Assembly (NCBI GenBank): GCA_024398055.1
Contig: CP073749.1
Span: forward strand, 1,798,594-1,862,593
Origin: a bacterium SCSIO 12741
GTDB taxonomy: Bacteria; Bacteroidota; Bacteroidia; Flavobacteriales_G; Salibacteraceae
Reading direction: 5' to 3'
Length of the DNA stretch: 64,000 nucleotides
How positions within the stretch are numbered: position 1 is the stretch's first letter; each line of letters begins with the position of its first letter. The notes below the pieces were generated by a model. That model ran no database searches. It was not told the origin of the DNA and saw only the letters and a program-made list of their open reading frames with translations. This document shows, piece after piece, positions 1-64,000 of this stretch. Both the position numbers and the translations under genes were made by a program.

Positions 1-821
1 ATGGCTCCACCTCCATACGCGGCATCCACATGGAACCAAATATAATTCTCACGGCAAATGGAACTTAACTGATTCAGCTCGTCAACTGTACCAGTCCCTG
101 TAGTTCCTGCTGTTCCAATGATCATCAATGGTGAATAGTGAGATGTGTCAAGTTGTTTTAGTTCTTGCCGTAGAATATCCACGTCCAGTTTTAATTCGTC
201 TGTAGTTGGAATGGATTTTACAAGATTATATCCCAGCCCTACAACTTTTGCCGCTTTTTGAATGGAATGGTGGGCTTCTTCAGAACAAAACACAACAGGT
301 TTTCTGTCCAACCCAAAGATTCCTTCTTTAGCAAAGTTTGGGTATTTATGGTTCAAAGCACAAAGCATGGCAGTAAGGTTCGCTTCAGCTCCCCCCGTCG
401 TAAAAACACCATCTGCATATCTATGGTAACCAAATTTATTGGCAAACTCCTTTATCATTAGTTCCTCTACTTCAACGGCAAAAGGGGCATGGCTCCAAGC
501 CGCCAATTGAGGATTATAGGTAGCTGTGATGAGGTCAGCGATAATACCGGCGTAATTAGAACGTGGATTAAACAGTCCAAAATACTTAGGGTGTGGTGTG
601 TGAACCGAAAAGGATTCAAGCCCTTTTATTACATGCTCGATTGCTTTATCTGGGTTAATGCCTTTAGCTAGTTCTTTGGTAAGTATAGATGCTCTGATTT
701 CTTTAATATTCAAATCAGGACTGGTTTTAAATTCCTTTGTTGAGCTATAATAGCTCTCGAGCTTTTCAAAGACGGTATCGAGTATTTCCTTCCTTTGATT
801 AGGGTCAAAATCAAATGGCAT
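1..821 (-). CDS. PLP-dependent group II decarboxylase, partial
   Basis: This gene runs off the left edge, and its first 273 codons are visible. It belongs to the group II pyridoxal-phosphate decarboxylases (the aromatic amino acid/glutamate decarboxylase fold). Visible signatures are TTGGAEANLTAM near residue 140 (phosphate-binding region), CSEEAHHSIQKA near residue 170 (the His that stacks on PLP), IGTAGTTGTG, and HVDAAYGGG at 264-272, where the Asp contacts the pyridine nitrogen. The PLP lysine lies beyond the edge. The ATG start gives MPFDFDPNQ, with no signal peptide, so the enzyme is cytoplasmic. By family it should decarboxylate an amino acid to an amine, but the substrate cannot be told from this half. 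Confidence 0.9.
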   Translation of the reverse strand, partial: MPFDFDPNQRKEILDTVFEKLESYYSSTKEFKTSPDLNIKEIRASILTKELAKGINPDKAIEHVIKGLESFSVHTPHPKYFGLFNPRSNYAGIIADLITATYNPQLAAWSHAPFAVEVEELMIKEFANKFGYHRYADGVFTTGGAEANLTAMLCALNHKYPNFAKEGIFGLDRKPVVFCSEEAHHSIQKAAKVVGLGYNLVKSIPTTDELKLDVDILRQELKQLDTSHYSPLMIIGTAGTTGTGTVDELNQLSSICRENYIWFHVDAAYGGGA

Positions 822-948
822 ATTGATTCTTTTAATGTTTTGACAAAATGCTCAATTCTCAGAATGTAATAAAACCCGATTCTTGCGGTTTTGGATAAGG
901 ACCGTCACAATCACGTTTTATCAAAATCAAATAGCTCCAACTCTCACT

Positions 949-1290
949 TTACCCGTATTTCGAATAGTCGTTGTTAGTGGCTGTCGTTTTACTAAAACCG
1001 CCCTTTTTCTTCTCCCAATTTCCAAACCTCATCTCTGGGAACTTTGCTAAATTTCTTATGTACACTCTACTCTTCATTCGTTTAATATGTTGTTCTATTC
1101 TTCGGGCATGTGATATGGATTGAGCAGGAAGAGTTAGAAAAATCTTCCAGTCACTAGCGATACTGGTGTATGAGTTGCATCCGTAAAAATTTGAGTTATG
1201 TTTATCCAATCGGTCGATCGGGTTGGTGGAGGTCATTCCCGTATAGAATCTATCAATAGAAGGACTATAAATGATATAGCAAAAAGGCAT
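949..1290 (-). CDS. GIY-YIG nuclease domain protein
   Basis: A small 113-residue single-domain GIY-YIG protein of the UPF0213-like type common in Bacteroidota. The GIY half is degenerate (CYIIYS at 4-9) and is followed by the YIG half as YTGMTS near 16-21. The family Arg sits in the DRLDKHN segment and the Glu in ARRIEQHIK. The fold is that of a small endonuclease. Stand-alone members of this kind have no well-established role, and DNA repair or restriction-related cutting is only inferred. It is a single gene downstream of tRNA-CAU on the same strand, with a Lys-rich C-terminus that could bind nucleic acid. Confidence 0.8.
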   Translation of the reverse strand: MPFCYIIYSPSIDRFYTGMTSTNPIDRLDKHNSNFYGCNSYTSIASDWKIFLTLPAQSISHARRIEQHIKRMKSRVYIRNLAKFPEMRFGNWEKKKGGFSKTTATNNDYSKYG

Positions 1291-1339
1291 CAGGTTGGTT
1301 TTTGGTTGTTAAGGTTGATTTAAAAGAACAAGGTTGAAG

Positions 1340-1399
1340 AATCAGGTTTGAGTTCAGCTTCGCATCTCTTCCGATGAAAATCGGAACTCAAACCTGATT
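1340..1399 (-). terminator. Long hairpin downstream of tRNA-CAU
   Basis: A perfect 16-bp inverted repeat: AATCAGGTTTGAGTTC at 1340-1355 and its complement at 1384-1399. A short inner hairpin (CCGAT..ATCGG) lies in the loop. It starts two bases after the tRNA 3' end. The run after it on the minus strand is only mildly T-rich, so it may act in 3' processing or transcript stability as well as termination. The stem resembles the one behind tRNA-Val at 6369. Confidence 0.6.
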
Positions 1400-1401
1400 T
1401 G

Positions 1402-1475
1402 TGGGCCCTCGCGGGCTCGAACCGCGGACCACCTGATTATGAGTCAGGTGCTCTAACCAACTGAGCTAAGGGCCC
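1402..1475 (-). tRNA. tRNA-Ile2 (CAU) or tRNA-Met (CAU)
   Basis: A full cloverleaf reads on the minus strand. The acceptor stem is GGGCCCT/AGGGCCC, the D arm contains AGCTCAGTTGGTTAGAGC, the anticodon stem CCTGA/TCAGG encloses loop CTCATAA, and the T arm contains GGTTCGAGCC. The anticodon is CAT. The GACTCATAATC context is like that of the minor isoleucine tRNA whose C34 is changed to lysidine by TilS, so I favour tRNA-Ile2 over elongator Met. CCA is not encoded. Confidence 0.9.
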
Positions 1476-1507
1476 TCAGTCACCCGTGGGTGCTGATTGA
1501 AGGGCAG

Positions 1508-1515
1508 CAAATTTA
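1508..1515 (-). promoter_or_regulatory. Candidate -7 box for the CAU tRNA
   Basis: TAAATTTG on the minus strand fits the Bacteroidota consensus TAnnTTTG. It lies about 33 bases upstream of the tRNA, which would give a leader of about 27 bases. No convincing -33 TTG was found, so this rests on the -7 match and its position. Confidence 0.4.
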
Positions 1516-1600
1516 GCTTTTTCTCCGTAACGAACGATCAAGAAATTGACGGCATAACAATTCTTCACTACAGGGGCTGCAATTGATATTCGCAGCCGAC

Positions 1601-1608
1601 TATCTTTG
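1601..1608 (+). promoter_or_regulatory. Candidate -7 box for the Smr gene
   Basis: TATCTTTG fits TAnnTTTG and ends 21 bases before the ATG at 1629. A TTG at 1583-1585 is somewhat close for a -33 element. With the box at 1508 it forms a divergent promoter region between the tRNA and the Smr gene. Confidence 0.5.
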
Positions 1609-1628
1609 AATACAAATCCAGAAGCAAC

Positions 1629-1883
1629 ATGGCAAAGCTAAAACTCGACCTTCATGATATTTACAACAAAGGCACTAAGATTGAAGAAGCCTTAAATGAG
1701 GTAATCGAAGAGGCCGTTGAGCGACGTATTCCGTTGGTGGAAATTATTCCTGGGAAAGGTTCAGGGCAATTGAAGAAAACGGTTCTACGCTTTCTGCAGC
1801 GGAAAGAAATCAAAGCCAAGTACCACCGGATTGATAAGGATTCCAAAAATTTCGGTCGGCTCTTCGTGCGGTTTAAGCATTGA
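1629..1883 (+). CDS. Smr domain protein
   Basis: An 84-residue protein that is almost entirely one Smr (small MutS-related) domain. LDLH at residues 6-9 and PGKGSG at 41-46 are the two hallmark motifs, and the domain ends in GRLFVRF at 76-82. Smr domains nick or bind branched DNA or RNA; in MutS2 they form the C-terminal nuclease, and stand-alone copies have recently been linked to cleavage of mRNA on stalled ribosomes. Here there is no MutS2 core. It is cytoplasmic and transcribed alone from the box at 1601-1608. Which nucleic acid it acts on cannot be told from sequence. Confidence 0.85.
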   Translation: MAKLKLDLHDIYNKGTKIEEALNEVIEEAVERRIPLVEIIPGKGSGQLKKTVLRFLQRKEIKAKYHRIDKDSKNFGRLFVRFKH

Positions 1884-1949
1884 GCTAAGAGCAAAAAAAA
1901 TCCCGCACATCCAAGATGACGGGATTTCCAAAAGGTGTTTGTGATGATT

Positions 1950-2732
1950 TTAATTGTTCGCTTCGTAGCGAGCTTTGTGATCATCAATAAATGCTTTCAA
2001 GGAAGCAATTTGCTTCTCGTATTTCTTCACATCATAAGTCTTGATCTTGGTCATGTGATACAGGGCTTTGCTGTAGTCATTTAACCAGCAATAAGCTTCA
2101 GCGCAGTTGAAGTGCGTAGCGGCTGCAACCTTTTTATTGATGCGGGCTTTTTTGTTATCAGGATCTACTTCTTTCAAAGCTTCTTCCCAAATTTTAACTG
2201 CTTCGCTCAAGTTTGTTTTAGCCTCTTCAGGGCTGCTCAAAATACTATGGTACCCGGCAAACGCTTTTTCGAAAGCCCAGCTATATTCGGAGTAATCAAC
2301 CTTCTTGTCCTTCACGGTGATAATCTTAGCCGACCGCTTGGTTTGAGGCTTACCGTGCATGTCATTCAAGTGAGCTGAAATGATATCCACATTTCGGTCC
2401 ATCAATTTTTTATCCATGGACTCCAAAAAGCTATTCTTTCCTGTTTTCCAATATTTCTCTAGCGAGCCTTTGCTGGAATACATTCTGGTGTTTTGGGTCA
2501 TTGGCTGATCCAAAGCTGGAATGTTGTATTCGGCTACCGCAAGTCCATTGGCATCACGAGTAATGACAGTCATTGGGTGATAGGCCGTGATGATGTAGTA
2601 ATACTGTACCGTTTTTACCTCATTTTTTGTCGTGGTTTTCGTTTTTTCCTCCCAGGAAAAGGTAAAGCCACTCATTGCGATGGAAATTTGAACATCACCT
2701 GAAGTGCTACCGTTCAATCCTTCAATGTTCAT
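1950..2732 (-). CDS. 3' part of a frameshifted exported protein
   Basis: A 260-codon open frame whose first ATG overlaps the stop of the upstream frame as ATGA. It has no signal peptide of its own. The same frame stays open for about 26 codons upstream of that ATG and reads as plausible protein there (DNTYYPRYYTTQEACPK), so it is probably the continuation of the 2729-3091 frame after a lost base. The N-terminal half is beta-rich (repeated Tyr/Thr strands). The C-terminal half, from about residue 145, is helical with a TPR-like segment around AEAYCWLNDYSKALYHM. The family was not recognised and the function is unknown. If the split is real, a truncated product could start at this ATG. Confidence 0.65.
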   Translation of the reverse strand: MNIEGLNGSTSGDVQISIAMSGFTFSWEEKTKTTTKNEVKTVQYYYIITAYHPMTVITRDANGLAVAEYNIPALDQPMTQNTRMYSSKGSLEKYWKTGKNSFLESMDKKLMDRNVDIISAHLNDMHGKPQTKRSAKIITVKDKKVDYSEYSWAFEKAFAGYHSILSSPEEAKTNLSEAVKIWEEALKEVDPDNKKARINKKVAAATHFNCAEAYCWLNDYSKALYHMTKIKTYDVKKYEKQIASLKAFIDDHKARYEANN

Positions 2733-3091
2733 CTTTGGGCAAGCTTCCTGCGTGGTGTAGTAACGAGGATAATAGGTGTTGTCTGCTTCCGGGCTTTCGG
2801 TTGGCTCCGGTTAATAGCGGTGATAATCTTTTCTGCTTGAGAGCGATTTTCGATGGCTTCAATTTCTCTTTCACGCTCCTCTTGACGGGCTTGCTTTTCA
2901 GCTTCCGTGCTTTCCTTGTAAGTCAATTCAACATCACAGCCATAGGTTTTAACCTCAGCGGGAAGGGGTTCCAGTGGAAGTTTGATATATTCAAACTCAA
3001 CTGTTTCAGTGTCAAATTTTTGAGCGGACAAATTTTGATATCCGGCCATTAGTCCCAGGGTAAGACCAACGGCAATAATCTGCTTTTTCAT
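2729..3091 (-). CDS. 5' part of a frameshifted exported protein
   Basis: A 120-codon frame with a clear signal peptide (MKKQIIAVGLTLGLMAG...LSAQ), followed by a mature region with PLEPLPAEVKTYG and a highly charged Glu/Arg helix (EKQARQEEREREIEAIE). The last 20 or so residues (KQTTPIILVTTPRRKLAQR) look like out-of-frame translation. Shifting to the neighbouring frame near 2775-2785 continues into the 260-codon frame below. One missing base, for example in the CGGAAG run, would restore a single exported protein of about 400 residues. The cause could be a sequencing error, a recent mutation, or less likely programmed shifting. Confidence 0.65.
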   Translation of the reverse strand: MKKQIIAVGLTLGLMAGYQNLSAQKFDTETVEFEYIKLPLEPLPAEVKTYGCDVELTYKESTEAEKQARQEEREREIEAIENRSQAEKIITAINRSQPKARKQTTPIILVTTPRRKLAQR

Positions 3092-3234
3092 AATTCGATC
3101 GTTTGGAATAACAGTGTACTTATCAAGATTCTTAGTGGGTTGAAAATCAGTTTGAAATTAGAAAAAAAAGCCCGATCAAAGAATCCTTCACTGTTTTCTG
3201 CATACAAATCTGCTAAAAAAAGGTTGAACCGAAA

Positions 3235-4785
3235 TCAAAAAAGTTCTTGATGGCCTAACCCTCGTTCCCGTATTACGGAAGCTACAGGCACTTTTTTTAC
3301 CTGACTGGCTAGCCAGGAAATAATATCAAAATAATAGAATGGTTTTCGAGCTAATGGATCTTCTGCTATCTGCTCCATCCGTTGTCGGAGTTTATCAAAT
3401 TCGGAATGAATCATCTGTGGGTAGTATCGAGTTGTTCTTCGCAGGAAGGAAAGAATCTCCTGGTGAAACGGGTCCAGATTACGCATTCGGATGAAGTACT
3501 GATAAGTGGCTCGAATATTGCTAAACAGAAAGTCTACCTCGCCCTGTTCATAGAGTGTAACCAGCCGAAGTATTCGGGCATAGCCGTGGATGTCTTGCCG
3601 GTAGGTGAGGTCGTCCTGATGAATGATTTGATTGAGAAAATACAAGGCCCGGTCATACTGACCCACGCCAAAATAGAGGCAGGCAAATTTGTAGTTCAGC
3701 GTAATGATGTTGCGACTTTCCAGTCGATTGCCCCAAAAAGCTACCCCTTGTTGTATGTCTTCAATCAGCGACACGCCTCGCTCAAAATCACCAGTCATAA
3801 AAGCGGCATTGATACGGTGGTGAGATAAAATGCGAAAGAGCAGCAAGCTTTCATTATCCGATGGATTTCGCTTTAAAGACAGGCTAAACTCTTCCAATTG
3901 AGTCAGCACATCTAAGAATCGCCGCACTTCATTCATTCGAAAGAGTGAGTTAAGCAGTTGGTTCAGGGTTTTAAGATAAATCACTGGTCGGTGGTGTTCC
4001 AATTGCTGATCACGGATCAGGGTTTCTGCCAATCGCGAATACCGGTAACTTTTCAAAAAATCCTGTTGCACATAGTAGTACCAGTATTGAGCTCGGTAAT
4101 AATAGAATCGTTCGTTGAAACTCATGTCGCCCGAAAAAAAACGGGGCAGACTTTTTTCATAAAATCGTTTGAGAGCGGCAATGTCGTCTTCGTTTTCCAG
4201 GTATCCTTTTTCCACGAAGTGAGCGTGCATTTGCAACCCAAATCCAGCAAAGGCATTGATGCGTTCAATTTGACGAGCCGAATTTTCTGCCTCCATTCTT
4301 AAGCTGGTGGCCAGGTCCAATGAGTTGTTTCCCGAAAAATGGAGCTCGATAATCTTTTCGCGATAGAGCACTTCAAACCTCAATTCATCCAGGTGATAGC
4401 GTTCGGCGAGGCGGGTTACTTTTTGAAGCATCTGTCTACTCTGTTTCAGTAGTCCCTTGTTGTACAGTACGGAGGCATAATCCATTTTCTCTCGAATCTG
4501 CAGATCCACGTCTTTGCGTACAGTTTGTTGCCGCAACGATTCCAGTAGATGATCGTACAGGCTTATTTTCAAATTGCTCAGCTGTTCGGCTTTGATGTGG
4601 GGATGTTTCTTTAAAAAGTTGTCCGGATTAAATTTTCCAGGTTTATTAAGTGCCTCAAACAACTGCCCATAGTGAAGTTCCTTTCCGCCAGCCCGGCCTT
4701 TTAAGAACAGGTTGAAGTTCCTTTTCTCGGCCTTATTCAGGTTTTGGATGAGCTCTTTTAAATCTCTTGTGTTGTCTTTAGGCAC
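3235..4785 (-). CDS. Orphan alpha-helical repeat protein
   Basis: A 516-residue protein with no signal peptide or membrane segment, so cytoplasmic. The N-terminus (LIQNLNKAEKRNFNLFLK) belongs to a conserved Bacteroidota family of unknown role. The rest is helical throughout, rich in Leu, Arg and Tyr, with TPR-like helix pairs such as LYNKGLLKQSRQML (about 113-126) and FGVGQYDRALYFLNQI (about 374). No catalytic motif is visible. A scaffold or regulatory role is inferred from the repeat character only. It is divergent from the small gene at 4873 and likely monocistronic. Confidence 0.75.
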   Translation of the reverse strand: MPKDNTRDLKELIQNLNKAEKRNFNLFLKGRAGGKELHYGQLFEALNKPGKFNPDNFLKKHPHIKAEQLSNLKISLYDHLLESLRQQTVRKDVDLQIREKMDYASVLYNKGLLKQSRQMLQKVTRLAERYHLDELRFEVLYREKIIELHFSGNNSLDLATSLRMEAENSARQIERINAFAGFGLQMHAHFVEKGYLENEDDIAALKRFYEKSLPRFFSGDMSFNERFYYYRAQYWYYYVQQDFLKSYRYSRLAETLIRDQQLEHHRPVIYLKTLNQLLNSLFRMNEVRRFLDVLTQLEEFSLSLKRNPSDNESLLLFRILSHHRINAAFMTGDFERGVSLIEDIQQGVAFWGNRLESRNIITLNYKFACLYFGVGQYDRALYFLNQIIHQDDLTYRQDIHGYARILRLVTLYEQGEVDFLFSNIRATYQYFIRMRNLDPFHQEILSFLRRTTRYYPQMIHSEFDKLRQRMEQIAEDPLARKPFYYFDIISWLASQVKKVPVASVIRERGLGHQELF

Positions 4786-4872
4786 TGTATTGTTTGTTGT
4801 TTTAAAATATTGTTTTTGAGTTATTTATTGCAATAATAGTTCATTTATGATTTGTAGAAAGGATAGATTTAA

Positions 4873-5148
4873 TTGGGTGAGCGAGCACGCCTCTTTGGAC
4901 TTTTGATAAAACATTCAATTACACGCTTCAAACGTCAATTCGCTGTGCAACAAAATTTGGATCAACACGAAAAAAAATTCCTGGTAACACCCCATCAATC
5001 CTTACTTCAAATCAGTTCTAAGTCCAATGGAGAGGAATGTGTAGAAGAGTTCGGGTTGGATGAGTTTATTCAAAAAGCACATCGTTCTATTGAGCAGGAA
5101 GAAGAGGACCGTGAATTTGTGAATCTGATGATCAATCAGGTTTATTAA
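4873..5148 (+). CDS. Small hypothetical protein
   Basis: An open frame of 91 codons that starts with TTG and ends 29 bases before the KAS III-like gene on the same strand. The second half (about 60-91) is acidic and helical (FGLDEFIQKAHRSIEQEEE) and looks like real protein. The first part is less convincing, so a later start such as the TTG near 4903 is possible. No family was recognised. The tight spacing suggests co-transcription with the gene at 5178. Confidence 0.45.
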   Translation: MGERARLFGLLIKHSITRFKRQFAVQQNLDQHEKKFLVTPHQSLLQISSKSNGEECVEEFGLDEFIQKAHRSIEQEEEDREFVNLMINQVY

Positions 5149-5177
5149 CTGGATTTTATTCCCTTCAGAGAAATTTT

Positions 5178-6251
5178 ATGCCGCTTAATTCGGTTATTAT
5201 CGGTTCCGGGTCATTTATTCCGGAACGAGTTGTTGAGAATGCCCACTTCGAACAACATCAGTTTCATACAGATCAGGGAGTTCAAATTCCTGGAAGCTCT
5301 ACTGATATCATCCGTAAATTTGAGGCCATTACCGGGATCAAGGAGCGGAGATACGTCACGTCCAACTACATCACATCTGATATTTCTACAGCCGCTGCCA
5401 TGCGGGCCATTGAAGATTCTGGTATGGATAAGGAAGAGATCGATGTCATCATAGTAGCCCACAATTTTGGCGACTTGATGGATGGATCTTCCCAAACCGA
5501 TATCCTGCCAAGTTTAGCCTCTCGGGTCAAAGGGAAATTGGGTATTCAGAATCCCAGTTGCATCCCCTACGATCTCATTTTTGGTTGTCCGGGTTGGTTG
5601 CAAGGCATGATTCAGGCGGATATTTTTATTCAATCGGGATATGCACGTACTTGTCTCGTGGTAGGGGCAGAAACGCTGTCTCGGGTAGTTGACCCTTCTG
5701 ACCGCGATACCATGATTTTTGCCGATGGAGCCGGGGCCACTTTGGTTACCGGGAAACAAGAGAATACCAAGCGAGGTGTACTGTCTCACGCCGCGGTTTC
5801 GCACACCGGTCCTGAGGTGGACTACCTGTATTTGGGAGCGCCCAATCTTACCAATCAGGGAGAGGATACCCGCTTTATCAAAATGCAGGGCCGAAAAATT
5901 TATGAGTATGCCCTCAACAAGGTTCCAGGAGCTATGGATAAGTGTATTCGTAAGGCTGGCCTCGAGGTGACTGACTTGTCCAAAATCCTGATTCACCAGG
6001 CCAATGAAAAAATGGATGAGGCCATTGTTAAGCGGCTTTACCGTAAAAACGGACTCAAGGATTTCCCGCCGGAAATACTTCCCATGACGATCGAAAAACT
6101 GGGCAACAGTTCAGTAGCAACGATCCCGACCCTTTACAATATGATCACACACAATCAATTGCCAGGGCATTCGGTTCAAAGTGACGATCATTTATTGTTT
6201 GCCTCCGTTGGTGCCGGAATGAACATAAACGCCATGCTCTACCGGGTGTAG
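5178..6251 (+). CDS. 3-oxoacyl-ACP synthase III family protein (FabH-like)
   Basis: A 357-residue thiolase-fold enzyme of the KAS III family. The catalytic triad is visible: Cys137 in FGCPGW, His273 in ILIHQAN and Asn310 in EKLGNSS. The C-terminal glycine-rich loop is SVGAGMNINAM. True FabH is about 320 residues. This protein has an insert near the N-terminus (about residues 25-45), and such longer Bacteroidota homologues form a separate branch. The family condenses an acyl-CoA primer with malonyl-ACP in the cytoplasm. Whether this one starts fatty acids or makes a specialised lipid such as a flexirubin- or sulfonolipid-type product is open. No fab genes are next to it. Confidence 0.88.
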   Translation: MPLNSVIIGSGSFIPERVVENAHFEQHQFHTDQGVQIPGSSTDIIRKFEAITGIKERRYVTSNYITSDISTAAAMRAIEDSGMDKEEIDVIIVAHNFGDLMDGSSQTDILPSLASRVKGKLGIQNPSCIPYDLIFGCPGWLQGMIQADIFIQSGYARTCLVVGAETLSRVVDPSDRDTMIFADGAGATLVTGKQENTKRGVLSHAAVSHTGPEVDYLYLGAPNLTNQGEDTRFIKMQGRKIYEYALNKVPGAMDKCIRKAGLEVTDLSKILIHQANEKMDEAIVKRLYRKNGLKDFPPEILPMTIEKLGNSSVATIPTLYNMITHNQLPGHSVQSDDHLLFASVGAGMNINAMLYRV

Positions 6252-6273
6252 TTCAACGATTTGCTTTTTCCTT

Positions 6274-6281
6274 TACATTTG
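6274..6281 (+). promoter_or_regulatory. Candidate -7 box for tRNA-Val
   Basis: TACATTTG fits TAnnTTTG and ends 11 bases before the tRNA 5' end, which is the expected spacing for a near-leaderless tRNA precursor. No clear -33 element was seen. Confidence 0.5.
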
Positions 6282-6292
6282 CGGTCCTATCC

Positions 6293-6367
6293 GGGCTATT
6301 AACTCAGTTGGTTTAGAGTGTTACCTTGACAGGGTAGAAGTCACTGGTTCGAATCCAGTATAGCCCA
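6293..6367 (+). tRNA. tRNA-Val (GAC)
   Basis: The acceptor stem is GGGCTAT/ATAGCCC, the anticodon loop is TTGACAG (anticodon GAC) and the T arm contains GGTTCGAATCC. The D stem starts with A10, giving ACTC/GAGT, so A10 pairs with U25 in place of the usual G-C and the stem is intact. The first anticodon-stem pair is a U-G wobble. CCA is not encoded. Confidence 0.93.
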
Positions 6368-6368
6368 C

Positions 6369-6421
6369 AAAACAGGTTCGAGAACGAGTTGCGAGAGCGA
6401 TGAGTACTCGGACCTGTTTTT
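6369..6421 (+). terminator. Hairpin downstream of tRNA-Val
   Basis: Arms AAAACAGGT (6369-6377) and ACCTGTTTT (6412-6420) extend inward with CGAG/CTCG, and a T run follows. It starts two bases after the tRNA. The design matches the hairpin behind the CAU tRNA at 1340. Confidence 0.65.
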
Positions 6422-6481
6422 CTTCGTACTCGTTCTCTCCCTCGTTCTACCAAATGGTATGGTGATTGGTCTTTTCAGTTT

Positions 6482-6546
6482 TGAGTGCGAGCCCGAGAGT
6501 GGGAGCTCGGAACCGATTTCTTCGCTCTCACACTCATGCTCGTTTA
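6482..6546. repeat. Imperfect nested inverted repeats between convergent units
   Basis: TGAGTG (6482-6487) pairs with CACTCA (6541-6546). Inside is a smaller hairpin CCGAG (6493-6497)/CTCGG (6506-6510). The stretch 6375-6546 is unusually rich in CGAG and CTCG words. It sits between tRNA-Val and the end of the convergent gene at 6575. Confidence 0.45.
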
Positions 6547-6574
6547 AATTCTTATTTCAGGTTCTACAGGGTTA

Positions 6575-8491
6575 TCATCGTTTTATCAGTTTCAAAGTCT
6601 CTTGGTGTCCTTCGTAGGTTACTTGCAAAAGATAAAGTCCTTCTATTTGATCCGTCAGGTCAATTCTTATTTCAGTTGCATTCATCTCTTGCCCTTTATG
6701 AATAACCCGACCTCTGATATCCCTAATTGAAAAATCAACGGTAGATTCATTGGGTACCTTTAATTTGAAGATGCCAGAGCTTGGATTTGGGGCAACTTCA
6801 ATTTTGACATTTGGAATCACAGGTTGATCGCCTATCCCAACTGCTTCGGAAGCCACATCAGACTTTTTTGAGCCTATTGATTTGCAGAATCGGTGAGTCC
6901 CGTAAAAGTGTCTATACAATTTTCCATGCTTACCGATATAGAAAATTTCTCCATTACCATGGCCGGCCGCAAGGCCCCCTTGAGCATCGACCGAATGCAA
7001 TGCACCATACCAGAAAACGGCTTTATGCCAACCGTTATTAGCATCCTTGTACAAGCATTCTAAACCTGAGTAATTGGTAACGAAAAATATTTGGCCTGAT
7101 GCGTTGCATTGAAGTTGGCAATCTCCTGGCCTTACATTATGAGGTACAAGATGGTTAAACCTGTTTCTATGCCATTGACCATTTTCGTAATAAATGCAAT
7201 CAATTGAGTTGTCGGTTGTTTGGTAAAAAACTCTCCCATCTGGTGTTATGGCAGGGGCGCCACCTGAAACATTTCCGGGAACAATGTTGGAAAACGTATG
7301 TTTTAACCACGTTCCATTGTGCATATACAAGCATTCTAAGTCTCCTACATTTGATCTAAAAAATACTTTTCCGGTTGGTCCAGCAGTGGGGTTACCTCCA
7401 ACATTGTTAGGAATCAGGTTGGAAAAGCTGTGTTTGTGCCAAGCACCGTTTTGGTAGTATAAGCAACTAATGGAGTTGTTTGTCGTGCGATAGAATACCT
7501 CTCCAGTTGACCTTATCGTTAGTCCTCCTGCAACATCAAAGCCTGAAACACTGGATAGGTCCGCATAATGCCAGGTACCTGCTGACTTATAAACGACTCC
7601 CATGGAATTGTCTGTCTTTCGGTAAAAGACTTTGCCCGAGTTATTTGCTGCCAATTCTCCACCGACATTTCCTGCAATCGAAGACATGTCGTATAACTTG
7701 TAACCTGATGCAGTTTTTTCAACTCTTTTCAGAGTATGGTCGGTTTCAACATAAAATACCTCATCGTTTGAGCCTACAGCTATTGAGTTGTTTTTTGCGC
7801 TATTTGGAACGATATTTTGCTTTGGTAAATTTTCAATTCTCCAAACATCATCGCAATAATCAGGTAGGTTGGCACTTCGGACATTTATTTCAAGTTCTAC
7901 CCTTTCGAGTTCAATAAAGTCTCCACTTTGAGCGCAAAAGCTAATATCAACATAGCTGTCATTTGGTCTTTTATTATAAGACGAACGGGGTACACCCATG
8001 CCTTTCGGAGCTGTATGATATTGTGGTAGATTGGTCCCCTGAATAGTGCCGATAGGAGTATGTGTTTCTCCCGGAGAAATATGCGCTAAGGCAAAAGCCT
8101 GAGAGGTGGTTCCACCAAATACATTGGAAATAGGAATGTGGACTCTAACGGCAGTTTGAAAATGGTATCCACTCGGCATCTTGGCCCAATAGATTAACGT
8201 CATTGAAGTAATATCTGAGTTTTTTACACCTGGATAATTAAATCTATAGGTATGGTTAAAGGTTTCGGTTAATCCCGCGAAACATGAAGAAGGAAATGTA
8301 TGCCATTTGCCTACGAAGTTGCTATTGGTAATGCGATAGGAATTACCATTATTACTACACTTCGACCTTACTACTTTAAGGACTGCATTGGGGGATGATA
8401 TTCGCAATTTATAAGTGTTAGTCTGGCTATAAACACTTGTAGTCATTAGCAAAAAAAATAGCGCCATGAAATGCGCGGTAAACTTGTTCAT
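6575..8491 (-). CDS. T9SS-secreted protein with lectin-like propeller repeats
   Basis: A 638-residue secreted protein. The start is set at the ATG giving MNKFTAHFMALFF, because that yields a clean signal peptide ending near VYSQ; a longer open frame upstream gives none. The middle (about 255-545) holds about six to seven repeats of about 49 residues, each with a core like VFYRTTNNSISCLYY then GAWHKHSFSNL. This is the pattern of PLL/tectonin-type seven-bladed sugar-binding propellers. The C-terminal 75 residues are a T9SS type A sorting domain (APNPSSGIFKL...GLYLLQVTYEG). By family it should be cleaved and anchored on or released from the cell surface. Glycan binding is inferred from the repeat pattern. 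Confidence 0.85.
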   Translation of the reverse strand: MNKFTAHFMALFFLLMTTSVYSQTNTYKLRISSPNAVLKVVRSKCSNNGNSYRITNSNFVGKWHTFPSSCFAGLTETFNHTYRFNYPGVKNSDITSMTLIYWAKMPSGYHFQTAVRVHIPISNVFGGTTSQAFALAHISPGETHTPIGTIQGTNLPQYHTAPKGMGVPRSSYNKRPNDSYVDISFCAQSGDFIELERVELEINVRSANLPDYCDDVWRIENLPKQNIVPNSAKNNSIAVGSNDEVFYVETDHTLKRVEKTASGYKLYDMSSIAGNVGGELAANNSGKVFYRKTDNSMGVVYKSAGTWHYADLSSVSGFDVAGGLTIRSTGEVFYRTTNNSISCLYYQNGAWHKHSFSNLIPNNVGGNPTAGPTGKVFFRSNVGDLECLYMHNGTWLKHTFSNIVPGNVSGGAPAITPDGRVFYQTTDNSIDCIYYENGQWHRNRFNHLVPHNVRPGDCQLQCNASGQIFFVTNYSGLECLYKDANNGWHKAVFWYGALHSVDAQGGLAAGHGNGEIFYIGKHGKLYRHFYGTHRFCKSIGSKKSDVASEAVGIGDQPVIPNVKIEVAPNPSSGIFKLKVPNESTVDFSIRDIRGRVIHKGQEMNATEIRIDLTDQIEGLYLLQVTYEGHQETLKLIKR

Positions 8492-8734
8492 TTTGTAGAT
8501 AGTTTGATTCAAGAATGGGTCAATATTAAGGGGCAGTAGTTCCACAATTTTATGAGAATGCAATTCCGAAAGAAATGAATTCAAATTGGCTGGTTTTGGA
8601 TTCAAATGTGGATTTACCCAATTAGGATTACTCTCAACCTGCCATGTGTGAAAAAAGGTGCTGTTTGACGAATTGGTTTTGGCTTTAGTTGGAATTACCT
8701 CGCTGTGTTAGATATTTCCCCACTTTTGAACCCA

Positions 8735-9379
8735 ATGAAAGCAGTTCTTTTACTGGGAATCCTTATTGGCTCTACCTTGCTCGCATCCGGAGCGGAGAAT
8801 GATAAACGGTTTGTCATCTTTCTTCACAATCGTTTTTTGGAAGAGCATAACTTGAACGATTTGCACCCCGATTTTGGTCGAGTTGAGTACGAGGAAATTC
8901 TATCCGAATTCAGAAAATCTAATTTGACGGTAATCAGTGAAATGAGGAACGAAAACGTCAACGCACGGTTGTATGCAGTCGGAATTGTAAATAAGATTAA
9001 CAGTTTGTTAAAAAGCGGAGTTGAACCTCAAAATATTACTATAGTTGGAACGTCGAAGGGCGGGTACATAGCTCAGTACGTGTCCACTTTGGCCAATAAT
9101 AAAGACTTGAATTTTGTATTTATTGCCTGTTTCAGAAGTAGCGATATTCAGGAACTACCCGAAATCAATTTTTGCGGAAACATTTTAACGATTTACGAAA
9201 GATCTGATTCTTACGGAGTTTCAGCAAGGGAGCGAAAGGAAACTTCGAATTGCGAAATAGAGCATTTTAAAGAGCTGGAGCTAAATACTGGATTGGGGCA
9301 CGGATTTTTGTTTAAACCCCTTAAAGAATGGATTGAACCGACCATAAAATGGGCGAATGGAAATTATGACCTGGATTAA
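8735..9379 (+). CDS. Exported alpha/beta hydrolase
   Basis: A 214-residue protein from the ATG at 8735 (MKAVLLLGILIGS...LASGA), which gives a signal peptide; a GTG at 8705 would put ten extra residues in front. The nucleophile elbow is GTSKGG at 105-110, with Ser107, and GLGHGF near the C-terminus supplies the likely catalytic His. The enzyme is a serine esterase or amidase of the periplasm or surface. It opens a co-directional block with NamZ, an acyltransferase and NagZ, so a role in removing acyl or peptide groups from cell-wall fragments is a fair inference but unproven. Confidence 0.78.
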   Translation: MKAVLLLGILIGSTLLASGAENDKRFVIFLHNRFLEEHNLNDLHPDFGRVEYEEILSEFRKSNLTVISEMRNENVNARLYAVGIVNKINSLLKSGVEPQNITIVGTSKGGYIAQYVSTLANNKDLNFVFIACFRSSDIQELPEINFCGNILTIYERSDSYGVSARERKETSNCEIEHFKELELNTGLGHGFLFKPLKEWIEPTIKWANGNYDLD

Positions 9380-9394
9380 AATTTCGACGATAGC

Positions 9395-10621
9395 GTGATT
9401 AAAGGCAAATTGATTTTAGTGGTCATTCCTATACTGGCATTCTGGTTTTTGCTCCCATCGAATCAAGAACCTGATGTTCCCGAAGACACCCCAACCTCCA
9501 TAATTACCGGGGCTGAAAAAACCTCGGAATATTTGCCCCTCTTAGAAGGCAAAAGAGTAGCCATTATGGCTAATCGAACATCGATTATTGGAAAGCGTCA
9601 TTTGGTGGATAGTTTGCTTCTTCTTGATGTAAACCTGGTTAAGGTTTTCAGTGCAGAGCACGGTTTTCGTGGAAATGTTAGTGCGGGAGTTGAGGTGAGT
9701 GATGAAACGGATAAAACGACAGGTTTGCCTATTGTTTCCTTGTATGGAAAAAAGAGGAAGCCCAGCCGTGAAGATTTGGCCGATGTAGACGTAGTCATTT
9801 ATGACTTGCAAGATGTGGGTTGTAGATTCTATACAAACATCAATGCCTTGGTAAAATTGATGGAAGCTTGTCATGAGAATGAACGAAAGCTTATCATTTT
9901 AGACCGCCCTAATCCCAACGGATATTTGATTGACGGCCCTGTTCTTGACATGAAATACAAATCTGGAATTGGGATGTTCCCTATACCTATGTCGCATGGG
10001 CTAACGGTGGGTGAATTCGCGCTGATGGCCAATGGTGAAGGGTGGCTCAAGAATGGGGTTAAGTGCGATGTCGAAATAGTTCCTGTGGCCAACTACAACC
10101 ACGATATGCCCTACGAACTGCCCGTCAACCCATCGCCCAATCTTAATACTCCGCAATCGGTTCTGCTCTACCCTTCCACTTGCATGTTTGAGGGGACCTA
10201 CCTGAGCCATGGACGAGGCACCTACTCACCATTTACGATTTTGGGAAGTCCTGAGTTAAAAGGCATTTACGAATTCAACTTTACCCCGAGCGGAATAAAG
10301 GGAATGGCGGAAAATCCGATTTTTAAGGGAGAGGTCTGCTATGGAATTGACCTCCGGAATGTGGATTTAAATGAGTTAAGGAAAAAGAAGCAGATCCAAT
10401 TGAAGTGGATTATTGAATTGTATAAAGCGCACCCCAACAAGGAAAAGTTCTTTGATTCAAAACTGAGCAATCAGATGGGGGTGATTGAATACCTGGTGGG
10501 CTCAAAGCTTTTTAGAAAGCAAATCACCAGTGGGGCCACAGAAAGTGAAATTAGAGAGAGTTGGGAACCCGAACTTTCACAGTATAAATCAATGCGGTTA
10601 AAATACCTCATTTATCCTTGA
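9395..10621 (+). CDS. namZ: NamZ exo-beta-N-acetylmuramidase (GH171, DUF1343)
   Basis: A 408-residue DUF1343 protein from a GTG start 15 bases after the hydrolase gene. An N-terminal hydrophobic segment (7-20) is a signal peptide or anchor. Family signatures are FSAEHGFRG (Glu88, proposed catalytic acid region), DLQDVGCRFYTNI near 138-150, DRPNPNG and the C-terminal fold around GVCYGIDL. NamZ, characterised in Bacillus subtilis and in Tannerella, removes MurNAc from the non-reducing end of peptidoglycan fragments. It works with NagZ, which is encoded two genes downstream here. That pairing supports peptidoglycan turnover and recycling. Confidence 0.9.
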   Translation: MIKGKLILVVIPILAFWFLLPSNQEPDVPEDTPTSIITGAEKTSEYLPLLEGKRVAIMANRTSIIGKRHLVDSLLLLDVNLVKVFSAEHGFRGNVSAGVEVSDETDKTTGLPIVSLYGKKRKPSREDLADVDVVIYDLQDVGCRFYTNINALVKLMEACHENERKLIILDRPNPNGYLIDGPVLDMKYKSGIGMFPIPMSHGLTVGEFALMANGEGWLKNGVKCDVEIVPVANYNHDMPYELPVNPSPNLNTPQSVLLYPSTCMFEGTYLSHGRGTYSPFTILGSPELKGIYEFNFTPSGIKGMAENPIFKGEVCYGIDLRNVDLNELRKKKQIQLKWIIELYKAHPNKEKFFDSKLSNQMGVIEYLVGSKLFRKQITSGATESEIRESWEPELSQYKSMRLKYLIYP

Positions 10622-10642
10622 ATTTAAAAGGCTAAGAGGCTC

Positions 10643-11833
10643 GTGATAGCGGGGTTAAGCTGTAACCTAAAACCAAAATCGTATCCCTTGAATTTAACCG
10701 AAAGCATACAACAACGCAACCTGGGTATCGACGTGCTCAGAGGGCTTAGTATTCTAACTGTCGTTTTATTACATCTCAATATCCATTTTGGAATATCTGA
10801 TACCTTCCTAAAAGAGCTGTTGCCGAAAAAGTTGTTTTCACTGTTGTTTTGGAGTGGGTATTACGGCGTAGTTGTATTCTTCACTTTGTCTGGCTATCTC
10901 ATCACCCATTCAATAATCAACAAATGGGGAGGTTTGTCCAAAATTGAGATCAAAACCTTCTATTGGCAACGGTTTTCGAGGATAATGCCCTTATTGGTCA
11001 CATTACTTGTTGTACTATCCATTTTACACCTGGAGAATGTTCCGGGCTTTGTGATAAACCCGGAGAAAACTTCTTTGGGCAGGGCTCTTTTTTCTGCGCT
11101 AACTTTTCACATTAATTGGTTAGAAATCCAGGTTGGTTACCTCCCTGCAAACTGGGACGTACTCTGGTCCATTTCGATTGAAGAGATGTTTTATCTCTTT
11201 TTTCCCATGGTCTGTTTGTTTCTAAAAAAGGAATGGCAATTTGTTGTCCTTTTGGCATTGTTTCTAATGATCTCTCCCTGGGCAAGAACGGAGTTGTATC
11301 CAGGAAATGAACTTGCCGATAAAAACCATCTGGCGTATTTAGACTCCATAGCTTTGGGTTGTATGGTGGCCATTATCTGCTCAAAAATGACTTTCGCCAA
11401 ATGGCTCAATTGGACTTTTCTTTTGATCGGTTGGTCCATGGTGATTCTAATCTTTGTATACAAGGGTTTTGTCTACAAATCGGGGCTCATTGGATTGGGG
11501 TTAAATGTGACCATTCTTTCGGTTGGCGTTTCGTTGATTCTCCTGTGGATGCATCAAAAATATCCCTTGAAAAATGAGAGAATACGATGGATTTATAGCT
11601 GGTTAAGGTATTTAGGGGCGTATAGCTACGAAATTTACCTTACCCACATGTTTGTTGTCATTCTTATGGCTCGTCTATACCGTAAGTTTGACCTGAGTGA
11701 AAAATGGCTTTTGCCGTTTTTATTGTCCAGCATCCTAATTTCATTTTTACTGGGTAAACTGACCTTTAACTACTTTTCGGAGCCGGTGAATCGCTGGTTA
11801 AGAAGAAAAAGACCTGTAAAAAGAGTGGCCTGA
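10643..11833 (+). CDS. Acyltransferase 3 family membrane protein
   Basis: A 396-residue polytopic membrane protein with about ten hydrophobic segments, from GTG at 10643. Family motifs are GIDVLRGLS at 28-36 (Asp30, Arg33) and a conserved His at 44, QRFSRIMP, and WSISIEEMFYLFFP. AT3 proteins move acyl groups, often acetyl, onto sugars outside the membrane; OatA and NolX-like enzymes are examples. Its place between namZ and nagZ, with 21 bases to namZ, suggests a sugar of the cell wall or its breakdown products as acceptor. No extracellular SGNH domain is fused. Confidence 0.87.
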   Translation: MIAGLSCNLKPKSYPLNLTESIQQRNLGIDVLRGLSILTVVLLHLNIHFGISDTFLKELLPKKLFSLLFWSGYYGVVVFFTLSGYLITHSIINKWGGLSKIEIKTFYWQRFSRIMPLLVTLLVVLSILHLENVPGFVINPEKTSLGRALFSALTFHINWLEIQVGYLPANWDVLWSISIEEMFYLFFPMVCLFLKKEWQFVVLLALFLMISPWARTELYPGNELADKNHLAYLDSIALGCMVAIICSKMTFAKWLNWTFLLIGWSMVILIFVYKGFVYKSGLIGLGLNVTILSVGVSLILLWMHQKYPLKNERIRWIYSWLRYLGAYSYEIYLTHMFVVILMARLYRKFDLSEKWLLPFLLSSILISFLLGKLTFNYFSEPVNRWLRRKRPVKRVA

Positions 11834-11921
11834 TCGGTTTGGAAACCATTTGGATGCCGTAAACAAAGTATAAAACAACAGGAGCTTGAGAATAGCTCAA
11901 AAATGGAAAGCCTATTTTAAG

Positions 11922-13019
11922 ATGATAAGAATCCTATTAACAACCGCATTTATAGCCACCTTAATTCCATGGGTAAACGGACAGGAGAATGAGCTGCAAC
12001 GCTTTTTTGAGTATGACCCAGTCGTAGAAAATAGAGTGGATGAAATTTTTCAGTCCTTAAATGATACCGCTCGGGTAGCCCAAATGGTGGTGACTTCAGC
12101 GGGTGAATTAGGCAAACCTGAAAAGGTCGTAATCCAACTTGCACGGGAGAATAAAATTGGGGGAATTGTATTTCTTAAAGGCACCAAAGAAGATCACAAA
12201 AGATTGATCGATTCGATCAATGCTATTAGTAGCTCACAGGGTTATTTGCCCTTGTTATACTCTATTGATGCAGAGCCCAGTTTGTTTAACGGTAGACTGC
12301 AAGGAACGGAAACACTGATGAACACAGCTGACATTAAAACCGTTCAGCAATCGGATTCAGTCGCAAGAATTATAAATGAGCAATTATTGGATATTGGTTT
12401 TCGTCAAAACTTTGCACCCGTAGCCGATATTAGCCCGCAGAATGAAGCGATTAGAAATAGGAGTTTTGGAAATGATAAGGATACGGTAATTGAATTGAGT
12501 AAGCAGTTTATTCAAACCACCCAAGAGCAGGGAATTATTGCCACCGCCAAGCATTTTCCAGGTCACGGATTGGTCAAGGGCGATACGCATGAAAAATCCG
12601 TTTACATCGATGGAGAATTGCAGGAATTGGATGTTTACCCACCGCTTATCGAAGCTGGGGTTCTTTCCATTATGATTGCTCATATTACCATCCGCAACAA
12701 CCCCAAGTACAACACCGATGGACTTCCTGCTAGCTGTTCCAGGAACATTGTTACCGATTTATTGAAAGAGGAATTAGGCTTTAAAGGTCTCGTAATCACA
12801 GATGCCTTAAATATTATGAAGGCGGTGACCATAATCGATGATGCTCCTTTGCTGGCATCTAAGGCCGGTAATGATATGTTGCTGATGCCCATTGACGAAA
12901 CCAAGACCATTGAATCCATTCTGGATGAAATGGAAAACGACTCCGATTACAAAACGCAGGTTTACCAGTCAGTCAAGAAAATTATACGGTTGAAGTTATT
13001 TTTAGGGCTGATGGAATAA
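11922..13019 (+). CDS. nagZ: NagZ-type beta-N-acetylglucosaminidase (GH3)
   Basis: A 365-residue GH3 enzyme. The ATG at 11922 gives a signal peptide (MIRILLTTAFIATLIPWVNGQ); a TTG at 11886 would mask it. KHFPGHG at 210-216 is followed by Asp221 and His223, the acid/base dyad loop typical of NagZ, and the nucleophile is Asp294 in GLVITDALN. It should remove GlcNAc from muropeptides or short chitin-like chains. It is shorter than the Bacteroidota GH3 proteins fused to beta-lactamase domains. With namZ it can in principle strip alternating GlcNAc and MurNAc. Export indicates that it acts in the periplasm or outside. Confidence 0.9.
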   Translation: MIRILLTTAFIATLIPWVNGQENELQRFFEYDPVVENRVDEIFQSLNDTARVAQMVVTSAGELGKPEKVVIQLARENKIGGIVFLKGTKEDHKRLIDSINAISSSQGYLPLLYSIDAEPSLFNGRLQGTETLMNTADIKTVQQSDSVARIINEQLLDIGFRQNFAPVADISPQNEAIRNRSFGNDKDTVIELSKQFIQTTQEQGIIATAKHFPGHGLVKGDTHEKSVYIDGELQELDVYPPLIEAGVLSIMIAHITIRNNPKYNTDGLPASCSRNIVTDLLKEELGFKGLVITDALNIMKAVTIIDDAPLLASKAGNDMLLMPIDETKTIESILDEMENDSDYKTQVYQSVKKIIRLKLFLGLME

Positions 13020-13062
13020 GGTTGGCCCGGTTTATAGAAAGAAACCGAATAAATAGGAAATA

Positions 13063-13095
13063 AAAAGGCCGCGTCAGAAATGAGGCGGCCTTTTC
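13063..13095. terminator. Bidirectional terminator
   Basis: GGCCGC (13067-13072) pairs with GCGGCC (13085-13090), flanked by A and T runs (AAAAA before, TTTT after). It lies between the convergent nagZ and PKD-protein genes and can serve both. Confidence 0.85.
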
Positions 13096-13119
13096 TATAG
13101 GGTCTATAATTGCTTGTAA

Positions 13120-15192
13120 CTATCTGTTAATGATTAGTTTTTCGCGAAGTACATGCTCCTCGTTGTCGGATGCTACAAGGTTGTAGTATCCAGGACTCAA
13201 GGTGCTGATGTCTAATTCATTACTCCCGTCAAGATTCGCAGAAAGCACTTTTTTTCCACTCATGTCATAAACCGAAACATGGGTTTGTTCTCCAAATCCG
13301 AAGAAGGTTACCATTTGTGAGGCAGGGTTAGGTGCAAAACTAATTTCAGCTTGAAGGCTAAAATCTGAACCATCGCTTAACGGTTGTTTAGGTGTAGGAG
13401 GTGGACCACATGATTCACAGTTGGGTAGGCCAAAGTTTACCATCCTTTCATTGGAGCAATAGGTCTGTTGGCATAGGGTTCCGTCTGCTCCTCTGGCGTA
13501 TACCGTCACACAAACATTGTATTGGCATTCAGCGGGATTTATTCCATAGTTGTGATCAGCCGTTGGAACGGTTGTCGTTGAGGAATTTCCGTCGCCCCAA
13601 TCCCAGTAATATTGATAGGCGTAGGTACCCGGTCCGGCAGTATAATTGACGGTATGCGAATAATAGTAGCACCCAATAAGGGTTCTGGTAATTCCAGTAA
13701 TATTGATATTACATGACAATTCCTGTGGGCAGCCATACGATATTAAGTGAGGGCTTTCATAAGAATCGGAGAGCTTGAAATGAACATCGTATTGTCTATC
13801 GGTTGGATCTTGAACCCCTGTCATGGTGAATGCCGGAAATTCGGTTTGAGTTGAAAATTCTTCTTCACATTCCATATTGGTTTTTCCGATCATATCCGTT
13901 TGAGTAACCGTTAGGTCGAGGACACCGTTTGCACCGCTTGTGCTAGAAAACTGATAATTGGCAAGTGCATATCCATCGTTCCATCGAGTAATGCGATCTC
14001 TTACATTGTCCCTATAATCTTCTAGGCTATAATGGTAATGATCGTGATTTCTAAGACCAGGATTATAGGCTCGAATTTGATTCACGTTGGTTACGGAGAG
14101 TGACGATAAGTCTACTTGCAAAACAATGTTTCTAAAATCTCTGGCATTAAGCGGGTAGCCACATCCCACTAAGCTACTGTATCCAGCCAGTGTCATGGTA
14201 TTGCTCTGAGGGTGCACATCGATAAAGCTTATTCTGCAATCCAGGTTATGTACATCCTCAAGGTCTGGATAATTGGCAATTCTCGAGATAAAGGCACCAG
14301 GTGTTGAAGCTTGAGAAACCTCTACCAAGGAAGGGCCTTCAAATCGTTGATTTTCTACATAGTAATACTTATCGTTGGTAGCATCGAAATACCCAGCTTT
14401 ACTTGGGTGAATATTGTGAATGTTATTGCCCTGAATGGTGTGGCTGGTGCTCCAAATTAAACTGCCTGAGTAGTCATAACAAAAAGCTCCATTAATAGGA
14501 TCACTAACGCTTGTGATGCGACCATTGACCACAATTCCCACTCCTGGAATCTCGGTGATTGATAAGAATTCATTTCTAGACTGAAGGGTTGCCGATGTTG
14601 GCGTATTTATTTCATACGACCAATTAAAAGTAAGGTCATTGTTAAGGCTTATCAGAAGGCAGGTTTCGTTAGATAAGGCTGCATTACCACCTGGATATAG
14701 TGGATTCTCCGAGGCGTAACCCACCAAGAAGTACTTATCCCTATCTCTGGAGTAAAGAATATCATGGGCAAATTGCTCCGTGTAGATCGTATTGGGGTCG
14801 TGCTCAAGCTCCACTAAATCAACGAATGAACCATCGGACTGATTGAGCCGCATAACAAAGATTTTATGCTTTCCATTGACCAGATTTGATCCGGTGAGGA
14901 GAATATAATCTTCCCCCTGAAGGCTCATGTCTAAACAACGCTCATCGGAGCCAATGTCATGGAATTTTTCCCAAATTACGGAGCCGCTTTGATCCATTTT
15001 TTGAACATGAATATCTGTGTTGGTGAGGCTTCCTATGGGATATACAGTGCCGGCCATGATCACATCTTCCCCAACGGATTCTATGGAATAATGGTCATGG
15101 TCCATTTCAATGGATTGATTGGAAATAAACTGAGCGTGTAGGCTTCCTATTACGCCCAAAAAGAAGAGTACTAAAAGGTTTCGTTTGAACAT
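13120..15192 (-). CDS. T9SS-secreted PKD-domain protein
   Basis: A 690-residue secreted protein with signal peptide MFKRNLLVLFFLGVIGSLHAQ. Residues about 25-480 look like a beta-propeller-like sequence of repeated strands around GEDYILLTGS and HIFVM-type cores, as in Bacteroidota exported proteins of unknown role. A PKD domain near 510-580 is marked by YYWDWGDGNSS. The C-terminal 80 residues are a T9SS type A sorting domain (FAPNPASQMVTFFG...GYYNLVASDN). It should be exposed on the surface. No enzymatic motif was seen. TAAGTATTAAT lies just upstream, a partial match to the palindrome at 17912. Confidence 0.85.
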   Translation of the reverse strand: MFKRNLLVLFFLGVIGSLHAQFISNQSIEMDHDHYSIESVGEDVIMAGTVYPIGSLTNTDIHVQKMDQSGSVIWEKFHDIGSDERCLDMSLQGEDYILLTGSNLVNGKHKIFVMRLNQSDGSFVDLVELEHDPNTIYTEQFAHDILYSRDRDKYFLVGYASENPLYPGGNAALSNETCLLISLNNDLTFNWSYEINTPTSATLQSRNEFLSITEIPGVGIVVNGRITSVSDPINGAFCYDYSGSLIWSTSHTIQGNNIHNIHPSKAGYFDATNDKYYYVENQRFEGPSLVEVSQASTPGAFISRIANYPDLEDVHNLDCRISFIDVHPQSNTMTLAGYSSLVGCGYPLNARDFRNIVLQVDLSSLSVTNVNQIRAYNPGLRNHDHYHYSLEDYRDNVRDRITRWNDGYALANYQFSSTSGANGVLDLTVTQTDMIGKTNMECEEEFSTQTEFPAFTMTGVQDPTDRQYDVHFKLSDSYESPHLISYGCPQELSCNINITGITRTLIGCYYYSHTVNYTAGPGTYAYQYYWDWGDGNSSTTTVPTADHNYGINPAECQYNVCVTVYARGADGTLCQQTYCSNERMVNFGLPNCESCGPPPTPKQPLSDGSDFSLQAEISFAPNPASQMVTFFGFGEQTHVSVYDMSGKKVLSANLDGSNELDISTLSPGYYNLVASDNEEHVLREKLIINR

Positions 15193-15572
15193 TTTGGTTA
15201 AGTATTAATTGAACAATGAAACAATAGTACCCGTTTAATATAGGGCTCATTGAGGCTATTTCAAATCTCGCCGAATTGATTGCAAATAAGCCCCATTGGG
15301 GTTCAAATCAGAATTTTGTACTTAGGTGATAAAATGAGACTGTAGCCTACAAAGAATCAAATGGAACAAAAGTCTACACTCGTTAAAAGTGAGCCAATTC
15401 TTCCTGGCTGCTCTGTGCTAAACTCTGATTGGGAGTTAATCAGAATCTCAAGGGTGGACCAAAGATGCCCCCTATTTGGCTTTGCGAAAAAGGAAAAAAC
15501 TGCCGGAGAAATCTAAACACCAACTCCGGCAGTTTTTCGTGCTCATATGAAATGAGCGAAGTCTTCTATTAA
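15193..15572. other. 380-base intergenic region
   Basis: It holds the upstream region of the PKD-protein gene, with TAAGTATTAAT at 15199-15209; a small hairpin CTGATT/AATCAG at 15425-15443; and the terminator at 15495. A 51-codon ATG frame at 15361-15516 runs into that terminator and has no family resemblance, so I do not call it a gene. Confidence 0.6.
15495..15537 (-). terminator. Terminator of the 15573-17842 operon
   Basis: A near-perfect 14-bp stem, AAAAACTGCCGGAG (15495-15508) with CTCCGGCAGTTTTT (15524-15537). On the minus strand it ends in a T run just past the lipoprotein gene. Confidence 0.88.
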
Positions 15573-16208
15573 TTACTTAACCAACTTGAATAGGGTCCCA
15601 GCTGAGGTTGCATTTTTAATGTCGCTGATTTTTGCGGTAATACTCACGGTTACCTTTTTAGTCTCAGTTACCTGGGCGGGTAGAAAATTATCTCCAACCG
15701 TTATATCCTTACAAGTTAGTGTCATGTTGTCGCCGTCAATTTTTACGTCCATTTTGATGGTTGCCGATTCGGTGTACCACCACTGCTTGCCATCCTTGTC
15801 CTTTATGGAGTTGAAATAGAACTTACCTGCCGGAAGGTTTTGCCAGTGATAGCTAAATGAACTTTCCAGAGTGGTGCTTTGGGTGGGTAGTTCATTTAAC
15901 CCAACTACCCAATATCCTTTTTTATCGGGATCAAGTAAATCGTCAAAAACATCTAACCTAACGTATTTGGAGTTGGGATCTGCCGAACTCGGAACGGTGT
16001 ATTCGTTTAATGGACTTTTTACGCCTTCAACAATTAAGGTGTTTGGATCTGCGGCTATAGAATTAGTATCCGATGGGGTTGTAGTCGAATCCTTTGGGGT
16101 TGTTGTACTTTGCGTTGGGCTGCTGGTTTCGGGTTGGGTTTCCTCATCTTTTTTGCAGCCAATAAATGCAATTCCAATTACTAACATACCTATTATTACG
16201 TTTTTCAT
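15573..16208 (-). CDS. Lipoprotein of unknown function
   Basis: A 211-residue lipoprotein. The ATG that gives MKNVIIGMLVIGIAFIGC places the lipobox Cys at 18; six extra codons upstream would spoil the signal. A Ser/Thr/Pro-rich linker (about 25-55) precedes a beta-rich domain with YSYHWQNLPAGKFYF-like strands. It starts 17 bases after the upstream gene and is probably co-transcribed with it. The family was not recognised. It is likely exposed on the outer membrane. Confidence 0.75.
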   Translation of the reverse strand: MKNVIIGMLVIGIAFIGCKKDEETQPETSSPTQSTTTPKDSTTTPSDTNSIAADPNTLIVEGVKSPLNEYTVPSSADPNSKYVRLDVFDDLLDPDKKGYWVVGLNELPTQSTTLESSFSYHWQNLPAGKFYFNSIKDKDGKQWWYTESATIKMDVKIDGDNMTLTCKDITVGDNFLPAQVTETKKVTVSITAKISDIKNATSAGTLFKLVK

Positions 16209-16225
16209 ATCTCTGTTATTTATCA

Positions 16226-17842
16226 TTAAAGCTTTAAGTATTGAAGACCGCCGGTTGCTGGTAAATACAGCCCGTTGTTCTTATCCATTAAAAAATTATC
16301 ACCGACCAACCATTCCTTAAATACGATGCGGTTACTCAGGGTTTTGGTCTGAAGGTTAACATGAATGATTTGAGCCACTGCTATGGTAAAGTCGAGGCGT
16401 TGAGTGGAATAAATCGTGTACCAGTCGTTGGGGCTATAGGAGTCAGAATGAACTCCCTTTTCAAATCCATCAACATTGGACCGTTCCATCCAGTAAAAAC
16501 CGGTTTTGGTTTCTATCAATAGAGGTGGTAATTGATCGGAAAGTGTAAAGTCTTTTGGGTTTAACAAGCCTTCGGTCACATAACAGGCCAACAGATTTCC
16601 TTTCTTGTCGAGATGAACAATAAAATGGGACCGCCCTACTTCATTGGCATATTCTCTTCTGGCCGAACAAACAATCAGTAAATCACCGTTTTTGAGTTCT
16701 TTAATTTTCTCAATTTCGGCGTACTTGAATTTTTTGATTTTGGCTTTTTCTTTTGTCGGTACCTGCTGCTTTTCACTAAGATGTTCGTTAGTCAGGTTTA
16801 CACATCGAAGCTCTTTTCCGGCCGAAACATACGATACTGAAAGGGCCACTTTCTTGCCTCCAAATGTTTCGTAAGTCGGTGCAATTACGCAGAGTTCTCC
16901 CCCAGAATTCTTATAGATAGTGGCAACGGGTTGCTTGTTTACCTTTCCTCCGGATTTATTGATGCTCAATGGAATTAGATGCTTCTTGTTGCCTAATTCA
17001 TCCACTTGCAAAAGCTTGTATTGGTCTCCCGATGCTAACAAAATGGAACCTTCTTTTCCCTCTTTTAAAAAGGGGTTTTCGCCCAGTAGCATTTTCATAC
17101 CTACGTCAATGGTGGTTTTATTTACCCATGTTTGATTGGGCACGTCGTAAACCCCGGATAAAAATTGATCAACACCTGCCACGGGAAGGACTCCCCCAAT
17201 GTAGGCCAGGTCATTTCCAGAAATGTAGCGCCGGTATTTGGCAAAATTGAGGGTTTTACCAGCTTCGGTTGGAGGCAGAAGCAAGTAGTTGTTTCTATCA
17301 ATGGCGGTTTCATTAATTGGATAAGCAACAAAACTCCAGAAGTTCTCTTCGAACTTAGTTGAACTGCTTTTTTGAAACTTATAACCACTCCAAACACCAC
17401 TGGAGTGGTAGTTATCTTTAAAAGTGCCAAGAACCAACTTTGGGCTACCGGTAAATGTGCTGTTCTTTAAATAGGCTGCTTTATAATCCTTTAAATTTTG
17501 TTGTTCGGTGGTCAAAAAAGTGCTGTCTTGATTTACGCCAAGTTCGCGAATGGTTTCTTGGGTATAATCTTTAATCAAAACCTCTTTAACGTTCCCGTTT
17601 TGATCAAAATGAACTACTTCTAATTTCTCTTCGGTACTCTTTTTGGGAGTAAACCTATAGAGCTGAAAAATCGAGCCATCTTTACTGCTTTGATACAATC
17701 CAACCTTTTCGGCATTTCCTTTTTTTAGCTGCTTTTTTACAACCTTTTGGTGTTCAATTTCAACAACCTTATTTTCAATTTTTTGTGCGTGAAGCATTCC
17801 AATAGCCCCAAGCATAACTAGCGTTAATACTTTGTTTTTCAT
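16226..17842 (-). CDS. Exported protein of unknown function
   Basis: A 538-residue protein. The chosen ATG gives signal peptide MKNKVLTLVMLGAIGMLHAQ; the longer open frame adds 23 unlikely residues. The mature part is beta-strand-rich with repeated segments like GDLLIVCSARREYANEVG and KHLIPLSINKSGGK, so a propeller-like fold is possible. There is no T9SS sorting domain (it ends in GLQYLKL), which sets it apart from the neighbouring secreted proteins. It is divergent from the sensor kinase at 17949 and shares its promoter region, including the palindrome at 17912. Confidence 0.7.
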   Translation of the reverse strand: MKNKVLTLVMLGAIGMLHAQKIENKVVEIEHQKVVKKQLKKGNAEKVGLYQSSKDGSIFQLYRFTPKKSTEEKLEVVHFDQNGNVKEVLIKDYTQETIRELGVNQDSTFLTTEQQNLKDYKAAYLKNSTFTGSPKLVLGTFKDNYHSSGVWSGYKFQKSSSTKFEENFWSFVAYPINETAIDRNNYLLLPPTEAGKTLNFAKYRRYISGNDLAYIGGVLPVAGVDQFLSGVYDVPNQTWVNKTTIDVGMKMLLGENPFLKEGKEGSILLASGDQYKLLQVDELGNKKHLIPLSINKSGGKVNKQPVATIYKNSGGELCVIAPTYETFGGKKVALSVSYVSAGKELRCVNLTNEHLSEKQQVPTKEKAKIKKFKYAEIEKIKELKNGDLLIVCSARREYANEVGRSHFIVHLDKKGNLLACYVTEGLLNPKDFTLSDQLPPLLIETKTGFYWMERSNVDGFEKGVHSDSYSPNDWYTIYSTQRLDFTIAVAQIIHVNLQTKTLSNRIVFKEWLVGDNFLMDKNNGLYLPATGGLQYLKL

Positions 17843-17911
17843 AGTGTTTAGATTTAAGGCAAAGTTGAAATCGAGCGGGCTGGATTTAGTCAGTACATAT
17901 TGGTAAAACAC

Positions 17912-17927
17912 TAAGTATTAATACTTA
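17912..17927. promoter_or_regulatory. 16-bp perfect palindrome, candidate operator
   Basis: TAAGTATTAATACTTA is its own reverse complement. It lies between the divergent exported-protein operon and the kinase/regulator operon, 21 bases before the kinase start. Eleven of its bases recur at 15199-15209 upstream of the PKD-protein gene. Binding by the LuxR-type regulator at 19876 is an inference. Confidence 0.5.
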
Positions 17928-17948
17928 CTTTGGTAGCAAAACGAAGAT

Positions 17949-19883
17949 TTGCAGCGATATTCCATCCTCTTGATTTTATGGGTTGTTATGGGCAATGCGG
18001 CTTATTGCACCAACCTCGATAGTCTGTTGACCGAAGCCAAAAACGAGAAAAATAGTATTGAAAACCGGGTACTGTGTTACGACGAGTTGAGCTATCAAAA
18101 TTCGGGTCAGAACCCAACTTTGGCCATAGAGTATAGCAACCTTGCTGTACAATTAGCAAGAACTTCCGACGACTCTTTATTGGTGGCCAAAGCACTCAAT
18201 GGATTGAGTATTCCCTACATAAGTAGTGGGAAGTATTTTGAGGCAAAACGAGTTATCGGTGATGCTATTAGGGCAGATAGTTCAGACGTGAGTTTGAAGG
18301 GAAGGCTCCACAGTAAACTCGGACTTATCCTTCAGGAGCTATTGGAATTGGAAGAAGCGCTCCAACACCAAATTATTGCCCAAAAGGCCTTTGAACAAAC
18401 CATGGACTCTGTTTCCCTTGCCCAAACCTATATTAACATTGGTAATTTGCTCACTGACAAAAAAGATTACCAAGGTGCCTTCGACAACTTTGAAAAGGCG
18501 GAACCCATTCTGGCAAAATACAATGCCACCCGACCACTAGGTAACTTGTATTATCATTTAGCTACTACGCTCAAGGCAATGGAAAAATTGGATCTATCCT
18601 TGGAGTATATTTCAAAGAGTGAAGAATATTATCGGACCTTAAATTCGAACTACGAAATTTCAACAGTATTGACCCAAAAGGGCTCTATTCAAAATAAGCT
18701 GAAACAATACGAAGAGTCCGCTGAGAGTTATTCGGAATCCATATCGTTATCAAAATCCGTAGGCGACAGCATAGGTATTGCATTAAACTACATAAACCTC
18801 GGTAATCTCTATCAATCACTTGATGACGAAGAAAAGAGCTATCAGAGTTTCCAAAAAGCAATCGATTATGGTCGAAATCAAGGAATTGATCTAAAGCTAA
18901 CGAGTGCCTATAAGCACTTAACGCATTATGCCGTTTTGCAAGGAGATAAGAAGTTATCTAAGCTTTACCTGCATCGTTATGATTCGCTCACCAAGGCGCG
19001 GTACGATTTAGAAGAGTCTTCAAACCTTCAGGAATTGATGGAGAAATACAAAACCACCGAAAAAGAACTCACAATCAGCCAGCAAGACTTGCAAATTGAA
19101 AAACAAAACCAAGCCTTGGTCAATGAGAAGAATAAGAATTTAATGAGCGTTGGAGCGTTTCTTTTTGTTCTCCTAATTGGTGGAGTAGGGTTCGCATTTT
19201 ATAGATGGAGGCAAAAACAGCGATTGGAATTGGCCATTGTAAATGAACAAAAGGCGGGCTTGAACAATATGCTGGAAGCCGTTGAGGAAGAAAAAAAGAG
19301 AATAAGCCAGGAACTACACGACGGTATTGGACAAGAAATGAGTTATTTAAAATTGGGATTTGACTCGCTCAATAAGTCCATTGAATCTTCCAGAAAAGAA
19401 GAAGCGACTAAGTATGCCAATCAGTTAAAAATAACGGCCAATGAGATAAGAACTATTTCACACCAGCTTATGCCCAGAGAACTGATGGATTCTAACCTAC
19501 TTGAAGCAACTCAAAACCTCATGCAAAGTTTGTTTAAGGATCAGGCTATAGAATGGCAGATGGATCAACTGGGAATGGAAAAAATCATTCCCAAACAAAT
19601 AGAGGTACATTGCTTTAGGATTATCCAGGAACTACTCACCAATTGCATAAAACACTCCCAGGCCAGCTCCGTATCTTTGCAATTGCTAAACCGAAAAAAC
19701 AAATTGGTGGTTCATTACGAAGACAATGGTGTAGGATTTGACCCCAAGGCTGCTACAAACGGTATTGGAATGAAAAACATAAAGGATAGATTAAGCCTGT
19801 TGAATGCCGAGCTGGTGGTGGAGAATGACACCCCTAACCAAACCTCCATTCGGTTTACCATTGACCTAAACTTATATGCTTAA
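17949..19883 (+). CDS. TPR sensor histidine kinase (HisKA_3 type)
   Basis: A 644-residue kinase from a TTG start, which yields the signal peptide MQRYSILLILWVVMGNAAYC. Periplasmic TPR repeats span about 30-350. A coiled region and one membrane helix (about 398-418, MSVGAFLFVLLIGGVGFAF) lead to a HisKA_3 dimerisation domain with His457 in SQELHDGIGQE. A HATPase domain follows, with the N box ELLTNCIKHS and G box DNGVGFD. By family it autophosphorylates His457 and passes the phosphate to the NarL/LuxR regulator encoded next, whose start overlaps by 8 bases. The TPR input suggests sensing through protein contact in the periplasm. Confidence 0.92.
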   Translation: MQRYSILLILWVVMGNAAYCTNLDSLLTEAKNEKNSIENRVLCYDELSYQNSGQNPTLAIEYSNLAVQLARTSDDSLLVAKALNGLSIPYISSGKYFEAKRVIGDAIRADSSDVSLKGRLHSKLGLILQELLELEEALQHQIIAQKAFEQTMDSVSLAQTYINIGNLLTDKKDYQGAFDNFEKAEPILAKYNATRPLGNLYYHLATTLKAMEKLDLSLEYISKSEEYYRTLNSNYEISTVLTQKGSIQNKLKQYEESAESYSESISLSKSVGDSIGIALNYINLGNLYQSLDDEEKSYQSFQKAIDYGRNQGIDLKLTSAYKHLTHYAVLQGDKKLSKLYLHRYDSLTKARYDLEESSNLQELMEKYKTTEKELTISQQDLQIEKQNQALVNEKNKNLMSVGAFLFVLLIGGVGFAFYRWRQKQRLELAIVNEQKAGLNNMLEAVEEEKKRISQELHDGIGQEMSYLKLGFDSLNKSIESSRKEEATKYANQLKITANEIRTISHQLMPRELMDSNLLEATQNLMQSLFKDQAIEWQMDQLGMEKIIPKQIEVHCFRIIQELLTNCIKHSQASSVSLQLLNRKNKLVVHYEDNGVGFDPKAATNGIGMKNIKDRLSLLNAELVVENDTPNQTSIRFTIDLNLYA

Positions 19884-20517
19884 AGTAGTATTAGTTGACG
19901 ACCATAAGTTGGTGACCGAGGGGTTTAAGAAGATTATCGACTCGAGCCCGGGTTTTGAAGTAATCGAAATCTTTAATAATCCCAAACAGGCGCTGATAAA
20001 CATCCCCACTTTAGCACCGGATATAGTCGTTACCGATTTTGAAATGCCCGAAATAAATGGCATTGACTTTATTGATAGCCTGCGTCAATACTTACCCAAT
20101 TTCAAATCAATTGTTTTAAGTATGCACTTGTCATCCAGCTTATTAAGCATGGTGAAGGAGCAAAACATTCAAGGCTATCTACCTAAAAGTACGGATGAGT
20201 TTGAGCTGATGCAATGTTTAGAAGCAGTTAAAGCGGGACGGAATTTTTATTCGCAGGAAGTGCTCAATAATACCTTGGCCGAAACCCATCAATTAAAGAC
20301 TATTTCCGACAAAAACAAAAAGTACCAACTATCGAAAAGGGAACAAGAAATTCTGGAAAGGGTGGTTGATGGGCTGGGTACCAAACAAATTGCCGATCAA
20401 CTCAACTTATCTCCACGCACGGTAGAAACCCATCGCAAAAACATCATGGAGAAACTGGATGTTAACAGTGTTGCAAGTTTAGTGCGGGTGGCTATTACAG
20501 AGGGTTTGATTCAATAA
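19876..20517 (+). CDS. NarL/LuxR family response regulator
   Basis: A 213-residue regulator with a receiver domain (1-120; acidic pair Asp8-Asp9, phospho-acceptor Asp54 in VVTDFEMP, Lys in YLPKS). A LuxR-type helix-turn-helix follows (about 146-205: SKREQEILERVVDGLGTKQIA and SPRTVETHRKNIMEKL). It is translationally coupled to the kinase upstream by an 8-base overlap, so the two are a cognate pair. Targets are unknown. The palindrome at 17912 in their own promoter region is a candidate site. Confidence 0.93.
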   Translation: MLKVVLVDDHKLVTEGFKKIIDSSPGFEVIEIFNNPKQALINIPTLAPDIVVTDFEMPEINGIDFIDSLRQYLPNFKSIVLSMHLSSSLLSMVKEQNIQGYLPKSTDEFELMQCLEAVKAGRNFYSQEVLNNTLAETHQLKTISDKNKKYQLSKREQEILERVVDGLGTKQIADQLNLSPRTVETHRKNIMEKLDVNSVASLVRVAITEGLIQ

Positions 20518-20560
20518 GGATCTCTGCATTCGCAGCATCATCTCACCATAGATTACCATC

Positions 20561-20691
20561 AAAAAAGCCCATCCACATGGAGCGAATGAGCCTTTTTGAC
20601 TGGAGGAAAGCAAGTATGAGAGCGGTGGACTTACCCAGTCTTCCTCTTAGTACCGCCCTCATCCTCGCTCGGTTCTAACACAGGTTAGAAC
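20561..20691 (+). other. Run of three stem-loops between the two-component systems
   Basis: Hairpin 1 at 20561-20597 (AAAAAAGCCCAT with ATGAGCCTTTTT, two mismatches) could terminate the kinase/regulator operon. Hairpin 2 has ATGAGAGCGGT at 20616-20626 and ACCGCCCTCAT at 20652-20662, extending outward with imperfect pairing. Hairpin 3 is a perfect 8-bp stem with loop ACAG (GTTCTAAC 20672-20679, GTTAGAAC 20684-20691). The rest of 20518-20811 shows no coding frame. A structured RNA is possible but unproven. Confidence 0.5.
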
Positions 20692-20811
20692 ATCTTCGAC
20701 CCACATCAATAACAAACAGTCAGAAATCACCGTACTACACAACTAAACAGCGCATCCTGAACAGGGGACTTGGCTTAAACGGAGATTTGTTGCGCTTGGG
20801 CCGAAAAAACT

Positions 20812-21690
20812 TTAGTTCTTAATAAACTTCAATGTTGCTGGTTGATGGTTGCTTGTTTGATAGTGAATAAAGTATACTCCATTGTCCCAAGAGCTGATGT
20901 CCAATTGCAGATCGGAGTTTTCTTCCGAGGTAAATACTTCCATTACCTGCCCGTCGATATAGCTGATGGTCACCTGAGCTGATTCAGCATTTCCATTGGA
21001 AATGGTGAGTTCGTTAGAAGCCGGGTTCGGGAAAATCGAAAGGGTAGGAGTGCTTTCTGTTTCCAATATGGCAACGTTGGTGCTGATGCGACTTCCGTAT
21101 TTATAGTCAAAATCGAAATGGGCATTATTTCCGAAAAAACTCGGGTTTACCACCGCATAACATTTCATGGCCACGTACATATCCATGTCACGAATCTTAG
21201 CCACATATATAGCTCCTTCTTCAATCGTTTCAATGCTTAGGCTTGGAGTGCCGGCGTTGTATTCACTTTCAATGTCTCCCATATCCGTAATGGTGGCATA
21301 GTTGAAACCAGCAGATGCTTTTACCCACTTGGTCAATCCATTTCCGGTAATATCCCCATTCCACATGGTGCTGGCACCAGCAGTTACTCCAAAATCCAGC
21401 CCTGGAGGTACGGAAGGGCCATTGTGCTCGACCATATCGAGATTCTTTTCCTCACCATTTTGGTATTTACGGTTTATGGGGTCAAAACTGTCAAAGTAGT
21501 CATGCTTCACGAAGTCATAGCCCGATTGATGTCCGCTTACCGATCCGTCGGGATTCAACACATCATCGCTGTGGTGATCATAGAGTCTTTTTCCGGTTAC
21601 CTCAGTCAGCTGCTGGGCCTGGGAATAGGCTCCCGTAAACAACAACCCAAAGAGTACAAATGCAGCGTTTAAGTTTACATGTAATTTCAT
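20812..21690 (-). CDS. T9SS-secreted protein of unknown function
   Basis: A 292-residue protein starting MKLHVNLNAAFVLFGLLF with a signal peptide ending near YSQAQ; an ATG four codons upstream is equally possible. Residues about 30-200 form one domain with Gly, Asp and aromatic residues (SGYDFVKHDYFDSFDP, TMWNGDITGNGLTKW) that I do not recognise. The C-terminus is a T9SS type A sorting domain (IFPNPASNELTISN...GVYFIHYQTSN). It sits alone between two two-component systems, so regulation by either is a reasonable guess. No enzymatic motif is visible. Confidence 0.82.
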   Translation of the reverse strand: MKLHVNLNAAFVLFGLLFTGAYSQAQQLTEVTGKRLYDHHSDDVLNPDGSVSGHQSGYDFVKHDYFDSFDPINRKYQNGEEKNLDMVEHNGPSVPPGLDFGVTAGASTMWNGDITGNGLTKWVKASAGFNYATITDMGDIESEYNAGTPSLSIETIEEGAIYVAKIRDMDMYVAMKCYAVVNPSFFGNNAHFDFDYKYGSRISTNVAILETESTPTLSIFPNPASNELTISNGNAESAQVTISYIDGQVMEVFTSEENSDLQLDISSWDNGVYFIHYQTSNHQPATLKFIKN

Positions 21691-21878
21691 AAGTATGTTC
21701 ATTAATAGATTTGATTAATTGGCCCCGTTATTAGCTATGATCTTGTGGTCTACGCGGCGCCAATTGCGTAATTTGAGGTAAACATACTTTGGTGAAATCG
21801 AACGTTTTGTTCCGATTTGTACTTGAACACGTTCAATTGATATCTGGAAGCCTTGAATTTTTTTCGGCTTCGGCAATT

Positions 21879-23729
21879 TTAGTGGATTGGCAGCCAAATT
21901 TTGGCTCGTGTACCCGCTCCCGACCCCTCTTTATCGTACAGGTCGAAAATGGTGAACCGGAGTGAATCTTCCCCGTTTTGGTTGAATAGGTTCAATCGTT
22001 CTTTAATGTTGGAAAACGCTTGGGACTTATAGTGCTTTTGTTTGCGCTGTTTGATTTCCCTGGCTTTTTCACGGCCCACGCCATTATCTTCAATTCTACA
22101 GATGATTTGCTGATCCTTTAGGTTGAGCTCAATGCCTAAATGCCCCGGCCTTCCTTCCAGGTTGACTAACCCATGAACGATGGCGTTTTCGACAAAGGGT
22201 TGAATGATCATACTCGGAATCTCAAAGACTTCATTCTGCAGCTTTTCATCCATGGTTATGTCGTAGGAAAACTTGCCATTAAAGCGGGTAGATTCAATTT
22301 CAAGGTAGTTTTTTATCAGGTCTATTTCGTCTTCCAGAGGAACAAAGGTCAGGTTGGAATTCTCAAGCACACCCCTCAGGAGGCGGGCAAACTGAGAGAG
22401 GTATTCGTAGGCCTTTTCCGTTTCGCCGTTGAGTACAAAGTTTTGAGCTGTATTCACACAATTAAAGATGAAATGAGAATTCATCTGAGACCGCAAGGCG
22501 ACCAGTTTGGTAGTAGCCAATGCTTCTTTTAATCCCGCTTCAGTAACTTTCTTTTTTTGATTTCTAAACCAGAAAACAGAAAGGCTAAGAAAGATGAATA
22601 GCAGGGAGATTATGACGGTGGCCAATACATAAAAGCGCATTTCAATAATCCGGTTCTCCTGCTCCAGGTTTTCTGCCAACGACTGAGCCAGCTTTTTTTC
22701 CGTTTCAGCGCTTTGGTACCGCTCTTCAATTTCTGCAATAGCCGAAGCATTTCTCGATTTGAACAAGCTGTCATGAGCATGGTTTCTTACCATCAAGGCA
22801 TCGTAGCCGTCCTGGTATTGCCCCGATTTGTAGAGGGCCTTAGCAAGCAAGTCGTTGCCTTGAATGACCCGATCGCTTACTCCTAAGTAGGCCGCTTTTT
22901 TCAATCCTGTTTTCGTTTGATCGATGGCTTCGTCATATTTCCCAATGGCGATCAAATATTCAGCGTATTTGAAATGCAGAATATCTGGCATCTCAATAGG
23001 TGGATTTGGGGTATTAAAGTTTTCAAGACTCCGTTCAAAGTAGTATCCGGCGGAGTCCAGTTCACCCATTTCCAAAAAGGTGGATCCCAGGGTATTATTC
23101 GAATAGCCAACTTGTTTGTAGTCTTTTTGTTCGAGCCTGATTTTGAGCGCTTCTTTAAAGTGGTAGATGGCCGTGTCATATTGCTTCATGGGCCTGGCGA
23201 TTACCCCCAGGTTTTGATGAATAGTGCCCATCCGGGCTATCCGGTTTTTGTCTTTAGCCTTTACCAACAGAGCCAAAGTGCGGTTGAAGTATATTTTCGA
23301 TTCCTCGAGCCTGTCGAGCTCCATATTGATCAGCCCGAGAATGTTTAGGGTTTCGGCCATTACGTTGGCACTTCGACCTGGCTTTTCCAGAATTTCCAAG
23401 GCTTCATGAGCCTGTGTTAGGGCTTGCTCATAATCCAGTTTAATGAGAAGAAGCCAGGCTTTTTGAGTCTTGGCTTGGGCCAACCCGTCTTCATAGTTCG
23501 AGGCTTCACAATCTCGAATAACGTAGTCCACGGCCCACATGGCTGAATCGTAGGAATAGTCAGACATTAAGTCTGAATAAACAAGGCCGGTAAAAGACCG
23601 AACCTTAATATCGTCATCTAAGGTGAATACCTGCTTTAGGCTGTCCAACTGCTTCGGTCGGTTGCCTTCAGAATGCAACTGAATGAAGAGAAAAAAGAGA
23701 AACGGAAAAATTAATAAGGCTTTGCTCAT
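21879..23729 (-). CDS. TPR sensor histidine kinase (LytS/YehU type)
   Basis: A 616-residue kinase. The ATG for MSKALLIFPFLFFLFIQL gives the signal peptide, and eight upstream codons were left out. TPR repeats occupy about 70-330 (for example YDTAIYHFKEALKIRLEQKDY). A membrane helix (about 375-395) is followed by a His_kinase domain (PF06580 type) with His419 in SQMNSHFIFN, and a HATPase domain with FVENAIVHG and EDNGVGREKA. Its partner is the LytTR regulator at 23792, upstream in the same direction. The kinase differs in class from the one at 17949 but has the same TPR-TM layout. Confidence 0.92.
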   Translation of the reverse strand: MSKALLIFPFLFFLFIQLHSEGNRPKQLDSLKQVFTLDDDIKVRSFTGLVYSDLMSDYSYDSAMWAVDYVIRDCEASNYEDGLAQAKTQKAWLLLIKLDYEQALTQAHEALEILEKPGRSANVMAETLNILGLINMELDRLEESKIYFNRTLALLVKAKDKNRIARMGTIHQNLGVIARPMKQYDTAIYHFKEALKIRLEQKDYKQVGYSNNTLGSTFLEMGELDSAGYYFERSLENFNTPNPPIEMPDILHFKYAEYLIAIGKYDEAIDQTKTGLKKAAYLGVSDRVIQGNDLLAKALYKSGQYQDGYDALMVRNHAHDSLFKSRNASAIAEIEERYQSAETEKKLAQSLAENLEQENRIIEMRFYVLATVIISLLFIFLSLSVFWFRNQKKKVTEAGLKEALATTKLVALRSQMNSHFIFNCVNTAQNFVLNGETEKAYEYLSQFARLLRGVLENSNLTFVPLEDEIDLIKNYLEIESTRFNGKFSYDITMDEKLQNEVFEIPSMIIQPFVENAIVHGLVNLEGRPGHLGIELNLKDQQIICRIEDNGVGREKAREIKQRKQKHYKSQAFSNIKERLNLFNQNGEDSLRFTIFDLYDKEGSGAGTRAKIWLPIH

Positions 23730-23791
23730 GTCACAAATGAAACCGAAAAACAAAAATGGGGAAGAGGTAATTTGTAGTTAGCCCGGTTGAG

Positions 23792-24562
23792 TCAATAATC
23801 CGCTCGTTTTGAGCCTCCCAATGAAAGGAGTTCCAACAAACCGCCCTTTCTACTTTTCGATACGCTCAGCTCCCGGTCATCTTCCATAATTACAAATCCA
23901 CCATCTGCTTTAATAAATTTCTTGATGTACCTCAAGTTGATTAGCGTAGCACTATGGCAACGGTAGAATCCATAATCGGTCAATACTTCCGAATAAAACT
24001 TGAGGTTTTTTGAAGTAGTGAGCTTGTGGCCATTTTGGAGGTGAAAATGGGTATAACTCCCGTCTGCCCGGCAGTAGAGAATGGTAGATACTTCCACAAA
24101 TTCGAATCCATCGAAGGTAGGTAGGGTTATTTTGTGGTGCTCCTTTTGGTCGGTTAGAAAATTGGTGAACATCTGCTTCACTTTGCTTCCTTCTTGTTGA
24201 AGGGGGTTAAAGTTCTCCACCTTGCTCACAGCCTGTTTCAATTCGGTTGGATTTACGGGCTTAACGATGTAATCCAGGGCCGAGAATTTAATCGCTTTTA
24301 AAGCAAACTTTTCATGGGCCGTTACGAAGATCACATGAAAGTTGATTTCATCAAACAACTCGAGTAAGTCAAAACCACTGTAGGCACCCATGTCTATATC
24401 CAAGAATACCAGCTTGGGCTGTTGTTCAGTAATGATCGAATAGGCGGTATTCAAATCTGATGCGGTGCCTACGATGTCGATGTTATCGGTAAACGATTGG
24501 ATTAACTTGGATAAGGTGTCAATACTCTTTTGCTCATCATCAACCAGGACCGTCTTAATCAT
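23792..24562 (-). CDS. LytTR family response regulator
   Basis: A 256-residue regulator with a receiver domain (acidic Asp8-Asp9-Glu10, phospho-acceptor Asp55 in VFLDIDMG, Lys in YIVKPVNP). A LytTR DNA-binding domain spans about 150-245 (SYTHFHLQNGHKLTTSKNL, FYRCHSATLINLRYI). It lies 62 bases upstream of its cognate LytS-like kinase and likely leads the operon. LytTR proteins bind direct repeats. No such repeat stood out in the 286 bases upstream (24563-24848), in which I also see no gene. Confidence 0.93.
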   Translation of the reverse strand: MIKTVLVDDEQKSIDTLSKLIQSFTDNIDIVGTASDLNTAYSIITEQQPKLVFLDIDMGAYSGFDLLELFDEINFHVIFVTAHEKFALKAIKFSALDYIVKPVNPTELKQAVSKVENFNPLQQEGSKVKQMFTNFLTDQKEHHKITLPTFDGFEFVEVSTILYCRADGSYTHFHLQNGHKLTTSKNLKFYSEVLTDYGFYRCHSATLINLRYIKKFIKADGGFVIMEDDRELSVSKSRKGGLLELLSLGGSKRADY

Positions 24563-24848
24563 GCTATAAAATTAAGGATTTGAAAGGCCGCTGTAAACAG
24601 GCAATTGACAAATTCAAGTTGGCCCATTGCTACTTGGCTCTTTGGGTTTTTGAGGAGAGATGGCAAGCCGAAGTTTATCCGGGAAGAATAAAGGAGAACG
24701 TTCCTCTGTGACCAATTTTGGCCCGCTCGCAAAAAGAACTCTACAAGAAACAAAAAAGAACCAGCAAGTCATGAAAAGATCGATGTTTTAGTGGGCTGAA
24801 ATTCATCAATTTGAATCATTGTTTCACCTCATTAAATCCAAAATCAAC

Positions 24849-26699
24849 ATGAACAAAAAATTACAATTAGCCTTTCTGGTTTTCACGGCATTTTTGATCC
24901 AGACGACCGCTATCGCTCAATTTGGTCCACCTCAGGCCTATAAATTCCAAATTGACCACGTCTTCAACGGAATGCCCATTGCCTCCGAAAGGGTTCAGGT
25001 TACTTCAACTATTCAGGTGCCAGATGGATACTTAATATTAGGTAATATCGAAAGGCTCAATCCCAATGGGGATATGGCGAATAAAATAATCATGGCCCAC
25101 GTAGATCACCACGGAGAAATTCCCAATTCGAACTTCTGGATAAAGGAGTACGGGGATGACGTAACCAATCAATTGGGGCATCAAATCATTCGGGATTACC
25201 TGGGTAATTATGTTGTTCTTGCTGAAGAGATGGACCAATATCTAACTCCGTCCAGAAGAATTTTACTTTATAACGTTGACCTGAGCGGGAATATCTCCAA
25301 TGTTAAAACGTACAATTTTTTCAAGCCCGGTAATTTCGGTTATTGCTCGACCAGAGGGATTGAAATCATTCCTACTTTGGGACCCAATGGTCCGAGTGGA
25401 TACGCGATCTGTGGAGCAAGGTTCGAATGCACTATTCAATCGGATTATCCATTTGTGATCAGACTGGACAATAATTTTAACCTCACCTGGCAAAAGATAT
25501 ATCCAGTAGCCAATGGTAAGTTCTTATCGATAGCCCAGCTTCATGGATTGGGGCAAAATTTTATTGCTGTTGGTACCAATGGAGATGGAATCATGGCAGA
25601 AATTGACTACGCTACGGGAAATTTGGTGGTCAATGCTAACATTAACAACTCGGGCAATCTGTACTCTACAGGCGTTCGTAGTTTTAACAAAGTAATTAGC
25701 ACCTCAGATGGTGGTTTTGTTTTGGGCTCCTCCATTGGTTTGTATTCCACAAGTTCAGGAATTCCATCGGAAATCGGACTCCATAAATTTGATCAAACCA
25801 GAACCCGGGTTTGGTTTTCTGAATACGTCAACTTGAATTATAACAACAACGTATTGCTGGAAGATATCAAAGAGACATCACTGGGTTATGACGTGTTGCA
25901 CTCTTCTGAAAACGGGTTGATTATGACACGTATCGATCCCTTAAATGGAGATCCAGTTTTTAGTAAAAAATTCACTACTGGCTCAACATCTTCCTCTTTT
26001 GCCAGATTTCCTGAAACCAGCGTGAATTATCAAAAAATTCATTTCTCTCCCGGATCGATAATCAATGAAGGAACGGCTTTTGCGGCTCATTTTTCTCATG
26101 TTACCAATTTAGGCGGCCATCCGAATACCAATGAGCGAAAGGAGTTTAGATTGATTAAGATGGACTCCCAGTTTGAGGCCGGATCGTCCAATTGCCAGCT
26201 TCCGGTGATCATTGCGAAAGATCCATTCTGTACACTTCAACTTTTTGGACCGTGCCGACAGCTTTATGCCAATTATGGTATGCTGGCAAGTATTTCTGAA
26301 GGTATGATAGCAAGTACAGTTCCTTGGGGTTTGTCTAACCTATCCGATACCACTCATTACCAATGTGCTGAAGTAGTTTACGAAGTATCTATTCCTGATG
26401 ATCAGGATGATGGCGATGTGCAAACGCCTTTCTTTAAAACCACCACGGGTATTGATGCTACAGCCAACCAAGAGGTTGAATTTACCTTGAAAACCCTTCA
26501 AATCTCTGGCCTTTATGAATTGGAGTCGTCCGTGGAAATTGAGCGCGTTCAAGCACTCGATTTGAGTGGCAAAGTGGTTTTGGACAAAACCGATAGGGTT
26601 CAAGAAGTTGATCTGAGAGAATACCAAGGAGGAGTTTACTTGATTCGGGCCTTCATGAATTCCGGGGAAGTAATCACCTCAAAAGTGATTAAACAATAA
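24849..26699 (+). CDS. T9SS-secreted protein of unknown function
   Basis: A 616-residue secreted protein from the ATG giving MNKKLQLAFLVFTAFLIQTTAIAQ (a TTG-type start upstream adds ten unlikely residues). About 30-460 is a series of beta-rich repeats around DGYLILGNIERLN, NYVVLAEEMD and GGFVLGSSIGLYS. This is the pattern of Bacteroidota exported propeller-like proteins and similar to the protein at 13120. A Cys-containing segment (CQLPVIIAKDPFC) follows. The end (SSVEIERVQALDLSGK...GGVYLIRAFMNSG) is a short T9SS type A-like sorting domain. Confidence 0.8.
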   Translation: MNKKLQLAFLVFTAFLIQTTAIAQFGPPQAYKFQIDHVFNGMPIASERVQVTSTIQVPDGYLILGNIERLNPNGDMANKIIMAHVDHHGEIPNSNFWIKEYGDDVTNQLGHQIIRDYLGNYVVLAEEMDQYLTPSRRILLYNVDLSGNISNVKTYNFFKPGNFGYCSTRGIEIIPTLGPNGPSGYAICGARFECTIQSDYPFVIRLDNNFNLTWQKIYPVANGKFLSIAQLHGLGQNFIAVGTNGDGIMAEIDYATGNLVVNANINNSGNLYSTGVRSFNKVISTSDGGFVLGSSIGLYSTSSGIPSEIGLHKFDQTRTRVWFSEYVNLNYNNNVLLEDIKETSLGYDVLHSSENGLIMTRIDPLNGDPVFSKKFTTGSTSSSFARFPETSVNYQKIHFSPGSIINEGTAFAAHFSHVTNLGGHPNTNERKEFRLIKMDSQFEAGSSNCQLPVIIAKDPFCTLQLFGPCRQLYANYGMLASISEGMIASTVPWGLSNLSDTTHYQCAEVVYEVSIPDDQDDGDVQTPFFKTTTGIDATANQEVEFTLKTLQISGLYELESSVEIERVQALDLSGKVVLDKTDRVQEVDLREYQGGVYLIRAFMNSGEVITSKVIKQ

Positions 26700-26828
26700 G
26701 TGATTTTCTAAACGAACAAGGCAAATAGCGGCCTAGTAAATTGAAAAAGGAAGGAGTTTCACCGGGTTATGGTGGGACTCCTTTTTTGCTGATAGACGGA
26801 GGCAAAAGTTATTCTTTTCAGATTTCGA

Positions 26829-26836
26829 TATCTTTG
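26829..26836 (+). promoter_or_regulatory. Candidate -7 box for the lipoprotein/protease pair
   Basis: TATCTTTG fits TAnnTTTG but ends only four bases before the ATG at 26841, so the transcript would be leaderless or nearly so. It may be coincidence. Confidence 0.3.
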
Positions 26837-26840
26837 AAAG

Positions 26841-27485
26841 ATGATCCTGCGAACCAATCCATCCATTTCCAATTTTTGGCTAATTGCCTGTCTTGGCGCA
26901 GTGATTGTATCTTGTTGCCCTCGGCAAAATGGCACCTGCCCATACCCCGAAGACATCGATTGGATGGCTCAAATGAGCGGCCAATTGGTTCGTTTTGAAT
27001 CCACCGATGCGAATTGGGTAGAGCTGCAATTTGAGGCCGGTGACACCTTCGGTTATTCAGTCGATTCGGATTGTGCTAATACCCTGGTATCCGTTTCAGA
27101 TTGTGGTTGCAATTGCGAGTCCAGCACAAGAATAGGTGGATCGGTAACTCGTTCGTCCAATAATTTTAAGGGCAGGCTGTATTTTACCTCGGCCATTGTT
27201 TCTGATTTGGACGATGAGCAGGAAACCGTTACCATGACTTACTCGGTATTCAATCAATACAGTACCTCCGAAAAAAGCTTGTTTGAAAATCCCTCTGTTG
27301 TACGTCCTTTTCTGGATGCTACTGTTGGGTGGGACCGGGAGAACGTTTCCTACAAAAACGTAGTAGAACTTAGTCATTCAAACCCCAGGGAATCGGATTA
27401 CGTGGTCAAGTCCTTTTATACCCAATCAGATGGTATAGTTGGTTTTGAGATGAACACCGGAGAACTGTATTTACTCAGAAAATGA
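26841..27485 (+). CDS. Lipoprotein, unknown function
   Basis: A 214-residue lipoprotein. A hydrophobic stretch (WLIACLGAVIVSC) ends in a lipobox Cys at about 25. The mature part starts Cys-rich (CPRQNGTCPYPEDIDW; later DCGCNC) and is otherwise beta-rich. The family was not recognised. Its stop overlaps the start of the next gene as ATGA, so the two are translationally coupled, and the product may act together with the aspartic-protease-like protein. Confidence 0.7.
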   Translation: MILRTNPSISNFWLIACLGAVIVSCCPRQNGTCPYPEDIDWMAQMSGQLVRFESTDANWVELQFEAGDTFGYSVDSDCANTLVSVSDCGCNCESSTRIGGSVTRSSNNFKGRLYFTSAIVSDLDDEQETVTMTYSVFNQYSTSEKSLFENPSVVRPFLDATVGWDRENVSYKNVVELSHSNPRESDYVVKSFYTQSDGIVGFEMNTGELYLLRK

Positions 27486-28402
27486 GAGCCCCCCTTTTCA
27501 ATATCACCGGATTGCTTTTGGGAATTACCATGCTGTACTCCCAAGGTAGTGTTGGGCAAGAAAACCAACCCTTTTCAGACACCATATCCTTCCACTTGAC
27601 CGATCATAACAACCTCTCTGTTCAAGCGGTAATTAATCAAAGGGATACGGTAGATCTCATGTTTCATACCGCTGCAGGAGATGTGACTTTAATCTCCGAA
27701 GTCATTGGAGATTTACCCTCCTTGGTTTGGCAAGAACCTCAGGCCGTGCATAGCTGGGGAGGTGCCAATGAAGCCCGGGTAAGCGTGAACAATGAAATGC
27801 ACATTGGCCGGATTCAAACAGATAGTTTGACCATTTGGGAAACCCAGAGATCCGGACCTAAAACGGATGGTAAATTCGGACCCGACTTTTTCGGCGGAAG
27901 GATATTTGAAATGAATTACGATGACGAAGTCCTTCGGGTCTATTCCGCTCTTCCGACCCAGATGGAAGGTTACCAGAAACTGCCATTGGTCATTGAAAAT
28001 GGATTGATGTTTATCGAGGCCACCGCACGGGTAGGTAAAAAGGAATACACCCATCGATTTTTGATTCATTCCGGTTATGGTGGCACCCTATTATTTGATG
28101 ACGCTTTTGCCCAGGAAAGCCAATTGGGAGAGCAAATCGTCATCACCGATCAACAAGAGTTGAAGGATTCGTATGGCAATGTGATCAAAACGCAGAAGGG
28201 CCTACTCCCGAGTTTTAAATTGGGAGACCTGGAATTTCAAAACCTGCCAGTGGGCTTTTTTGAAGGCGCCTTGGGGCGGCAAAAAGTAAGCGTATTAGGC
28301 GGCGATTTGCTAAAGCGCTTAAACCTCATTTTTGACCTGGAAAATGAAACCATCTATATCGCGGCCAGTCATTGGAAAGGGACTCCACACTCGGGTTCTT
28401 AG
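27482..28402 (+). CDS. Aspartic-protease homologue with both catalytic Asp lost
   Basis: A 306-residue exported protein with an N-terminal signal (MRAPLFNITGLLLGITML). It follows the layout of Bacteroidota retropepsin-like aspartic proteases: a first lobe motif at 61-65 that reads FHTAA where active enzymes have FDTGA, a spacer with GPDFFGGRIFEMNYDDEVLRV, and a second motif at 195-201 that reads IHSGYGG where DTGYGG or DSGYGG is expected. It ends with GGDLLKRLNLIFDLENETI. Both catalytic Asp residues are His62 and His196, each one base change (GAT to CAT). Peptidase activity is therefore unlikely; peptide binding or another chemistry is possible. It is coupled to the lipoprotein upstream. Confidence 0.8.
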   Translation: MRAPLFNITGLLLGITMLYSQGSVGQENQPFSDTISFHLTDHNNLSVQAVINQRDTVDLMFHTAAGDVTLISEVIGDLPSLVWQEPQAVHSWGGANEARVSVNNEMHIGRIQTDSLTIWETQRSGPKTDGKFGPDFFGGRIFEMNYDDEVLRVYSALPTQMEGYQKLPLVIENGLMFIEATARVGKKEYTHRFLIHSGYGGTLLFDDAFAQESQLGEQIVITDQQELKDSYGNVIKTQKGLLPSFKLGDLEFQNLPVGFFEGALGRQKVSVLGGDLLKRLNLIFDLENETIYIAASHWKGTPHSGS

Positions 28403-28452
28403 TACGGTATTTATTCTTTAAACGAGAGCCGGTGTCCGGGTTTAGATCGTGT

Positions 28453-28460
28453 TACCTTTA
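28453..28460 (+). promoter_or_regulatory. Candidate -7 box for the HAD-mtnA-aldolase operon
   Basis: TACCTTTA differs from TAnnTTTG at the last base. It lies 57 bases before the HAD start, in the only intergenic gap upstream of the three overlapping genes. Confidence 0.35.
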
Positions 28461-28516
28461 GTTTAAATGAACGATGTTTCTTCCGATCCAGAGGAAGCTG
28501 ACTATTTTTGTATCCC

Positions 28517-29146
28517 ATGCCGGCACGAAGCGAAATAAAAAACATCATTTTTGACCTTGGCGGAGTCATTATCAATATTGACCCGGGTCTCACCCTGGAG
28601 CAGTTTCAAAAAGTTTATCCCGGAAATTTTCTCGATCGCTTTCGTCAACCCGACGTGCAGGAGATTCTTCACGGATTTGAAACCGGGAAATACGACGAGG
28701 CCAATTTTATCAAGGAGCTCCAAAAGGCTTTTGACTTTGAACTCGAAAAGGAAGAATTTATCCGGATTTGGAACCTAACGCTTCTGGATACGCCGCCCGA
28801 ACGAATCAGTTTGATTCAGCAGTTGAGCAACGAATTTAGAGTGTTTCTCCTGAGCAACACCAATCCAACACACATGGAAGCTTACTTTGCTCAGATGGCC
28901 GAGGACCAAGAACTCTGGTTCCCCGATTTATTTGAAAAAGCCTATTTGTCCTACAACATGGGCCTACGGAAACCAGATCCCGAAATATTTAAAACCGTTC
29001 TCAAAGAGCAAGTTTTGCTACCCGAAGAAACCCTCTTTTTGGACGATACATTGGAACATATCGAATCGGCAAAATCGGTCGGAATCCATACCTGGCAGGT
29101 TACAGATAAGCCGATAACATCCCTACTTAATGATACTTGGAGGTAA
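28517..29146 (+). CDS. HAD superfamily hydrolase (subfamily IA, YihX-like)
   Basis: A 209-residue HAD phosphatase from the ATG at 28517. Motif I is IIFDLGGVI with nucleophile Asp13, motif II LLSNTN, motif III the Lys in GLRKPDPEIF, and motif IV FLDDTLEHI. The helical cap lies between about 20 and 85. YihX-type members dephosphorylate small sugar phosphates in the cytoplasm. The last 17 bases overlap mtnA, and mtnA in turn overlaps the aldolase, so a link to pentose-phosphate salvage is likely. Its exact substrate is not evident from the sequence. Confidence 0.87.
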   Translation: MPARSEIKNIIFDLGGVIINIDPGLTLEQFQKVYPGNFLDRFRQPDVQEILHGFETGKYDEANFIKELQKAFDFELEKEEFIRIWNLTLLDTPPERISLIQQLSNEFRVFLLSNTNPTHMEAYFAQMAEDQELWFPDLFEKAYLSYNMGLRKPDPEIFKTVLKEQVLLPEETLFLDDTLEHIESAKSVGIHTWQVTDKPITSLLNDTWR

Positions 29147-30239
29147 ACCCCGAAGAACGATTGGATTGCACCCCGATAATCCGAAAATCGTACAAACCTT
29201 TGATCAACGCCGATTTCCACACGAAACGGTTTTAACCGATTTGAAGAGTAGCAAAGATGCTGAATATGCGATAAAAGACATGTGGGTAAGAGGTGCACCT
29301 TTGATTGGAGCAACAGCCGCCTTTGGTGTCTATTTGGCGGGTTTGGAAGCCTTGGAAAACTCCGATCCAAAAGCCTATTTGGAAGAACGATTTGCCGCTC
29401 TGGAAGCGACGCGTCCCACGGCTGTGAACCTCCTTTGGGCGCTCAATGAGCAAAAGAAAAACCTTCAGGGTGATCTTTCCGGGGAAGAATTAATCGCGGC
29501 TTTCAGAAAAACCGCGGAACAAATCGTTGAAGACGACGTGGCCATTTGCAGCAACATTGGTGAACACGGTTTAAAGTTGATCCAGAAAATTGCCGATCAG
29601 AAACCGGGTGAGCCAGTTCGTGTTTTGACCCATTGCAATGCCGGTTGGTTGGCTTGCATCGATTGGGGAACGGCTACTGCTCCGGTATACAAAGCTCAAT
29701 TGGCGGGTATCCCCATAGAGGTTTGGGTAGATGAAACCCGGCCGCGAAATCAAGGTGCCAACTTAACCGCATTTGAGTTGCAGCAGCAAGGCATCCCGTT
29801 TCAGGTAATTACAGACAATACGGGTGGTCACCTTATGCAGCATGGAATGGTTGACCTGGTAATTGTAGGTACAGATCGCACCACAAGGGATGGTGATGTG
29901 GCCAACAAAATTGGAACCTATTTAAAGGCCTTAGCTGCTTTTGATAACCATATTCCTTTTTATGTAGCTCTACCCTCCACGACCATCGACTGGACGATCA
30001 AGGATGGAGTGCAAGAAATTCCGATTGAAATGAGGTCGGAAGATGAGGTGCATTGGATTCACGGAAAGCGACCTGATGGAACCCTGGACAAGGTACGTGT
30101 TACTCCGGAAGGAAGCGCTGCGGCCAACTATGGCTTTGACGTTACCCCAGCCCGACTGGTCACCGGATTAATTACAGAGCGAGGAGTTTGTGAAGCCAGT
30201 GAAGCCGGATTACTTGAATTATTTCCAGAGCAGGTTTGA
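29130..30239 (+). CDS. mtnA: Methylthioribose-1-phosphate isomerase family (MtnA)
   Basis: A 369-residue isomerase. Family motifs are RGAPLIGATAAFG (54-66), THCNAGWLA with catalytic Cys169, VDETRPRNQGANLTAFEL (200-217) and GTDRTTRDGDVANKIGTY with catalytic Asp249. It converts 5-methylthioribose-1-phosphate to the ribulose form; close relatives (DrdI) do the same with 5-deoxyribose-1-phosphate. The gene overlaps the HAD gene by 17 bases and the class II aldolase by 4 (TTGA). Because no mtnB/C/D genes are nearby, the operon fits a short route through an aldolase better than the full methionine salvage pathway. Confidence 0.92.
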   Translation: MILGGKPRRTIGLHPDNPKIVQTFDQRRFPHETVLTDLKSSKDAEYAIKDMWVRGAPLIGATAAFGVYLAGLEALENSDPKAYLEERFAALEATRPTAVNLLWALNEQKKNLQGDLSGEELIAAFRKTAEQIVEDDVAICSNIGEHGLKLIQKIADQKPGEPVRVLTHCNAGWLACIDWGTATAPVYKAQLAGIPIEVWVDETRPRNQGANLTAFELQQQGIPFQVITDNTGGHLMQHGMVDLVIVGTDRTTRDGDVANKIGTYLKALAAFDNHIPFYVALPSTTIDWTIKDGVQEIPIEMRSEDEVHWIHGKRPDGTLDKVRVTPEGSAAANYGFDVTPARLVTGLITERGVCEASEAGLLELFPEQV

Positions 30240-30838
30240 GTACAATAGACGAAGGATATATTAAGTTTCAACTCCATTGGGAGGAAGGAGCGGCACCGTC
30301 TCAAAATATTCAGGAGTTGATTCAATACCGCGATCAGCTCTATCAAAAGGGGTGGATAGGCTTCGATAAAGTCCATAAGGTAGGATTTGGCAACATTTCT
30401 CTTCGCTTGGATAGATCGGATCATTTTATCATTTCATCCACGCAAACGGGCCATTTTAAGCAGACTCAACCCGAGCATTATTGCGAAGTTCTCAAATGTG
30501 ACATTCCGGCCAATACCGTTTGGTGCCTGGGTCCACTTCGAGCGTCTTCAGAGAGCATGAGTCATGCCGCGGTTTATTCCTGTTCTGAAAAGATTGGGGC
30601 CATTATCCACATTCACCAGCACGAACTCTGGATGCGAAGCAAGCATCAAATTCCCACTACGTCTGATGAAGTTGCCTACGGAACCCCTGAAATGGCTTAC
30701 GAAATTCAACGACTCTACCGGGAAACCTCCTTGCCGCAAGATGGCGTTCTGGCCATGGCCGGACACGAAGATGGCATCATTTCCTTCGGAGAAGATTTGG
30801 CCGAAGCCTATCGAAATTTAGAGCGGATATCGCTGTAA
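30236..30838 (+). CDS. Class II aldolase/adducin family protein
   Basis: A 200-residue zinc aldolase-type protein from a TTG start that overlaps the mtnA stop. Visible features are GFGNISLRL near 44-52, SSTQTGHF, an SSESMSHAAVY motif, and IIHIHQHELW with the metal-binding His pair, plus a further His in AMAGHEDGI. Candidates are MtnB (methylthioribulose-1-phosphate dehydratase), Ald2 (the aldolase of the DHAP shunt) and DrdA (5-deoxyribulose-1-phosphate aldolase). Context with mtnA and a HAD protein, without the other mtn genes, favours an aldolase that yields DHAP and an aldehyde. Confidence 0.85.
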   Translation: MSTIDEGYIKFQLHWEEGAAPSQNIQELIQYRDQLYQKGWIGFDKVHKVGFGNISLRLDRSDHFIISSTQTGHFKQTQPEHYCEVLKCDIPANTVWCLGPLRASSESMSHAAVYSCSEKIGAIIHIHQHELWMRSKHQIPTTSDEVAYGTPEMAYEIQRLYRETSLPQDGVLAMAGHEDGIISFGEDLAEAYRNLERISL

Positions 30839-30846
30839 GGCTTGAT

Positions 30847-31254
30847 TTAAGCCCTTTCCTGGCAAAGTTCCAGTAGAATGCCATTGGCACTCTTTGGGTG
30901 GATAAAGGCAATCAGTTTGTTATCTGCCCCTTCCTTGGGCTGTTCGTTGATGAAGATGAAGCCTTCTCCTCTAAGGCGCTCCATTTCGGCATGAATATCA
31001 TCCACCAAAATCGCCATGTGATGAATGCCTTCCCGGTTCTTTTCCAGGTATTTGCCAATGGCACTGCTTTCATCCAAAGACTCCAAAAGCTCCAATTTAG
31101 ACTCGCCCAATTGATAGAAGATGGTGTTTACCTGCTCACTCGCCACCGTTTCTTCCTTGTCTGCCTGATTTCCAAGCAACTTTTCAAATACTTCTTTGGA
31201 ACGTTGAGCGTCTTTTACAGCGATACCTAAATGTTCAATTTTCAACAGGGCCAT
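30847..31254 (-). CDS. mce: Methylmalonyl-CoA epimerase
   Basis: A 135-residue vicinal oxygen chelate protein from the ATG giving MALLKIEHLGIAV; 11 upstream codons were left out as unlikely. The metal ligands expected for the family are present: His8 in IEHLG, a His pair at 78-79 in GIHHMAIL, and Glu129 in LLELC. It interconverts the R and S forms of methylmalonyl-CoA in propionate and odd-chain metabolism. The mutase is not in the window. It converges on the aldolase operon with a gap of only 8 bases between stops. Confidence 0.9.
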   Translation of the reverse strand: MALLKIEHLGIAVKDAQRSKEVFEKLLGNQADKEETVASEQVNTIFYQLGESKLELLESLDESSAIGKYLEKNREGIHHMAILVDDIHAEMERLRGEGFIFINEQPKEGADNKLIAFIHPKSANGILLELCQERA

Positions 31255-31513
31255 AGCAATCGTGGATTTGACGGCGAAATTAACCATTTCCGGTTCCTTA
31301 AGGGTTATTGGGCTTCAATCAAAAAAGGGGAAGCTTCGCTAAAGAAATAAGGAGACTGCCTAAAAACCGGAATGAACTGGCTTGCCAAAGAACTAATTTC
31401 AGTCTCTCTCTTTCCGAAATCTCTTGATGAAGAGAAGAGGAGGGAAAGCTCTTCGTCCCTGTTTTGGGCCCTACAAATAGGACGAAGAAGTATCACTATC
31501 AACACTTAAATCA

Positions 31514-34492
31514 ATGACAATGAAAAAATTTATGTACGCAGCGCCTTTATGCCTGCTGATTCTGTTGGGCTCCATAGCGAGTGCACAGAGCTACATTTCG
31601 GGAGTGATCAACCGATACACTCCTGTATCCAACATCAACGTGGACTATTGTTCCACAGAAATTGAAGTCAACGATGCCTCCTTGTTTCGTTCAGGTGATC
31701 GTGTATTAATTATTCAGATGAAGGGAGCCACGATCAATTCGACTTCCTCATCGGGAACAACCTACGGCGATATCACGTCTTACAATGATGCCGGTAACTA
31801 CGAATTTGCAACGGTCAATTACGTGGCAGGCAATTCGGTATTTCTGAATGAGGCCTTAATCCGAAATTACGACCCAAGTTCTTTGGTGCAGCTTATCACC
31901 GTGCCGCAGTACAACGACGTGGTGGTTAGTGGGGTTCTTACTGCCTATGGCTGGGACGGTAGCATGGGTGGTGTTTTGGTATTTGAAGCTACCGGAACGG
32001 TTTCCATGCAAGCCGATATCGATGTTTCTGGATTGGGTTTTCGTGGTGGTAATCCATCTCTCAATGGCGCTCCGTCTGGAACCAACTTTCCTTATTTCGC
32101 AGCACCTACTACCTATGCTGGAGAAAAGGGGGAAAGCATCAACATGACCATTGCCGGGCAAGAAGCCGGATTGGGCAAACAAGCCAATGGTGGTGGAGGT
32201 GGAAATACCGTGAACTCTGGTGGTGCTGGTGGTAGTAACTACGGCACGGGAGGAAACGGTGGAAACACAACAGCTAACAATCCGTACGGCGGTGTTGGTG
32301 GAGCTCCTATGAGCACGGCTATTTTGAACAATGAAAAAATCTTCCTCGGTGGAGGTGGTGGCGGAGGCCAGCAAAACAACAACTTGTCTAACCCAGGTGC
32401 CAACGGTGGTGGTATCGTTCTGTTTAAGGCTTGTCAAGTTGTCTCTTCCGACGATTATGTGATTCGCTCCAATGGAAGTCGTGCCTTGGATGTGAGTGCG
32501 GGTCCTTCTTCAGGCTATTACTACATTGATGGAGCCGGTGGCGGTGGTGCCGCTGGTACAGTAGCTATTGGAGTGGATAATCCGGACATGAGCTCCGTAA
32601 ACATCGAAGTAATCGGTGGTGGCGGTGGAAATGCAGGAAACTGGTTGAGCCGCGCTCACGGCCCTGGTGGCGGTGGATCTGGTGGTGCCTTTTTAACGAA
32701 TCAGGCTGTAGTGGTGAATACGCTAAACATGGCTGGCGGAAATGCCGGAATCGTGGTGATGAACAACTCTCCGATTCAAACTCCTGCACCTAATGGAAAT
32801 TACAACGCAACCAATGGAACTATTGGTGGTACCTGGGACCGCTGGAAGTGTCCGGAAGCAGAAACATGTGTGGAAGATGTGATCAATGATTATACAGCTG
32901 TCGCCTCTATTTGGATTCAGGATTGCTACACCTACTTGGATGTGGCCAATGCTTCTGCTTACCGAGTAGGTGACCGGGTTTTGATCATTCAGATGAAAGG
33001 AGCCTCGATTAACAGCACCTCTACTTCTTCTGCTACTTATGGAGACATTACCTCATACAACGATGCGGGTAACTATGAATTTGCAGATGTATATGCGGTG
33101 AGCGGAAATACCATTGTGCTCAATGGCCTTTTAACAAGATCTTATACTCCTTCAGGACTGGTGCAGTTAGTAAGGGTTCCGGTATATGGAAGTGTGAAAA
33201 TTGTAGGTGATATCAACGCGGTATCCTGGAATGGAAACACGGGTGGAGTTGTTGCATTAGAAGCAAGATACCGAACCTTCTTTGCTGCCGATATCAATGT
33301 ATCTGGCCAAGGGTTTAAAGGCGGTGCCGTTTCTACTAATGGTGCTCCTGCCAATACCGGATTCCCTTATTTCGCTTCTCCAACAAACTATGCCGGAGAT
33401 AAAGGCGAAAGCATCAATCTGTTCATTACCGGCCAGGAAGCTGGAATGGGTAAACAAGCCAACGGTGGTGGTGGCGGAAACACCCAAAATGCCGGTGGAG
33501 CCGGTGGTGGCCATTACGGAACGGGTGGAACAGGTGGAAAAACCACAGGAAACAATGCCTACGGTGGTGTTGGTGGTGCTCCGCTTGCTACCGGAATCCT
33601 ATCCTTCAACAAAGCCTTCCTCGGAGGCGGTGGTGGCGGTGGCCATCAGAACAACAACGTTTCTACTCCTGGTGTAGAAGGTGGAGGAATGGTATTCCTT
33701 AAGTCTTGTTTTGTACTGGGTAACGGCCAGAGCATTATCGGAAATGGTAATACTGCTGCTGATGCTAATGGAAGCACACCTCACGGATACGGTATCGATG
33801 GTGCCGGCGGTGGTGGTGCCGGTGGCCAGGTATTGATCGACGTAGACAACGGAAATTTGAGCAGCCTAAACGTTTTGGTTAATGGTGGTGATGGAGGTGA
33901 CTGTGGAAACTGGACCTCTTCTACCTCTCATGGCCCAGGTGGCGGTGGAGCTGCCGGAGCTGTTCTTTCTAACGTTACCCTGTCAGGGGTTACCTATGGT
34001 CTAAATGGTGGTGCTGCAGGAATTGTTCGAAACAAATCTTCCTGGGCCCCTCATGCCTTAGGTAATTGGGGAGCAACAGCCGGAACTGCTGGTTCCTATA
34101 TCACTGGATGGGAATGCCCAGAGGTAGAGGTATGTGATGCTTGTGCTTCGCCAAAAGGTGGACCGGAAAGATCATCCGATGCGGTGATGACCGTGGTTGA
34201 AACCGGTGAAAATGGCAAACAAGTATCCGGAGCAAAGACTCAGGACGACGATTACCACTTGTATCCAAACCCAAGTACTGGGTTGATCAATTTGGTGAGC
34301 GAAACGGCTGAAGATAGAGATTTGCAAGTTCGGGTGTTTAGCACCTCAGGTCAACTGGTATACCAAGTGGTTAAATCTGGAAGCGGGTTGGTGAGTCTCG
34401 ACTTAAGCGAAGTTCCTGTGGGAATTTACGTAGTTGAACTATCCACAGCAGAAGGTTATCTGCAAACCGAAAGAATCAGTATTGAACGATAG
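31514..34492 (+). CDS. Giant glycine-rich T9SS-secreted protein with internal duplication
   Basis: A 992-residue secreted protein with signal peptide (MKKFMYAAPLCLLILLGSIASAQ). The body consists of two copies of a unit of about 425 residues. Each opens with a beta-rich part (DRVLIIQMKGA, TYGDITSYNDAGNYEF) and ends with a Gly-rich part (QANGGGGGNT, LGGGGGGG, PGGGGSGG). Each copy ends with a Cys-containing link (WKCPEAETC and WECPEVEVC). The C-terminal 85 residues are a T9SS type A sorting domain (YPNPSTGLINLVS...GIYVVELSTAEG). The glycine-rich loops resemble those of adhesive or antifreeze-like secreted proteins. A surface adhesin role is inferred, not shown. Confidence 0.85.
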   Translation: MTMKKFMYAAPLCLLILLGSIASAQSYISGVINRYTPVSNINVDYCSTEIEVNDASLFRSGDRVLIIQMKGATINSTSSSGTTYGDITSYNDAGNYEFATVNYVAGNSVFLNEALIRNYDPSSLVQLITVPQYNDVVVSGVLTAYGWDGSMGGVLVFEATGTVSMQADIDVSGLGFRGGNPSLNGAPSGTNFPYFAAPTTYAGEKGESINMTIAGQEAGLGKQANGGGGGNTVNSGGAGGSNYGTGGNGGNTTANNPYGGVGGAPMSTAILNNEKIFLGGGGGGGQQNNNLSNPGANGGGIVLFKACQVVSSDDYVIRSNGSRALDVSAGPSSGYYYIDGAGGGGAAGTVAIGVDNPDMSSVNIEVIGGGGGNAGNWLSRAHGPGGGGSGGAFLTNQAVVVNTLNMAGGNAGIVVMNNSPIQTPAPNGNYNATNGTIGGTWDRWKCPEAETCVEDVINDYTAVASIWIQDCYTYLDVANASAYRVGDRVLIIQMKGASINSTSTSSATYGDITSYNDAGNYEFADVYAVSGNTIVLNGLLTRSYTPSGLVQLVRVPVYGSVKIVGDINAVSWNGNTGGVVALEARYRTFFAADINVSGQGFKGGAVSTNGAPANTGFPYFASPTNYAGDKGESINLFITGQEAGMGKQANGGGGGNTQNAGGAGGGHYGTGGTGGKTTGNNAYGGVGGAPLATGILSFNKAFLGGGGGGGHQNNNVSTPGVEGGGMVFLKSCFVLGNGQSIIGNGNTAADANGSTPHGYGIDGAGGGGAGGQVLIDVDNGNLSSLNVLVNGGDGGDCGNWTSSTSHGPGGGGAAGAVLSNVTLSGVTYGLNGGAAGIVRNKSSWAPHALGNWGATAGTAGSYITGWECPEVEVCDACASPKGGPERSSDAVMTVVETGENGKQVSGAKTQDDDYHLYPNPSTGLINLVSETAEDRDLQVRVFSTSGQLVYQVVKSGSGLVSLDLSEVPVGIYVVELSTAEGYLQTERISIER
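31592..34140 (+). repeat. Two tandem 1.27-kb coding repeats
   Basis: Unit 1 runs about 31592-32871 and unit 2 about 32876-34140, both inside the glycine-rich protein gene. They match in protein order throughout, for example GVGGAPMSTAIL against GVGGAPLATGIL, while the DNA has diverged, so the duplication is old. Confidence 0.85.
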
Positions 34493-34519
34493 AAGTCGGT
34501 AAGGGCCCCCAATATAGAG

Positions 34520-34555
34520 ACCCGTCTTTGGATTAATTTCCAGAGGCGGGTTTTT
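34520..34555 (+). terminator. Terminator of the glycine-rich protein gene
   Basis: ACCCGTCTTTG (34520-34530) pairs with CAGAGGCGGGT (34541-34551), 11 pairs with two G-T wobbles, then TTTTT. It overlaps the 3' end of the convergent FAD oxidoreductase gene. Confidence 0.8.
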
Positions 34556-35627
34556 GGTTTTTCTCCCAATGGTGTTCGTAGCGTTTTAAGTCCACATCCG
34601 GATCCAATTCTGATTTTCCCAGCAGGTAGTCCACCATATGTTCGGAATAGTAAGGAGCCAGCATTACCCCTTTGGAACCCAAACCATTAAAAGTGTAGAG
34701 TCCTTTTTGTTTAGGGTGCTCCCCAATTAATGGGCGTCGATCGCCCACGGTGGGCCTTAAGCCCGATTGTTGGTCGATTACTTCGTAAGGCAATTGAACT
34801 ACGCCTTCTAATTTTTCCAGGAGTTCCTGGCGGCCTTTCTCAGACAGGTCGTAACTGGAATTACCCCATTCATAGGTCGCTCCCACTCGAAACAGATCAT
34901 CGCCTAAGGGCAGGATAAAGAATCCTTTATTGAGGACTCCATCTGTTTTCAATCCTGGAATTTTTACCGTAAGAACATCACCTTTGGTTGCTCCCAGGGG
35001 TAGATAGCTAAACCAGTTTTCGTTTTTGGCCAGGTGGCCGTCGCAAAGAATAACCTTTTGACCCTGGATAGTCTTACCATCGGTTAGGCTCAATTCAAAT
35101 CCCTCGGTATTGGCTTGTAGATCTTGTATCTCCCCTGTTACCAAAAGACTCTTTTCAAGAAAATAGGCTTGAAGGGTTTGTAAAAGCAAGGGTAGGTTTA
35201 CACGTCCAGCCTGCTTCACTCTCCCAGCTCCAAAAGAACACTCCGCTGATTCTACAAAACCAGCAGGGAGGAGGTCCTTATCCATAAAAGCATCAAATCC
35301 GGGTTCGGTGCATCGAGCCGCCCAGTTATTGGCCTCTTCATGAGAATGGAAGAGCTTGTAGATGGGAAGATCCTGGTGAACCTCTACCCCAAATTCGGAT
35401 TCAATTTGGCCGAAGAATTTCCTTAAGTAGGGAACCAATTTCTTAGCCTGAAAGGAGAGATTGAATTTTCGAAAAACAACAGGATTATAGAGACCCGCTG
35501 CCACGAGCGATGAAGATCTTTCCAGTTGGTTGTCCACCAACAAAAAATCCATGTTTTGTGCCTCCATTTGCCGAGCGATGCAACTGCCAGCCAAGCCTTG
35601 TCCAACGATTATCCATTCTGCCTTCAT
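34533..35627 (-). CDS. FAD-dependent oxidoreductase (DAO family)
   Basis: A 364-residue flavoprotein. The Rossmann motif is at the start (WIIVGQGLAGSCIA, 5-18), the ribose-binding acid in LLVDN, and the C-terminal FAD contact in GLRPTVGDRRPLIG and FNGLGSKGVMLAP. It resembles D-amino-acid oxidase/glycine oxidase and the oxidase half of MnmC. The MnmC methyltransferase half is absent, so a small amine or amino acid, or the tRNA wobble cmnm5s2U, could be the substrate. It is cytoplasmic, transcribed alone, and its 3' end overlaps the neighbour's terminator. Confidence 0.87.
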   Translation of the reverse strand: MKAEWIIVGQGLAGSCIARQMEAQNMDFLLVDNQLERSSSLVAAGLYNPVVFRKFNLSFQAKKLVPYLRKFFGQIESEFGVEVHQDLPIYKLFHSHEEANNWAARCTEPGFDAFMDKDLLPAGFVESAECSFGAGRVKQAGRVNLPLLLQTLQAYFLEKSLLVTGEIQDLQANTEGFELSLTDGKTIQGQKVILCDGHLAKNENWFSYLPLGATKGDVLTVKIPGLKTDGVLNKGFFILPLGDDLFRVGATYEWGNSSYDLSEKGRQELLEKLEGVVQLPYEVIDQQSGLRPTVGDRRPLIGEHPKQKGLYTFNGLGSKGVMLAPYYSEHMVDYLLGKSELDPDVDLKRYEHHWEKNQKPASGN

Positions 35628-35648
35628 ACGGGAAACAAAGGAATAAAA

Positions 35649-35680
35649 AAACCGCCCTCCGGATGACCGAAGAGCGGTTT
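35649..35680 (-). terminator. Terminator of the 35705 gene
   Basis: AAACCGC (35649-35655) pairs with GCGGTTT (35674-35680), with further partial pairing inside. On the minus strand it ends in a T run just past the big T9SS gene. Confidence 0.8.
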
Positions 35681-35704
35681 CAATTTATTGGAATTGTTCA
35701 GTCC

Positions 35705-38700
35705 TTATTTTACAATCAGACGAACAGCTTCGTATTCATCAGTCAAGATTAGGTAGATACCTGTGTCAAGACCGCTAATATCGATTGTGTTAGAGTCATT
35801 AGAACGCAATACTGGCTGACCGAGCAAGTTGTTGATCACAACGTTTACGGTTTTGTTCAGCATCAAAGTTCCAGTGTTGTTAGGGTTAGGGTAAGCAACC
35901 AATGCTTGAGACTTTCCGTTCAATTCATTTACTCCGTCAGGGCCAGTAGCCGTAGAATCGGTAGTAAAGGATTCAGGACCGGTCCACTCAGAGCAGTGCA
36001 AGTCGCATACTTCAAAAATCCATACTTCGTAAGTAGTGTTTTCTGTCAAACCAGTAATGGAGTAGTTAGTAGAAGTTAAGCCCATAGCTGAATCTACTGG
36101 AGTTCCATTTTGGTACCAACGGATATCCCACTCAGAACCACCACCTGAAGTCCAGCTGATAGCGGCAGTAGTTTTGCCAGCGCTGTCTACAGTGATTGCA
36201 GTTGGAGTACCACATACAGAAGTATCAAAGTCCAGGTGAGAACGTGGATTGATTTGGTAACCATCGAAGTAAGGAGAACTTGCGTCAAACTGGTTTCCAA
36301 CACCCATTACGCTAAACATTCCAGAAGGAGGGTTTGGCATAGAATCCTGGATGAATACGTCCTTGTCTATACGCATAGTCAAAGTATCGTTGTCCATAGT
36401 AACGATGTTCACGTTAGCGTTGCTTCCAGCCGCAGGCCATTCAGAAGGATCAGCCAACTTAACGTTACAGATAGAAATCCACTCGCTTTCGGTGTCTTCA
36501 TCCAACTCGTCAGCGTCCCAAGGACCTTCGATCATTTTGCCAGTAGCCAACACCTGAATAGAGTCAGCAATCATTTCGGTCAATCCGTTGTAGAATCCAA
36601 CAGAACCCCAAACCATGATTGAGTCACCTTCTTCAACTACGTAGTTACTTACATCGTTGAAGTTGAAAACGTTGATTCCAGCAGTTCCATCTTGAATCCA
36701 GAAGCTAATTCCGTTGTTTCCATCAAAGTCAGGCGTAAATACAGTACCTACAATACGACAATCAACGTTGTTTGAATCAGGCTCTCCGTTAGCGTCAACG
36801 GTGCGCAGAACGTCAATTGGGTACAATGGAAGTGGCTTAGGAGCAGCCAAAGTAGTAAAGGTGAAAGGACCAACTTGGTTACTCAAACCGATGGTTGCAC
36901 AGCTATCCTGTACATAGAAGTCGTAAGCGGTGTTTGGAGTCAAACCACTCAACAGGTGAGGGTTTGTGATGGAGTGAACACGAGTTCCTGTTCCAGGAGT
37001 AAATCCTTGAGTTCCCCATTCGATCATCCATTCGTTAGATCCACCAGTTGTCCAGGTCAACTCAGCAGAAACATCGCTGATGTTAGTCGCACCCAAAGCG
37101 CTTGGATCGTTACAAGTAGCCGCTGGATGAGGCTTAATGTCCTTCGTAAATTGAGGAATAATTTGGTATCCGTCAAAGTAAGGAGAGCTAAAGTCAAACT
37201 GACCGCCAATACCACAAACGTCGAATCTACCTACCGGAGCAGCAACGCTGTCATCGATGTAAGTATCCTTGTCGATACGCATAGTTAAAGTATCACCAGC
37301 CAAGGTGCGAATTTGAACGTTGGAGTTGCTTCCGGTTGCAGGCCACTGATTGGCGTCTACCAATTCTACGCTGTCAATACGGATCACACGAGATTCAGTA
37401 GACTCACCCAAGGCAGAAACCTTCATTGGAGTATCTGGCATTTTCATGCTGTCCAAAACGTTCATTGAGTCAGGAGAGAATTGAGTCAATCCGTTATACT
37501 GAGAAATACTTCCCCAAGCTTCAACTGAATCACCTTGACGTACGGTATAGGCAGGAGTAAATCCACCACCTTTAAATACACCGATTCCACCAGAAGCATC
37601 AGTAATGGTGAAGGTGTTGCTGCTGGAAGAAGTTCCGCTTAAGTCAACACCGTGTACAATACCTGTAATACGGCATTTAACATTCAATGAATCTGTTTCT
37701 CCGTTAACATCAACAGTGGTTACCGTTCCAATAGGATAAGTAGGAAGAGCTGCTGGTGGGGGAGGAGGTGCAGTAGTGTGAGGAATTATGTGTCCTTTTA
37801 CCTGAGGAACCAATTGGTATCCTTCATCGTAAGGAGAGCTGAAGTCAAACTGACCACCAAACCCGATTACGTCAAACATTCCAACTGGAGCAACAGTAAC
37901 ACTGTCATCAACCAAGGTGTTGCGATCAACACGCATGGTGAAAGTATCCAACTTGGTAGAAGCAACAGTCATGTTTGCACTGCTTCCTGGAGAAGGCCAT
38001 GAACCACCGATAATGGTTACCGAGTCTACACGGATCAACTCTGCTTCGTAGGTTTCATTAGGCTCAGCAACCAACATAGGCATACGAGCTGCTTTTCCAG
38101 TAGCCAACACGTTCATGGAGTCAGCGTTCAACTGGATCAATCCGTTGAAATGACCAACAGTTCCGTAAACTTCGACAGAGTCACCTTCAGTTACAGTATA
38201 AGAAGGGGTGAAGCCACCAGATTTACGAACTACGATACCGTTTCCATCGTTCAAGTGGAACTGGGTAGCGCTGCTTCCTCCAATATCAATACCCTGTACG
38301 ATACCTACCAAACGACACTCTACATTGTTGGAGTCAACTACTCCAAGTGGATCGCTTGAGGTTACTGTACCAATTGGGTAAGTAGGAATAGAAGCGGGAG
38401 GAGGAGGAGTACTGGTACATCCAGCATCTCTGGTTCCAGGAGAACCGTAAACCTGCTTGCTGTTTACAATTTTTCCGGTTACAAGGGTCGTAGAAGCTGA
38501 CCAGTTTGCACCATTGGTGTTATCAGCTGTAGAGTCACACAACACCAAAGAAGCACCACCACCATCAGGGCTGGTAGGCCATGGAGAAACATCGTCGTAG
38601 CGAAGTGAATCCACCAAGACACCTGTGCTGGTCTTAAGTGCGATAGGCTCACCACCGTTTGACAATCCACCTGAAGACCACTGACGAGCAGCAACTCCAT

Positions 38701-38968
38701 AAACATTCATAATAGCAACTGAATCAACGGCAATTACTAAGTAAGCTCCCGATGCCAGGTTAATGGATGGGAAGGTATAAACAACACCGGAGGTAAACTG
38801 GTAACCGTTCAAGTTAACAGTAGATGATCCGGTATTCAGAATTTCAATGAATTCGGTTGAATCCGATCCCGATTCGGGAGGATTGTAACTGATTTCGGTG
38901 ATCACGATTTGGGCCATTCCAGAAAGGCTCAAAGCAAGCACCGTTAACAGAGTAAATAGCTTTTTCAT
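35705..38968 (-). CDS. Large T9SS protein: lamin-tail domain, three OB-like repeats, FN3
   Basis: A 1087-residue secreted protein from the ATG giving MKKLFTLLTVLALSLSGMAQ. A lamin-tail domain comes first (about 20-140; ITEISYNPPESGSDSTEF). Three copies follow of a roughly 200-residue unit that starts YPIGTV or YPIDVL, and contains an OB-like barrel with EGDSVEVYGTV-type cores and a DTFTMRVDRNT-like strand. FN3-type domains with ITGLTENTTYEVWIFE sit between and after the units. The C-terminus is a T9SS type A sorting domain (AYPNPNNTGTLMLNK...GIYLILTDEYEA). Codons are strongly biased (AAC, TAC, GGT, GTA), which suggests high expression. OB-like repeats of this kind occur in extracellular nucleases, but no nuclease motif is seen here. 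Confidence 0.85.
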   Translation of the reverse strand: MKKLFTLLTVLALSLSGMAQIVITEISYNPPESGSDSTEFIEILNTGSSTVNLNGYQFTSGVVYTFPSINLASGAYLVIAVDSVAIMNVYGVAARQWSSGGLSNGGEPIALKTSTGVLVDSLRYDDVSPWPTSPDGGGASLVLCDSTADNTNGANWSASTTLVTGKIVNSKQVYGSPGTRDAGCTSTPPPPASIPTYPIGTVTSSDPLGVVDSNNVECRLVGIVQGIDIGGSSATQFHLNDGNGIVVRKSGGFTPSYTVTEGDSVEVYGTVGHFNGLIQLNADSMNVLATGKAARMPMLVAEPNETYEAELIRVDSVTIIGGSWPSPGSSANMTVASTKLDTFTMRVDRNTLVDDSVTVAPVGMFDVIGFGGQFDFSSPYDEGYQLVPQVKGHIIPHTTAPPPPPAALPTYPIGTVTTVDVNGETDSLNVKCRITGIVHGVDLSGTSSSSNTFTITDASGGIGVFKGGGFTPAYTVRQGDSVEAWGSISQYNGLTQFSPDSMNVLDSMKMPDTPMKVSALGESTESRVIRIDSVELVDANQWPATGSNSNVQIRTLAGDTLTMRIDKDTYIDDSVAAPVGRFDVCGIGGQFDFSSPYFDGYQIIPQFTKDIKPHPAATCNDPSALGATNISDVSAELTWTTGGSNEWMIEWGTQGFTPGTGTRVHSITNPHLLSGLTPNTAYDFYVQDSCATIGLSNQVGPFTFTTLAAPKPLPLYPIDVLRTVDANGEPDSNNVDCRIVGTVFTPDFDGNNGISFWIQDGTAGINVFNFNDVSNYVVEEGDSIMVWGSVGFYNGLTEMIADSIQVLATGKMIEGPWDADELDEDTESEWISICNVKLADPSEWPAAGSNANVNIVTMDNDTLTMRIDKDVFIQDSMPNPPSGMFSVMGVGNQFDASSPYFDGYQINPRSHLDFDTSVCGTPTAITVDSAGKTTAAISWTSGGGSEWDIRWYQNGTPVDSAMGLTSTNYSITGLTENTTYEVWIFEVCDLHCSEWTGPESFTTDSTATGPDGVNELNGKSQALVAYPNPNNTGTLMLNKTVNVVINNLLGQPVLRSNDSNTIDISGLDTGIYLILTDEYEAVRLIVK

Positions 38969-38987
38969 TTGACTAAACAATTTTTTG

Positions 38988-38995
38988 CAAAAGTA
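38988..38995 (-). promoter_or_regulatory. Candidate -7 box of the large T9SS gene
   Basis: TACTTTTG on the minus strand fits TAnnTTTG and ends 20 bases before the chosen ATG. No well-spaced -33 element was found. Confidence 0.45.
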
Positions 38996-39043
38996 TACAG
39001 TTGCAAATGTCGTATTGTTAACTGTATATTAGGATATATAAAA

Positions 39044-39949
39044 TTAAAATTTTACCGCTAACACGCAGGTTTTTTTCACGCGTTCGGTATGGCCATCGGG
39101 GTCGACCAGTTCAATAAAGAAGATATAGATACCTGTGCTGGCCTTTTGACCGTCGTCATTATCGCCATTCCAAGTGATAGTTCCCTGAACGCCAAGAAGT
39201 TGATTGTTGGCTAAATCGCGGATCAATCGGCCTTCAGTATCGTAGACCTGAACTTGGGCTACAAAGCCATCTTTGTTTAGGTTGTAGTTCAAATGGACTA
39301 CATCATCAAATCCATCGTTATCCGGAGAAAAAGTTTCGGGTTCCACTGTGAATTGATTGCTAAAATCTCTGGCGGGCAAAAATTGTGAGTTCTCCAAACC
39401 TGGAGTCCCGTATCCAACACTTTGTGCGGCGCTGTTCCAATTGCCCATATCCTGGGTGGGTAAATCGTAATCTACTCGCTCCAAAGCCACACCGTCCGGA
39501 TCGCGGATCAAGGCATTGTGCATATCACTGGTGTAATCAAATCGATCAATCTGAACGGCGGTATCGTTAAGCACTACTACAGCCCCGGCATCGTTGGACA
39601 TGGTAGGAAGGCTTGCAAGCTGGATAAAGGCCTTCTCGTCATGTGTTGGATAAATCCTCTTGATTTCGGCATTATCCTTATTAATTAGCACAAAAGCTCC
39701 GGGAAATAGAGGATAAGGAGTTTCGGAAATGATTTTGCAACCATCCAGGGTGTCTTTTACATAGTCGAACTCACAGAGCTGCCAATTCTGTAAATCCAAA
39801 ATTTTCTTAGAACGATTATAAAGCTCGACATAATCCGAACTTGCTCCCGATTGAGGGTCAAAGAGCACTTCATTAATTACCAAGTCACCACTTTCCGCAG
39901 TTTCAGCCAAGCCCAGCTCTACGGTTAAGTCAGTTGCTGTATTTCCCAC
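39044..39949 (-). CDS. 3' part of a frameshifted lamin-tail/gliding-type secreted protein
   Basis: A 301-codon frame with no start signal of its own; the first possible start is a GTG in the middle of a domain. Reading upstream in the same frame gives LNPQQVYTLTINGIHDCVGN, which continues the 840-codon frame at 39973. The part contains a lamin-tail domain (VINEVLFDPQSGASSDYVEL, about 25-150) and a C-terminal gliding-motility-associated domain with FlgD-like fold (FSPDNDGFDD...ITWNGDNDDG...STGIYIF). This is the type B T9SS export signal, so without the frameshift repair the N-terminal part would lack its secretion signal. Confidence 0.8.
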   Translation of the reverse strand: MGNTATDLTVELGLAETAESGDLVINEVLFDPQSGASSDYVELYNRSKKILDLQNWQLCEFDYVKDTLDGCKIISETPYPLFPGAFVLINKDNAEIKRIYPTHDEKAFIQLASLPTMSNDAGAVVVLNDTAVQIDRFDYTSDMHNALIRDPDGVALERVDYDLPTQDMGNWNSAAQSVGYGTPGLENSQFLPARDFSNQFTVEPETFSPDNDGFDDVVHLNYNLNKDGFVAQVQVYDTEGRLIRDLANNQLLGVQGTITWNGDNDDGQKASTGIYIFFIELVDPDGHTERVKKTCVLAVKF

Positions 39950-39972
39950 ACAATCATGAATTCCATTGATGG

Positions 39973-42453
39973 TCAGGGTATAAACCTGCTGAGGGTTAAG
40001 GCGCTGTGGAGGGTGATTTCTAATGTCTTTCGGTCGGTAAAGTACAGGGAGTCCATCAAAATTCGAGGCGAGGCCTTGATTTGAATGTCATCTAGGTCGG
40101 TCGTAGATACGGCTTCATTAAATTGAATAAAAAGTCTTTTCTCTTCAATGGCTCCGCCTCGTACAATTTCGGGCGCCGTTTCATCCGGATTGCTGGTTCT
40201 AATAGAGTTGACCTTTCCCGGAGTTCCACCTTCTTCGTCAATGCTGGCACGCCAGTTATTGGCTTCGCCACATGGGTTGGCATCGTCGACCATTTCGAGC
40301 GTCCATCCGCCGTCTTTTTTTGATTCATCACCGTACCACTCAGAGCTGTAACTCACTTCATGAATGGTAAGATTTCCACGGGCAAGCACAAGATCGTCTC
40401 CTGAATTGTTAAGCGAAGGCCAGTCTTTTAACCCGACGGTTTCACCATAAGAACGGTATTCGGAAACGGCGGCTTCATCGCAAAGGATGAGGTAACCTTT
40501 AGGAAGAATAGTTAGACCATCAAGCGATGCAGAGGTGCTTGGGTCTGAAATGGTGCAGGAGATCAGATTGATAAGTTTATCGGTAGTATTATACAATTCG
40601 ATAAACTCGTATTCAGGTAAGGATGATTTACTCTCGTCCGGATCGGGATACAACTCATGGATTACGATGTCGTAGCTACCTGGCAGGGCACCACGGCCAA
40701 AGGCAACACTATCGGAGGTAATAAGGTTCCCGTAGCAATCGGTTGCTCCAGATATGGAGAGGTAATTAACCACTCCCACTTCCAAGCTGGTAAAAAGCTT
40801 GACCCGGGCACTTTGTGAGGGGTTACTTGGCACCAAGACCTGTATAACGCTATTGTTGTTGGGTGTAAGGTGGTAAGTTGCATTAATCAGGCTTGCACTG
40901 TCCATGGGCCCGGAAAAACTGAGCTGTAATTCATAGGGTAGAGTAACTTGAACTGAGGTGATAACGGGCCGCGTTGTGGGAGGAACGGTGTCGTACACGC
41001 TATTTTTTCTACCGGGAGTACCGCCATCCACATCATTTGATCCACTCCAATTGGCAGATCCACCGCCACATGGATTATTGGGGTGTATGAGCTCTAAAGT
41101 AAAACCTCCATCTTCCTTATCCGGGTCGCCATACCAGGAGTCCGTATAGGCTACCTCATCTATGGTTACCCCATTTTTGTCGGCCAGGGTAAGAACGTCA
41201 CCCGAGTTGTTGAGTGACGGGAAATTCGTTACTGCAATCACTTTTCCATAAGGAGCAAAAAGGCTTGAGTCACTACTGGAGCAGAGAATGACGTATTCGT
41301 TAGGATCGAGGATGTAGTTTCCAATGGTGGCCGTTTTACTTGGGTCGGAGAAAGTGACGTCTTGGAGGTTAAAGGTTTTTCCAGTCAGATTGAGTAACTC
41401 TACAAATTCTTTTTCGGGCAATGCAACTGGCGGTGAGGGATCGGCAAAAATTTCATTGATCACAACGTCTCCTGGAGTCAATGGATCATAAGTAATCCAG
41501 GTAAAAGGCTCTTGATGGGTACCCATCACATTTCCGTTGCGATCAGCTACACCACTAATGATGATTTGATGTTGTACCCCCGACGGAAAAGAGGATGCAA
41601 ATTGCAGGTGAACCAGCGAAGAATCGGTCGCATCGATTTGCGCGGAACTGGGGTTCCCAATTCCTAAGGTGACCTGATAATTGTTTACGGATTGTGCTGT
41701 TGTCGGATCTACATTTTCTGAAAATACCACATCGATGGCTTGGTCCGAAAGCAACTGAATGGCTTGTACAACAGGCTTTGTCGTATCCTGGTAATAGGAA
41801 CCGGTGACGTTGACACTATCAAAAAAGAACAATTCGGATCGGGTGGTAGTATAGCGGCAGTAGAATCCAAAATACTCGGAAAGCAGGTGATCGTTGTCAA
41901 AAACAGTTCCCTGTGAAACATATCCGCTACGCGTGGATGAGGTGTCTACCAGCAACTCCCAGTTGCCTGCACTATCCCGGGTCACCTTAATCCACCCTGA
42001 TGGAGCGAAAGCTGCGAGGCTATCCTTTCCGTCAATGATTTTTGTGTTGGTTGATCCCGATCTTTTATAAAGACTAAAATCATCAGCGGAGCCACCCACA
42101 CCTCCTAATCTAACGTAATAGCCATCAGGTGAGCTGCTGAGGTCTTGCTTTTGTGCGCCCAGATAGGCCAGGGCATAATTGTTACTAGAAGGAGCAAAAT
42201 CCAACCGAAATTTAAACTCCCAGGAGGCTTTGTAAATGGCTTTGCTTGGTGTGACCAGGTAGGCCGGACTTGATTTAGAGGTATCAAAAAGTTGAAGCTC
42301 CATGGCCGTATTTACCCGAAACTTCGCCGTGTCACCCACCCAAGTTGGATTGTTGGTAAAATCACCGTCCCGAAAATCGTCCTGCACTTGGCTGATTCCA
42401 GAAAATGAGATAAGGAGTAAAACCCCAAACAGAAGGATGCGTGTTAGGCTCAT
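39973..42453 (-). CDS. 5' part of a frameshifted lamin-tail secreted protein
   Basis: From the ATG for MSLTRILLFGVLLLISFSG (an upstream frame adds 14 non-signal residues), 826 codons carry a signal peptide, a concanavalin/laminin-like N-terminal domain (about 25-215), Ig-like domains ending in GVADRNGN and GATDCYGN, and two lamin-tail domains (VVINEIFADPSPP, IVIHELYPDPDES). The frame ends in ITLHSALTLSRFIP, in the middle of the third Ig-like domain. One missing base around 40003-40007 (GCC in place of GCCC before TTAACC) restores HSALNPQQVY and joins the 39044 frame into one protein of about 1,140 residues. The cause may be a sequencing error or a true mutation. Confidence 0.8.
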   Translation of the reverse strand: MSLTRILLFGVLLLISFSGISQVQDDFRDGDFTNNPTWVGDTAKFRVNTAMELQLFDTSKSSPAYLVTPSKAIYKASWEFKFRLDFAPSSNNYALAYLGAQKQDLSSSPDGYYVRLGGVGGSADDFSLYKRSGSTNTKIIDGKDSLAAFAPSGWIKVTRDSAGNWELLVDTSSTRSGYVSQGTVFDNDHLLSEYFGFYCRYTTTRSELFFFDSVNVTGSYYQDTTKPVVQAIQLLSDQAIDVVFSENVDPTTAQSVNNYQVTLGIGNPSSAQIDATDSSLVHLQFASSFPSGVQHQIIISGVADRNGNVMGTHQEPFTWITYDPLTPGDVVINEIFADPSPPVALPEKEFVELLNLTGKTFNLQDVTFSDPSKTATIGNYILDPNEYVILCSSSDSSLFAPYGKVIAVTNFPSLNNSGDVLTLADKNGVTIDEVAYTDSWYGDPDKEDGGFTLELIHPNNPCGGGSANWSGSNDVDGGTPGRKNSVYDTVPPTTRPVITSVQVTLPYELQLSFSGPMDSASLINATYHLTPNNNSVIQVLVPSNPSQSARVKLFTSLEVGVVNYLSISGATDCYGNLITSDSVAFGRGALPGSYDIVIHELYPDPDESKSSLPEYEFIELYNTTDKLINLISCTISDPSTSASLDGLTILPKGYLILCDEAAVSEYRSYGETVGLKDWPSLNNSGDDLVLARGNLTIHEVSYSSEWYGDESKKDGGWTLEMVDDANPCGEANNWRASIDEEGGTPGKVNSIRTSNPDETAPEIVRGGAIEEKRLFIQFNEAVSTTDLDDIQIKASPRILMDSLYFTDRKTLEITLHSALTLSRFIP

Positions 42454-42467
42454 GCTATTGATTCGCA

Positions 42468-42475
42468 CAAAGGTA
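42468..42475 (-). promoter_or_regulatory. Candidate -7 box of the lamin-tail gene
   Basis: TACCTTTG on the minus strand fits TAnnTTTG and ends 15 bases before the ATG at 42453. It lies just left of the asd promoter, so the two divergent promoters nearly touch. Confidence 0.4.
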
Positions 42476-42483
42476 ACTATTCG

Positions 42484-42491
42484 TACTTTTG
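42484..42491 (+). promoter_or_regulatory. Candidate promoter of asd
   Basis: TACTTTTG fits TAnnTTTG, and a TTG at 42458-42460 lies 23 bases upstream as a possible -33 element, slightly far. The leader to the ATG would be about 25 bases. Confidence 0.5.
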
Positions 42492-42521
42492 CCACGCTTT
42501 AAGGAAGTTTTAAGAATAAAG

Positions 42522-43508
42522 ATGAAAGTAGCAGTGGTTGGATCAACTGGAATGGTTGGTCAAGTGATGTTGAAGGTTCTGGAAGAGTTTGATTTTCCAG
42601 TAACAGAATTGATTCCGGTTGCATCTGAAAGATCAGCGGGAAGCAAGGTGGACTACAGAGGAAGTTCATACACAGTTTGCACCCTTCAAGATGCACTTGA
42701 AAAGAAACCGGATCTGGCTCTTTTTTCTGCCGGTGGATCGGTATCCCTGGAATGGGCTCCTCGCTTTGCGGAGGCTGGCACTACGGTAGTGGACAACTCT
42801 TCTGCCTGGAGAATGGACCCTCAAAAAAGATTGGTGGTTCCTGAAATTAATGCTTCCGATTTGACTCCCGAGGACAAGATTATCGCCAACCCCAATTGCT
42901 CTACTATCCAAATGGTATTGGCTTTGGCTCCCCTGGAAAAGCGCTACGGAATTAAGCGAATTGTAGTTTCTACCTACCAGTCCATCAGCGGAACTGGGGT
43001 GAGTGCGGTTCGTCAAATGGAAAACGAGCGTGCAGGTGATAAAGGGGAGATGGCTTATCCCTACCCCATCGATCAAAACTGCTTGCCTCACTGTGATGTC
43101 TTCCAGGACAACGGCTATACCAAGGAGGAAATGAAGCTGGTTAACGAAACCCGCAAAATTCTAAATCGCCCTGAAATTAGAGTAACGGCTACAGCGGTTC
43201 GTGTTCCTGTACAAGGAGGACACTCCGAAGCGGTAAACGTGGAATTTGAACAGGATTTCGATCTCAACGAAGTTCGTCAGCTATTGGCGGATACACCTGG
43301 AATCAAATTGCAGGACAATCCAGACGTGAATCAATACCCTATGCCTCTTTTCGCTCAGGGAAAGAATGAAGTTTTCGTGGGTCGTTTGAGACGCGATGAA
43401 TCTCAGAAAAACACGCTGAACATGTGGATAGTAGCCGATAATCTCCGTAAGGGTGCAGCTACCAACGCAGTTCAAATTGCCCAATATTTAGTGGACCAAA
43501 GCTGGTAG
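42522..43508 (+). CDS. asd: Aspartate-semialdehyde dehydrogenase
   Basis: A 328-residue enzyme from the ATG giving MKVAVVGSTGMVGQ; an upstream open frame adds 11 unlikely residues. The NADP-binding loop is GSTGMVG (8-13). The catalytic Cys126 lies in NPNCST, and SGTGVSAVRQM and GHSEAVNVEF (with the base His) mark the C-terminal domain. It reduces aspartyl phosphate to the semialdehyde on the way to lysine/DAP, threonine and methionine. It is transcribed alone from the box at 42484. Confidence 0.96.
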   Translation: MKVAVVGSTGMVGQVMLKVLEEFDFPVTELIPVASERSAGSKVDYRGSSYTVCTLQDALEKKPDLALFSAGGSVSLEWAPRFAEAGTTVVDNSSAWRMDPQKRLVVPEINASDLTPEDKIIANPNCSTIQMVLALAPLEKRYGIKRIVVSTYQSISGTGVSAVRQMENERAGDKGEMAYPYPIDQNCLPHCDVFQDNGYTKEEMKLVNETRKILNRPEIRVTATAVRVPVQGGHSEAVNVEFEQDFDLNEVRQLLADTPGIKLQDNPDVNQYPMPLFAQGKNEVFVGRLRRDESQKNTLNMWIVADNLRKGAATNAVQIAQYLVDQSW

Positions 43509-43609
43509 ATTATTCACAATCTACTTTCGGCTGTTTATAAAATCCCCTTTACCCGAATTTAAGGGCCTTCCATTTCTTGATATTTGCTACTATGATAAAT
43601 TGGTGGCCG

Positions 43610-44653
43610 ATGAAATCTATGAGTAAGTTGTTCGTGTTTGCCCTAATCGCCGGGGCAATGGTGGGTTGTGTTCCTCAAAAGAAATACGCCGAACTTCAGA
43701 AGAATTACGACAAAAGTGAATCTGAAAGGGATTACCTCTCTGGATCTCTGAAGGATACGGAAACCGAGAAAAAAGAACTAACGGCTCGAGTAGATAAGTT
43801 GTCGAAAGACCTGGACAAGGTAAGTCAGGATTACGCTCAGCTGCAGCGAGAGCACGAGGTTTTGCAAGACAGTTATAAGCAATTGGAAGAGTTTAAAGCT
43901 CAGTTGCTGGAAAACCAAGAGAAATCATCGGCCGTGAGTCAGCGTGAAAACAAAAAGCTGCTGGAAGAAATGATTCGGGCCCAGGAAGACTTGCAGGCCA
44001 AAGAAGATCAATTGAAGCTCAAAGAAGCTGAATTGGCTGATTTGGAAGCTCGACTTAATGCAACCAGTGAAGAACTGACTGCCAAAGATGAAGCCCTTCA
44101 AAAGCGGGAGGCCCGAATCAACGAATTGGAAGAAATTATTGCTCAAAAGGATGCCGCAGTGAGAGCCTTGAAGGACAAAGTGGCTGAAGCTCTGCTCAAC
44201 TTTAAAGGCAAAGGTTTGACCGTAACCCAAAAGAATGGTCGCATCGTTGTTTCTATGGAAGCCAAGCTTCTATTCCCAAGTGGAAGTACCCAGGTAAATG
44301 CGGAAGGAAAACAAGCTTTGGTCGACTTGTCCAAGGTGCTTCAGGATCAAAAAGACATCACCATTTTGGTAGAAGGTCACACAGATATTGATCCGATGAG
44401 CGGAGCGGGTTGCATCAAAGACAACTGGGATCTTTCCGTTATGAGATCCACGGCCGTTGTAAAGCTCATGTTGGAGAACTCAAGCATTGATCCTTCTTTG
44501 CTCACGGCTGCAGGAAGAAGTCAGTTTGTACCCGTGGATCCGGCAACCACAGCAGCGGCTAAAGCCAAAAACCGAAGAATCGAGATTATCCTCACACCCA
44601 ATTTGGATCAGCTCTTCGAAATCCTTGACGAGGAAGCTAAGAGTATTAAGTAA
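43610..44653 (+). CDS. OmpA-family lipoprotein with long coiled coil
   Basis: A 347-residue lipoprotein from the ATG at 43610 (MKSMSKLFVFALIAGAMVGC, lipobox Cys20). A long heptad coiled coil follows from about 25 to 200, rich in Leu, Lys and Glu (EELTAKDEALQKREARINEL). The C-terminal OmpA domain starts near 215 (RIVVSMEAKLLFPSGSTQV) and has the peptidoglycan-binding pattern GHTDIDPMSG...NWDLSVMRSTAVV...GRSQFVP...NRRIEIIL. By family it tethers the outer membrane to the cell wall, with the coiled coil as spacer. Confidence 0.9.
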   Translation: MKSMSKLFVFALIAGAMVGCVPQKKYAELQKNYDKSESERDYLSGSLKDTETEKKELTARVDKLSKDLDKVSQDYAQLQREHEVLQDSYKQLEEFKAQLLENQEKSSAVSQRENKKLLEEMIRAQEDLQAKEDQLKLKEAELADLEARLNATSEELTAKDEALQKREARINELEEIIAQKDAAVRALKDKVAEALLNFKGKGLTVTQKNGRIVVSMEAKLLFPSGSTQVNAEGKQALVDLSKVLQDQKDITILVEGHTDIDPMSGAGCIKDNWDLSVMRSTAVVKLMLENSSIDPSLLTAAGRSQFVPVDPATTAAAKAKNRRIEIILTPNLDQLFEILDEEAKSIK

Positions 44654-44668
44654 GCTTTTATTGAAATA

Positions 44669-44703
44669 GAATTCTGAATTCTGAATTTCGAATTTTGGAA
44701 TCT
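44669..44703 (+). repeat. Short tandem repeat, five 7-bp units
   Basis: GAATTCT, GAATTCT, GAATTTC, GAATTTT and GGAATCT follow one another in the 177-base gap between the OmpA lipoprotein gene and recJ. The gap shows no gene. Confidence 0.7.
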
Positions 44704-44795
44704 GAGAAAGGAAATACGGGGTTCTTCATGATATCACTGAATGTCGCTTCTCGAATCGCGGATCTCGAACTCTGCCCCTAAAGCCTCATTTTTTC

Positions 44796-44803
44796 TACTT
44801 TTA
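44796..44803 (+). promoter_or_regulatory. Candidate -7 box of recJ
   Basis: TACTTTTA differs from TAnnTTTG at the last base and ends 27 bases before the recJ ATG. Confidence 0.35.
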
Positions 44804-44830
44804 CCGCCAAATCAACCTTAACACATTCCT

Positions 44831-46543
44831 ATGAAAAAACACTGGGACATCCTACCTGCCCCTGATCCGGGCGTGGTTCGGCTATTGCGTGAGCAATTGG
44901 GCGTAGAGGAGAGAATTGCCAACCTGATGGCCTTACGCGGTCTTAAATCCTACGATGAAGCCAAGCATTTTTTTAGTCCTCAATGGACCGATTTGCATAG
45001 CCCTTGGCTGATGAAGGATATGGAAATAGCTGCCGATCGAATAATGAAGGCCATGCAAGACGGAGAGCGGATCCTCGTTTTTGGTGACTACGATGTAGAT
45101 GGTACTACTTCGGTCGCGACGATGTATTCCTTCCTTGAGAAAATTTATCCAGGTCACATTCACTTTTACATTCCCGATCGGTATTCCGAGGGATATGGAA
45201 TTTCAAAGCAGGGAATTTTGTTTGCGGAGGAAAACAAATGTGAGTTGATCATTGCCTTAGACTGTGGCATTAAGGCCTTCGAGGAAGTGAATTTTGCCGC
45301 CGAAAAAGGCATTGATTTCATCATTTGCGATCACCACCTTCCTGAGAAAGAATTGCCCGCAGCTGTGGCCATTCTCAATCCCAAAAGATCAGACTGCACT
45401 TATCCTTACGACGAGTTAACGGGATGCGGCATTGGCTTTAAATTGATTTCGGCCATTGCTGAGCAGATGGACATGCCTTTCGAAGCCATTCAGCCTTTTT
45501 TGGAGTGGGTAGCCATCAGCACCTGTTGTGACATTGTTCCTATAACGGGTGAAAACCGGGTGTTGGTTCATTTTGGCCTGGAGCAGCTTAACAACGATCC
45601 TGGTAAAGCGATTTATACTTTGATCGAAAAGGCGGGCAAGAAGTTGCCTTTCACTGTTTCAGATGTAGTCTTTACCCTGGGGCCAAGAATCAATGCAGCT
45701 GGAAGAATAGAGCATGGTAAATTGGCCGTTGAAATGCTGCTTTCAGATTCTGAGTCTGCTGCCCTTGAAACAGCGGCGATAATTGAGGAGCGAAATGCTG
45801 AAAGGCGCGACCTGGATCGATCCATTACCGAAGAGGCCCTGGAGATGATCGAACACAAGGAGCTGAAAAACCGAAAATCTACCGTCTTGTACCGCGAAGG
45901 GTGGAGCAAAGGAGTAATCGGAATTGTAGCCTCCCGACTTATCGAAAATTACCATCGCCCTACTGTGGTGTTGACAGGGGTAGATGGAAAGGCGGTAGGT
46001 TCAGCTCGATCCGTATCAGGATTTGATATTCACTCGGCGCTGGAAGAGTGCTCTCCCTTCTTGGAGCAATTTGGCGGGCATGCTTTTGCTGCCGGAATGA
46101 CCCTGAATGTGGAAAAAGTAGAAGGCTTCGCTAAACGTTTTGAAGAAGTGGTAAGTGAGCGTATTTCTGAAGATCAACTTCGTCCGATAATTACGGTGGA
46201 AATGGAATTGGATTTGGCGGATATCACCGATAAGTTCTTCCGAATCCTAAAGCGATTTTCGCCCTTTGGTCCCAAAAATTTAAATCCCGTTTTTGTGGCT
46301 CGCAATGTTGTAGATACAGGTTATAGCAAGGCGGTGGGTGAGTTTGGAGACCACTTAAAACTTTATGTCTATCAGCCCCATCATCGCAGTATTCGATTTG
46401 GAGGAATTGGTTTTGGTTTGGGAAAATGGCATGAGCGGATTTCCTCTAAAAAGCCTTTCGATATGGCCTTTTGCCTAGAAGAGAATCACTGGCAAGGCCA
46501 AACGTCCATTCAGCTCCAGGTGCTGGATATAAAAATGGCATAA
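44831..46543 (+). CDS. recJ: Single-stranded-DNA exonuclease RecJ
   Basis: A 570-residue protein of the normal RecJ length. The DHH-phosphoesterase core shows VFGDYDVDGTTSVAT (motif I), DCGIKAFE, ICDHHLPEKELP (the DHH motif) and LTGCGIGFKL. The DHHA1 part shows EGWSKGVIGIVASRL, GSARSVSGFDIHSAL and FGGHAFAAGM. An OB-type domain lies at the C-terminus. It degrades single-stranded DNA 5' to 3' with Mn or Mg in recombination, mismatch and base excision repair. Confidence 0.97.
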   Translation: MKKHWDILPAPDPGVVRLLREQLGVEERIANLMALRGLKSYDEAKHFFSPQWTDLHSPWLMKDMEIAADRIMKAMQDGERILVFGDYDVDGTTSVATMYSFLEKIYPGHIHFYIPDRYSEGYGISKQGILFAEENKCELIIALDCGIKAFEEVNFAAEKGIDFIICDHHLPEKELPAAVAILNPKRSDCTYPYDELTGCGIGFKLISAIAEQMDMPFEAIQPFLEWVAISTCCDIVPITGENRVLVHFGLEQLNNDPGKAIYTLIEKAGKKLPFTVSDVVFTLGPRINAAGRIEHGKLAVEMLLSDSESAALETAAIIEERNAERRDLDRSITEEALEMIEHKELKNRKSTVLYREGWSKGVIGIVASRLIENYHRPTVVLTGVDGKAVGSARSVSGFDIHSALEECSPFLEQFGGHAFAAGMTLNVEKVEGFAKRFEEVVSERISEDQLRPIITVEMELDLADITDKFFRILKRFSPFGPKNLNPVFVARNVVDTGYSKAVGEFGDHLKLYVYQPHHRSIRFGGIGFGLGKWHERISSKKPFDMAFCLEENHWQGQTSIQLQVLDIKMA

Positions 46544-46547
46544 AAAA

Positions 46548-46582
46548 AGCCGTCCCCCAACCTAAAAGGAGAAGGAACGGCT
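46548..46582 (-). terminator. Terminator of the secreted Cys-rich gene at 46610
   Basis: AGCCGT (46548-46553) pairs with ACGGCT (46577-46582), with more G-C pairs inside. On the minus strand the stem is followed by seven T residues. It also lies past the convergent recJ stop. Confidence 0.75.
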
Positions 46583-46609
46583 CTCTCATCTTAAAGTAAA
46601 TAAGAGAAA

Positions 46610-47050
46610 CTAGTAGATCTTAACTCCAGAATACCAATTTCCGCCAATCACCCAGTGGGAGTATTGAACGGTGTTGACAATAGGAGTATTTGGGTTATTG
46701 CAATCGGAAACACCTTGGGTAGTTCCTGGGGCCTGACAAGGAAGACCAACGGTAGCATCAATCGGTCCATAAGGAGCTCCATATACTCTCACGGAATAGC
46801 AAAAGGCTCCGGGAGGCATAGTCAAACAAAGCGTTGTTCCAGGAGCAACCACTCCAGTCATGTTTCCTGCAAAATTGCAGGTCCCGGGAGCAAAAGTGTA
46901 TTGCATATTGTAGTTGTAGGGACAGTTGGTAGAGTTGTGTAATACAAAATCGTTAGGGCCGCATTGGGCGTTGGCATCGAGGTTTACCAGTAGCGAGAAA
47001 ACGGTTAGGAAACACCCGAGGAATAGGGCTCGCAAAGTAAAGTTGCTCAT
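46610..47050 (-). CDS. Small secreted Cys-rich protein, copy 1
   Basis: A 146-residue protein with a signal peptide ending near DANAQ. The mature part (about 117 residues) starts CGPNDF and has about seven Cys in fixed spacing: CGPNDF, NCPYN, GTCN, a LCLT strand, FCYS, GLPC and SDC. It is rich in Pro, Gly, Tyr and Thr, which suggests a disulfide-stabilised beta sandwich. The C-terminus ends in the aromatic stretch SGVKIY. There is no T9SS sorting domain. It is a tandem paralogue of the protein at 47300, with about half of the mature positions identical. The family was not recognised. Confidence 0.75.
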   Translation of the reverse strand: MSNFTLRALFLGCFLTVFSLLVNLDANAQCGPNDFVLHNSTNCPYNYNMQYTFAPGTCNFAGNMTGVVAPGTTLCLTMPPGAFCYSVRVYGAPYGPIDATVGLPCQAPGTTQGVSDCNNPNTPIVNTVQYSHWVIGGNWYSGVKIY

Positions 47051-47212
47051 AATTGGATATAGATTAGAGGTTAATATTGGACGAGCAAGGTAACATGGGT
47101 GCCTTTATCTGCCATTTGAAATTACCCTATAGCAGCAGTTCACCTCCCCAAGGAAGAGATATATATCCCTAATGTGCTGAAAACCGCCCAAATGGAAGAG
47201 GCGGAAAAAAGA

Positions 47213-47235
47213 AAAGGGTCCGAAATGGACCCTTT
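47213..47235 (-). terminator. Terminator of the secreted Cys-rich gene at 47300
   Basis: AAAGGGTCC (47213-47221) pairs perfectly with GGACCCTTT (47227-47235) over a 5-base loop. A second stem, ACCGCC with GGCGG, lies just beyond it near 47183-47203. Confidence 0.85.
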
Positions 47236-47299
47236 GGGATAAAACAAACTTGGCCAAGGCCTCTCAGGAAAAAGAGGCATCTGGCCGATAGTGTAAAGT

Positions 47300-47722
47300 C
47301 TAATAGATTTTGATTCCTCCGTTCATCCAGGAGGTATAGCTCACCGTATTGGTATTTCCAGGAATGTTGCAATCGGAAACAGGTTGTACAGTCCCAGGTG
47401 CTACACAAGGTAATCCTACCGTAGCATCAACGGGTCCATAAGGGTTGCCATATACACGGATGGCATAACCATGGGCTCCGGCGGGAAGAGTAATACACTG
47501 TACACCGCCAGCAGGAACAGTTCCGGCCAAATTCCCGGCATAGTTACAGGTGCCTGGAGCAAACGTGTACTGAAGGTTCCAGTCGTAATCACAGGTAGTG
47601 TAGTTGTGAATGAAAAAGTCGTTCGGGCCACATTGGGCTTTTACTTCTTCGCTTGCCATAAAGGCGAAAGCGGTTAGAAAACAGCTTAGTAAAAGGGTAC
47701 GCAAAATAGAGGTGCTTTTCAT
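47300..47722 (-). CDS. Small secreted Cys-rich protein, copy 2
   Basis: A 140-residue tandem paralogue of the 46610 protein. The signal peptide ends near EEVKAQ, and the same core follows: CGPNDFFIHN, QYTFAPGTCN, GLPCVAPGT, SDCN and the C-terminal GGIKIY. It lacks the Cys after the PPGA/LPAG turn (AHGYAI here, AFCYSV in copy 1), so one disulfide may differ. Each copy has its own terminator, so the two genes are probably transcribed separately. Role unknown; secretion to the periplasm or beyond is inferred from the signal peptide. Confidence 0.75.
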   Translation of the reverse strand: MKSTSILRTLLLSCFLTAFAFMASEEVKAQCGPNDFFIHNYTTCDYDWNLQYTFAPGTCNYAGNLAGTVPAGGVQCITLPAGAHGYAIRVYGNPYGPVDATVGLPCVAPGTVQPVSDCNIPGNTNTVSYTSWMNGGIKIY

Positions 47723-47851
47723 TTGGATGAATGTTTAAGGTTAATAATGAAAACAGTAAGATACGTCACCCGCTTTCAAAATCCTTGATCAATTTGCCCA
47801 AGAGAGGCACTTGCCTTCCCTATGGATAAATATTTCATCCGCGCAAAAACC

Positions 47852-48313
47852 TCATTCGCAGATGTTTACCTGAAATGATTTGCCGTTGAATTGAAAGGAG
47901 CTTCCTTCGCTTTGTTGAGCGAGTAGCTGGCCCATGGGAGACCCGGGAGATAATACAAAAACGGAAGTTCCATCTATGGATATAGCACCCAAGCCAATGG
48001 CGGTAAAAAACACACCAGATGAGGTATGGTAAAGGCGACCTAAAGATTTAGGCAATCCAGCTGGTCCGGGATCCTGAATTTGGAGCAACACTTGATTTTC
48101 TTTCCGGGCTTGTTCCAGTTGACGGTTGAGTTTGGCCTCCTCGAGTTGGATCATGGCCATACCTGTTTCGTACTTGTCTCCGGCACTGCTTTTGGTTTCT
48201 TCTTCCTTCGCCTTTTGCAGGCCAGAAATTTCCTCCTGCAGCCGATGAATCTTGTCCTCGATTTTTGACAAGCATAGAGCCAGGATGTTATCCTTGCTTA
48301 TTCCCTTTTCCAT
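47852..48313 (-). CDS. GreA/GreB-like protein
   Basis: A 153-residue protein with an N-terminal helical hairpin (about 10-75; KIHRLQEEISGLQKAKEEE and AGDKYETGMAMIQLEEAKLNRQLEQ) and a C-terminal FKBP-like beta domain (about 95-150; GAISIDGTSVFVLSPGSPMG). This is the GreA/GreB layout: a coiled coil that can reach into the RNA polymerase secondary channel plus a C-terminal domain. The basic acid pair at the coiled-coil tip (DD/DE in GreA) is not clear here. Similar Bacteroidota proteins are often misnamed 3-oxoacyl-ACP synthase. A role in transcription is inferred from the fold only. Confidence 0.7.
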   Translation of the reverse strand: MEKGISKDNILALCLSKIEDKIHRLQEEISGLQKAKEEETKSSAGDKYETGMAMIQLEEAKLNRQLEQARKENQVLLQIQDPGPAGLPKSLGRLYHTSSGVFFTAIGLGAISIDGTSVFVLSPGSPMGQLLAQQSEGSSFQFNGKSFQVNICE

Positions 48314-48373
48314 GGTGGGGTTCCGTTCTGTTACTGGGTTCCTAAACAGCTAGCCTTGCGACTAAGTACGATC

Positions 48374-49030
48374 CTATAGTGTGTAAATCCTGTTTATTGG
48401 ATTCGATCCGCTCAGCTTATAGCCTTTGCTTTTGATCAAGGTGTCAATTCGTTCGTCAACCTCACCTGTTTTCAAGTCTTTGCACTCCACACAAATGATT
48501 TTTGGTGAATGGTTGTCAAAATCCCAGCCTTCTAAGATTTCTAAATCCAGTCCCTCCACATCCAGATTGAGCACGTCGATAGCAGACTTGAACTTACCTG
48601 AAAGTTCCTTAACCGAAATAATGGGTAATTCGATTTCGGCTTTGATGTTGTTTTTTCCTTTGTAGTTCTCCTGAACAGCGAGTGCTTGTTCTTTGTCAAA
48701 GGTGCTGAACTCGTGCCAGTCCATATCATAAAACATGGCCTTGCCGCTTTCCTTTCCTGAAATGCCTGCATTGATAAACACATCATTGGGTCTTTCTGCG
48801 GCAAACATCTTTTTGAAAACCGGATTTGGATCAATGCAAATTCCGGTGCCTCCGTTTTTGTACAATAAGTAAGTGTTGGAGAACCGAATCGGGTCATTGG
48901 ATCCAATGTCAACATAATAAGGATTGGTGATTCCTCTTTGCTGAAGGAGGAACTCAATAATCAAATCCTCACCCTGCTGAGAATAGGAAATTTTAAACTT
49001 CTTCGGTTTTTTCTTAAGGATGCCTATCAT
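48374..49030 (-). CDS. FkbM family methyltransferase
   Basis: A 218-residue methyltransferase. The SAM-binding start is YYVDIGSNDPIRFSNT (motif I at about 38-53), the ribose acid is in GICIDPNP, and VLNLDVEGLDLEILEGWD with IICVECKD marks the later FkbM motifs. It is cytoplasmic; FkbM enzymes O-methylate sugars, polyketides or glycans. The 60-base gap to the Gre-like gene in the same direction suggests co-transcription, but no glycosyltransferase is near to name the acceptor. Confidence 0.85.
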   Translation of the reverse strand: MIGILKKKPKKFKISYSQQGEDLIIEFLLQQRGITNPYYVDIGSNDPIRFSNTYLLYKNGGTGICIDPNPVFKKMFAAERPNDVFINAGISGKESGKAMFYDMDWHEFSTFDKEQALAVQENYKGKNNIKAEIELPIISVKELSGKFKSAIDVLNLDVEGLDLEILEGWDFDNHSPKIICVECKDLKTGEVDERIDTLIKSKGYKLSGSNPINRIYTL

Positions 49031-49196
49031 ATCGGAAAATGCGTGATTTGCTTGCTAAAGTAATTAAATGCATCTTGTTCAGCAAGATGCCCAAAATTGT
49101 TGTTGAATTTATTCTAACCCTTCCCTGGGTGGAGTTTACTTATACGTGAGAAATTCAAAAATGCTTCATTGTCTTGAAATGAGACTGAACTTTTCG

Positions 49197-50423
49197 TTAT
49201 TTCTCGGGGTCGTTTTTTCCTTGAAGTTTTCCTGCCAGAAAGCCGGTTGTCCAGGCCGCTTGAAAATTGAATCCACCCGTTACACCATCGATGTCCAGGA
49301 CTTCTCCGGCAAAATATAGGTTCGGCACCGTTTTGCTTTCCAAGGTGAAAGGTGAAACGCTTTTTAGGTCCACTCCACCGCAGGTAACAAATTCTTCTTT
49401 GAAAGTGGTTTTGCCCCGAACTTCGTATTCATCATTCAGCAGCAAATTCACTAAACGATTCATTTTTTTGCGGGATAAGTCGCCCCAATTTTCGTCCTCT
49501 CGAAGGTCTATCCGGTCGAGTAAATAGGACCAAAGTCTCTTAGGAAGTCCCAAGGGTTGTCGGTGCAGTTTTTTGCTTGGGTTCTCCTGTTTGAAGCTAC
49601 TGAGTTGTTGTCGCAGATCATCTTCCCGAATACTGCCCACCCAACTAATAAGTGCGTTGAACTGGTAGTTGCGATCGGCCAACTCCCGAGCCCCAAGCGC
49701 GGATAGTTTTAATACGCCAGGACCGCTTACGCCCCAATGGGTGATGAGCAACGGACCTGAAGAGGAAAGCTTGCTTCCAGATATTCTAACCCAAGCATCA
49801 GGAACGGAAAGCCCCATAAGCGAGGTGATGGCCTGACCGGGCAGGTTAAAGGTAAACAGGGAAGGCACTGGATTTTGAATAGGAATACCCAATTTTTCGA
49901 GCCAATGCAACCCTTCTTTCTTAGGGCTTCCACCCGTTGCGATAATAACTTGGTCTACCTCAAGCGATTCATCGTTTCCTAGGGTCAATAGAATTTTATC
50001 ATTCTTTGGAGTGAGCGCTTTTACCGGTGAATTCAAATCGATGCGGATGCCTCCTTTTTCCGCCTCACTCATTAAGCAATCAACTATGGTTTCCGATCGA
50101 TTGCTTTGCGGAAACATTCTGCCATCGGATTCAGTCTTTAGCAGAACACCTCTGGATTCATACCAGTCAACCGTGTCTTGGGTGAAAAATTTCGAAAAAG
50201 ATTTGCGTAAAAACCGTTCTCCCCTGGGGTAATGGGCAGCCAATTCCTTTTGGTTAAAGCAGGCGTGGGTCACATTGCACCGTCCACCTCCGGAAATGCG
50301 AACCTTGGAAAGCAACTTGGTGCTCTTTTCCAAAATCCGAATGTGGGCATCGGGATGATGTTGCCGGCATGAAATTGCAGCAAAAAAACCTGCGGCGCCT
50401 CCGCCAATGACAACCACCTGCAT
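49197..50423 (-). CDS. HI0933/YhiN family flavoprotein
   Basis: A 408-residue flavoprotein from the ATG giving MQVVVIGGGAAGFFAA; 11 upstream codons overlap the ALDH stop and were left out. The FAD dinucleotide motif is VVIGGGAAG (3-11), with KVRISGGGRCNVTHA (about 44-58) the family hallmark. The C-terminal GGVDLKSVSPFTLESK and YFAGEVLDIDGVTGGFNFQAAW close the FAD site. The family is widespread and poorly understood, and some members act in flavin-dependent reduction. It lies 11 bases after the aldehyde dehydrogenase gene, so the two share an operon. Confidence 0.88.
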   Translation of the reverse strand: MQVVVIGGGAAGFFAAISCRQHHPDAHIRILEKSTKLLSKVRISGGGRCNVTHACFNQKELAAHYPRGERFLRKSFSKFFTQDTVDWYESRGVLLKTESDGRMFPQSNRSETIVDCLMSEAEKGGIRIDLNSPVKALTPKNDKILLTLGNDESLEVDQVIIATGGSPKKEGLHWLEKLGIPIQNPVPSLFTFNLPGQAITSLMGLSVPDAWVRISGSKLSSSGPLLITHWGVSGPGVLKLSALGARELADRNYQFNALISWVGSIREDDLRQQLSSFKQENPSKKLHRQPLGLPKRLWSYLLDRIDLREDENWGDLSRKKMNRLVNLLLNDEYEVRGKTTFKEEFVTCGGVDLKSVSPFTLESKTVPNLYFAGEVLDIDGVTGGFNFQAAWTTGFLAGKLQGKNDPEK

Positions 50424-50434
50424 GTATTCCCTTT

Positions 50435-51880
50435 TTAGGCGCCGTGCATGACGCAAATATTTTTGGGCTCGGTAAAGAAACGAAGGGCTTCAAATCCACC
50501 TTCACGACCAACTCCTGAATTCTTAGTTCCTCCGAATGGGGTGCGCAAATCACGAACCAACCAACAGTTAATCCAAACGATTCCAGACTCCAGGTTTTGA
50601 GCTACGCGATGCGCACGGTTTAGATTTTCGGTCCACACGGTGGCGGCCAAACCATAATCGGTGCTATTAGCCATGGTCAATACTTCTTCCTCGGTTTCGA
50701 AGGGAGTAAGAGTAACTACCGGGCCAAAAATTTCTTCCTGATTCGTTCTACAGGTATATTCCAAACCTTCAATAACGGTAGGCGAAATGTAGTATCCGTT
50801 GGCATGTTCGCCTTCGAGGATCACACGTTCACCACCGCACAATACGGTACCGCCTTCTTCTTTGGCCAGCTCTACGTATGATAAAACCTTATTCATGTGA
50901 GGTTCGCTTACCACGGCGCCCACTTTTACTTCCGGATCGAGCGGGTTGCTCACCTTCATCCGTTTTACTTTCTCTACAAATGCGTCTCTAAATTTTTCGT
51001 AGATGCCTTTCTGAATAAAGATGCGCGATCCACACAAACAGATTTGACCTTGATTGGCAAAAGAAGAGGACAGCGAAGTCCGTAGAGCCTTGTCAAAATC
51101 GCAGTCGTCAAAAATGATATTGGGATTTTTTCCACCCAGTTCGAGAGACAGTTTTTTGAATTTTGGAGCCGCAATACGAGCAATTTCAGCACCTGTGGTG
51201 GTTCCACCGGTAAAGGAAATGGCGCAAACATCATCGTTGTTGGTGATGGCAGCCCCTACCTTTTGTCCTAACCCGTGAACAATGTTCAATACTCCTTTAG
51301 GCAATCCAGCTTCAATACAGATTTCTGAAAGCAAGTAGGCCGTCATAGGAGTAACCTCAGAGGGTTTGGCAACAACGCAGTTTCCGGCAGCCAGGGCAGG
51401 AGCAATTTTCCAGGTAAACAAGTACAAAGGCAAGTTCCAGGGAGAAATACAGCCTACAACTCCTAATGGATCTCTTCGCGTGTAGTTGAATCCTCGATCC
51501 TCCATCACGTGAGCTTCGGAGGCAAAGTGAAGAATAGCCGTAGCGAAAAAATGAAAATTACTTGCCGCCCGGTTGATATCCACTTTTTTGGCCAACCACA
51601 AGGGTTTTCCATTATCCAGAGATTCAGCCTCTGCCAATCGATCGTGGTTTTCACGGATCAATTCGGCGATCTTTAGAATGATTCGAGAACGCTCTTCCTT
51701 AGATGTTACCGACCAGCTTGGGTAGGCCGTATGAGCCGCTTCCACCGCTTCTTGAACATCCCTTTCATCAGAATCGGGAATTTGGGAATAAACAACGCCC
51801 TTGGATGGGTCGTAGTTGTCAAGATAAGTTCCACCTGCCGGTGCTTTTAATTCTCCATTAATGTAGTTCTGAATCTTCAT
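50435..51880 (-). CDS. Aldehyde dehydrogenase (2-aminomuconate-semialdehyde type)
   Basis: A 481-residue ALDH of full length. The NAD-binding PWNLP is at 147-151, FTGGTTTG marks the cofactor loop, the general base is Glu247 in LELGGK, and the nucleophile is Cys281 in QGQICLCGSR. The segment INCWLVRDLRTPFGG is typical of the ALDH8/hydroxymuconic and 2-aminomuconic semialdehyde dehydrogenase group. That group acts in kynurenine or catechol meta-cleavage breakdown. No other kynurenine gene is in the window, so the assignment rests on that signature. It is the first gene of a pair with the flavoprotein. Confidence 0.88.
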   Translation of the reverse strand: MKIQNYINGELKAPAGGTYLDNYDPSKGVVYSQIPDSDERDVQEAVEAAHTAYPSWSVTSKEERSRIILKIAELIRENHDRLAEAESLDNGKPLWLAKKVDINRAASNFHFFATAILHFASEAHVMEDRGFNYTRRDPLGVVGCISPWNLPLYLFTWKIAPALAAGNCVVAKPSEVTPMTAYLLSEICIEAGLPKGVLNIVHGLGQKVGAAITNNDDVCAISFTGGTTTGAEIARIAAPKFKKLSLELGGKNPNIIFDDCDFDKALRTSLSSSFANQGQICLCGSRIFIQKGIYEKFRDAFVEKVKRMKVSNPLDPEVKVGAVVSEPHMNKVLSYVELAKEEGGTVLCGGERVILEGEHANGYYISPTVIEGLEYTCRTNQEEIFGPVVTLTPFETEEEVLTMANSTDYGLAATVWTENLNRAHRVAQNLESGIVWINCWLVRDLRTPFGGTKNSGVGREGGFEALRFFTEPKNICVMHGA

Positions 51881-51983
51881 TCTGCTCTGGACTTGATTCC
51901 GTTAATTTTGAGGGGCACAAATATCGGTAAAAGAATCGGCTTGTGGATTTGTGCCAAACCACCAAAAATGACACCTTTGCTTC

Positions 51984-53786
51984 GTGAAAGGGTCTCTCAC
52001 AACGCAGTTCCAATCCTATCTCAAAGGCTTTCTTGTTTGGCGAATGAATCACATTCGCAACAAGCCCTTTATTCTGGTCCTAAGTGTCCTTATGGGATTC
52101 CTGTGTGCCGTAGCCGCATTTTGCCTGAAGCAAGGGGTTCACCTGGTAGAATCTTTTTTCGAAAACACGGTGGTGGCTGAAGGAAGTAAGTCATTCTATT
52201 TCGTGCTGCCCTTTATTGGGATTGTGCTCACTCAGTTGATCATTCGCTACGTTATTAAGGAGCCCGTTGGTAGTGGTGTGCCGAATACCTTGTTTGCCCT
52301 CTCTAAGGGAAATGGAATCATTTCGATCAAAAAGATTTACTCGGCCATCATGACTTCTGCCTTCACGGTTGGATTTGGTGGATCGGTAGGACTGGAGGGA
52401 CCGGCTGTGGGCACTACCTCAGCTTTGGGTAGTAACCTGAGTCAGATGCTGCGGTTAAATCCTAAAACCCGCAAACTTATGATAGGTTGTGGGGCAGCGG
52501 CAGCGCTCTCGGCTATTTTTAAGGCTCCTATTGCGGCCATCGTATTTGCGATGGAGGTAATCATGCTCGATATCACCACCTTTTCGCTCATTCCGCTTCT
52601 ACTTTCTTCGGTGACTGCGGCGCTTTTTTCCCGTTTGTTTTTTGGAGGCGATTTGCTGTTTGAATTTGAAATCCTGGATGATATCAGCATTCTGGATATG
52701 CCTTACTACATCGGATTAGGACTTCTGGCGGGAATTACCGGAGTTTATTTTACCCGGGTTTACTTCCTGGTTTCCCGTGTATTCAATAAAATCAAAAACA
52801 ACAAGCTGCGGGTTTCGGTCGGTGGTGCATTAATCGGGGTAATCATCTTTATTTTCCCGCCACTATATGGGGAAGGTTACGATACCATTAACCACCTGAT
52901 TGAGGGTACCACGGGAGATGTATTGGCCAATAGCCAGTTTCAGGCCTTCAATGACAACATCTGGGTTATTCTGGGTTTCCTGGCTTTGGTGGTTTTTTTC
53001 AAAGCCTTCGCTACCACCATTACAATTTACGCAGGAGGTATTGGGGGGATCTTTGCACCTACACTCTTTATGGGAAGTGTAATGGGGTATGTTTATTCCA
53101 AGGCCATCAATTTGCTGCATTTGGGTAAACTGTCAGAATCTAATTTTACCCTTGTAGGTATGGCTGGGCTGATGGCTGGAATTCTTCAGGCACCATTGAC
53201 GGCCATATTCTTAATTGCTGAGATTACTGGAGGTTACGATCTTTTCATTCCATTGATGGTAACTACCTCCATCAGTTTCTTGACCATGAAGTATTTCGTG
53301 CCTCACACGATTTATACCATGCAGTTGGCGAAAAGAGGACAGTTGCTTACCCACGATAAGGATCAAGCCGTGCTTACCTTGATGGATTTGAAGCGGGAAA
53401 TCGAAACAAATTTTGAGGTAATTGAGCCCTATGATACCCTTGGTGGATTGGTGAAAAAAGTAACGGTTTCTTCGAGAAACCTATTCCCGGTGGTTGATAA
53501 TAAAAAACGCTTTATTGGGGTGGTAACCCTCGATGATATTCGAGACATTATGTTTGACCGGGAGAAGTATGACACCATTCAAGTTCACCAACTCATGTCG
53601 ATGGCACCTGAGCAAATTCAGATCAATGACAATATGGAAACCGTTGTCAATAAGTTTGAATCGAGTGGGGCGTGGAATTTACCAGTTGTAGATCAAGGAA
53701 AATACATTGGATTCGTTTCCAAATCCAAGCTCTTTTCTGAGTACCGCAAGAAATTGAAGGACTTTTACGACGACGTTGACGACTGA
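51984..53786 (+). CDS. CLC chloride channel/transporter with two CBS domains
   Basis: A 600-residue polytopic protein from GTG at 51984; a later ATG at 52044 would remove a conserved cytoplasmic helix. CLC signatures are GSGVPNTLFALSKGN, the gate GLEGPAVGTTSALG with the key Glu, and GGIFAPTLFMGSVMG. About 10-12 membrane segments lie between residues 30 and 440. The cytoplasmic tail (from about 490) holds two CBS domains (NLFPVVDNKKRFIGVVTLDD and AWNLPVVDQGKYIGFVSKSK) that may bind nucleotides. The core is that of a CLC anion transporter or channel. The last 22 bases overlap the end of the convergent MscS gene. Confidence 0.93.
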   Translation: MKGSLTTQFQSYLKGFLVWRMNHIRNKPFILVLSVLMGFLCAVAAFCLKQGVHLVESFFENTVVAEGSKSFYFVLPFIGIVLTQLIIRYVIKEPVGSGVPNTLFALSKGNGIISIKKIYSAIMTSAFTVGFGGSVGLEGPAVGTTSALGSNLSQMLRLNPKTRKLMIGCGAAAALSAIFKAPIAAIVFAMEVIMLDITTFSLIPLLLSSVTAALFSRLFFGGDLLFEFEILDDISILDMPYYIGLGLLAGITGVYFTRVYFLVSRVFNKIKNNKLRVSVGGALIGVIIFIFPPLYGEGYDTINHLIEGTTGDVLANSQFQAFNDNIWVILGFLALVVFFKAFATTITIYAGGIGGIFAPTLFMGSVMGYVYSKAINLLHLGKLSESNFTLVGMAGLMAGILQAPLTAIFLIAEITGGYDLFIPLMVTTSISFLTMKYFVPHTIYTMQLAKRGQLLTHDKDQAVLTLMDLKREIETNFEVIEPYDTLGGLVKKVTVSSRNLFPVVDNKKRFIGVVTLDDIRDIMFDREKYDTIQVHQLMSMAPEQIQINDNMETVVNKFESSGAWNLPVVDQGKYIGFVSKSKLFSEYRKKLKDFYDDVDD

Positions 53787-54637
53787 CCTGGTCCAGGTAT
53801 AGAGCCTGAAACCACATGAATATCCCGTTGAGGAAACGGAATAGTGATGTTGGCCTGGCGAAATACTTCATCAATTTTAAATCGAATATCACTTTTTACC
53901 ACCTCAGCCTGCCACAATTCTGTGGTCCAGTAGATCAGTTTGAAATGGAGACCTGAGTCCCCAAAATCAGAGAACTTGACAAAAGGAGCTGGAGTCTTGG
54001 TAACCTGACTATGTCCTTGTGCTGATTCGAGTAGCAATTGGCTCACTTTTTTGGTATCGGATCCGTAGGCTACACTTACCTCTATTTCGTAACGCGTATT
54101 GCGGTTTTCCTTGCTGAGGTTGACAATGGAATTGGAGATCAATCGGGAATTGGGTACAATGATTCGAATGTCGTCTCGGGTGAGGAGGATGGACGTTCGC
54201 ATGTTTATTTGCATGACCCTGCCAATGGTAGAATCAAACCGTACAATATCGCCAACTTCTACATTGCGCTCAAAAAGCAAAAACAAGCCCGATACAATGT
54301 CATTAAAGATGTTTTGGATGCCTAGCCCAATTCCAACGAAAAGAGCAGCAGATGAGGCTACCAGGATGGTAAGATCAATCCCCAGGCTTTGGAGAGCCAC
54401 TACGATGGAAATAACATAGATAAAGTAAACCGCCAGGCGGGCCATGGCGTAGGATTTACCTTCGTCAATGTGGTCGTGTCGATCCATTGCCCGATGAATC
54501 ACACGGGAGGTAACAAAAGCCAACAACCGGGAGACCAAAGCGATGATAAGTACCGTGAGTAGGCTCCCAATGGTTATGTCGAGGGAAGAAGTTTTGAATA
54601 AGGTATAATCGAGAATATGTTGAAAACGGTCCATCAT
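53765..54637 (-). CDS. MscS-family mechanosensitive channel
   Basis: A 290-residue membrane protein with three to four N-terminal helices (20-140) and the pore helix region LVASSAALFVGIGLGIQNIFND. The MscS beta domain follows (LLFERNVEVGDIVRFDSTIG), then a cytoplasmic alpha/beta domain ending in TIPFPQRDIHVV, the typical MscS end. It releases solutes when the membrane is stretched. The start overlaps the dnaG stop by three bases (TGATGG), so it is expressed with dnaG. The stop lies inside the 3' end of the convergent CLC gene. Confidence 0.92.
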   Translation of the reverse strand: MMDRFQHILDYTLFKTSSLDITIGSLLTVLIIALVSRLLAFVTSRVIHRAMDRHDHIDEGKSYAMARLAVYFIYVISIVVALQSLGIDLTILVASSAALFVGIGLGIQNIFNDIVSGLFLLFERNVEVGDIVRFDSTIGRVMQINMRTSILLTRDDIRIIVPNSRLISNSIVNLSKENRNTRYEIEVSVAYGSDTKKVSQLLLESAQGHSQVTKTPAPFVKFSDFGDSGLHFKLIYWTTELWQAEVVKSDIRFKIDEVFRQANITIPFPQRDIHVVSGSIPGPGQSSTSS

Positions 54638-56631
54638 CCTAAGATAATACGTCCACTCGGTGCAGCCAAAGATGATTTGATCTTATCGTAGATGACTTGC
54701 TTTTTTTGGTAGTTCAAGGCCTCTTCCAGTTGGTTGTTTTCGTAGGCCTGCTTGATGGCTTCCTGGTTTTCCCGAATGAGGTTGTTGATCTTCACAAATT
54801 TGAAAGAATATAGGGCACCTTCTACGGCACGCTTGAGTTTGGTTTCTTCACCCATCACCAAAATTTGCCTGGAATCCCAGTCATGCAATTCGTGGCGTTG
54901 AGTCATGAGGTCGACCATGAGCGAGGCAATTTCCTTGTCTTCGCTGTGAACCATTTTCTGAACATCCCAGATGCCTTCTTCCACTTGCTTAACCAATTCA
55001 TTGGAAAGCTTCAGGTGGGCACTGTCTTCAAAAAACATTTCATCCCGTTCCAATTCATGAAAGATGAAAGGGGCGATCTCTACTTCGACATCCCCATTTT
55101 CACCATCTTTAAAAATGATAGTTTTCTCACCATAGTTAATCAGAATGCGCATCAAGTCTCTTTCTTGAGAAAGATTGTGATCTTTTTTAATGGGAGCTTG
55201 TTGCTGCGGTGCACCTTCTTGTGGTGGACCTGAAGGAGGCTCAAAAAAGTCGGGCGGTGGGAAATCAGGTGGCGGCCCTTGATGGCTTTGTTGGGGGGAT
55301 TGACGGTTCTTTTGTTTGAACTGATCTCGTCGAAGTTTGTTCAGTTCGTTCACCAATACTTTCTCCTCAATTTCGAGCAGATTGGCACATTCCCGTGTGT
55401 ACACAGATCGGGAAATGGCCTCTGGGATGAGGGCGATACTGGCTACAATATCCTTGATAACGCTGGCCCGTTTGATGGGATCCTTACCCGAGTCTCTGAG
55501 TAGAATTTCAGTTTTACTCACGATAAAATCGCGGGCATTATCCGCCAGGTAAGAGCGAATGTCCTCGGGCGTGTTTTTTAGCGCGAAGGAATCAGGATCT
55601 TCCCCTTCAGGAAAAGAAACCATTTTCACATTCATCCCTTCCTCCAAAATCATATCGATTCCGCGGAAAGAAGCTTTTATACCGGCTTCATCGCCGTCAT
55701 AGAGAAGGGTAATGTTGGGGGTATAGCGCTTTATGAGTTTGATCTGATCGCGGGTCAAAGCGGTACCCGACGAAGCCACTGTATTGCTAATGCCGGCCTG
55801 GTGGAAGGAAATAACGTCGGTGTAGCCTTCTACCAAATAGCATTGATCTTCTTTTATGATTTCGCCTTTGGCGAAGTAGATGCCGTAGAGTGAGGCACTC
55901 TTGTTGTAAATGAGCGACTCAGGACTGTTCAGGTATTTGGGAACCTTTTTATCCTTAATCAGCGTACGGCCACCAAAACCAATAGCTCGTCCAGACAAGC
56001 TGTGAATGGGAAATATAACCCGTCCTTTAAACCCATCGTAAAACTCGTTTTGCCGTTTGGGAGAAGGTTTGGTGAGTCCGGTAGCTGTCAGAAATTTTTC
56101 CTGGTATCCTTGTTCAAAGGCGGCATCGGTAAAGGCTCTCCATTCATCGGGACTATAACCCAACTTAAACTTTTCGATGGTTTCTGGTAAAAAACCACGT
56201 TGCTTGAAGTAGCTCAGGCCAATCGATTTTCCCGCATCTGTTTCATGAAGCTGCTCTTTGAAATACTGCTCGGCAAACTGGCTAACGATGTACAGGCTTT
56301 CCCGTTCGTTTTCCGCTTCCTTTTGCTCAGGAGTTAGTTCCTGTTCCTCAAGTTCGATGTTGTATTTCTGGGCAAGCCATCTCAGCGCCTCAGGATAGGA
56401 GAAGTGCTCCACCTCCATGAGAAAGGTTACTGCATTTCCTCCTTTACCAGAACTAAAGTCTTTGAAAATCTGCTTTTCAGGCACAACATAAAAGGACGGA
56501 GTCTTTTCATTGGTAAATGGACTCAACGCCTTGTACTGCCTTCCCGATTTCTTGAGGTTTACGAATTCTCCAATAACCTCTTCAATCAGGGTAGCCTGTA
56601 ATATTTCGTCAACTTTGTGCCTTGGGATCAT
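54634..56631 (-). CDS. dnaG: DNA primase DnaG lacking zinc ligands
   Basis: A 665-residue primase that makes RNA primers at replication forks. The N-terminal CHC2 zinc-binding domain is recognisable but has lost all four ligands: SPFT at 37-40 replaces CPFH, and DFSS at 58-61 replaces CFGC. The Toprim catalytic domain is intact (YLVEGYTDVISFHQAG, LLYDGDEAGIKAS, FPEGEDPDSF). A Pro/Gln-rich linker (about 440-480) precedes the helicase-interacting C-terminal domain. The same loss seems common in Flavobacteria from what I recall, so it may be ancestral. mscS follows with overlap. TAGCTTTG at 56641 is near the start. Confidence 0.95.
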   Translation of the reverse strand: MIPRHKVDEILQATLIEEVIGEFVNLKKSGRQYKALSPFTNEKTPSFYVVPEKQIFKDFSSGKGGNAVTFLMEVEHFSYPEALRWLAQKYNIELEEQELTPEQKEAENERESLYIVSQFAEQYFKEQLHETDAGKSIGLSYFKQRGFLPETIEKFKLGYSPDEWRAFTDAAFEQGYQEKFLTATGLTKPSPKRQNEFYDGFKGRVIFPIHSLSGRAIGFGGRTLIKDKKVPKYLNSPESLIYNKSASLYGIYFAKGEIIKEDQCYLVEGYTDVISFHQAGISNTVASSGTALTRDQIKLIKRYTPNITLLYDGDEAGIKASFRGIDMILEEGMNVKMVSFPEGEDPDSFALKNTPEDIRSYLADNARDFIVSKTEILLRDSGKDPIKRASVIKDIVASIALIPEAISRSVYTRECANLLEIEEKVLVNELNKLRRDQFKQKNRQSPQQSHQGPPPDFPPPDFFEPPSGPPQEGAPQQQAPIKKDHNLSQERDLMRILINYGEKTIIFKDGENGDVEVEIAPFIFHELERDEMFFEDSAHLKLSNELVKQVEEGIWDVQKMVHSEDKEIASLMVDLMTQRHELHDWDSRQILVMGEETKLKRAVEGALYSFKFVKINNLIRENQEAIKQAYENNQLEEALNYQKKQVIYDKIKSSLAAPSGRIILG

Positions 56632-56640
56632 GAGAGACTA

Positions 56641-56648
56641 CAAAGCTA
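56641..56648 (-). promoter_or_regulatory. Candidate -7 box of dnaG
   Basis: TAGCTTTG on the minus strand fits TAnnTTTG but ends only nine bases before the ATG, which would leave a very short leader. Chance cannot be excluded. Confidence 0.3.
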
Positions 56649-56705
56649 CAAATTAGCGAAATTTCCGGGGCTTCCGGAATCACAATATTGAAGGGAAAAG
56701 TGGGC

Positions 56706-57407
56706 TTACCTTACCTGTAGTTTGCGGGAAACCGAAAAATCTTGGAAATGAATCTGCACGAGATAGATACCTGAGTTCAATCCCGATAGTTCGATGGGTA
56801 CATCAGCCGGGCCAATGGGTGCATCGAGGGTATAGGATCTTACGGTTTCTCCCAGAAGGCTAACCAGCTCAACTGTAGTAGGTCCGTTTTGGGTGTTTTC
56901 GAATTGCAGGTGTGTCATGTTGCTTGCCGGGTTAGGCATGAGTTGCAGCGACTGTTCTACTCTTGATTTTTCTTCTACTGAAGTGGCTAAACGAGTTTTA
57001 AAAACTACTGTATCCCGAACCGTAGTGTCGGCCATGCTCATTACAATAAGCTTCAACTCCCTGTTTTCAATCACTGATTGTGGTGTCACATACAAGGTAT
57101 AGCTATGGGGTTTTTCACCGGTCATTGGGTTGCTCAAAACACAAACTCCTGTAGTGGGGTAGGGTGACCGGCACAGGTCGCAGTCACAGAATTGAACGTC
57201 CCAATCTGTTTGGTCTACTACATTGTCGGAATAAATGCGGTATTGGGCATCTATAGGTGAAGTGCTGCCGTTTCGAACCCACACCTTGACTTCGGTTTTT
57301 ACGCCCAAAACCAAATCGTTGTAAACGGTGTCATGATCGAAAATGATTTGAGCAGATAGGGAAACTGACAAATAGAGAAACAGAGCGAGGAGAGATAGTT
57401 TTTTCAT
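56706..57407 (-). CDS. T9SS-secreted CDC-motif protein, copy 1
   Basis: A 233-residue protein with signal peptide MKKLSLLALFLYLSVSLSAQ. A roughly 120-residue beta domain contains the Cys motif QFCDCDLCR near 72-80, followed by a further Cys around 88 and strands like YTLYVTPQ. The C-terminal 75 residues are a T9SS type A sorting domain (LMPNPASNMTHLQF...GIYLVQIHFQD). Its tandem paralogue at 57492 has the same layout. The Cys cluster may bind a metal or form disulfides; function unknown. Confidence 0.82.
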   Translation of the reverse strand: MKKLSLLALFLYLSVSLSAQIIFDHDTVYNDLVLGVKTEVKVWVRNGSTSPIDAQYRIYSDNVVDQTDWDVQFCDCDLCRSPYPTTGVCVLSNPMTGEKPHSYTLYVTPQSVIENRELKLIVMSMADTTVRDTVVFKTRLATSVEEKSRVEQSLQLMPNPASNMTHLQFENTQNGPTTVELVSLLGETVRSYTLDAPIGPADVPIELSGLNSGIYLVQIHFQDFSVSRKLQVR

Positions 57408-57440
57408 GACCGTGGGAATTAGCAGGTTAAAGGTAACAAA

Positions 57441-57468
57441 AAAGCCCGTTGGATGTCCAACGGGCTTT
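57441..57468 (-). terminator. Terminator of the CDC-motif gene at 57492
   Basis: A perfect 13-bp stem (AAAGCCCGTTGGA at 57441-57453 with TCCAACGGGCTTT at 57456-57468) has a two-base loop by count, so a 4-base loop after the terminal pair opens is more likely. On the minus strand it ends in a T run. Confidence 0.88.
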
Positions 57469-57491
57469 CTTTATAAAATGTCTTTTGAGGC

Positions 57492-58190
57492 TTAACGCAA
57501 ACTCAATCGCTTGGAGTATACTTTGTCTCCCACGATGATGTTCACGAAATAAATTCCTGACTCTTGTTCGTTCAGGTCAATGTTTTGCTCAATGTCTCCG
57601 TAAGCACTGTCAATAGAGTACTCAGAGATCGTTTCTCCCAAGAAGTTAATCACATTGATTTTTACATCAGCAGTGGTATTCAGAGAGAAGTTCAAGCGAG
57701 TGTTTCCTTCCGCAGGGTTTGGTACCAAACGGATTTCGCTGTGGTGCAAATTGATTTGAGGCACGGAAGTAGACATCACTGTTTTGAAAACCACAGTGTC
57801 TGCCTGAGTCGTGTCCATACTGTCCATTACTTTCATTTTGAAGTAGGCAGTAGTAATGTTTTGTGCAGGGTTTACGTAGAGCTTAAACAAATAAGGATTT
57901 TCAGAAGTTACGTCGGTTGCACAAGTAGATGAATTTGGGTAATTAACCCGGCATACATCACAATCACAAAATTGTACGGCCCAATCAGTCTGAGACTTTA
58001 CATCGTCAAAGAAAATGCGGTACATACCCTTAATCGGGGTTTGACCTGAATTGAGCACAAGAACCTTAGAGGTAGTTTCTTCACCCTCTACCAAGTAGTG
58101 GAGTACGGTGTCTTTCTCGAATGAGATTTGGGCAACGGCACTTAGACCGAAGGCCAACATCAATACAGGGACAAGTAATAGTTTTTTCAT
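57492..58190 (-). CDS. T9SS-secreted CDC-motif protein, copy 2
   Basis: A 232-residue paralogue of the 56706 protein: signal peptide ending near SAVAQ, the motif QFCDCDVCR near 72-80 with a further Cys in SSTCA, and a T9SS type A sorting domain (LVPNPAEGNTRLNF...GIYFVNIIVGD). The two differ widely outside the motif and sorting domain, so the duplication is not recent. A strong terminator between the genes suggests separate transcripts. It is likely on the cell surface; role unknown. Confidence 0.82.
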   Translation of the reverse strand: MKKLLLVPVLMLAFGLSAVAQISFEKDTVLHYLVEGEETTSKVLVLNSGQTPIKGMYRIFFDDVKSQTDWAVQFCDCDVCRVNYPNSSTCATDVTSENPYLFKLYVNPAQNITTAYFKMKVMDSMDTTQADTVVFKTVMSTSVPQINLHHSEIRLVPNPAEGNTRLNFSLNTTADVKINVINFLGETISEYSIDSAYGDIEQNIDLNEQESGIYFVNIIVGDKVYSKRLSLR

Positions 58191-58254
58191 GGGACTCTAA
58201 AATTATGATCTTTCAAAGATAACGAGTTAAATTGCTTAAGGGTTGGTAATAAAA

Positions 58255-58293
58255 GTGAAAAAGCCCTATTGTCGTCAACAGGGCTTTTTTCAC
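58255..58293 (-). terminator. Terminator of the Omp28-like gene
   Basis: GTGAAAAAGCCCT and its near-complement AGGGCTTTTTTCAC bracket a short stem TTG/CAA with loop TCGT. It lies 26 bases past the Omp28-like stop. Confidence 0.85.
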
Positions 58294-58318
58294 TTCTAAT
58301 GTTTTATGTAGTGGAATC

Positions 58319-60355
58319 TTATTTTTCCAATACTACGCGCTCAACGGCTACGCCTTCAGCAGTAACGATTTCAACGTTGTAGATACCAGCTTCCAAAGAG
58401 CTTGTATTCAAAGTCAAAGTGTTGCTTCCAGCTACTACATTTTCAGTAGCAGTCATTACACGCTTACCAGTCAAGTCATAAACGTTAAGAGCAACATCAC
58501 CACCATTTTGAAGGTTCATGTCAATCTTAGCTTCGTTTACAGCTGGGTTAGGGTAAACATTGATTCCAAGCTTGTTAGAAACTTCAGCGATAGAAGTTTG
58601 ATCAGCTTTTTCAGTAATCATCAAGTTATCCAAGTACATAGCGTTACTCACGTTTGGAGCACTAACAGTTACCTTGAAGATAACTTCTGAAGATCCTTTC
58701 AATGCATTTGCATCTCCAGTATGAGTCTGCCATTGGTTTGGCTGTGGGTAAAAACGCTGTCCGTTAAGGTCAGCAGCAGTTTCGATGTCATCACCGTCTT
58801 TGTTGAACAAGATAGTCCAGTTTTTACCACAATCAGTAGAAGCTTCTACTTTGATGCGAGCGTTACTGTTAGCATCCCATCCAGCGTAAGCCAAATCGAA
58901 AGAAAGCTCCAAGCTTCCGTTCATTCCGCTCAAGTCAACTTTATCGAAGTAGATAGAAGCTTGATCGCCAGCAGACCAAGTAGGAAGGTCAAAACGGTAG
59001 CAACCGTCAGATTTTCCGTGTCCACCCAATTGCCATGAAAGAGGAGGGTTTGTAACAGCGTTTGTTACAACGAATACACGAAGACCACCTTCGTTCATCA
59101 AGTAAGCGTTTCCTGGTACTTCAGTACCTGTGTTCAAACCTTCGAAATCGTAAGAGAAAGAAGTTCCAACAGCAGCAGAGTTTACTGTGTAGATGTTCTC
59201 AGAAGGAATAGCAGCATTGCTAGAGTTGATATCCAACAAAGCACCCATGTTGATGTTGTTAGGAGCGCTGTAAGAAAGTGTAGAAGCACCAGCCATTACA
59301 GTAGCTTCCTGGAATTTGATGGTAGCAGATTGACCTTTAGCCAAAGATCCAGTCCAGCTTTCCATTCCACCAGAAGTACCAGACAAACCGTAAGATACGT
59401 CGAAAGAAGTAACAGCGTTGTTCTCTTCGTTAGTGATAGTAACTTCAGGAGTTACTTTATAAGTACACATGTCAGCTGGCAAAGCAGAGTTTGCAGTCAT
59501 TGACAAGTCAGTAGTAATGTTTGCTGGAAGAGTTACTTGAGTAACAGCACCAGTCAATATGTCTTGCTGATTGTCAGCCATGAAAGCGTAAACTTCCAAG
59601 TTGTGAACTTCAACAGGAATACCGTTGATGTCAGCAGGAACTTTCCAAGAGTAAGTCTTAGATACAAAAGTACCAGCAGTAGTAGTGTCAATAGAAACTC
59701 CCCAGTCTCCAGTCAAGCTTGCACGTAGCATGTGCTGGTGGTTGTAGTCACCATTTGGAAGCATGTTAGATGGGTTGTAAGTAGCACCACCAGTTTGTGG
59801 TCCAGGTACGTTGTTTTGAAGGATACCAACATTCAAGTAGTCAGTACCGCTACCAGCGCCAGTATAATAGGCTTCAACAACGATATCGATTTCACCAGTT
59901 TGGTCGTTGTAGTCAGCTTTAGCAGCTACGTTTACAACTGAAGCTTCTCCCATTACAGCGCCACCATCAGTAGCCCAGTTACCACGGCTAGAAGCAGTAC
60001 CACCATTTTGAGAGTTAGGGAAACTTCTACGGTTTACAGAACCAGCAGGGTACCCTGAAATTTTTACGTCGGCGTGTCCAGCAACAGCGTCTCCATGACC
60101 TGTTCTGAAATCTGGATCAGATCCGTTAGGATTTGCGTAACCACCCGTGTGAATGTTGATCAGTACAACACGTCCTGGGTTGTTATCGGATAACTGCTTA
60201 CCCAAACGGTGTCCATCGGGGCAATAAACGCAGTAAATTCCCGTATACTCCTCCAGCACCACATTCTTGTTGGCAGGAGAGGTACTCACAAATGTTTGAG
60301 CACTAAGACCAGCCGAGGCTACCAGTGCCGAAAACAAAAGAGTAAATCTTTTCAT
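58319..60355 (-). CDS. Omp28-like T9SS-secreted protein, strongly codon-biased
   Basis: A 678-residue secreted protein with signal peptide MKRFTLLFSALVASAGLSAQ. The N-terminal Omp28-type domain resembles thioredoxin: VLEEYTGIYCVYCPDGHRL holds a CxxC at 42-45. A beta-rich middle (about 280-560) includes an MAM/jelly-roll-like part, and the C-terminal 80 residues are a T9SS type A sorting domain (VYPNPAVNEAKIDM...GIYNVEIVTAEG). Codons are dominated by GGT, GCT, ACT, AAC, TAC, GAC and CGT, a mark of high expression absent from neighbouring genes. It is likely an abundant surface protein. Redox activity is inferred from the CxxC. Confidence 0.85.
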   Translation of the reverse strand: MKRFTLLFSALVASAGLSAQTFVSTSPANKNVVLEEYTGIYCVYCPDGHRLGKQLSDNNPGRVVLINIHTGGYANPNGSDPDFRTGHGDAVAGHADVKISGYPAGSVNRRSFPNSQNGGTASSRGNWATDGGAVMGEASVVNVAAKADYNDQTGEIDIVVEAYYTGAGSGTDYLNVGILQNNVPGPQTGGATYNPSNMLPNGDYNHQHMLRASLTGDWGVSIDTTTAGTFVSKTYSWKVPADINGIPVEVHNLEVYAFMADNQQDILTGAVTQVTLPANITTDLSMTANSALPADMCTYKVTPEVTITNEENNAVTSFDVSYGLSGTSGGMESWTGSLAKGQSATIKFQEATVMAGASTLSYSAPNNINMGALLDINSSNAAIPSENIYTVNSAAVGTSFSYDFEGLNTGTEVPGNAYLMNEGGLRVFVVTNAVTNPPLSWQLGGHGKSDGCYRFDLPTWSAGDQASIYFDKVDLSGMNGSLELSFDLAYAGWDANSNARIKVEASTDCGKNWTILFNKDGDDIETAADLNGQRFYPQPNQWQTHTGDANALKGSSEVIFKVTVSAPNVSNAMYLDNLMITEKADQTSIAEVSNKLGINVYPNPAVNEAKIDMNLQNGGDVALNVYDLTGKRVMTATENVVAGSNTLTLNTSSLEAGIYNVEIVTAEGVAVERVVLEK

Positions 60356-60457
60356 AATGTTAATTATTTGTTATTGAATTTGACCAAAAAAGGGCCGTAA
60401 ATATAGGAATAATTTCATTGCTTTAACGCTGTGAAATATAAAGGGTTGGGTAGTTGG

Positions 60458-60877
60458 TCAGAAATTTACCTTTTTGATCAGTTGGCCTTCTTCATCAAAA
60501 AAGGTCCATTCTCCGGTTTTCTCATCGTTTTTGAAACTCCCCGAATACCGTAATTTACCGTTTTCGTAATATACTTCGTTCTTCCCATCCCTAAGTCCAG
60601 CGGTATATTCACAGCGACTCCACACTTTTCCATCTTCGTAGTAATAGGTCCAAAGGCCTTGTCGCTCTCCGGCTCCGTCGAAACTACCTTCAATTTTGAC
60701 TTTACCGTTTATGTAAAATTCTTTTTTTGCCACTACCCTTTGGTCTGAATCAACGGTAGTTAGCACCTTCGTTTTGCCATTGGGATAGATCTCAGAAATC
60801 TTCTCGGTTTTTTCCGAACAGGAAAAGAAGGCCACCACTAAAAAAATTACGGCCAGATTTTTGCTCAAGCTTAGCAT
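60458..60877 (-). CDS. MORN-repeat lipoprotein (YwqK-like)
   Basis: A 139-residue lipoprotein from the ATG giving MLSLSKNLAVIFLVVAFFSC, which puts the lipobox Cys at 20; four upstream codons are optional. The mature part has about four MORN-type repeats (YPNGKTKVLTT, YINGKVKIEGSFDG, YYEDGKVWSRCEY, YYENGKLRYSGSFKND). YwqK proteins neutralise secreted toxins in some systems, but in Bacteroidota such repeats are common on exported proteins of unknown role. No partner toxin gene lies next to it. It is divergent from the lytic transglycosylase gene across a 14-bp palindrome. Confidence 0.82.
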   Translation of the reverse strand: MLSLSKNLAVIFLVVAFFSCSEKTEKISEIYPNGKTKVLTTVDSDQRVVAKKEFYINGKVKIEGSFDGAGERQGLWTYYYEDGKVWSRCEYTAGLRDGKNEVYYENGKLRYSGSFKNDEKTGEWTFFDEEGQLIKKVNF

Positions 60878-60895
60878 TGTCTTATTCACTAATTA

Positions 60896-60909
60896 ACACG
60901 AATTCGTGT
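60896..60909. promoter_or_regulatory. 14-bp perfect palindrome, candidate operator
   Basis: ACACGAATTCGTGT is its own reverse complement and lies in the 103-base gap between two divergent envelope genes. No copy was noticed elsewhere in the window. Confidence 0.45.
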
Positions 60910-60980
60910 ACAAATGAATGCAATATTCAGGCGGTTTGCACATTAATAAAAGACATTTTTGTGTGTTAGGTATGTTGGTT

Positions 60981-62462
60981 ATGAGAAAGTGGATATTTGC
61001 TTTGCTGTCTTTGATGATGGCTACAGGCCTTTCTGCGGGAAATCCGGAAGGCGAAACAAAAGACAGTTTGAGTTTGGTAAAAGCAGACTCAAGTACCTGG
61101 GCTGCGGACTATGAATTTACCCGTATCCAGGATAGTTTGTATACCCAGATTCAACGCATGTGGCAGCTGGAACAATTGCCCTTCAACGATGAGGTGGCGG
61201 CTGATCCGGAGCCTATGCCCAATGATTCGGTTTTGAAGTCGCGTATGACGGCCTTGGATGAAATGACTCCATTTGACTTGTCGTACAACCGCAGAGTTCG
61301 AGCTTTCATAAACCTATATGCCAACAAAAAGCCTGACTTAACAGCAAAGACTTTGGGCCTGAGTCAACTTTACTTTCCCTTTATCGAGGAGGCATTGGAT
61401 CGTCACGATATGCCTTATGAACTGAAGTACCTGGCTGTGGTGGAGTCGGCATTGAACCCTACGGCTCGTTCTCGTGCAGGTGCTACCGGATTGTGGCAAT
61501 TTATGTACAGTACCGGTAAGATATACGGGCTTCGAGTAAATAGCTATGTGGATGAGCGCTATGATCCTTACTTGTCTACCGAAGCAGCCTGTAAGTACCT
61601 GAAATTTTTGCACGGTATGTACGACGATTGGAACTTGGCACTGGCTGCCTACAACTGTGGTCCGGGGAATGTGAACAAGGCCATTCGACGTTCGGGTGGA
61701 AAAAGAAATTACTGGGAAATTTATCCTTACCTGCCTCGAGAAACTCGTGGATATGTTCCGGCTTTTATTGCCGTGAATTATATTTTCAATCATGCTGAAG
61801 AGCATGGTATCTCTGCAGCCATTCCGCCAACCACTCATTTTGAAAATGATACGGTAAGAATCACCGAAAGAATTAGCCTGAAGCACTTGTCTGACGTATT
61901 GGAAGTAGATTCTGAAGTAATTCAATACCTCAACCCTACTTTTAAAAGAGGAATTATCCCGAATAACACTAGAGACTATGTGCTCAAGTTGCCAAAGGAT
62001 AAATTGGCCCTATTTATCGTAAACGAAAAATCCATTTACGAGCAGTACGAGGTTCCACAGGATCGTTCGGATGAAATGCTGGCTGAGCACGAAAAAGTGC
62101 AGGTTTATCGAGTTCGCAGTGGCGATTATTTGGGTAAGATTGCCAACCAGCACGGATGTTCCGTACGCCAAATTAAAGATTGGAATGGCCTTCGATCGGA
62201 TAATCTAAGAGTAGGGCAACGCTTAACGATTTATGCCCGAGTTCCTGCCAAGCCGACCCCGAAGCCAACGAAACAAAAAATCGAACAGAGATCTCAGGTA
62301 CAAGGTAACCTGGTCTATTATGAAATTCAAAAGGGCGATACCCTATGGGATATTGCCAAGGCTCAAGGTATTTCCACCAGCGAGCTTAAAGCCATGAACC
62401 AAAACCTGAATGCACGAAGCCTCAAGCCTGGGGATAAAATCGTCATTCGTAAAAACGGATAA
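60981..62462 (+). CDS. Lytic transglycosylase with LysM repeats (MltD-like)
   Basis: A 493-residue exported enzyme from the ATG giving MRKWIFALLSLMMATGLSAG. The SLT domain (about 140-260) shows the catalytic Glu155 in VVESALNP, then GATGLWQFM and LALAAYNCGPGNV. A LysM-like segment and two clear LysM domains follow (YRVRSGDYLGKIANQHG and YEIQKGDTLWDIAKAQG). It cleaves peptidoglycan glycan chains to anhydromuropeptides. The stop overlaps the start of the DUF4837 gene by one base, so the two are co-translated. Confidence 0.92.
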   Translation: MRKWIFALLSLMMATGLSAGNPEGETKDSLSLVKADSSTWAADYEFTRIQDSLYTQIQRMWQLEQLPFNDEVAADPEPMPNDSVLKSRMTALDEMTPFDLSYNRRVRAFINLYANKKPDLTAKTLGLSQLYFPFIEEALDRHDMPYELKYLAVVESALNPTARSRAGATGLWQFMYSTGKIYGLRVNSYVDERYDPYLSTEAACKYLKFLHGMYDDWNLALAAYNCGPGNVNKAIRRSGGKRNYWEIYPYLPRETRGYVPAFIAVNYIFNHAEEHGISAAIPPTTHFENDTVRITERISLKHLSDVLEVDSEVIQYLNPTFKRGIIPNNTRDYVLKLPKDKLALFIVNEKSIYEQYEVPQDRSDEMLAEHEKVQVYRVRSGDYLGKIANQHGCSVRQIKDWNGLRSDNLRVGQRLTIYARVPAKPTPKPTKQKIEQRSQVQGNLVYYEIQKGDTLWDIAKAQGISTSELKAMNQNLNARSLKPGDKIVIRKNG

Positions 62463-63502
62463 TGAAAAAAACTGCCTGGATACTTCTATCGACCTTCGCC
62501 CTCTTTTTTCTAATCAGCTGTGAATCGGAAGAAGGGGAGTTCCTCCCTGGGTACTCAGGAGGTTTTGGAGAATTGGTGGTTGTTTTGGACAAGGCCATTT
62601 GGGAAGGTCCAACAGGCGATAGTTTGTTTTCAGTGTTGGCCGGAGAGCAACATGGATTTCCACAACCGGAGTCCTATTTTAATGTAATCCAGGTATCTCC
62701 GTCTAAGTTTCAAAGTGTTCTTCGAACTCACCGCAACATTATTCGAATTAATGCTGCTTCGGGAAATGCGGGAAAAGAACCACTGGTACTGGAGCGTAAC
62801 AAATGGTCGAAGGGGCAATATGTACTCAATCTGAATGCGAAAAGCTATGATCACCTCCTTCAAGTTATTGGAGAACATGAGGAGGATATTCGTTCGGTTT
62901 TTCAATCGGCTGAAATCAATCGCCATATTCAACGCAACAAGAAGTTTGGTGATCCAGAAATTAGCAAGGAGCTGGCTGCCGTTCAGCAGTACACCATGGA
63001 GGTGCACAAAGATGTATTCCTGGACAAGAATCAATCTGGTCTGGCTTGGGTAAGAGCGGAAAGGGAACGGACGTCTGGAGGATTCCAGCACCAAATTTCT
63101 CAGGGAATATTGTTGTTTTCCAAACCCTACATGAGCAAAAGCGATTTTTCCGATTCACTGGTGATTCAGACGGCCAATGAAATGATGGCTCAACACCTTG
63201 CTGGCCCCGATACAGGGCAATATATGCAGATTGATCAGCGCTACATTCCGGTAATCGGAGAAGAAGTAAACTTCCATGATCAATATGCTCGTGAGTTTCG
63301 AGGAATTTGGAAAATGGAAGGCAACTTTATGGGCGGGCCCTTGTACATCTTTACCTTTTTGGACGAACCCCGAGGAAGAATCATTTATGCGATTGGCTAT
63401 GTCTACGCTCCACAGTTCAAAAAGCGGGAATACTTAAGAGAGGTGGAGGCCATGATTCAATCTATTAAGCCGACTCCCGTGCCTCAAAAGGCTTCTTCTT
63501 AA
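62462..63502 (+). CDS. DUF4837 lipoprotein
   Basis: A 346-residue lipoprotein (MKKTAWILLSTFALFFLISC, lipobox Cys20) of the DUF4837 family, known from Bacteroidota and of unknown function. The start of the mature protein reads GYSGGFGELVVVLDK, and two similar halves (about 35-170 and 185-335) each end in strands around GEEVNFHDQYAREFRGIW. It is coupled to the lytic transglycosylase upstream, so a role at the outer membrane in cell-wall turnover or export is possible. Its 3' end overlaps that of recO by four bases. Confidence 0.88.
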   Translation: MKKTAWILLSTFALFFLISCESEEGEFLPGYSGGFGELVVVLDKAIWEGPTGDSLFSVLAGEQHGFPQPESYFNVIQVSPSKFQSVLRTHRNIIRINAASGNAGKEPLVLERNKWSKGQYVLNLNAKSYDHLLQVIGEHEEDIRSVFQSAEINRHIQRNKKFGDPEISKELAAVQQYTMEVHKDVFLDKNQSGLAWVRAERERTSGGFQHQISQGILLFSKPYMSKSDFSDSLVIQTANEMMAQHLAGPDTGQYMQIDQRYIPVIGEEVNFHDQYAREFRGIWKMEGNFMGGPLYIFTFLDEPRGRIIYAIGYVYAPQFKKREYLREVEAMIQSIKPTPVPQKASS

Positions 63503-64000
63503 CGAAACATCTCAGTTAGTACGTCCAGGCTTTTTATAGCCCCTAAGCCGTCCAGGTGAATGCGGTAGTAGAGCAACAAAGTTTCCAGTAGGTGCTGGCG
63601 ATCTTCACGATGCAAGTTTTCTTTACCAGTTTGGAACCCTTTTTCCAGCAGTACTCCTAAAAGAACCGAAACAAAAGGTTCCACATAATCCGTGTGGGAG
63701 GGTCGGAGGGTGGTAAACAGTCCTTCTCGGAGATCAAAGAAAGTTCTGGCAGAGGGCTCTCCTTGAGGATGAAAACCCAAAAAACGAGTAAGCTTTACTA
63801 AAAAGGCCAAGTGAAAGTTACTGGTGTCAGGATGGTGATCGAGCCACTCAATGGAGGTGTTTAAAAAGGTATACAGGGCATGATCCGCTTCACGTTCATT
63901 AAGGGTGCGGTAGAGCATTTCGGCGATGAAAAAGGCCTGGGCGCTCTTAGACAAGTCGTGTCTTAAACTTTGCCCCGGATGTAGGGCATGAACTTCCTTA
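63499..64000 (-). CDS. recO: DNA repair protein RecO, partial
   Basis: The C-terminal 166 or so codons of RecO; the gene runs off the right edge. The frame is open to the window end, where it reads KEVHALHPGQSLRHDLSKSA, the RecO pattern leading into the helical domain with AFFIAEMLYRTL. The rest (about 151 residues) is the helical C-terminal domain without the Cys zinc cluster of some RecO proteins. RecO loads RecA with RecR onto SSB-coated DNA. The TTG near 63954 is not a true start because the frame continues upstream. Confidence 0.9.
   Translation of the reverse strand, partial: KEVHALHPGQSLRHDLSKSAQAFFIAEMLYRTLNEREADHALYTFLNTSIEWLDHHPDTSNFHLAFLVKLTRFLGFHPQGEPSARTFFDLREGLFTTLRPSHTDYVEPFVSVLLGVLLEKGFQTGKENLHREDRQHLLETLLLYYRIHLDGLGAIKSLDVLTEMFR

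Follow-up and report, generated by a model that had tools for sequence, protein, structure and literature searches.

Within the window (the whole stretch of 64,000 nucleotides of the SCSIO 12741 genome analysed here), one gene encodes an apparently exported protein with the two-lobe pepsin fold in which His takes the place of both catalytic Asp residues. Two Asp residues are the defining feature of pepsin-fold peptidases, and the occurrence of a phylum-wide His/His group amounts to a natural experiment in active-site re-invention. The paired His residues are an old, selected change, and the remodelled site is almost certainly functional. The explanation that we favour as a whole, namely an exported pepsin-fold class with a rebuilt aspartic-protease centre, is given an even chance of being correct.

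The 5.1 Mb genome is a single contig. Two ORFs on the same strand were confirmed at the locus; their coordinates and those of the residues discussed below are listed in Table 1. The frame of the His/His gene is intact and its codon use is coding-like. A preliminary description of this DNA had reported that both catalytic Asp residues are changed to His in the motifs FHTAA and IHSGYGG. His62 and His196 are indeed present, and both are encoded by CAT, which is one base away from GAT. The accompanying statement that each site results from a single GAT to CAT change is correct as a description of the codons, but the change is not recent, as it is ancestral to the phylum-wide group.

Table 1. Features of the His/His locus; positions are those of the window.
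Feature	Position	Strand	Evidence or distribution
Orphan lipoprotein ORF, 214 aa, 8 Cys; neighbour	26841..27485	+	
ATGA stop/start overlap of the lipoprotein ORF and the His/His gene	27482..27485	+	
His/His protein, two-lobe pepsin fold, apparently exported, 306 aa	27482..28402	+	ORF, Pfam, model, lobe alignment
His62 codon CAT, N-lobe catalytic position, MFHTAAG	27665..27667	+	no Asp or Gln partner at site 2 in 161 rows
Trp92, N-lobe flap-type hairpin, SWGG	27755..27757	+	65/65 His/His; gap in 28/28 Gln/Gln
Lys131, N-lobe hydrophobic-hydrophobic-Gly region, DGKFG	27872..27874	+	65/65 His/His, 28/28 Gln/Gln
His196 codon CAT, C-lobe catalytic position, FLIHSGYGG	28067..28069	+	no Asp or Gln partner at site 1 in 161 rows
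Asp229, tip of C-lobe hairpin, DSYGN	28166..28168	+	65/65 His/His; Asn in 27/28 Gln/Gln

Pepsin-like aspartic peptidases belong to clan AA (MEROPS A1). The His/His protein shares with them, for example with rhizopuspepsin (2apr) and penicillopepsin (3app), two homologous pepsin-fold lobes, the loops of the catalytic positions, flap-type hairpins and hydrophobic-hydrophobic-Gly loops. It differs in having His for both Asp, with H-T-A and H-S-G in place of one Asp-Thr/Ser-Gly motif per lobe, and the identity in structural alignments is 10–18%. The protein matches the Pfam family PF13650 (Asp_protease_2) with 37.9 bits, compared to a gathering score of 24.3, and all 25 members of set A2 match this family with E ≤ 0.001. 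The two-lobe layout proposed in the preliminary description is borne out by sequence and structure. A comparison of N-lobe and C-lobe profiles from 161 relatives by means of hhalign gave a probability of 93.7% (E 2e-7) and paired His62 with His196; the 65 His/His rows alone gave the identical pairing with a weak score (1.8%, E 0.027). An AlphaFold2 model deduced from 25 sequences (pLDDT 86, pTM 0.81) matched known structures over approximately 245 residues, namely 9iy9 with Z 19.8, pepsins with Z about 18 and the plasmepsin HAP (3fnu) with Z 17.4. The model contains hairpins at residues 87–98 in the N-lobe and 220–228/234–247 in the C-lobe. According to secondary structure and the lobe-versus-lobe alignment, in which Trp92 aligns with Tyr231, SWGG and DSYGN are matching hairpin tips.

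The best structural match, 9iy9, is a putative endopeptidase of B. fragilis and thus from the same phylum. Its match extends over 246 residues with 12% identity, its chain is longer and contains an N-terminal part, and it was compared by structural match alone; an open-access search found no literature on it. Sequence searches against the PDB returned nothing up to E 10 with the 306-residue protein as query, and nothing convincing with the His/His profile (best E 0.42) or with an Asp/Asp paralogue (best E 0.018, retroviral-like aspartic protease 1). NCBIfam contains no model that matches the His/His protein or the lipoprotein at E 1.

A query with the single protein retrieved no relative among related loci. 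A homologue with 53% identity from another genus of the same family likewise contains FHTAA and IHSGYGG. Scanning the GTDB genome collection for two peptide patterns yielded 25 loci (L010–L034), and His occupies both sites in all 25. One of the patterns held His62, and this set is therefore biased at site 1 and unbiased at site 2; L034 lacks a long stretch of its N-lobe. The hosts are Saprospiria, Chitinophagia, Sphingobacteriia, Cytophagia, Flavobacteriia, records assigned to Bacteroidia or to Bacteroidetes only, and one Planctomycetota contig. At least five Bacteroidota classes contain His/His proteins. In addition, whole genomes were searched with profiles in partly overlapping sets of 35, 395, 244, 178, 181 and 180 genomes; the searches of the last five sets used no pattern that contains His62. 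Together with the loci found before, these searches gave 172 ORF hits with readable DNA, which comprised 73 His/His, 64 Asp/Asp and 28 Gln/Gln proteins, three partial hits and four one-column register slips. The latter were scored Leu/Asp by the aligner; their Asp-Thr/Ser-Gly motif lies in the following column, and they were treated as Asp/Asp. After removal of the partial hits (L034 and the two pieces of the broken gene L047) and of eight identical or contained ones, 161 non-redundant relatives remained, which are composed of 68 Asp/Asp, 65 His/His and 28 Gln/Gln proteins. None of these 161 has a mixed dyad of His with Asp or Gln, which includes the His/Asp pair of the HAP type. Random residues at both sites in homologues, which would have spoken against the preliminary description, were not seen; the only pairs that occurred were Asp/Asp, His/His and Gln/Gln.

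A second batch of 61 loci consisted of the remaining match rows from the searches of 244, 178, 181 and 180 genomes and of 16 matches from the 395-genome search. It added 54 Asp/Asp, three Gln/Gln and one His/His locus, two loci with site 1 unread and one broken His/His gene (L236); again, none of the 61 contained a mixed pair. From the 395-genome search, 30 matches were made loci and 16 were added later; the remainder, which were mostly weak or partial, are outside the counts. Because the profile was derived from His/His members and the cut-offs in the searches of 244, 178, 181 and 180 genomes were strict (1e-20, 1e-25), the Asp/Asp numbers must not be read as frequencies.

Several individual loci deserve mention. 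In L047 and L236, each from a single genome, a stop codon splits the His/His gene into two ORFs, owing to recent loss or an assembly error. One stop lies inside or close to the match in L081, L160 and L172. In Marivirga sericea (L016), two genes about 2 kb apart (3881–4843 and 6724–7635) are a His/His gene and its Asp/Asp paralogue. The Planctomycetota case (L030:6001–6879) is a His/His gene on an 833 kb contig of a MAG whose local sequence is GC-rich; it looks like an old transfer between phyla, although contamination is conceivable.

A phylogenetic tree was calculated without the two dyad columns. Mapping the three states on this tree required two changes, compared to an average of 69.8 for shuffled labels, and none of 200 shufflings was as low. 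The His/His and Gln/Gln proteins form a group of 92 rows (SH-aLRT 94), with L033 apart, which lies beside an Asp/Asp group of 42. On the tree, the Gln/Gln proteins constitute one group nested within His/His (SH-aLRT 99); Gln/Gln genes were read at L044, L045, L102–L124, L129–L131 and L221–L223. Five basal His/His proteins (L022 and the genes of L202–L205) carry an extra N-terminal domain that has homologues at the N-terminus of Asp/Asp paralogues, with E-values down to about 1e-28. This unnamed domain of approximately 100 residues, seen in L022, L202–L205 and L083, is present in some His/His and many Asp/Asp proteins; it gave no Pfam match in L022 or L083. Given the tree and the N-terminal domain common to basal His/His and Asp/Asp proteins, the simplest history would lead from Asp/Asp to His/His and on to Gln/Gln, with both sites altered each time. 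A single origin of His/His is likewise the simplest reading, but it is unproved because L033 is a long-branch His/His row whose position is unsettled and because the outgroup does not fall on one side of a branch.

In the 65 His/His proteins, CAT and CAC are used 44 and 21 times at the first site and 43 and 22 times at the second one. Both codons are thus in use at each site, which means that the DNA drifts while the residue is constant. The preliminary description had argued for selection for a new role and against simple decay, and this argument is supported by the coherence of the His/His group, by the lack of mixed pairs and by loop residues that were fixed together with the dyad.

Few positions are invariant within the group. 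The mean identity of the 65 His/His proteins is 43% (24–95%), and all 65 agree in only 12 of 282 columns, namely N44, M60, H62, W92, G125, G130, K131, G133, H196, G198, D229 and G273. Seven of these are not glycines, and H62 and H196 are invariant because the group is defined by them. Asp229 is a carboxylate conserved together with both His in all 65 proteins, as is expected of a two-His/one-carboxylate centre. The Asp/Asp proteins of the sister group are homologous over both lobes and have the N-terminal domain in common with the five basal His/His proteins. They differ in their dyad, and Trp92 and Asp229 are not invariant: position 229 holds Gly, Asn or Asp in 41 of the 42. At position 131, Lys is present in all His/His and all Gln/Gln proteins, whereas 30 of the 42 sister proteins have an Arg. 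In the Gln/Gln proteins, the stretch around W92 is missing in 28 of 28 cases and D229 is replaced by Asn in 27 of 28; the Asp229/Asn switch is one evolutionary event. The model suggests that the residues switching with the dyad sit on loops that border the cleft of the pepsin fold.

Most His/His proteins appear to be exported. A crude hydropathy test, which takes the most favourable Met and has a cut-off of 1.9, was passed at 57 of 63 loci (56 His/His and seven Gln/Gln), and five proteins contain a lipobox pattern. The signal-like N-terminus of the protein from SCSIO 12741 scores 1.88, just below this cut-off.

A few loci provide a lead to glycans. In L026, the His/His protein is fused to a GH43 domain (PF04616, E 5e-34) and an F5/8 type C domain. 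The same fusion was found in L028 and L029 by BLAST clustering and in L034 by reading, and these fusions belong to one lineage as far as the tree includes them. A BD-FAE esterase is fused to the His/His protein in L014, and in L013, a Lewinella MAG, the gene order is His/His – GH43 – BD-FAE. The putative link to glycans thus corresponds to three events among some 60 loci, i.e. one fusion lineage, one other fusion and one cluster. Most of the His/His copies at these loci have no recognised glycan enzyme adjoining and no conserved neighbour.

Aspartic proteolysis by the His/His protein is very unlikely because neither catalytic Asp remains. Pfam files the His/His genes under aspartyl protease, and our findings suggest that they encode something else. 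The combination of two His with an invariant Asp, Lys and flap Trp resembles an active site more than a relic. The location of W92, K131 and D229 at hairpin tips and in loops suggests that they line the cleft. His62 and His196 would lie on opposite sides of the pseudo-twofold axis, facing one another, and would be joined by Asp229, and it is very probable that the His pair is in direct contact with a metal, a substrate or a ligand. According to the geometry deduced from alignment and secondary structure, the resulting two-His/one-Asp centre could hold a metal ion or act as a general acid-base pair, Trp92 could close over the ligand, and Lys131 could bind a negative group. Its ligand or substrate would be extracytoplasmic and is probably something other than a simple peptide; the most promising candidates are glycans and glycan esters, although a glycan-related role is a tentative proposal at present. 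Whether the protein is catalytic at all is evenly balanced. A metal at the site is conceivable at somewhat less than even probability, and the metal or peptide binding envisaged in the preliminary description is plausible. The HAP dyad is reportedly occupied by zinc in the crystal, but this plays no part in the assessment given here.

There is a real chance that a new enzyme class stands behind the His/His group. Its most specific form would be an exported enzyme with a symmetric His/His pair plus Asp and Lys, either metal-dependent or with an RNase-like acid-base mechanism; we regard this form as possible, if slightly improbable. It would be present across Bacteroidota, and its dyad would have changed only pairwise, from Asp/Asp to His/His to Gln/Gln. 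The Gln/Gln branch, having no Trp92 and Asn for Asp229, would be a later, binding-only form and perhaps the pseudoenzyme counterpart of the His/His class. Some points argue for caution. The scaffold survives without His in the Gln/Gln descendants, which is as compatible with binding as with catalysis, and Asp229 may, on the tip of its hairpin, be out of reach of the dyad. The fold, the Pfam family and a single Asp to His change (HAP) are already known. Searches of the open-access literature, which omits most subscription papers, brought up neither a double-His group nor the paired states Asp/Asp, His/His and Gln/Gln. Likewise, the available passages of PMC11313796, PMC3134243, PMC11957791 and PMC4987639 do not describe a double-His group.

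The main alternative is a non-catalytic pseudoprotease with a peptide- or glycan-binding cleft, which the His pair would do no more than shape via hydrogen bonds. We assign it a considerable but clearly minor share of the probability. It would fit the Gln/Gln descendants, in which the symmetry of the pair is retained although good acid-base or metal-binding groups are lacking, and a binding module would suit both the fusion to GH43 with a discoidin-type domain and that to the BD-FAE esterase. Inactive proteins of this fold are known: according to the accessible part of PMC11313796, pepsin homologues such as EDGP that have lost the C-lobe Asp are inactive, and paired His are unmentioned there. 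The strict invariance of W92, K131, D229 and the His pair in 65 proteins with a mean identity of 43% is more than would be expected of a binding site. The protein could also still be a protease with His for Asp, like plasmepsin HAP (plasmepsin III) of Plasmodium, but this is improbable. The two proteins have the fold, the catalytic His of the N-lobe and a neighbouring Gly to Ala exchange in common; passages of PMC3134243 report Gly to Ala in both motifs of HAP, and the bacterial protein has it in the first one, HTAA. HAP is active despite its Asp32 to His exchange because it retains the C-lobe Asp, which is the required one (PMC11313796, in the part accessible). The bacterial protein differs precisely at this position, where it contains His196; HAP is changed at one site only. 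That the pair merely reflects decay or sequencing errors at two codons, as the single-base distance of both CAT codons from GAT might suggest, is practically out of the question. This option was rejected since another 64 non-redundant relatives, taken from other genomes, have the same pair with synonymous drift between CAT and CAC; moreover, the frame is intact and the codon use coding-like.

A two-gene system formed by the lipoprotein and the His/His protein is improbable as well. Both genes are on the same strand and overlap in ATGA, and both products look exported. The upstream ORF, which the preliminary description had called a Cys-rich lipoprotein, is a plausible gene: it has eight Cys and a lipobox-like I-V-S-C25, and its codon use is coding-like. 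The AlphaFold2 model of the lipoprotein reached a pLDDT of only 33. The joint function that had been suggested for the pair found no backing, as searches for lipoprotein homologues found none in 59 other relatives, in 394 further Bacteroidota genomes or in the sequence surrounding 67 loci, including the family relative with 53% identity. Adjoining genes were compared at 63 loci, where the longest ORFs of at least 90 residues that do not overlap were treated as genes; L033 and L192 were left out because they gave no core gene. No gene adjoining a His/His or Gln/Gln gene is common to more than three of these loci. Within eight genes on each side, the most widespread neighbour family is that of response regulators, which occur at 12 of the 63 loci in scattered positions. 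A partnership with the lipoprotein was therefore rejected as the main story, the partner gene not being conserved beside His/His genes. The gene pair looks incidental; the ATGA overlap may indicate shared transcription in SCSIO 12741, but the lipoprotein is an orphan, and the overlap says nothing about the His/His family.

Further genes of the window flank the pair. Upstream, positions 24819–26699 encode a large protein whose C-terminal segment resembles a T9SS sorting domain. It gave no NCBIfam match, and a gene of the same general kind is located upstream of the distant His/His gene in L002. Downstream, a gene for a HAD-type hydrolase (28508–29146) adjoins two overlapping genes at 29130–30838. 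The latter match MtnA above the cut-off and, more weakly and below the cut-off, MtnB, and they could possibly constitute a methionine-salvage pair.
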